From a virus, in the IMG/VR virus record IMGVR_UViG_3300028388_001880, positions 1 through 22,295 of that record: a DNA stretch of 22,295 bases; one strand, 5' to 3'. Made by a program: the position numbers and the translations under genes. This document shows, piece after piece, positions 1 to 22,295 of the stretch. The notes beneath the pieces are model-generated. The model made no database searches. It was not told the origin of the DNA and saw nothing but the letters and a program-made list of their open reading frames with translations. Every line of letters begins with the position of its first letter. Within the stretch, counting starts at the first letter, position 1.

Positions 1-186
1 GTATCTTGGACAGCAACGGATGATCAAACTTGGATAACTTTAAGTGGAACTACTTCAGGTACAACATCCGCTACTACTATTGTAAACGTAGGTGTTTACT
101 CTGGAGGTAGTTCAACAAGATTTGGTACTGTAACATGGTCTTGGTCAGGAACAAATAGAACTTATAGTGTAGCACAGCAACCTTAA
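1..186 (+). CDS. C-terminal fragment of a BACON/Ig-like repeat protein (partial)
   Basis: Open from the window edge in frame 1 to TAA at 184-186, giving 61 codons; the start lies outside. The fragment is rich in Ser, Thr, Gly and Trp. It shows the pattern of a BACON-type domain: an early W-T-A-T strand, a W-I-T-L strand, a Gly/Ser/Thr loop, V-N-V-G-V, then R-F-G-T-V-T and a final Y-S-V-A-Q-Q-P strand that closes the domain and the protein. BACON and related beta-sandwich domains occur at the ends of secreted Bacteroidota proteins and in tail-associated proteins of their phages, where they are thought to bind glycans. Placed just upstream of tail genes, this is most likely the end of a tail fibre, adhesin or other surface-exposed virion protein, but only one domain is visible. 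Confidence 0.6.
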   Translation, partial: VSWTATDDQTWITLSGTTSGTTSATTIVNVGVYSGGSSTRFGTVTWSWSGTNRTYSVAQQP

Positions 187-199
187 TAAAAATAAGAAT

Positions 200-901
200 A
201 TGGTAAAGATAATTAGAGTTTTTTGGAATGATTTAGGTGGTTGGATACCACTTGATAATATACCCGATACACCACAATATGATGAAACTGTTTTTGTATG
301 GGGAGAGGAAAATCTTCAAGAGTTTATAAACAGAGGATATGACGCTATACTTATAAGAAGTGATAGAGGTCCAGGACAGATGTTTAATACTTCTGGAACA
401 ATGTTTGGTAGAAAACTCGTTGCGATTGATAAAGGATTAATGAAGTTTGATGAAGTTTTATTTCTCGATTGGGATTGTAATTTTGTAAAACCGATGGATG
501 AAAACTTTAGAAGTATGTTGGATGAAAAGAAAACACAAATACCAATATATTCTCATAATGTACCTGACCCGTGGAATTCGAGTTTCAAACTTGAAGAAAA
601 TGTGTATTTAAGTTCTAATGCGGGGTTTATTTATTCACGAACCCCAACACTTTGTCAGCCATTGATTCATTCTGCATTAACTAAAAAAATAGCCCCTATG
701 GTAGAAGAATGGTCTTGGAATTTATATTCTAATATAGCAAATGATATAGATAGTTATATTGATAATTATCTTCCCCGATTTGGATATGGGGTATCAAAGG
801 ATGCAATAGAGCCTACACATGAAAATTATGAAAGACAGAAGAAAGCATGGGATTATGTAGATTCGAAGGTAACAATGGATGTTTATCTAAAACATACGTA
901 A
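200..901 (+). CDS. Glycosyltransferase-like protein (GT-A fold, DxD motif)
   Basis: 233 aa, no signal peptide or membrane segment. The centre has a hydrophobic strand running into an acidic motif, E-V-L-F-L-D90-W-D92-C, followed by V-K-P, which is how the metal- and nucleotide-sugar-binding DxD of GT-A glycosyltransferases looks. An S-S-N-A-G-F-I-Y segment near residue 140 resembles the acceptor-side loop after the DxD core. The N-terminal strand (K-I-I-R-V-F-W-N) and the D-A-I-L-I-R strand fit a Rossmann-like nucleotide-binding half. Such enzymes in phages glycosylate virion proteins, phage DNA or host surface sugars. It starts 13 nt after the BACON-like gene, suggesting co-transcription and perhaps modification of that surface protein. 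The substrate cannot be read from sequence. Confidence 0.6.
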   Translation: MVKIIRVFWNDLGGWIPLDNIPDTPQYDETVFVWGEENLQEFINRGYDAILIRSDRGPGQMFNTSGTMFGRKLVAIDKGLMKFDEVLFLDWDCNFVKPMDENFRSMLDEKKTQIPIYSHNVPDPWNSSFKLEENVYLSSNAGFIYSRTPTLCQPLIHSALTKKIAPMVEEWSWNLYSNIANDIDSYIDNYLPRFGYGVSKDAIEPTHENYERQKKAWDYVDSKVTMDVYLKHT

Positions 902-942
902 AAATATCAAATGTTAAAAATATTACGTTTGGTATTTTTTCC

Positions 943-957
943 TATATTTATATATAC
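943..957 (+). promoter_or_regulatory. Candidate phage late promoter (ATATTTAT class)
   Basis: TATATTTATATATAC lies about 30 nt before the ATG at 987, in an intergenic gap, preceded by a T run. It shares the ATATTTAT core with eight other sites in front of genes. No TTTG sits 20 nt upstream. The role is inferred from recurrence and position. Confidence 0.5.
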
Positions 958-986
958 AAAATGTTATAACAATAAAATATATCAAA

Positions 987-1271
987 ATGGCAAAAGAAAT
1001 TAAGTTTACGAAAGAAGAAGTACAGCAAATTCAAACTATAAGCAATCAAGTGGCTAACACTTTTCAAAGATTGGGAGAATTGGATATTCGAAGAAAACAG
1101 TTAGATGATGCCCGTAATCAGGTATTGGAAGATTTTAACAATATCAAGGCACAAGAACAACAACTTTACTCAAAACTGAATGAAAAATACGGTGATGGAA
1201 ACTATGACCCAACAACAAACGTATTCACTCCTATGGAAAAACAAGAGCCAGAAACCGCTGATGCAAAGTAA
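987..1271 (+). CDS. Small coiled-coil phage protein, unknown function
   Basis: 94 aa. Residues about 5-65 are almost wholly helical in character, with heptad-like spacing of I, L, V and F and many E, Q, K and R, as in a dimeric or trimeric coiled coil. The tail is disordered: G-D-G-N-Y-D-P-T-T-N-V-F-T-P, then an acidic, Pro-rich end. It has no catalytic motif. It lies directly before the tail sheath gene behind its own candidate late promoter, so it is probably made late and is either a small virion component or an assembly factor. I do not recognise the family. Confidence 0.75.
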   Translation: MAKEIKFTKEEVQQIQTISNQVANTFQRLGELDIRRKQLDDARNQVLEDFNNIKAQEQQLYSKLNEKYGDGNYDPTTNVFTPMEKQEPETADAK

Positions 1272-1297
1272 AAATCAGTAGTTTAGAAAAAGATTCT

Positions 1298-1308
1298 TAT
1301 ATTTATAA
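1298..1308 (+). promoter_or_regulatory. Candidate late promoter of the tail sheath gene
   Basis: TATATTTATAA about 40 nt upstream of the sheath ATG at 1348, with the shared ATATTTAT core. The start codon is also preceded by AGGAG at a 6 nt spacing (AGGAGTAAAAAATG), the clearest Shine-Dalgarno-like site in the window, fitting a highly expressed structural gene. Confidence 0.5.
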
Positions 1309-1347
1309 GTGGAATTTTATATCAAAAAATTTAATTAGGAGTAAAAA

Positions 1348-3696
1348 ATGGCAGAAAAAATAGTATCACCTGGTGTATTTACCCGCGAAAATGACCTTTC
1401 ATTCTTACCACAAGGTATTGGAAATATCGGAGCGGCTATAATCGGACCCTTTAAGAAAGGTCCTGCGTTCTTACCAACCGTTGTAAACACACAACAGGAA
1501 TTTGAAGAAATTTTCGGCAGACCTGATGGAACTTACTATACAGGTTACACCGTACAGAATTATTTAAGAGAATCGGGAACTGTAACCATTGTTCGAGCAG
1601 GAGGAATTGGTGGATATTCACATGGAGCACCAATTGGTATTTATGCAAGTGGTTCAAGCGGTGATACATTATTGGGTGTATTACACGTAACTGATAACTT
1701 AATTGCAAGTGAAAGTGTAGGATTTACTGGTGTAGTATTGGAATCACAACCATCATCATCAGCATTTACTATTTCGGGAAGTACCTTAGACCCCGTATCT
1801 GCTTCTATTAATCCAGCCGATGCTAATGATATCAATGATGTATTTGGTTCATCTGCAATAGTTGGAACAACTGGAAAAAATGCTTATGCATACAAATATT
1901 TCCAATATGCTGCAACAGTAGAATCTGCTGAACTTGAAGTATCAGGTTCAACCGTTGTATATTCAGCACTTGGAACACAAGATTTTGGAACTGATATTCA
2001 AGAAGCATCTACACCTTGGATTAAATCACAAGCATACGGAGCAGAAAGATATGATTTATTCCGTTTCCATACTTTAGGACATGGTACTACCTATAATCAA
2101 GAATTTAAGATTGCAATATCAAACGTAAAACCAAGTACTTCAACAACTAACGATTTCGCAACATTTACTGTTACGGTTCGTGGATTTAGTGATACTGATA
2201 GACGTCCAACGTTTAAAGAATCATTTTCTGGTGTAAACATGAATCCTGCTTCACCTAACTATATAGCAAGAGTGATTGGTGATTTGAATGTAACAATTGA
2301 TTCAACGGGAAAACAAACAATTACAGGTAATTATTCAAACAACTCTAACTACATTCGTGTAGAAGTTGCCGCTGAAAATTCATTCCCTGAAAATGCTGCA
2401 CCATTTGGACACGGAGCATATACAAATCCTATCTATGATGGAACTGATGAATCTCGTGTTCCTGCAGCTATATTCTCAACCGGTTCAGAAAATAATACAG
2501 GAAACAGTTCAACAAACTTTTCAGGTATTGATTTAGAAACCGCAGTTGTTAAAAAACAAAACAATGCAATACTTGCACCGATTCCCGCCGATGCAACAGT
2601 TGGTGGAAATACAATTTTCGCCTTTGATACTGATGTAACAGCTATCGTAGATGGAGTATTGAGTACCTATAATTTCGGATACTCAATGACAGGTTCTGAT
2701 AATACTGATGTAAACAAAAGACAGTTCTTGGTAGGATTCCAAAGTGGATTTGATGGAGCATCACCCGCAATTCCAATTAACTTAGGAAGTAGTATAACTG
2801 CAACTAACTCACAAGGATTTGATTTATCAACTTCAACTGCAAGTGGTTCGGTAGCATATACAAAAGCAATCAATTCAGTATCTAACCCTGATGATTTCGA
2901 TATCAACTTAGTATCGGCTCCTGGTGTTATCAGAAGATTACATTCTTATGTATTCGATTATATTACTGATATGGTAGAAACAAGACAAGATGCTTTCTTT
3001 ATTGGTGATTTAACGGCAGAGAATGATACTATTACACAAGCATTGAATGAAGCAAACGCAGTAGATTCTAACTATGTTGGTTCTTACTACCCTTGGGTTA
3101 AAACAATTGATGTAAATACTAACAAATTAACTTCAGTACCACCTTCAGCATTAATGCCAGGTGTTTACGCAGGAAGTGATAGAGTATCGGCAGAATGGTA
3201 TGCACCCGCAGGTTTAAATCGTGGTGGTATTACAGGAGCAGTATCAGTATTGAATAGATTAACACATTCTGAAAGAGATGAACTTTATGAAGGTAAAGTA
3301 AATCCAATTGCAACATTCCCTAATGAAGGAATTGTGGCATACGGACAAAAAACACTTCAAGAAGCAGCATCGGCACTTGATAGAATCAACGTAAGAAGAT
3401 TACTTATCAAAGTTAAGAAGTATATCGCAAGTACTTCAAGATACTTGGTATTCGAACAAAATACAGCTACAACAAGAAATAGATTCTTGAATACTGTAAA
3501 CCCATACTTGGAAGGAATACAACAAAGACAAGGTTTATTCGCATTCCGTGTAGTAATGGATGAAACAAACAATACTCCTGATGTAATTGATAGAAACATC
3601 TTAAAAGGTGAAATCTTCTTACAACCAACGAGAACGGCTGAATTCATAGTACTTGACTTCTCGGTTCTTCCAACTGGAGCATCGTTTGAATCGTAA
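1348..3696 (+). CDS. Contractile tail sheath protein (T4 gp18-like)
   Basis: 782 aa, longer than T4 gp18 (659 aa). The N-terminus (S-P-G-V-F-T-R-E-N-D, then G-A-A-I-I-G-P-F-K-K-G-P-A, then F-G-R-P-D-G and Y-T-V-Q-N-Y-L) is the standard sheath opening, which makes the inter-subunit strand and first domain. The middle (about residues 100-510) is a long Ser/Thr/Gly/Asn-rich beta region, the exposed and variable insertion of the family. The C-terminal third has the conserved handshake domain: I-N-V-R-R-L-L-I, R-N-R-F-L-N, P-Y-L-E, then G-E-I-F-L-Q-P-T-R-T-A-E-F-I-V-L-D-F. It polymerises around the tube and contracts to drive injection. The tube gene follows, as in T4. Confidence 0.95.
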   Translation: MAEKIVSPGVFTRENDLSFLPQGIGNIGAAIIGPFKKGPAFLPTVVNTQQEFEEIFGRPDGTYYTGYTVQNYLRESGTVTIVRAGGIGGYSHGAPIGIYASGSSGDTLLGVLHVTDNLIASESVGFTGVVLESQPSSSAFTISGSTLDPVSASINPADANDINDVFGSSAIVGTTGKNAYAYKYFQYAATVESAELEVSGSTVVYSALGTQDFGTDIQEASTPWIKSQAYGAERYDLFRFHTLGHGTTYNQEFKIAISNVKPSTSTTNDFATFTVTVRGFSDTDRRPTFKESFSGVNMNPASPNYIARVIGDLNVTIDSTGKQTITGNYSNNSNYIRVEVAAENSFPENAAPFGHGAYTNPIYDGTDESRVPAAIFSTGSENNTGNSSTNFSGIDLETAVVKKQNNAILAPIPADATVGGNTIFAFDTDVTAIVDGVLSTYNFGYSMTGSDNTDVNKRQFLVGFQSGFDGASPAIPINLGSSITATNSQGFDLSTSTASGSVAYTKAINSVSNPDDFDINLVSAPGVIRRLHSYVFDYITDMVETRQDAFFIGDLTAENDTITQALNEANAVDSNYVGSYYPWVKTIDVNTNKLTSVPPSALMPGVYAGSDRVSAEWYAPAGLNRGGITGAVSVLNRLTHSERDELYEGKVNPIATFPNEGIVAYGQKTLQEAASALDRINVRRLLIKVKKYIASTSRYLVFEQNTATTRNRFLNTVNPYLEGIQQRQGLFAFRVVMDETNNTPDVIDRNILKGEIFLQPTRTAEFIVLDFSVLPTGASFES

Positions 3697-3711
3697 AAAA
3701 GTAAAAGCTTA

Positions 3712-3723
3712 ATATTTATATTA
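3712..3723 (+). promoter_or_regulatory. Candidate late promoter of the tail tube gene
   Basis: ATATTTATATTA about 40 nt upstream of the tube ATG at 3763, same core as the element before the sheath. An extra promoter here could give the tube its own transcript, in addition to read-through from the sheath. Confidence 0.45.
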
Positions 3724-3762
3724 GAGCAACGTAATAACAACTAATTAATAGGAAATAGTAAA

Positions 3763-4254
3763 ATGGCAGAAGTATTAGAATTTAACGATATGTTTTATAC
3801 CAACTTCGAACCCAAGATGAAGAATCAGTTCATCATGGAGATAGATGGTATTCCTTCATACATGATAAAAACTGCAACTAAACCTTCAATTACATTTGAA
3901 GAAGTAGTATTAGACCACATTAACTTAAAGCGTAAACTTAAAGGTAAAGGTGATTGGCAACCAATTGATATCACATTATATGATCCAATCGTACCAAGTG
4001 GAGCACAAGCAGTAATGGAATGGATTCGTACTTCTCATGAATCTCTTACAGGTAGAGATGGATACGCAGGTATGTATAAGAAAGATATTGATTTTTACCA
4101 ATTAGGACCAGTAGGTGATAAGGTAGAACAATGGAAACTTAAAGGAGCGTTCATTTCTTCAGCTGGATTCGGTGATATGGATTGGGCTGATGGTTCAGGA
4201 TTCGTTGAAATTTCCTTAACTATTACTTACGATTACGCAGTACTTGAATTCTAA
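3763..4254 (+). CDS. Tail tube protein (T4 gp19-like)
   Basis: 163 aa, the same size as T4 gp19. The pattern is that of the tube fold: N-R/K-F-type opening strand (M-K-N-Q-F-I-M-E-I-D-G-I-P-S-Y), K-P-S-I-T-F-E-E-V, then L-K-G-K-G-D-W-Q-P-I-D-I-T-L-Y-D-P, a helix with W-I-R-T, and the closing strands G-A-F-I-S-S-A-G-F-G-D-M-D-W and E-I-S-L-T-I-T-Y-D-Y-A. Rings of this protein stack inside the sheath to form the DNA channel. Position after the sheath and before a strong terminator agrees with a late structural unit. Confidence 0.93.
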   Translation: MAEVLEFNDMFYTNFEPKMKNQFIMEIDGIPSYMIKTATKPSITFEEVVLDHINLKRKLKGKGDWQPIDITLYDPIVPSGAQAVMEWIRTSHESLTGRDGYAGMYKKDIDFYQLGPVGDKVEQWKLKGAFISSAGFGDMDWADGSGFVEISLTITYDYAVLEF

Positions 4255-4280
4255 AACAATTTAGATAACATTATAAATTT

Positions 4281-4315
4281 AAATCCCAATATATTTGTTT
4301 ATGTTGGGATTTTTT
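4281..4315 (+). terminator. Rho-independent terminator after the sheath-tube genes
   Basis: AAATCCCAATATA (4281-4293) pairs with TATGTTGGGATTT (4300-4312), 13 bp with one G-U, around a six-base loop TTTGTT; a T run follows to 4315. It ends the late sheath and tube transcript. The loop contains the TTTG (-33) of the next gene's promoter, so terminator and promoter are physically nested. Confidence 0.85.
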
Positions 4316-4325
4316 CGTATATTAG
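4294..4325 (+). promoter_or_regulatory. Host-type promoter (TTTG-N20-TATATTAG) for the 55-aa gene
   Basis: TTTG at 4294-4297 and TATATTAG at 4318-4325, spacer exactly 20 nt. This matches the Bacteroidota vegetative promoter (TTTG at -33, TAnnTTTG at -7) apart from one base in the -7 box. The ATG at 4340 is 14 nt downstream, giving a leader of only a few bases. Confidence 0.7.
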
Positions 4326-4339
4326 TACAAAACTATATT

Positions 4340-4507
4340 ATGTACAACGCAGATATTCAAAAAATAAAAAACGAGTTATTCCGTATTAAAAATAAGCTAG
4401 AGGATGATTATATCACGGATGATGAAATGGGTGGTAGAAATAAAAAAAGGATTGGAAATAAACTCCAATCCGTAAGAAAAGCTCTTAAAGAATTAAGCAG
4501 GTATTAG
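4340..4507 (+). CDS. Small basic helical protein, unknown (55 aa)
   Basis: Reading from ATG 4340 gives 55 aa; an upstream TTG in frame would place the start inside the terminator loop and promoter, so the ATG is preferred. The product begins M-Y-N-A-D-I-Q-K-I-K, is rich in Lys, Arg, Glu and Leu, and reads as two helices split by a D-D-Y-I-T-D-D-E-M-G-G turn. No family recognised. It has its own host-type promoter directly after a terminator, the layout of a moron or early accessory gene. Its stop (TAG 4505-4507) interlocks with the stop of the convergent gene, and its 3' half contains that gene's terminator hairpin. Confidence 0.65.
   Translation: MYNADIQKIKNELFRIKNKLEDDYITDDEMGGRNKKRIGNKLQSVRKALKELSRY
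4442..4471 (-). terminator. Rho-independent terminator for the minus-strand gene
   Basis: Read on the - strand: GGATTGGA (4471-4464), 7-nt loop, TCCAATCC (4456-4449), then seven T (4448-4442). The 8-bp stem plus T run is a textbook terminator about 33 nt beyond the stop of the minus-strand gene. It lies within the coding sequence of the + strand 55-aa gene. On the + strand the run of A precedes the hairpin, so it should not stop + transcripts. Confidence 0.8.
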
Positions 4508-4803
4508 AAAATATGATATCCTGAACAACCTCTTATTTTACCAGCCTTGGTAATATCTTTTTTGGTGAAACCATATTGTCCAGTCATACCAACACCTTTT
4601 ATGTTGATTATGTATCGGGCAAAACAGTTGGAGTTAGATGTATAACTAACTGAAATACCACCACCACATTTTTCTTCATAAAAGAAACAACCGTATTCGT
4701 TTACTGATTTTGATTTCAGATAAGTACGAATCTTAGATAGGTTAGCGTGACCGAAATGATTTCGGAGTATTTTTCTGATTTCTTTTTTTACTTTTGCATT
4801 CAT
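4504..4803 (-). CDS. Opposite-strand accessory protein, unknown (99 aa)
   Basis: The only convincing minus-strand gene. Start taken at the ATG complementary to 4801-4803 (M-N-A-K-V-K-K-E-I-R), because a promoter sits just before it; a longer in-frame extension to 4914 would run through that promoter. The product is 99 aa, basic, with an N-terminal helical third (K-E-I-R-K-I-L-R-N-H-F) and a C-terminal beta-rich part with four Cys (39, 46, 60, 93) and Gly/Ser-rich turns. Cys spacing does not match a zinc ribbon I know. With its own promoter and terminator it is a complete independent transcription unit, as expected for a moron carried by the phage. Function unknown. Confidence 0.65.
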   Translation of the reverse strand: MNAKVKKEIRKILRNHFGHANLSKIRTYLKSKSVNEYGCFFYEEKCGGGISVSYTSNSNCFARYIINIKGVGMTGQYGFTKKDITKAGKIRGCSGYHIF

Positions 4804-4822
4804 AGTTTTCAATCTTACAAGT

Positions 4823-4854
4823 CTAATATACGAATAATTTATGAAATTACCTAA
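4823..4854 (-). promoter_or_regulatory. Host-type promoter for the minus-strand gene
   Basis: On the - strand, TTAG (4854-4851), 20 nt, then TATATTAG (4830-4823), 19 nt before the ATG. The sequence TTAGGTAATTTC at its start and TTCGTATATTAG at its end closely track the polymerase promoter at 15281-15312 (TTTGGTAATCTC and TTCGTATATTTG), which supports a real promoter despite one mismatch in each box. Confidence 0.65.
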
Positions 4855-4891
4855 TTTTTTAACAAATAAAAGTGTTAAAGTTTTGTTAAAG

Positions 4892-4904
4892 ATATTTATT
4901 AATA
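4892..4904 (+). promoter_or_regulatory. Candidate late promoter for the 68-aa gene
   Basis: ATATTTATTAATA ends about 17 nt before the ATG at 4922. It shares the ATATTTAT core but lacks the trailing TATA seen in the strongest copies, so it is a weaker case. Confidence 0.35.
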
Positions 4905-4921
4905 ATAAAATCACTTAAATC

Positions 4922-5128
4922 ATGACAACCCAAACAAAATACAAAATAACTGATACTACCGATAATCACTATATTGGTTGCCAATTTATAATCAATGATA
5001 ATAATACAATTAATATCTTAGATAAAGATTGTGAGATAGATAATGATAAGGTATTTAAAATAACCTACAATAATGATTATGTTCGTTTAGTAAATCCAAA
5101 TTTTTCTATTAGTGGCGTAAAAATATAA
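4922..5128 (+). CDS. Small beta-rich protein, unknown (68 aa)
   Basis: 68 aa, acidic and rich in Asn, Asp and Ile. Alternating hydrophobic residues (Y-K-I-T-D-T-T-D-N-H-Y-I-G-C-Q-F-I-I, then F-K-I-T-Y-N-N-D-Y-V-R-L-V) suggest a small all-beta domain with the K-I-T-D/K-I-T-Y strand type occurring twice. No catalytic motif, no signal peptide. It sits in the accessory island between tail tube and zinc-ribbon genes and is divergent from the minus-strand gene. No family recognised. Confidence 0.6.
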   Translation: MTTQTKYKITDTTDNHYIGCQFIINDNNTINILDKDCEIDNDKVFKITYNNDYVRLVNPNFSISGVKI

Positions 5129-5132
5129 TTCC

Positions 5133-5147
5133 TATATATTTATATAC
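5133..5147 (+). promoter_or_regulatory. Candidate late promoter of the zinc-ribbon gene
   Basis: TATATATTTATATAC, part of a 17-bp direct repeat CCTATATATTTATATAC found at 5131-5147 and again at 6078-6094 before the gp26-like gene. Transcription from here would give a leader of roughly 90 nt before the ATG at 5245. Confidence 0.55.
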
Positions 5148-5244
5148 GAAAACCTTGTGGTTAAATTTTTAGTGTACATAGATGCATTAGAGTTGGAGAA
5201 AGACCAACGAGTAAAAATTTAAATAACAAAAAAAATAAGGAATT
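5148..5244 (+). promoter_or_regulatory. Structured 5' leader of the zinc-ribbon gene
   Basis: The leader holds nested inverted repeats. An 11-bp perfect stem TTAAATTTTTA (5161-5171) with TAAAAATTTAA (5212-5222) can extend outward by TTGT (5155-5158) with ACAA (5226-5229). Inside is a hairpin GTTGG (5192-5196) with CCAAC (5204-5208) and a 7-nt loop. The 5' end, GAAAACCTTGTG (5148-5159), is also an exact reverse complement of CACAAGGTTTTC at 6054-6065 after the gene. AAGGA lies just before the ATG. It could be a cis-regulatory element, an mRNA-stability structure or a small RNA; it matches no riboswitch class I know. Confidence 0.5.
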
Positions 5245-6045
5245 ATGAACACAAATTATGCAACGGTGCAAAAAGCACCTTCTGCTTATGTAACTAAAAA
5301 CAAGCAGAGAATCAAACAACATGAAGGAACTGTTTATCTTCAAAATGGTGATACCTTCGAAATCGAAATTTACAATCCAACACAAAATCGAATCTTAGCG
5401 AATATTTCCCTTAATCAGGAATCGTTGGGAGGTGGTATTGTATTAAGACCAGGAGAGCGTGTTTTCTTGGAACGGTATCTTAATGAAAACCGTAAATTCA
5501 AATTTGATACTTACGAAGTAGAAAATAGTATTGAAAATGAATTTGCAACTTACAAAAATGGGTATGTTGAAGTAACATTTCATAAGGAGAAAATTTATCA
5601 AAATTCGATAAGTTGGTCAAATACTACAAGTCCATATTATACCTATTATAATCATACCGGTTCACCTGTATTTGGGGGTAATACAACTACGAGTGGTGAT
5701 GTTACTTTTAGTACAACAGGAATGGTTGGGGCAACCGCTAATTCTTTCATGGATATGGAACAACAAGCACCCGATTTAAGTGCTTTACGTGGTACATTGA
5801 GTAAACCAACTACTATGGAAACGGGTAGAATTGAAAAAGGTGGAGCATCTAACCAAGACCTTAAAACGGTAAATTATGAATTTGATACATTTTCATTTCA
5901 CAATGTAAGTTGGAGAATTTTACCAAAATCAAGAAAACCTTTAACTTCAAGTGAGGTTAATAAAAGGTACTGTACAGAGTGTGGTGCGAGAGTAAAGAAA
6001 GCAAGTTTCAAGTTTTGCCCTCATTGTGGTACTAAAGTAGATTAA
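5245..6045 (+). CDS. Phage protein with beta N-domain and C-terminal zinc ribbon
   Basis: 266 aa. Residues about 28-115 form a beta-rich domain (V-Y-L-Q-N-G-D-T-F-E-I-E-I-Y-N-P, then G-G-G-I-V-L-R-P-G-E-R-V-F-L-E-R, then F-K-F-D-T-Y-E-V-E) of a type I associate with phage particle proteins, though I cannot name it. Residues about 120-235 are low-complexity Ser/Thr/Tyr/Gly, probably disordered. The end is a zinc ribbon with C243-x2-C246-x11-C258-x2-C261, both pairs in the usual knuckle form (C-T-E-C-G and C-P-H-C-G). It is expressed from a candidate late promoter between tube and baseplate genes, so a virion or assembly role is likely. A regulator using the ribbon is an alternative. Confidence 0.65.
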   Translation: MNTNYATVQKAPSAYVTKNKQRIKQHEGTVYLQNGDTFEIEIYNPTQNRILANISLNQESLGGGIVLRPGERVFLERYLNENRKFKFDTYEVENSIENEFATYKNGYVEVTFHKEKIYQNSISWSNTTSPYYTYYNHTGSPVFGGNTTTSGDVTFSTTGMVGATANSFMDMEQQAPDLSALRGTLSKPTTMETGRIEKGGASNQDLKTVNYEFDTFSFHNVSWRILPKSRKPLTSSEVNKRYCTECGARVKKASFKFCPHCGTKVD

Positions 6046-6079
6046 AGATATAACACAAGGTTTTCATTTTTTTATATCC

Positions 6080-6094
6080 TATATATTTATATAC
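6080..6094 (+). promoter_or_regulatory. Candidate late promoter of the gp26-like gene
   Basis: TATATATTTATATAC, second copy of the 17-bp repeat, about 18 nt before the ATG at 6112. Heads the gp26-like and overlapping ORFs, which end at the terminator at 7078-7108. Confidence 0.55.
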
Positions 6095-6111
6095 ACAAAC
6101 AAAGTTATAAT

Positions 6112-6885
6112 ATGAGCACAGAATTAGAATTTCCGGTTGAGGTTATAGAATTACCATCTAAAGGTAAGTTATATCCTGATAGTAATCCACTTTCAAAGGG
6201 TACAATAGAACTAAAATACATGACAGCCAAAGAAGAAGATATTTTGGCATCCCAAAACTTAATTAAAAAAGGAATCGTATTAGATAAACTATTCGAATCC
6301 GTTGTTGTTGAAAAGGGTGTTAATGTAAATGATATTTTCATTGGTGATAAAAACGCAATTCTTTTGGCAACCCGTCTTTTGGGTTACGGTAAAGATTATG
6401 TGGTTGATGTACAAGACCCATTTTCAGGTGAAACACAAAAAGTAACTATTGATTTAGCAAAGATTCAGATTAAAGAAGTAGATTTCAAAAAGTTAAATCC
6501 TGAAAACGAATATGAATTTGAGTTACCATATGGTAAAAAGGAAAAAATAAAATTCAAGTTACTTACACATGGAGATGAAGTAAAAATTTCACAAGAGATA
6601 CAAGCACTTCAGCGTCTTACTAAAGATAAGGATTCAGCAGGACATGAGATATCTACTCGTTTACGTCATATGATAGTAGAAGTGAATGGAAATCGTGATA
6701 CGGGGTATATAAACAAGTTTGTACGTAATTCTTTAATTGCACGTAATAGTAAAGCACTTAGAGAATATGTTGGTACAATTTCCCCTGATTTAGATTTAAC
6801 CTTTGATTTTGTATCTGATATAACTGGCGAGACGGAGGCGCTAACGATACCCTTCGGGGTTGGGTTTTTTTACCCTTCCGAGTAA
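6112..6885 (+). CDS. Baseplate hub/tail assembly protein (T4 gp26-like)
   Basis: 257 aa. The opening F-P-V-E-V-I-E-L-P-S-K-G-K-L-Y-P-D is the hallmark start of the T4 gp26 baseplate protein family, followed by the family's acidic helical block (M-T-A-K-E-E-D-I-L) and a G-D-K-N-A-I-L-L-A-T-R-L-L-G-Y-G segment. The C-terminal half includes a D-P-F-S-G-E-T region and a helical R-L-R-H-M-I-V-E-V-N-G stretch. It lies upstream of the tape measure gene, where tail assembly chaperones lie in other tailed phages. Its last codons (GGG TTT TTT TAC) contain a T7 run and overlap the next ORF in the +1 frame; see the next entry. Stop TAA at 6883-6885. Confidence 0.8.
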   Translation: MSTELEFPVEVIELPSKGKLYPDSNPLSKGTIELKYMTAKEEDILASQNLIKKGIVLDKLFESVVVEKGVNVNDIFIGDKNAILLATRLLGYGKDYVVDVQDPFSGETQKVTIDLAKIQIKEVDFKKLNPENEYEFELPYGKKEKIKFKLLTHGDEVKISQEIQALQRLTKDKDSAGHEISTRLRHMIVEVNGNRDTGYINKFVRNSLIARNSKALREYVGTISPDLDLTFDFVSDITGETEALTIPFGVGFFYPSE

Positions 6886-7090
6886 CTATTCGATACAGCT
6901 TCATACCCAACTTTGGGAAATGGTTCAATTCGGTAATGGATTTACTTGGAAAGATGTTTATCAGATGCCACTCCATTTACGAAAATTCTATTTCAATAAA
7001 TTGAGAGAATTTAAAGAGCAAGAAAAAAAGGAATACGAAAAAATAAATAAAAAAGGTAAAGCGGGACCACCTGTAAGAGTGAGGAAGTAA
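6860..7090 (+). CDS. gp51/tail-chaperone-like ORF overlapping gp26, possibly frameshifted
   Basis: Open in the +1 frame relative to the gp26-like gene from before 6860 to TAA 7088-7090. No ATG occurs until 6920; TTG 6860 would give 76 aa. The sequence N-Y-S-I-Q-L-H-T-Q-L-W-E-M-V-Q-F-G, W-K-D-V-Y-Q-M-P-L-H-L-R-K-F-Y, then a basic coiled helix K-L-R-E-F-K-E-Q-E-K-K-E-Y-E-K, recalls short phage proteins coded just after gp26 (gp51 position) and the C-terminal parts of tail assembly chaperones. It may be made as a fusion: slipping +1 (or -2) on TTTTTTT at 6865-6871 gives a joined product of about 325 aa. Independent initiation at TTG 6860 or ATG 6920 is the alternative. The stop codon sits in the terminator loop. 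Confidence 0.65.
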   Translation: MGFFTLPSNYSIQLHTQLWEMVQFGNGFTWKDVYQMPLHLRKFYFNKLREFKEQEKKEYEKINKKGKAGPPVRVRK

Positions 7091-7108
7091 TTTCCTCACT
7101 TTTTTTTT
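7078..7108 (+). terminator. Rho-independent terminator after the gp26/gp51-like genes
   Basis: AGTGAGGAA (7078-7086) pairs with TTCCTCACT (7092-7100), 9 bp perfect, with a 5-nt loop that contains the TAA stop of the preceding ORF, followed by T to 7108. A strong terminator that uses the final codons as its left arm. It separates gp26/gp51-like expression from the tape measure unit. Confidence 0.88.
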
Positions 7109-7113
7109 ATCCA

Positions 7114-7126
7114 ATATTTATAATAG
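7114..7126 (+). promoter_or_regulatory. Candidate late promoter of the tape measure/baseplate operon
   Basis: ATATTTATAATAG begins 6 nt after the terminator T run and ends 21 nt before the ATG at 7148. It is the only such element before a gap-free run of genes reaching 14910, so it probably drives all of them. Confidence 0.5.
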
Positions 7127-7147
7127 TACAACTATATTTTATATAAA

Positions 7148-7357
7148 ATGGGTAAGAAAAAAGAACTTCAAGAAATTTCGGGTGTTAGTAAGTTTGTAGA
7201 TAAATTCTTCCAAGGGGTAATAAACAATACTGCCGATAGATTTTTGAGTAAAGCAAAATCTTCAGGTGTTAATGATGAAATTATCAATAAGATGAAAGAA
7301 ATCAGCAAACAAACTAAAGAATTAGATGATATAATTAGAAAGTACTCTAAGAAATAA
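7148..7357 (+). CDS. Small helical protein upstream of the tape measure (69 aa)
   Basis: 69 aa, basic and helical: a Lys-rich start (M-G-K-K-K-E-L-Q-E), an amphipathic middle (V-S-K-F-V-D-K-F-F-Q-G-V-I-N-N-T-A-D-R-F) and a C-terminal heptad-like helix (M-K-E-I-S-K-Q-T-K-E-L-D-D-I-I). It ends 3 nt before the tape measure ATG and is first in that operon, so a part in tape measure folding, stoichiometry or tail length control is a fair guess. No family recognised. Confidence 0.7.
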   Translation: MGKKKELQEISGVSKFVDKFFQGVINNTADRFLSKAKSSGVNDEIINKMKEISKQTKELDDIIRKYSKK

Positions 7358-7360
7358 TAA

Positions 7361-9799
7361 ATGGCAACAGAGGACGAAAGAATTAAATTACTGAAAGTAA
7401 TTAAACAACTCCAAAAAGAAATTGTAGAGTTAGAAGAACAACGCTTAGCAATTTCTAAAAAGGATGTTGAAACTGATAAAAAACTCGGACAGATGAAAGC
7501 CGAGTTAGTTGCTCGTGCTCGTGAATTGAGAAAAGCCAACATGGAAATCCGTGATATGGCTAAAGAGTATCTTACTCACCAAAAAGAACAAGAAGCCAGA
7601 ATATCAAGTATATCAGATTCACAATTCTTTATCAAGGATATTGAAAAGAAAAGATTAGCCAACTACAATGGTATTGATACCAAGATATCTAAAAACTTGG
7701 AAACATTCAATGCAATGGCAGATGTGAATATAGAGATAGCAAGTTTATCTTCTGACCAAACTGCTGAACTTGGATTACTTCAAATCAAGTATTTAGAATT
7801 ACAAGAATCTTTAGATTATAGGGGAGCAGGATTAAAAGACCAATTAGAAATACTTGATGAACAAAATCAGAAGGCTACTGCCTATGCCGGAATGTCCGAG
7901 CGTAATAAAGAAATATTAGAAGGACAGCGTCAAGTATTAACAGGAATAAATAAATCAATACAAGGTGTTGTAGAAACCGCTAAAACACTTGTATCAGGTC
8001 CAATGGGTATGTTGGGTACTGCCTTAATTGGAGCCGGTTTTGCAATGGATAAAATAGGTCATGTTGCTCACCAAACGGGTACGTTCTTTAGTGAAATGAC
8101 CCTATCTGCGGCAGGATTAGGAATGGTATTCGAAGATGCAACAGGTGTTGCAACAGGATTGGCATCAGAACTTGGTAGTATTGAAGAAGCAACATTCGGG
8201 GCTCAATTAAGAACAAACTTATTAGCAAATAACTTACATTTAAGTTCACAAGAGGCTACATCACTTATCGGTGCATTTTCAAGATTGAATGATGGTTCAA
8301 CCGATGTTGCAACCGATATGATTACCGCAACCAAGAATCTTGCAAAACAAAACAATGTGATTCCTTCACAAGTAATGCAAGATTTGGCAGGAAGTACCGA
8401 AGCATTTGCATTATATGCCAAAGATGGTGGTGATAATATCGCTATGGCAGCAGTACAAGCTGCTAAACTTGGTGTGAATATGAGTGCAATGACCAATGTA
8501 ACAGAATCCTTACTGGATTTTGAATCTTCTATGGTTAAAGAATTAGAACTTTCTGCTTTATTGGGTAGAAATATAAATCTTAATAAAGCAAGACAACTTG
8601 CGTATGAAGGTGAGATTGGTTCGGCGGTAAAAGAAAGTTTAAAACAATTGGGTGGAGTAGAGGCTTATAATAAAATGGATGTATTCCAGAAAAAAGAAGC
8701 CGCTTCATTGCTTGGTTTAAGTGCGGCCGAGATGGATAAGATGGTTAAGAACCAAGATAAGTTAAATGCTGATGGTTCGGTTCAATTATCACAATCAGAA
8801 CAAGTGTTTAGTTATCTTAGTGAAACCGTTAAGATGATAGGTACTGGACCTTTTGGTGGAATGTTAAAAGCATTGGGTGGAGGTGCAGTAGCACTCGGTC
8901 AAATGGGATTCGATATGAAAGGAATGATTGGAAGTACTGCCAAAGTTGCCAAAAATCTTTTAATGTGGCCTGTTAATAAAATCGGTGGTTTATTTGGTAA
9001 AGGAGTTGGTGGAGCAACTAAATCAATCGCAGGAAAAGCAACCGAAACCGTAAAAAATAAAATACCAACAGGAGCGGGAAAAGGAATGGGAAGTGTTACG
9101 AGTACCATTGAAAAAATAAACCCTGGAAAACTATTGGCTGGAGCAGCTGCAATGGCAATCGCGGCAGGTGCAGTATTTATCTTCGCAAAAGCAACCCAAG
9201 AATTTATGAAAGTTAGTTGGGAAGCAGTAGGTATGGCAGTTGTTTCATTGGCAGCATTAGTAGGTGCAATCGTATTACTTGGAGCATTAATGAGTTCAGG
9301 AGTAGGAGCCGTTGCTATTCTTGCAGGAGCAGCTGCAATGATTGTTATGGCAGGAGCCGTGTGGGTATTAGGTAAGGCGATTCAAGAAATGGCAATTGGA
9401 TTTCAAGCAATGGGACAAGTTGGTAGTATTATTGAAAACTTAGTTTCAATGGTCCCTGCTATTGGAGCATTAACCCTTGCGTTTACAGGATTGGCAGGTT
9501 CACTTGCTTTACTTGGAACGGCAGGATTGATAGCGTTACCTGGCTTGATAGGATTAAGTGTGGCTGCTGAAGGTTTGGGAGCGGTAGCAAATATTCTTGG
9601 CATTGGTGGAGATACGGGAGCAGTAGAAGAAGGTTCTCTTTCTGAATATCAGAGTAAGATGTTAGAAAAAATGGATGTCCTGATAAATGAAGTAAAAGCA
9701 AACAAAGATATTTATTTGGATAGAGAAAAGGTTACTAATGTTGTTATGAAAACAAGTGAAAGAAAAACAGAAAACGTATTTGGATTGAGTGTAGCATAA
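7361..9799 (+). CDS. Tape measure protein (T4 gp29 role)
   Basis: 812 aa. Residues about 1-200 are a long charged coiled coil (K-L-L-K-V-I-K-Q-L-Q-K-E-I-V-E-L-E-E-Q and onward), followed by a Gly/Ala-rich helical region with mixed hydrophobic patches. From about residue 590 to 745 it is strongly hydrophobic and Ala/Gly-rich, typical of the membrane-active segment of tape measure proteins. That part holds a 62-residue repeat: A-G-A-A-A-M begins at residues 593 and 655, and a 15-bp DNA identity (GGAGCAGCTGCAATG) recurs exactly 186 nt apart. The length sets tail length and the protein exits with DNA at injection. Its position after gp26/gp51-like and before tube-end proteins agrees. Confidence 0.88.
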   Translation: MATEDERIKLLKVIKQLQKEIVELEEQRLAISKKDVETDKKLGQMKAELVARARELRKANMEIRDMAKEYLTHQKEQEARISSISDSQFFIKDIEKKRLANYNGIDTKISKNLETFNAMADVNIEIASLSSDQTAELGLLQIKYLELQESLDYRGAGLKDQLEILDEQNQKATAYAGMSERNKEILEGQRQVLTGINKSIQGVVETAKTLVSGPMGMLGTALIGAGFAMDKIGHVAHQTGTFFSEMTLSAAGLGMVFEDATGVATGLASELGSIEEATFGAQLRTNLLANNLHLSSQEATSLIGAFSRLNDGSTDVATDMITATKNLAKQNNVIPSQVMQDLAGSTEAFALYAKDGGDNIAMAAVQAAKLGVNMSAMTNVTESLLDFESSMVKELELSALLGRNINLNKARQLAYEGEIGSAVKESLKQLGGVEAYNKMDVFQKKEAASLLGLSAAEMDKMVKNQDKLNADGSVQLSQSEQVFSYLSETVKMIGTGPFGGMLKALGGGAVALGQMGFDMKGMIGSTAKVAKNLLMWPVNKIGGLFGKGVGGATKSIAGKATETVKNKIPTGAGKGMGSVTSTIEKINPGKLLAGAAAMAIAAGAVFIFAKATQEFMKVSWEAVGMAVVSLAALVGAIVLLGALMSSGVGAVAILAGAAAMIVMAGAVWVLGKAIQEMAIGFQAMGQVGSIIENLVSMVPAIGALTLAFTGLAGSLALLGTAGLIALPGLIGLSVAAEGLGAVANILGIGGDTGAVEEGSLSEYQSKMLEKMDVLINEVKANKDIYLDREKVTNVVMKTSERKTENVFGLSVA

Positions 9800-9800
9800 T

Positions 9801-11612
9801 ATGGCAAGTTTAATAGATTTATTTAAGAATTCAGAATTCGATGTTGCGGACGCACCTGATACTGAAACATTTATCGAACAAGAAACTGATGGAATTCGTG
9901 TAGCAAGTGGGGTTGATTTAAACAATCCTGTTTTCTATGGTAACGAAGCAGTTCGTATTGGTACACGTACAACACGTACCAAAGATACTATGTTAGAAGG
10001 TACTAATCCAACAGGGGGTGAACCTGGTCTATTAGATTCAGCAGTAATAAAAATAACAGGTGGTAGGGTAGAATCATTAACAGATGCGAGAAATAAGATA
10101 AATGATTTTATCGGTATTCCCGAAACACTTATACCAACAAGAGTAGCAGATAAAATACAAAAAGAAGGAAAAACGGTTCAACAGGTAATTGATGAACGTG
10201 AGGGAACTGAATTTGGAAAGTTCTTAAAACAAACGGGTGGTGGTAATTTAGATACTATTGGAAAACAAGCGTTAGGTCAAGGTATCGGAATATTAAAAGA
10301 TAAAGCCCGTACAATATTATTTGGTACTCCGTTAGAACCAACATTACCACAAGAAAATCAAGGCGGTATTATCTTTTCGGGTGACCCTGCTATATCATCA
10401 TTATGGGGTGATACTACTTATACAGAGTATCAAAACGAATTTGATTATAGAAAAGAAGATTTAACCGCAAGAGAATTACAGGAAGATAGTGCTGCCAAGT
10501 TCCAAGTAAATTTGGCGAACTTTTCACCTGTATATGGTGTACAACGTGGTAGTAAAAATATCAGAGATTCAGCAGCTATTGACCCTGAAAGTGGAGTGTT
10601 CTCAGAATATTCACCAATTTCACCATATACCTTAACAACGCCAGGATTAAGAGAACGTTCGTTAGAAGTAAAACGTGGTTTAGGTCTTGATGATTCAGGT
10701 AGGTATCGTGATGAAATTAATAGTACACCCCTTGGTGATATAACAAAAACAACTGAAGAATTAGAAGATTTAGATTTAATTCCATTTTGGGTAAGTAGAT
10801 ATGGAGCAGATAGAAGAATCCATTTTAGAGCCCTTTTAACGGGTATCGCAGAAAATGTTTCACCATCTTGGAATACTAATAAATTTTTTGGGAATCCATA
10901 TTCATTTTATACCTACGGTGGTGTAGAACGTAATGTAAGTTTTAACTTACTAATTTATTGTATGAATGAATTGGAGTTAAACAACAATTGGGAAAAGATA
11001 AACGCTTTAACTCGTTTAACATATCCAACGATAAACGAAAGTAATTATACAAATCCACCAATCATACAATTTAGAATTGGTGATATATATAATAACAAAG
11101 TTGGTTTAATTGAAGCACTTACCTATACACTTCCCGATAACGGAACATGGGAGATAGACCCTGTAATTGGATTGTTACCAAAAATAATTGAAGTTTCTTT
11201 AACCTTCAAGTTTATAGAACAAGAGGGAGCAGAAAATTCATTATATAACTATGAACGTTCACAAGCAGCAACTGCGAATGTAAATAATAAAGTAGCTAAT
11301 CCGATAACAAATCCTGTAACAGGAGTTGGTAATAGTGGATTAGGATATGTAGATACTAAAGCGAAGCCTATTAGTTTGAATATTACAAAACCACAAGTTA
11401 AAGTATTATCCGATAGCAGTAATCTTCTTAAACCTTCTGAAGAAAACGCCCAAGATGATGTTCAACTTGGAAGGTCAGCATATGTTGAAAGAGAAATTAA
11501 ATTAGGTACGAATAATGTTGATGATAATATCAGTAGAGTATTCAGACGTCCTAATTCAAGAATAAACAGAGAATTGGAATTTAGAACACCTAATTCAACA
11601 AGATTAGTATAA
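9801..11612 (+). CDS. Baseplate tube-end protein, likely gp48/gp54-like
   Basis: 603 aa, soluble. The N-terminal 320 residues are variable, Gly/Thr-rich and probably extended. From about residue 323 a conserved domain appears: I-P-F-W-V-S-R-Y-G, then I-H-F-R-A-L-L-T-G-I-A-E-N-V-S-P-S-W, F-Y-T-Y-G-G-V-E-R-N-V-S-F-N-L, W-E-K-I-N-A-L-T-R-L-T-Y-P, P-P-I-I-Q-F-R-I-G-D, and L-P-K-I-I-E-V-S-L-T-F-K-F. That succession is shared by tube-like baseplate proteins that cap or start the tail tube (T4 gp48/gp54 role) in many myoviruses. Placement between the tape measure and the LysM wedge gene agrees. Which of the two T4 proteins it replaces cannot be told by eye. Its stop overlaps the next ATG by one base (TAATG). 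Confidence 0.6.
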   Translation: MASLIDLFKNSEFDVADAPDTETFIEQETDGIRVASGVDLNNPVFYGNEAVRIGTRTTRTKDTMLEGTNPTGGEPGLLDSAVIKITGGRVESLTDARNKINDFIGIPETLIPTRVADKIQKEGKTVQQVIDEREGTEFGKFLKQTGGGNLDTIGKQALGQGIGILKDKARTILFGTPLEPTLPQENQGGIIFSGDPAISSLWGDTTYTEYQNEFDYRKEDLTARELQEDSAAKFQVNLANFSPVYGVQRGSKNIRDSAAIDPESGVFSEYSPISPYTLTTPGLRERSLEVKRGLGLDDSGRYRDEINSTPLGDITKTTEELEDLDLIPFWVSRYGADRRIHFRALLTGIAENVSPSWNTNKFFGNPYSFYTYGGVERNVSFNLLIYCMNELELNNNWEKINALTRLTYPTINESNYTNPPIIQFRIGDIYNNKVGLIEALTYTLPDNGTWEIDPVIGLLPKIIEVSLTFKFIEQEGAENSLYNYERSQAATANVNNKVANPITNPVTGVGNSGLGYVDTKAKPISLNITKPQVKVLSDSSNLLKPSEENAQDDVQLGRSAYVEREIKLGTNNVDDNISRVFRRPNSRINRELEFRTPNSTRLV

Positions 11613-11902
11613 TGGCAAGTAGATATCAAAATAACGAAACTAATAAATTAGATGATGGTAGAGTAGTTTATCGAACTAAAATCTATCCTAAGATACCGTT
11701 ACGAGATGATGATATTTATATCGCAACTCAAACGGGTGATAGATTAGATGGACTTGCATATCAATTTTATAATGATTCATCTCTTTGGTGGATAATCGCT
11801 GCTGCCAATAATATTCATGATGCACCCTTGGGATTGGCAGATGGAACTGTATTAAGAGTACCAAGAAATTATTCAGAAGTTATACGTGATTTTAATTCGT
11901 AA
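11612..11902 (+). CDS. LysM baseplate wedge protein (T4 gp53 / P2 gpX-like)
   Basis: 96 aa. After a short extended N-terminus, residues about 32-86 form a LysM-like domain: I-Y-I-A-T-Q-T-G-D-R-L-D-G-L-A-Y-Q-F-Y-N-D, then S-L-W-W-I-I-A-A-A-N-N-I, then L-A-D-G-T-V-L-R-V-P. The double Trp followed by an Ala-Ala-Asn helix is characteristic of the small LysM tail proteins in baseplates of contractile tails (gp53, gpX). It helps join wedges around the hub. Gene order (tube end, LysM, hub) matches that role. Start ATG overlaps the preceding stop, indicating translational coupling. Confidence 0.82.
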   Translation: MASRYQNNETNKLDDGRVVYRTKIYPKIPLRDDDIYIATQTGDRLDGLAYQFYNDSSLWWIIAAANNIHDAPLGLADGTVLRVPRNYSEVIRDFNS

Positions 11903-11905
11903 GTT

Positions 11906-14296
11906 ATGAACATTTTTCCATTTTTGGGTAGTATAAATCCTACTATATCAAAAACTATAAAAGACAGAGGGGGTAAAAATCTTGATGTTAGTAAATTAAC
12001 ATCATGGATTCGTGTTGCTTCTGCCGTATCTGGTAATGGACATAACGGGTTGGTATTGGAATCTGTAAATAGAGGAAGAACATTTGCTAATACATACGGA
12101 AGAAATTCAGTAAGTGGTGTTGTTGGATTTGATTTTAATGGAAAAGAAGTTTTTGCACCTGATAATGAGCGTGGATTAAGACCTTCACCCGTTGTTGAAT
12201 CTTTAACAATAGAAAATGGTAATCGGGGTTTATCAAGAAAGGCATCGTTTACAATAACTGCATTTACACTTGGTCAAGCAGAAAAATTACTTCAACATTT
12301 TGTAGAACCAGGATTCACGGTATTAGTAGAATTTGGATGGAATTCACCCGATGTAGCCACGAGTAAAATAAATTTGGCAGTAGAAGGTGCGTGTGGATTC
12401 GTAAAAATGAATCAATACAATACCATATTAAACAAGAGATTACAATCGAATGGTAAGTATGATGGTTTTATGGGATATATTACAGGCGGCGGATTATCCT
12501 TCGGTGATAATGAAACATATATAATAAGTGTAGAATTAACTACAATTGGTGAAATACCTACATATCTTCAAACTCATAGAACGCCTGCTAACGAAGAAAC
12601 ACCTGAAAATACTTCCTTAACTTATGATGTTGCTTTAATTGAAGGTGAAGCAAATACGGGAACTGCAAATAAGATTGGCAGAGCATTGTGGAGACAATTT
12701 TATAATAGATTACCTGGCTCAAAAAGAACACAAGCAATAAAAAATTTAATAAACGCTAAAGATATACGTGGTAACTTATTTTCAGAACCATATAATTTCA
12801 TAAATGTTGATGAAAAAATTCGTGAATTTTTCATGGAAGGGGTAGACCAAGCAAAAGTTAATGATATTGATATTGATATTCCAGAAGGTGTGAACCTTAT
12901 TACAGACCAATCTTATGTTAGATTTGAATTGTTGGCAAGAGTATTAAATGAATTTAGTGTAAACTTAGAACCTGCTCCTTCGGGTGAATGTACTGATAAG
13001 TTAAGTACTTATTCATATATAATTGATACTAATTACACAATATGTAGAGGTCATAAATGGATGTTTTCACTTGACCCAACTAAATTATATATTCCTAATG
13101 AATATTCACCGAGATTTGGTGTAGAAGCATTATTTCAATCAAAAGAAGAACTTGATATTGGTTCATTGATTGATTATGAGGGAATTGAAAAAGGTACGGC
13201 AACTATAAATGCAAATCCTTGGAAAGCATATGAAGGTGGGGCTGGGAATTCCTTATATGCGTTTCCACAATCAAGAACGGCACTTCCAAGTGATTTAGGT
13301 GATTCTATACGAGATGTAAAAACACCCGTATGTAATCCGCACACTTGGGGATTTTTAAGAGATTTATATGTAAATCTTGATTTCTTTGTACAAGTGTTAG
13401 AACGTTCTAATTATGTAGCAAAAGATGTAATGTATGAATTATTAAACGGTATATCTGCTGCTGCAAACTCTTATTGGGAATTTGATATTTGTGAAAATCC
13501 CGATAACACAAGGGGAGATTCAAATCAACCCGTTCATATGGTGGTTAGAGATTTAACATTTACAGGAGAAGTAGAACCATCGGAATTTAATGATGAAATA
13601 AAATATCCTACATTTGATTCTATTGGAAGTAAGACCCCGTTTTTGAATTTCAACATTAATATGGATATCCCTGCCGTAATGAGAAATTCTATATTAGGAA
13701 AAGCAAGTTCTTCAGAGGTATTGGTAGAAGGACGGGATTCAGGAATTAAACAATTCTTTGGTGGACAGACTGACCCTGTTAGAGATATATTTAATTCATT
13801 TAAAGTTAAAAAGAAGCCTGCCGAACCAAGTCAAGCTACGGAAGCGCAACCTGAACCTGATGTGGAAGAAATTAGAAAAGCTAATTTAGAAAACTTCGGT
13901 GAGATTGGTACGTTAGTTCCATTACTTAGAGATAGAGATGAAACAAGAGGATGGTGGTATTTTACTAATGCTGATGAAATTGATGTTAGTAATTTAATTG
14001 TTGGTGCGTTTAATGACCCTACGGTATTCAAGATATTAGAATTAAAGTGGTTGCAGAAAGAGTACCCCGCTTCGTTAGATAGTGATAGCAAAGGAACTAA
14101 ATTAAACCCAAGAGTTTTGGGGGTAGAAGTAACTTTTGATATACATGGTATTTCAGGATTAAAAATTGGTGATATGTTTAAGTTAAACCAATTACCAAAA
14201 GGATATGATAAGCCATTTCAGATAATGGAAACATCACATAATTTATCTGATGGACAATGGATAACGAGTGTAAAAGCAAGAATGAGAAATTTATAA
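11906..14296 (+). CDS. Baseplate hub protein (gp27-like, large)
   Basis: 796 aa, large for a hub protein (T4 gp27 is 391 aa). The N-terminal third has R-P-S-P-V-V-E-S-L-T-I-E-N-G-N-R-G-L, followed by K-A-S-F-T-I-T-A-F-T and a P-G-F-T-V-L-V-E-F-G-W-N strand, a beta-rich pattern seen in hub proteins that adapt the tube's symmetry. A middle region with few recognisable motifs (residues about 230-580) may be an insertion. The C-terminal part (K-I-L-E-L-K-W-L-Q-K, then I-H-G-I-S-G-L-K-I-G-D-M-F, and I-M-E-T-S-H-N-L-S-D-G-Q-W-I-T-S-V-K-A-R) is typical of the second tube-like domain of gp27/gpD hubs. A separate spike or lysozyme is not seen in this window. Confidence 0.65.
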   Translation: MNIFPFLGSINPTISKTIKDRGGKNLDVSKLTSWIRVASAVSGNGHNGLVLESVNRGRTFANTYGRNSVSGVVGFDFNGKEVFAPDNERGLRPSPVVESLTIENGNRGLSRKASFTITAFTLGQAEKLLQHFVEPGFTVLVEFGWNSPDVATSKINLAVEGACGFVKMNQYNTILNKRLQSNGKYDGFMGYITGGGLSFGDNETYIISVELTTIGEIPTYLQTHRTPANEETPENTSLTYDVALIEGEANTGTANKIGRALWRQFYNRLPGSKRTQAIKNLINAKDIRGNLFSEPYNFINVDEKIREFFMEGVDQAKVNDIDIDIPEGVNLITDQSYVRFELLARVLNEFSVNLEPAPSGECTDKLSTYSYIIDTNYTICRGHKWMFSLDPTKLYIPNEYSPRFGVEALFQSKEELDIGSLIDYEGIEKGTATINANPWKAYEGGAGNSLYAFPQSRTALPSDLGDSIRDVKTPVCNPHTWGFLRDLYVNLDFFVQVLERSNYVAKDVMYELLNGISAAANSYWEFDICENPDNTRGDSNQPVHMVVRDLTFTGEVEPSEFNDEIKYPTFDSIGSKTPFLNFNINMDIPAVMRNSILGKASSSEVLVEGRDSGIKQFFGGQTDPVRDIFNSFKVKKKPAEPSQATEAQPEPDVEEIRKANLENFGEIGTLVPLLRDRDETRGWWYFTNADEIDVSNLIVGAFNDPTVFKILELKWLQKEYPASLDSDSKGTKLNPRVLGVEVTFDIHGISGLKIGDMFKLNQLPKGYDKPFQIMETSHNLSDGQWITSVKARMRNL

Positions 14297-14300
14297 AAAC

Positions 14301-14708
14301 ATGAGTGATATAAGTAAAAGATATAATGAACTTAAACGAGATAATATTGCTCGTAGATTGAGTATAAAAATCAACGCTTACAAACCAAATCTTACAGAAG
14401 ATGATTTTACTCGTGGTTATGTTACACGTTATTTCGTTCAACGTGTAAATGATAAATCCTCACCTATCTATGAAGTATCGAGTAGAGATTTTACAGGATT
14501 ATCTACAAACCCATTATTAAATTCTACATCTTTACGTTGGAGATTAACTGGTCCAGAAAGACCAGTATATGACCCTAAAACAGGAAGAACACTTGATATA
14601 GGAATCAGAGAATCTAATAAAAAAAGTATAGAGTTGGCTTCTACAACCATGCCAAACTTAAAGTTATACCTTCCAAATACAAAACAGTATGCAAGACCCA
14701 ATGGATGA
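14301..14708 (+). CDS. Conserved baseplate-associated phage protein, unknown (135 aa)
   Basis: 135 aa, 4 nt after the hub gene. Begins with a helical K-R-Y-N-E-L-K-R-D-N-I-A-R-R, then a conserved-looking core R-G-Y-V-T-R-Y-F-V-Q-R-V-N-D, I-Y-E-V-S-S-R-D-F, S-L-R-W-R-L-T-G-P-E, and a Pro-rich end. The Y-V-T-R-Y-F ... L-R-W-R-L-T-G pattern occurs in small proteins of tail clusters, so it is probably structural. No enzymatic motif. Its 3' end overlaps the following gene. Confidence 0.7.
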   Translation: MSDISKRYNELKRDNIARRLSIKINAYKPNLTEDDFTRGYVTRYFVQRVNDKSSPIYEVSSRDFTGLSTNPLLNSTSLRWRLTGPERPVYDPKTGRTLDIGIRESNKKSIELASTTMPNLKLYLPNTKQYARPNG

Positions 14709-14910
14709 TTTAAATAAAGCCTATGAAGAAATCATCGAACCTAAGAATCTTATTAAGAATATGAATTATGATGAATTTGTAGATTGGGCAGAAATAGGTA
14801 CGAAAGAAGATATTGAGTGTGCAATAAGAGTATTTCAAGCGTGGGGATTGAAAGACCATGTTAAAATCATGAAAATAATAATAGAAAGAGAATCTTACAA
14901 AAAAGTTTGA
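14689..14910 (+). CDS. Small acidic helical protein, unknown (73 aa)
   Basis: Reading from ATG 14689 gives 73 aa; a second ATG at 14701 (M-D-D-L-N-K-A-Y-E-E-I) is an equally good start. The 14689 start overlaps the previous gene by 20 nt, the 14701 start by 8 nt. It is a helical protein with motif-like Y-D-E-F-V-D-W-A-E-I-G-T-K-E-D-I-E-C-A-I and F-Q-A-W-G-L-K-D-H-V, resembling a two-helix small domain. It ends the tape measure operon. Its stop codon TGA (14908-14910) overlaps the -33 box of the next promoter. Confidence 0.6.
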   Translation: MQDPMDDLNKAYEEIIEPKNLIKNMNYDEFVDWAEIGTKEDIECAIRVFQAWGLKDHVKIMKIIIERESYKKV

Positions 14911-14937
14911 TTCTTTCAGAAAAATTTTGTATATTTG
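14906..14937 (+). promoter_or_regulatory. Host-type promoter TTTG-N20-TATATTTG
   Basis: TTTG 14906-14909, 20 nt, TATATTTG 14930-14937: a perfect match to the Bacteroidota vegetative consensus. The ATG at 14945 lies 7 nt after the -7 box, so the transcript would be nearly leaderless. Confidence 0.82.
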
Positions 14938-14944
14938 TAGTATT

Positions 14945-15085
14945 ATGAAAAAAGGATACGTTTACCTACCATACAAATTAGAAGTTTCGATACCGAAAAC
15001 CGATATTAAAATGACAGATGAAATGTGTAAGCGGTATTCCAAAAAAGTAAATCCAGAATATTATACAATATGGAAACCCAAATAA
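14945..15085 (+). CDS. 46-aa protein, unknown
   Basis: ATG 14945 to TAA 15083-15085, 46 aa, M-K-K-G-Y-V-Y-L-P-Y-K-L-E-V then P-K-T-D-I-K-M-T-D-E-M-C-K-R-Y-S-K-K. Rich in Lys and Tyr. Easy to miss because of its size, but it sits right behind a perfect host-type promoter and overlaps the next ORF by 16 nt, the arrangement of a small early gene pair. No family recognised. Confidence 0.55.
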   Translation: MKKGYVYLPYKLEVSIPKTDIKMTDEMCKRYSKKVNPEYYTIWKPK

Positions 15086-15273
15086 CATATAGATGTTTAG
15101 TTATAGATGAATCCAATGACCCGAAAGTAAATGAAGAATTTCCCGTTGGTTCGGAAATAGAAGTTCCTGATTTTTGGTGGAACATGGGATATTTGCCTTC
15201 AATGAGTGGAAAATCAACAGGATTAGATTTACGAAACGTAGAACGTTTACCAATACAGACGATTGAATTGTAA
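15070..15273 (+). CDS. 67-aa protein, unknown
   Basis: 67 aa, M-E-T-Q-I-T-Y-R-C-L-V-I-D-E-S-N-D-P-K-V, then E-F-P-V-G-S-E-I-E-V-P-D-F-W-W-N-M-G-Y. Short beta strands separated by acidic turns and a W-W pair suggest a compact beta domain. It overlaps the preceding small ORF and is followed 7 nt after its stop by the -33 box of the polymerase promoter. It probably shares the promoter at 14906. Function unknown. Confidence 0.6.
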   Translation: METQITYRCLVIDESNDPKVNEEFPVGSEIEVPDFWWNMGYLPSMSGKSTGLDLRNVERLPIQTIEL

Positions 15274-15280
15274 AAATAAA

Positions 15281-15312
15281 TTTGGTAATCTCAAATATTT
15301 TTCGTATATTTG
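15281..15312 (+). promoter_or_regulatory. Host-type promoter of the small DNA polymerase gene
   Basis: TTTG 15281-15284, 20 nt, TATATTTG 15305-15312: perfect consensus. The ATG at 15318 begins 5 nt after the -7 box, so the mRNA would start at or within a few bases of the start codon. This rules against the in-frame upstream TTG at 15282, which lies inside the promoter. Confidence 0.85.
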
Positions 15313-15317
15313 TAGTT

Positions 15318-16586
15318 ATGGTTATAGTTGAAAGTAAACAAGAAGTTCAAAACTTCTTAGAGTTGTGGAATACGGAGATATCTACTATTATACCTATATG
15401 GTGTGATTTAGATAAACATCCGCAAAACAACTCATTATCTTTTCTTTTTGTATCATTCAAAGATGATAGTTACGTTATTCCATTTGAGCATACGGATTGC
15501 TTGACCCCCGAAATTGATTTATCCGAATCCGAAACAATGAAGTGGGTATGGGATAAAAAGAGTATTTTACAATGTAAAGACTTAAATATCAAGGGGTTAC
15601 GTGATATTCAAACTTACTTGTTCTTCTCTAAGAACGAAATATACCCGTTAGAGGATAAATTAGAGGTTCTACGAGGGTTTTACACCCGATTGGGTATAAG
15701 GGATGAGTTAGGAAAATCTATCCCTATAATGAAGTTTATAGAGGTCTTATCTCAAATCAATAAAGATTTCCAAAACCTTCCCCAAAATGAGAATGTTGGC
15801 AAGATTTGGATTGATGATGATATGATTCCTACCCTTTCAGAGGTCGAACGGTTGGGCATCAAGGTCGATAAGGAGAAATTCTTTGATAAGTGGGATGCAA
15901 AATACCACGCAAAACACCTTAAAGGAGATATTATTTATACTCAATTCAACCCATACACCATTACATCCCGCCCTGCAAACTCACATGGGGGTATAAACTT
16001 TAGCGCGCTTAACAAAGATGATGGTACACGGGATATCTTTATACCAAGGGAGGGTAAGGTATTTGTACAATTAGATTACGATGCGTATCATATACGGATT
16101 ATGGCTAAGATAATCAATTACGATATTCCTGATGATAGTGGACACCAATGGTTAGCTAAACAATACGGTTGTGATTATGGGGAAGCCAAGGTTAGGACGT
16201 TCCAAAACATATACGGGGGTATTCGTGATAAACACATACCGTTTTTCAAAGAAGTAGATAAGTTCATACAAACTTTCTGGTCAAACACCAAACATGGCGA
16301 GTTTATCCAAACACCAAAACGGAGAATCCCGTTGAAGTATGTACAAGATGCCAATGCCCAAAAGGTGTTCAACTACCTGTTACAATCTATGGAAACTGAA
16401 TTAAACATGGATGTACTGAAGAAATTGAACGAAATGGGCCATACACCGCTTTTTTATACCTATGATTCATTTTTGTTTGAAGTTGATAAAGGAGATAAGG
16501 ACACGGTTAGAAAAATCAAAGAAATTGTAGAATATAAAGGATTTCCGAGTAAAATCGGGGTTGGAATGAACTATTCCGAAGTGTGA
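15318..16586 (+). CDS. Minimal family-A DNA polymerase, degenerate exonuclease domain
   Basis: 422 aa from ATG 15318, against roughly 600-900 for most family-A enzymes. Residues 26-60 look like the proofreading motif I region but with D30-L-D32 rather than D-x-E, followed by F-V-S-F, Y-V-I-P-F-E-H. Residues about 169-188 (M-I-P-T-L-S-E-V-E-R-L-G-I-K-V-D) match the Pol I segment before the thumb. Only about 25 residues then separate it from the T-S-R-P region, where Pol I has about 110, so the thumb is nearly absent. Palm motif A is D253-Y-D-A-Y-H-I-R; motif B K291-V-R-T-F295-Q-N-I-Y299-G; N352 and Q356 match the Pol I helix; motif C is Y-D383-S. Both catalytic Asp are present. The gene looks richer in G and C runs than its neighbours and has a host-type promoter. 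Confidence 0.8.
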   Translation: MVIVESKQEVQNFLELWNTEISTIIPIWCDLDKHPQNNSLSFLFVSFKDDSYVIPFEHTDCLTPEIDLSESETMKWVWDKKSILQCKDLNIKGLRDIQTYLFFSKNEIYPLEDKLEVLRGFYTRLGIRDELGKSIPIMKFIEVLSQINKDFQNLPQNENVGKIWIDDDMIPTLSEVERLGIKVDKEKFFDKWDAKYHAKHLKGDIIYTQFNPYTITSRPANSHGGINFSALNKDDGTRDIFIPREGKVFVQLDYDAYHIRIMAKIINYDIPDDSGHQWLAKQYGCDYGEAKVRTFQNIYGGIRDKHIPFFKEVDKFIQTFWSNTKHGEFIQTPKRRIPLKYVQDANAQKVFNYLLQSMETELNMDVLKKLNEMGHTPLFYTYDSFLFEVDKGDKDTVRKIKEIVEYKGFPSKIGVGMNYSEV

Positions 16587-16589
16587 GAT

Positions 16590-16600
16590 TATATTTATAG
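16590..16600 (+). promoter_or_regulatory. Candidate late promoter of the SNase gene
   Basis: TATATTTATAG, ATATTTAT core, about 28 nt before the ATG at 16629 and 4 nt past the polymerase stop. A second ATATTTAT-like copy at 16622-16631 overlaps the start codon and is less likely to act. Confidence 0.45.
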
Positions 16601-16628
16601 GGTAGATAACCTTAAAAACCCTATATTT
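16596..16628 (+). terminator. Weak terminator-like inverted repeat after the polymerase gene
   Basis: TATAGGGT (16596-16603) and ACCCTATA (16618-16625) are exact reverse complements with a 14-nt loop, followed by TTTAT. The T run is short and the hairpin overlaps the late promoter element, so it may be a terminator or a leader structure in the SNase mRNA. Confidence 0.35.
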
Positions 16629-16970
16629 ATGTATGTATATAAAGCACATGTCACCAAAGTATATGATGGTGATACCATAACCGTTGATATTGATTTAGGA
16701 TTTAATATTTGTGTTAGAGGCGAGAAACTAAGATTACTTGGAATTAACACACCTGAAGTACGTGGCGAAGAAAGAGAACAAGGTTTAATTTCTCGTGATT
16801 GGTTAAGAGAATTAATTTTGGATAAAGATATTATTATCAAAACGGAAAGAGATAAGAAAGGCAAATACGGACGTTACTTAGGAACGGTTTTCATCGAAGT
16901 AGATGGTGAAGAAAAAAATGTAAACGATTGGTTAGTAACAGAAGGTTTAGCGGAATATAGAGATTATTAA
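16629..16970 (+). CDS. Staphylococcal-nuclease-like (thermonuclease) protein
   Basis: 113 aa, one SNase OB-fold domain with no signal peptide. It shows the family's successive motifs: V-Y-D-G-D15-T-I-T-V, L-R35-L-L-G-I-N40-T-P-E43, and K-Y-G-R82-Y-L-G. By alignment with nuclease A these are the calcium ligand Asp21, catalytic Arg35 and Glu43, and Arg87. The second calcium ligand Asp40 is replaced by Asn, as in a number of G-I-N-T-P-E homologues. It would cleave DNA or RNA in the cytoplasm; a phage could use it to degrade host nucleic acid. The next ORF starts 1 nt after its stop, so the two are probably translated together. Confidence 0.88.
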   Translation: MYVYKAHVTKVYDGDTITVDIDLGFNICVRGEKLRLLGINTPEVRGEEREQGLISRDWLRELILDKDIIIKTERDKKGKYGRYLGTVFIEVDGEEKNVNDWLVTEGLAEYRDY

Positions 16971-16971
16971 T

Positions 16972-18807
16972 ATGAAGATTAATCATAAAATTATAATTGG
17001 TACAATACTACAAGAGTTATCATATAGAATACCTTCGGGTATTCCTGATTTAACAAACCATGAACATTTATCAGTATTATCAGAAATTTTAACTGAATGG
17101 AATTTAGATGATATTAAGGGGGAGTTATTTCGTAATTTGAATGAAGCAGAGGATGATAAAAAATTTACAAACCCTGATTTAAATAAAACCGTTCAATACA
17201 AAAGTAATGATGGTGAAGAAAAAGAAGGAATAGTGGGTAACTTATTAAGATTACCTAAAGATGAACCTGGAAGAATCGCTGCTGAAAAAGCACTTGGTAA
17301 TGATGAAACACGTATCCAAAAAGCGATGAAAGATTTGGGTGGTGAAAATTCACCAACAAACGATACAACACCTGGCGATGGTCAAGGAGGTGAAGAACAA
17401 CCCGAAGCACCCCAAGGAACTGCTATAAATCCAAGTACCAAAGGAGGAAAGAATTATACAGACCAGTTACCGCCTAATGACCCTGCAAGTACTGCTCCAA
17501 AAGAAGAACCTGTGGTAAAAACAAAAGAGGTAGATATTACAGATTTCTCACAAAAATCTGAATCTACTGAAGGTTTATTCGCTGGTCCTGCTCAATACAA
17601 AAGAGTAACGGTTGGCGATACCTCAAAGGTAGTAAGACCGATGATAGACCCACAAACAGGTAACGCATTAGATACATCCAAGAAAAATGATAGATTAAGG
17701 GCGATAGAAATTTTAGATTCACGTTTAGATTCGTTGAATGAAAAAACTCTTGCGGGTGTAAAAAAATTAGAAGAAAAAGGAGTTCCAAAAGGAGAACGTA
17801 CTGCCATATTAAAATGGTTAGGTGAGGTTGGAGAACTTCAAGCATACCGTTCTCTTTTACAATCAGATAAAGTAAAAGATACTTACTTATTAACCGATAG
17901 TGAGCCTAAGAATGATTTGATTATCACGGGTGAAACTAGCGATAGAAATTTATATTTAAAAGGTATTTCGGTTAAAACAACCAAGATAAACGAAATGGCT
18001 AACAAACGTGGTAGTTCCGTAAAACCTGATTTAGAAAATGGTATAGAAGGAGCAGAAACACGTACATTACAATTAGATGGTGTAACTGATGAAGTTGATG
18101 CGAGCGTGGTAATGAATTCGTTTCTTGAATTGAGAAAACGTATTATCAAAGAATTATCAATGGGTAAAGCAAGACAGAATCCTGATACTAAAGCAACCGA
18201 AGTAGTAATGGAGGATGGTGAGGTAGTTTCTATCACCGAGTACTTCAGACGTGCTAAAGTAACACCGAATATTATTAATCAGGTATTTGATACAGATAAA
18301 ATTTTCCAAGGTTCAAAATCTCCTATCAGAAGTTTGACGGATGATAACGTGAATGATGAAATACAATCTGCTCAATTACGAGAACACTTCAAACAAGAAT
18401 TTGTTAAGATGGTATCCGAAAAACCTGATTTAACGGTGGCAGATATGGAAGATATTATTGTAGATAAATTTATTAACATCTATGATAAGATTGGTGCAAA
18501 CCTAACACCTGCTACTGATACCATGATATCATATTATGAGGAAAGTGGATTCGCAGAAAACAAGATTATACCAAAAGAAGATGCCGAAAATAAAATCAAA
18601 GATGTGTTGGAGGTTGGTGATTTTTCTGAAATAGATAAGAAAACTCAATTTAAAACTATTCTTGGTCTTGATTTTACAGGTAGAGGTATGGGTAAAAAGA
18701 AAGAAGGAAAGGGGTATGTTGATGGACAATCCTTTGGTAGACCTGATAAAAGATTGACACCCGAACCGATTGGAATGGATAATTATATTGATAATTATGT
18801 TAAATAA
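16972..18807 (+). CDS. Large phage protein, possible PD-(D/E)xK-like core (611 aa)
   Basis: 611 aa. N-terminal helical region of about 110 residues (Q-E-L-S-Y-R-I-P-S-G-I-P-D; P-D-L-N-K-T-V-Q-Y-K; G-I-V-G-N-L-L-R-L-P-K-D-E-P-G-R), then a Pro/Gly/Thr-rich disordered linker to about residue 185. The middle holds G-E285-V-G-E288-L-Q-A-Y, then N-D315-L-I-I-T-G, then K-G-I-S-V-K335-T. The E ... D ... x-V-K spacing looks like a restriction-endonuclease fold, but Ser stands where Asp or Glu is usual, so this is tentative. The C-terminal 200 residues are helical and acidic. The layout of conserved head, linker and domain could equally be a virion or scaffold protein. It is coupled to the SNase gene. 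Confidence 0.6.
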   Translation: MKINHKIIIGTILQELSYRIPSGIPDLTNHEHLSVLSEILTEWNLDDIKGELFRNLNEAEDDKKFTNPDLNKTVQYKSNDGEEKEGIVGNLLRLPKDEPGRIAAEKALGNDETRIQKAMKDLGGENSPTNDTTPGDGQGGEEQPEAPQGTAINPSTKGGKNYTDQLPPNDPASTAPKEEPVVKTKEVDITDFSQKSESTEGLFAGPAQYKRVTVGDTSKVVRPMIDPQTGNALDTSKKNDRLRAIEILDSRLDSLNEKTLAGVKKLEEKGVPKGERTAILKWLGEVGELQAYRSLLQSDKVKDTYLLTDSEPKNDLIITGETSDRNLYLKGISVKTTKINEMANKRGSSVKPDLENGIEGAETRTLQLDGVTDEVDASVVMNSFLELRKRIIKELSMGKARQNPDTKATEVVMEDGEVVSITEYFRRAKVTPNIINQVFDTDKIFQGSKSPIRSLTDDNVNDEIQSAQLREHFKQEFVKMVSEKPDLTVADMEDIIVDKFINIYDKIGANLTPATDTMISYYEESGFAENKIIPKEDAENKIKDVLEVGDFSEIDKKTQFKTILGLDFTGRGMGKKKEGKGYVDGQSFGRPDKRLTPEPIGMDNYIDNYVK

Positions 18808-18839
18808 TTTGGTAGTCTAAATTATTTTCCTTATATTGC
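18808..18839 (+). promoter_or_regulatory. Host-type promoter (TTTG-N20-TATATTGC) of the 617-aa gene
   Basis: TTTG 18808-18811 starts directly after the stop TAA of the preceding gene; 20 nt later is TATATTGC at 18832-18839, imperfect in the last bases of the -7 box. The ATG 18860 is 20 nt downstream. An 8-bp AT hairpin (AATAATTT 18803-18810, AAATTATT 18819-18826) overlaps it and could act as a weak terminator for the gene before. Confidence 0.6.
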
Positions 18840-18859
18840 ATCCAATTTAAATAAGTTAT

Positions 18860-20713
18860 ATGAAAAATTTCTTCAACGAAGTAATGACGGAATTGGAGTT
18901 ACGTTATGGTGAACCAATTACATTGGAAACCGATGCCGAACGCCAAATCCTAAAACAAATTTTAGAGGAAAGTAAGAGTGGTTTATTTGGTAAAAAAGCC
19001 AAAGTAAAACAACGTAGATTAGCCAAGAAAAAGAAACAGGAGGTTACTCAAACTAATCCTGATGAAATCACTTTTGGATTATTCCATGAAATTTATGATG
19101 ATGTAGATTTTCTTCTACAACATTCCTCAGATGCATATGAATTAGTTACTAACGGATTCCGTAAAGGAGCATCTTATAATGCTCCCGGAAATCCTGGTTC
19201 TGCTTTCAACGAAGTTGTTTCGAATGAAGGTGTAATGATTCTGAATAAAAAAGAAATGAGTATAGCATCACTTGCTTTAGTTCTTTTTTATCGAATGAAA
19301 GATACCGAACTTGCCAAACAACAAAAAGACCAAGTACGTAATGGTATCGAGATTCCTGATAGGATTTCTCGTTATGACCAAGACCTTTATATCAATTGTG
19401 TTTTATCCGCACGTTCCGCGTATCAGAAATACAATCGTATGGTTAAAGGTGCGAACAAACTTAATCGTAATAATACAGTAATGGTATTTGGTGGTTCTGT
19501 TAAAGATTTGAAAGAACTATCCGAGTATATTATTTCTGCTGATACTTGTTATGTTTATGATGAAGAATTAGATCATCTTGTGAAAATTCCAAGATTGAGA
19601 TTATTCAATTGGGCTTTATCAGCAGGGGGTGGTAAGAATACGGGAGATACGGTAGTTTTAACTGTATTACCAAACGGTGATATTCTATACGATGGTTGGA
19701 GTGATAAAAAATCACTTTCAGATATTCAATCCAATGGTACATTGTTGAATGATTTTAACAACTACATTAAGTTGTTGGATAAGATGGATGATTTGGATAT
19801 AATTATTCCTGATGTTCATAAGGAGGGTGCAATCAATATCATTAATGAGTACAAAAATCAAATCGGAGAAATAGAGAAAAAATATAAGAACGCTGCCTTG
19901 GGTGAATCAGAATATTTTCTATCTCTTTCACCAAAGAGAAAAAAGTTACTTGGTATTTGGCTGGATATACAAGAAACTTTTTATCTAAAAAACAAAACAT
20001 CCAATCACGTAGAGAATTCTAAGAAAGCGGATGGTTTCGAAGGTTCGCCTAATCAAGATTATGTAGATTATCTTTTAAAAGAAGGTGTACATAAAAGTGC
20101 TACCCGTTGTAAGGTTATTAACCGTATGGGTATTATGGAACGTGCTTGGTTAAGTTTCAAGAAAGAACAAATTCCATTTGAATTGGATTCTCGTGGTATT
20201 GTAAGTTTATCAAGAGAAGATGCAATGTCTAAACATACTCAATGTATTGAGGATTTGAATCAATTTACTATTAACTACTTTGATACTTATACTCCACTTG
20301 GTACTTTACTTACTTTCTTGGATGGTATTGAAATGCTACAAATCGCGAAGATAAACAAACCTGTTGATTTGGATGATTATGACCAATACTTGAAACGTAA
20401 TACTCACCTTATTATGGGTGGTGTAAATGTATCACCGAAGTTGATTAAGAAATCTTTGAAGATGAAAGATATTTCATCGTTCGTGATAAAGAATGAAATC
20501 TTGATTAAAGAAGAAATCATGTACGATACAAAGAAGAAATACGTAACGGGTAAAAACATCCATTTGGTAGTTCAATATGAAAATGGTATGGAAAAAACTA
20601 TTGGAGTTAAAACATATCGTTCCCGTAGTGGCTTTTCAGGAAAAACATCAAATACCACTACTTGGTCAAATGAAATTGTTAAACTATTTAAAGAATCACG
20701 TAATTTGGTATAA
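18860..20713 (+). CDS. Unrecognised 617-aa phage protein
   Basis: 617 aa, no signal peptide or membrane segment. N-terminus: M-K-N-F-F-N-E-V-M-T-E-L-E, an acidic helix, then a very basic stretch K-K-A-K-V-K-Q-R-R-L-A-K-K-K-K (about residues 45-60) that could bind nucleic acid. The middle has a Gly-rich segment L-S-A-G-G-G-K-N-T-G-D-T-V-V and V-L-P-N-G-D-I-L-Y-D-G-W-S-D-K-K. The C-terminal part is mixed helical, ending in a beta region with K-T-Y-R-S-R-S-G-F-S-G-K. It is read from a host-type promoter rather than a late element, so it may act early in infection, although its neighbours are late-type. I can name no family or active site. Confidence 0.7.
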   Translation: MKNFFNEVMTELELRYGEPITLETDAERQILKQILEESKSGLFGKKAKVKQRRLAKKKKQEVTQTNPDEITFGLFHEIYDDVDFLLQHSSDAYELVTNGFRKGASYNAPGNPGSAFNEVVSNEGVMILNKKEMSIASLALVLFYRMKDTELAKQQKDQVRNGIEIPDRISRYDQDLYINCVLSARSAYQKYNRMVKGANKLNRNNTVMVFGGSVKDLKELSEYIISADTCYVYDEELDHLVKIPRLRLFNWALSAGGGKNTGDTVVLTVLPNGDILYDGWSDKKSLSDIQSNGTLLNDFNNYIKLLDKMDDLDIIIPDVHKEGAINIINEYKNQIGEIEKKYKNAALGESEYFLSLSPKRKKLLGIWLDIQETFYLKNKTSNHVENSKKADGFEGSPNQDYVDYLLKEGVHKSATRCKVINRMGIMERAWLSFKKEQIPFELDSRGIVSLSREDAMSKHTQCIEDLNQFTINYFDTYTPLGTLLTFLDGIEMLQIAKINKPVDLDDYDQYLKRNTHLIMGGVNVSPKLIKKSLKMKDISSFVIKNEILIKEEIMYDTKKKYVTGKNIHLVVQYENGMEKTIGVKTYRSRSGFSGKTSNTTTWSNEIVKLFKESRNLV

Positions 20714-20738
20714 ATTCCATAGTTTCTTTTCAAAAAAT

Positions 20739-20750
20739 GATATTTATATC
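20739..20750 (+). promoter_or_regulatory. Candidate late promoter before the terminal gene cluster
   Basis: GATATTTATATC, ATATTTAT core, ends 6 nt before ATG 20757 and 18 nt before ATG 20769. With TGATAT and ATATCA arms it is nearly palindromic. Spacing favours 20769 as the start. No TTTG lies 20 nt upstream. Confidence 0.45.
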
Positions 20751-20756
20751 AAATAA

Positions 20757-21164
20757 ATGGAAAGAGATATGCGAACTCAATTGTTATGCACCTTCACAAC
20801 GAAGAAGGATTTAGAAGATACTTTAAACAAGATACAAGATATATATTCAGTAGTTTACAATTACATCTATATTCTACAAAACAAAACGAATTTAGAAGAA
20901 TTGTACGTTACGTATAATATAGATACAAGCACTCGTCCTGATGAACCACTAAAAGATACAATCTTGGTACATAGGAAAAAAGAATTCAATGTACTTTATA
21001 CGATAAACGCCCTGAATCAAATTATACGTGAAGAAACAGGTGGACAACTTGATAAGACCCACCGTATAAATTGGGAGAATTATAGGAATTCAATAATCGT
21101 TACAAACGTAGAAGGTTCTCGTAAGATACCAACACGAATATTTGAAATTATAGATTTTACATAA
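20757..21164 (+). CDS. Conserved phage protein, unknown function (135 aa)
   Basis: 135 aa from ATG 20757, or 131 aa from ATG 20769 (M-R-T-Q-L-L-C-T-F-T-T); the second is favoured because 20757 is too close to the promoter element and M-R-T-Q-L-L-type starts are what I associate with this protein in marine T4-like phages. Core features are K-D-L-E-D-T-L-N-K-I, V-V-Y-N-Y-I-Y-I-L-Q-N, L-E-E-L-Y-V-T-Y-N-I, T-I-L-V-H-R-K-K-E-F-N-V-L-Y-T-I-N-A-L-N, and I-N-W-E-N-Y-R-N-S. It looks like a compact alpha/beta domain. Function unknown. It heads a cluster of genes with capsid-targeting-like presequences. Confidence 0.7.
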   Translation: MERDMRTQLLCTFTTKKDLEDTLNKIQDIYSVVYNYIYILQNKTNLEELYVTYNIDTSTRPDEPLKDTILVHRKKEFNVLYTINALNQIIREETGGQLDKTHRINWENYRNSIIVTNVEGSRKIPTRIFEIIDFT

Positions 21165-21165
21165 G

Positions 21166-21474
21166 ATGATAAAACTAAAACAACTAATAGGCGAGGGAAT
21201 TTTTGGTAAACGTAAAAAAGACCCAACTTATGCTGCATTAAAAATTCCAACTGTATTGAAAAAATCTAAATATAAAGATCATCGGTGGGGTACAGGAGAA
21301 TATTATTACGATGTTAATCAAGTAACAGGATATCCAACTATTTTTGCAAGTAAGACTGATGATGGAGAATATGCAATAAACATTCCTGGCAGTAAAGAAG
21401 CAAAAAAAGAAGAACTTACACTTGTTAGTAAACAAGAATTTGAAAAATTTTTGAAGCAATTTAAAGTAAAGTGA
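21166..21474 (+). CDS. Putative capsid-packaged internal protein (102 aa)
   Basis: 102 aa, basic. The first 11 residues, M-I-K-L-K-Q-L-I-G-E-G, match the form of a T4 capsid-targeting sequence: a short amphipathic helix ending in a prohead protease site (L/I)-x-E with small residue after, here I8-G-E10|G11. The next gene has the same register. Cleavage would leave a 92-residue basic mature protein (G-I-F-G-K-R-K-K-D-P onwards) with a beta core (Y-Y-Y-D-V-N-Q-V-T-G-Y-P-T-I-F-A-S-K) and a helical tail. T4 internal proteins are packaged with DNA and injected to protect it or modify the host. The stop TGA overlaps the next start (GTGA), implying coupling. Target unknown. Confidence 0.6.
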   Translation: MIKLKQLIGEGIFGKRKKDPTYAALKIPTVLKKSKYKDHRWGTGEYYYDVNQVTGYPTIFASKTDDGEYAINIPGSKEAKKEELTLVSKQEFEKFLKQFKVK

Positions 21475-22214
21475 TTTCCTTAAAATCCATATTGGCAGAA
21501 GGTATGTATGACAAAATAACGGGTATCGTTATAAAAGATATATTCAAAGAATTAAATAGTGCTTATACCAAATCGGGTACACAAGATAATCCAAAAAAAT
21601 ATAAAGGAACGGTAGTACGTACTAATGATGAAATAAAAGATGTACAGTACTATTTTATAAAGCGGGATTCTTTTATAGATATGGGTGAATATTTTGATAA
21701 AGTATCTGGATTATACTTTTCATTAGAAATTGCTATTGTTTTTGCACCATCCATACCAAACGGAAAACCTATGATTGAAGGTTTTGCATCAGGTGATGAT
21801 GCGGCAATAGAAATACAAATAGCCATCAACTCCGAGTCAGGTAAGAAAGATTTCTCAAAAGTACAAGCCATATTAAGAGATGTGGTTAGACATGAATTAG
21901 AACATTTGACACAAAGAGGATTTAATCAAAAGACGGGCAAGAAAAGAAACAAGAACTTCAAGATGCGTGATAAAATAGCCGCTGACCCTAAACAAAGTTA
22001 CAAATACGCTACCCTTGCCAATGAGATAGAACCGATGCTACAAGGGTTATACTCAAAAGCAAAAACTCTAAAACAGCCATTTCAGAAAGTGGTAGAAGAT
22101 TTCTTGGATGAATTAGTAGAACTTGGCAGAATTAGAGAAGAAGATAAAAAGAAGATATATGTTAAGTGGAAACGTGCTATTCCTAAAATAGGAGGTTTAC
22201 CAAAATTAAAATAA
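21471..22214 (+). CDS. HExxH metalloprotease with capsid-targeting-like presequence
   Basis: 247 aa, GTG start at 21471 overlapping the previous stop (GTGA). The GTG is preferred over ATG 21504 because it restores the presequence M-I-S-L-K-S-I-L-A-E-G, which matches the previous gene's M-I-x-L-K-x-x-x-x-E-G and ends with L8-A-E10|G11, a T4 prohead protease-type site. The zinc motif is H141-E142-L-E-H145 in V-V-R-H-E-L-E-H-L-T-Q. A later A-N-E185-I-E187-P-M-L segment may supply the third ligand, as in gluzincins. The N-terminal 110 residues are a beta-containing domain unlike a known prodomain. If packaged, it would be a protease delivered with the genome. The C-terminus is helical and basic. 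Confidence 0.7.
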   Translation: MISLKSILAEGMYDKITGIVIKDIFKELNSAYTKSGTQDNPKKYKGTVVRTNDEIKDVQYYFIKRDSFIDMGEYFDKVSGLYFSLEIAIVFAPSIPNGKPMIEGFASGDDAAIEIQIAINSESGKKDFSKVQAILRDVVRHELEHLTQRGFNQKTGKKRNKNFKMRDKIAADPKQSYKYATLANEIEPMLQGLYSKAKTLKQPFQKVVEDFLDELVELGRIREEDKKKIYVKWKRAIPKIGGLPKLK

Positions 22215-22220
22215 TAGGTT

Positions 22221-22295
22221 ATGAGTAAAATCCGAGAAATACTAACAGGTTGGGGTAACTTGGCAGTAGATAAGTTAGGTAGATTAGATGAAAAT
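22221..22295 (+). CDS. Start of a phage protein, unknown (partial)
   Basis: ATG 22221 then 25 codons to the window edge: M-S-K-I-R-E-I-L-T-G-W-G-N-L-A-V-D-K-L. It begins 6 nt after the metalloprotease stop, in the same operon. Unlike the two genes before it, it lacks the (L/I)-x-E|G presequence (here L-T-G). Too short to classify. Confidence 0.5.
   Translation, partial: MSKIREILTGWGNLAVDKLGRLDEN

Follow-up and report, generated by a model that had tools for sequence, protein, structure and literature searches.

Introduction

The divergent family-A DNA polymerase divPolA1 was named by Yutin et al. (2024; Virol J 21:200, PMC11348598), who described it in 14 phages, including Flavobacterium phage immuto, as having a truncated thumb, an intact palm and an inactivated exonuclease. 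These phages also encode a regular polymerase and carry replication genes downstream, and the involvement of divPolA1 in replication was deduced from the gene arrangement (PMC11348598). A literature search for the name returned otherwise only the preprint of the same work. By description, divPolA2 of barbaviruses can be set beside divPolA1, as it is likewise an extra thumb-less PolA, found alongside a regular PolB, but it is reported without an exonuclease-fold domain, with an unrelated N-terminal domain and in a variable neighborhood (PMC11348598).

The DNA analyzed here (the window) is the whole 22,295-nucleotide stretch of IMG/VR virus record IMGVR_UViG_3300028388_001880. A sequence-only reading had singled out one of its genes as a specialized family-A polymerase with almost no thumb, a view that is borne out by alignment, by 80 relatives and by a Klenow-like model. 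The gene and its parts are as follows:

15318..16586, plus strand: divPolA1, thumb-less family-A DNA polymerase, 422 amino acids (open reading frame, profile matches, alignment and model)
15318..15797, plus strand: degenerate 3'-5' exonuclease-fold domain, residues 1 to about 160 (unconserved catalytic columns; Klenow fold alignment over the whole chain)
15846..15965, plus strand: residual thumb region, residues 177-216, with short helices at 185-191 and 194-200 (alignment and model)
16074..16091, plus strand: motif A, DYDAYH, with catalytic D253 and with H258 at the steric-gate position (alignments)
16188..16217, plus strand: motif B/O-helix, K291...F295...Y299-G300 (alignments)
16455..16478, plus strand: motif C, Y-T-Y-D383-S-F-L-F (alignments)

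A Divergent Member of a Described Family

The window ORF matches the PHROG family phrog_17 ("DNA polymerase") with an E-value of 6.5e-15, while its Pfam DNA_pol_A score of 18.3 bits falls under the 34.3 cut-off, hence the polymerase is very divergent. Judged by the profile match to Klenow in the PDB and by the predicted fold, it is a family-A polymerase despite the sub-threshold Pfam score. The immuto divPolA1 is found with the window protein by tblastn (2e-33, 87% of length) and a joint alignment has 36 invariant columns; the ORF is thus divPolA1 of Yutin et al. (2024) and belongs to an already described family. It differs from the immuto protein, with which it shares ∼27% identity, in having kept the exonuclease-site residues D30 and D79, and from published divPolA1 loci in being followed by a small nuclease and then by two long unidentified ORFs.

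A single-sequence search of IMG/VR yielded one relative, and a search with a five-member alignment at least 580 stretches encoding relatives. Among annotated phage records, 6 of 50,697 have a match covering at least 80% of the query, namely four of Flavobacterium phages immuto, Microcystis phage Mel-JY01 and an uncultured 484-kb phage. In cellular genomes, relatives occur only on four contigs, all in MAGs, which are likely phage contigs binned along and hence weak evidence for a host. Conservation was counted in an alignment of 80 non-redundant relatives, which are 405-476 residues long except for two shorter fragments (330 and 359 residues). The sequence-only reading had allowed for normal-length homologs of which the window frame would be a truncated copy; the homologs are equally short, which rules out a truncated or frameshifted normal PolA. 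With relatives of equal length, invariant residues (below) and a median dN/dS of 0.16 (88 close pairs), thumb loss is neither chance nor assembly error, and on this comparative evidence the gene is a maintained, intact thumb-less polymerase and no decayed copy.

Active Site and Thumb Compared With Klenow

A profile built from 65 relatives was aligned to the Klenow fragment of E. coli Pol I, which it matches at 1.5e-7. In motifs A and C, D253 corresponds to D705, H258 to E710 and Y382-D383-S384 to H881-D882-E883; in motif B, Y287 corresponds to R754, K291 to K758, F295 to F762 and Y299 to Y766, and further on N352 pairs with N845 and Q356 with Q849 (Pol I numbering assigned by us). The alignment confirms the register of the motif residues named from the sequence, all of which are present: both catalytic aspartates and the motif B Lys, Phe and Tyr, with the motifs in order, as well as Y-D-S in place of H-D-E in motif C. 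The proposed His at the steric gate also stands, as H258 is found in 80/80 relatives, and D253, R218, K291, F295, Y299 and Q356 are equally invariant (80/80 each; D383 in 79/79). By comparison, Tyr at the Arg754 position holds for the window (Y287), but the column varies (Y in 61, V in 13, I in 5 and L in 1).

From the pre-thumb Glu to the TGR motif there are 39 residues in the window protein and 125 in Klenow, so that ∼86 are missing; the earlier figures of 25 and ∼110 were taken on slightly different landmarks and described the same shortening. The interval is 21-41 residues in 80/80 relatives. An AlphaFold2 model made with the 65-member alignment has a mean pLDDT of 94.6 and a pTM of 0.90, and in a Foldseek search against the PDB, Klenow is the top match (1.3e-19), followed by other Pol I and Pol theta structures, with alignments spanning 520-657 columns for a query of only 422 residues. 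Between E177 and T216 the model has just two short helices, and it shows no thumb elsewhere in the chain. In the exonuclease-fold domain, D occupies the D32 column in 18/80 and the D79 column in 28/80 relatives, with motif III assigned from sequence order only. The D-L-D noted at exonuclease motif I is present in the window, yet the column is degenerate and D-L-D just one of its variants. Because the window copy keeps D30 and D79, total exonuclease loss is for this copy something that we infer.

Taken together, divPolA1 shares with Klenow the overall fold, the order of exonuclease fold, palm and fingers, the catalytic aspartates and the equivalents of K758, F762, Y766, R668, N845 and Q849, and differs in the missing thumb residues, the exchange of Glu710 for His, the loss of Arg754, the change of HDE to YDS and the degenerate exonuclease residues.

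Gene Neighborhood

Upstream of divPolA1 lies a contractile-tail module (sheath, tube, baseplate hub and wedge genes). The flanking genes referred to below are:

1348..3696, plus strand: tail sheath protein (phrog_23, 3.8e-68)
11612..11902, plus strand: baseplate wedge protein, gp53-like (in 51/51 relatives with enough upstream sequence)
14301..14708, plus strand: conserved 135-aa gene upstream, at the end of the tail module (homolog in 52/66 relatives with at least 1.5 kb upstream)
16629..16970, plus strand: small endonuclease, phrog_452 (unconserved at this site in relatives)
20757..21164, plus strand: p135, a 135-aa protein family accompanying divPolA1 (locus counts, confident model, no recognized fold)

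The sequence-only reading had placed the gene away from any replication gene of the window, a picture that does not hold for the family. The downstream order in relatives is p135, gp32-like SSB, RecA/UvsX, FEN-type 5'-3' exonuclease and DnaB helicase, sometimes also with a ribonucleotide reductase, and of the 67 loci whose downstream flank reaches 3 kb or more, at least 57 have SSB, at least 53 RecA, at least 44 the FEN-type exonuclease and at least 32 DnaB, these being minimum counts since the flanks are cut. The window shows no replication gene because its contig breaks off ahead of SSB; relatives sharing its flanking genes do have replication genes downstream. Scans of the window with Rfam and for tRNAs found nothing.

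Several other genes of the window deserve mention. A 611-aa protein (16972-18807) has counterparts at two relative loci (L002, 11313-12941; L005, 16415-17491), with which it shares mainly an N-terminal block (E-x-SYR...G...), the sequences being divergent beyond; the block is possibly a capsid-targeting leader on variable cargo. The following 617-aa ORF (18860-20713) has no convincing Pfam match and homologs in only 6 relatives, and is a variable cassette separating divPolA1 from p135. Within the tail module, a lone minus-strand ORF of 136 aa (4504-4914) sits in a gap among plus-strand genes, and a 266-aa protein (5245-6045) ends in a four-Cys zinc-ribbon-like motif (CTEC...CPHC).

The p135 Companion Protein

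p135 was identified in 62/62 relatives with at least 4 kb downstream, and the phage records holding it are the six that hold divPolA1; in the reverse check, divPolA1 was present at 28/28 p135 loci whose upstream flank reaches 7.5 kb or more. The two coding regions overlap or are separated by at most ∼45 nt in nine loci, all from the first set. The p135 model is confident (pLDDT 91.7), no match was found in Pfam, PDB sequences or PDB folds, and PHROG gave a single weak match (0.005) in 1 of 57 members. As a clade control, the phage records reached were counted, with 2647 for tail sheath, 77 for SSB, 19 for the gp53-like protein and 6 for p135, so that p135 is clade-restricted and its co-occurrence alone is no proof of partnership. 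Since the whole clade shares both genes, we treat a partnership as hypothetical, and a two-subunit polymerase of divPolA1 and p135, with p135 gripping the DNA as a split or replaced thumb, is decidedly unlikely.

Other Polymerases and Primases in divPolA1 Genomes

The window is a 22-kb fragment, too short for a second polymerase to show, and the counts given here come from relatives. Phage immuto encodes a second PolA of 777 aa, with a canonical exonuclease motif (DTET) and Glu in motif A (DYTSLE); Mel-JY01 has PolB and clamp-loader genes, and the uncultured 484-kb phage (LR756508) has PolB and PolC matches, so that the long reference records carry another full polymerase in 3/3 cases. Among the longest IMG/VR relatives, PolB is present in 10/12, the other two being 58- and 70-kb fragments. 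That divPolA1 is the phage replicase, as synteny might imply, is therefore ruled out, as relatives carry another full-length polymerase. At locus L005 and in record LR756508.1 (260-267 kb), the PolB matches of the 484-kb phage are divided between two frames (1022 and 625 aa), which suggests a split gene or an interruption by an intein or intron; the PolC match lies elsewhere, giving, with divPolA1 and PolB, three polymerases in one phage. Homologs of the Mel-JY01 clamp-loader genes were not found in the immuto record, hence a clamp may be unnecessary for divPolA1.

The relevant region is covered by three genomes (immuto, Mel-JY01 and G007), each with a DnaG-type primase, and where that genome half is present these primases rule out divPolA1 as a primase replacement. 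The contigs G002, G004, G005 and G008 are without DnaG, but also without the baseplate-wedge gene of that half, and are thus uninformative. The sequence-only reading had considered a terminal-transferase or primer-making role, for which no positive evidence emerged, and these primases speak against primer making.

Promoter and Probable Host

The suggestion that the gene has its own host-type promoter held up, as the motif recurs in front of relatives:

15281..15312, plus strand: Bacteroidota-type sigma-A promoter TTTGGTAATCTCAAATATTTTTCGTATATTTG, ending 5 nt before the ATG (motif counts in relatives)

The window motif, TTTGG-N-TATATTTG, was found within 150 nt upstream of divPolA1 in 20/74 loci, compared to 1.1% of random segments, and lies 4-9 nt before the aligned start codon in 27 loci, which are related by descent and are not independent events. 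A scan for E. coli-type sigma-70 promoters gave no excess over shuffles, and the Bacteroidota motif is the right one. In flavobacteria, TAnnTTTG is located at -12 to -5 and only 5.5% of mRNAs are leaderless (PMC9723704). With this spacing, a 4-nt gap puts the transcription start on the A of the ATG, and the divPolA1 mRNA is predicted to be leaderless or nearly so. Similar sites lie ∼90-120 nt ahead of the SSB gene in several relatives, and together with its own promoter these make divPolA1 look regulated with the replication genes and not with the tail genes. A second TTTG-N20-TATATTTG site (14906-14937) lies upstream of a small-ORF stretch; in relatives a similar site is often found ∼0.5-1 kb before divPolA1 and once ahead of a glycosyltransferase-like gene (L002, 8947). 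On the promoter type and the isolates, the host of the window phage is probably a member of the Bacteroidota.

Proposed Function and Alternatives

Family-A polymerases hold DNA with the thumb, and the function of the Pol I thumb is the general ground for expecting short synthesis here. We favor, at a probability of roughly 55%, an accessory role for divPolA1, namely short-patch synthesis without proofreading in concert with the SSB/RecA/FEN/DnaB module. As a second, accessory family-A polymerase of large T4-like phages, it would have kept the palm, the O-helix and the primer-end residues R218 and Q356 while losing proofreading and the thumb. Template-directed primer extension is suggested by the invariant primer-end and dNTP contacts, and short synthesis by the missing thumb and proofreading; divPolA1 may thus add short stretches to primer ends, at low processivity. 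In the company of the gp32-like SSB, the RecA/UvsX recombinase, the 5'-3' exonuclease and the DnaB helicase encoded downstream, it would fill gaps from Okazaki-fragment maturation or recombination intermediates in a role resembling that of bacterial Pol I, with genome replication left to the separate full-length polymerase. The tie to this module comes from its adjoining divPolA1 whichever regular polymerase the genome has (A or B checked), although the loci with this synteny belong to one phage clade, so that co-location could be inherited and not functional. We infer that divPolA1 is catalytically active, has lost proofreading, is of low processivity and serves in gap filling or recombination.

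The strongest rival to gap filling is translesion synthesis, in which divPolA1 would be an error-prone enzyme able to bypass damage in the manner of Pol theta/nu or DinB-type enzymes. A degenerate exonuclease without proofreading, an open thumb-less site, reduced fingers, the missing Arg754 equivalent and the His gate all fit such an enzyme, as do the Pol theta structures among the top fold matches and the nearby RecA; however, these matches reflect general family-A similarity, no lesion-bypass insert is seen and the fidelity-linked R668 and Q849 equivalents are invariant, and we consider this role unlikely. That divPolA1 is instead a replisome subunit, joining DnaB and the regular polymerase at the fork, e.g., to elongate RNA primers prior to hand-off or in lagging-strand synthesis, would agree with DnaB and SSB as constant neighbors and with the replication role inferred by Yutin et al. 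(PMC11348598), but the missing thumb speaks against processive work and regular polymerases are present, making it quite unlikely.

A primase or ribonucleotide polymerase is very improbable: His for Glu at the steric gate could allow use of rNTPs and the making or extension of primers, and His258 is invariant where the regular PolA of immuto has Glu, yet the O-helix Phe and the residues at the primer end resemble those of DNA polymerases, and DnaG-type primases are encoded in the three genomes named above. Even less credible is a catalytically dead structural or regulatory remnant, since the loss of thumb and exonuclease residues that would suggest it is accompanied by two invariant metal-binding aspartates in a gene under purifying selection.

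Significance

Beyond the published description (PMC11348598), the analysis adds the family size, the invariant His gate, the Klenow residue map and the selection estimate, as well as the association with p135, the recurrence of a leaderless-type promoter and the DnaG primase in divPolA1 genomes. Many aquatic tailed phages carry two polymerases at once, and in divPolA1 a widespread family has dropped the thumb with the active site intact, making it a natural test of a minimal polymerase. With a constant 135-aa companion and an invariant His gate, both the partner and the choice of sugar can be tested directly, and the isolated immuto phages with their Flavobacterium host provide a laboratory system for divPolA1.
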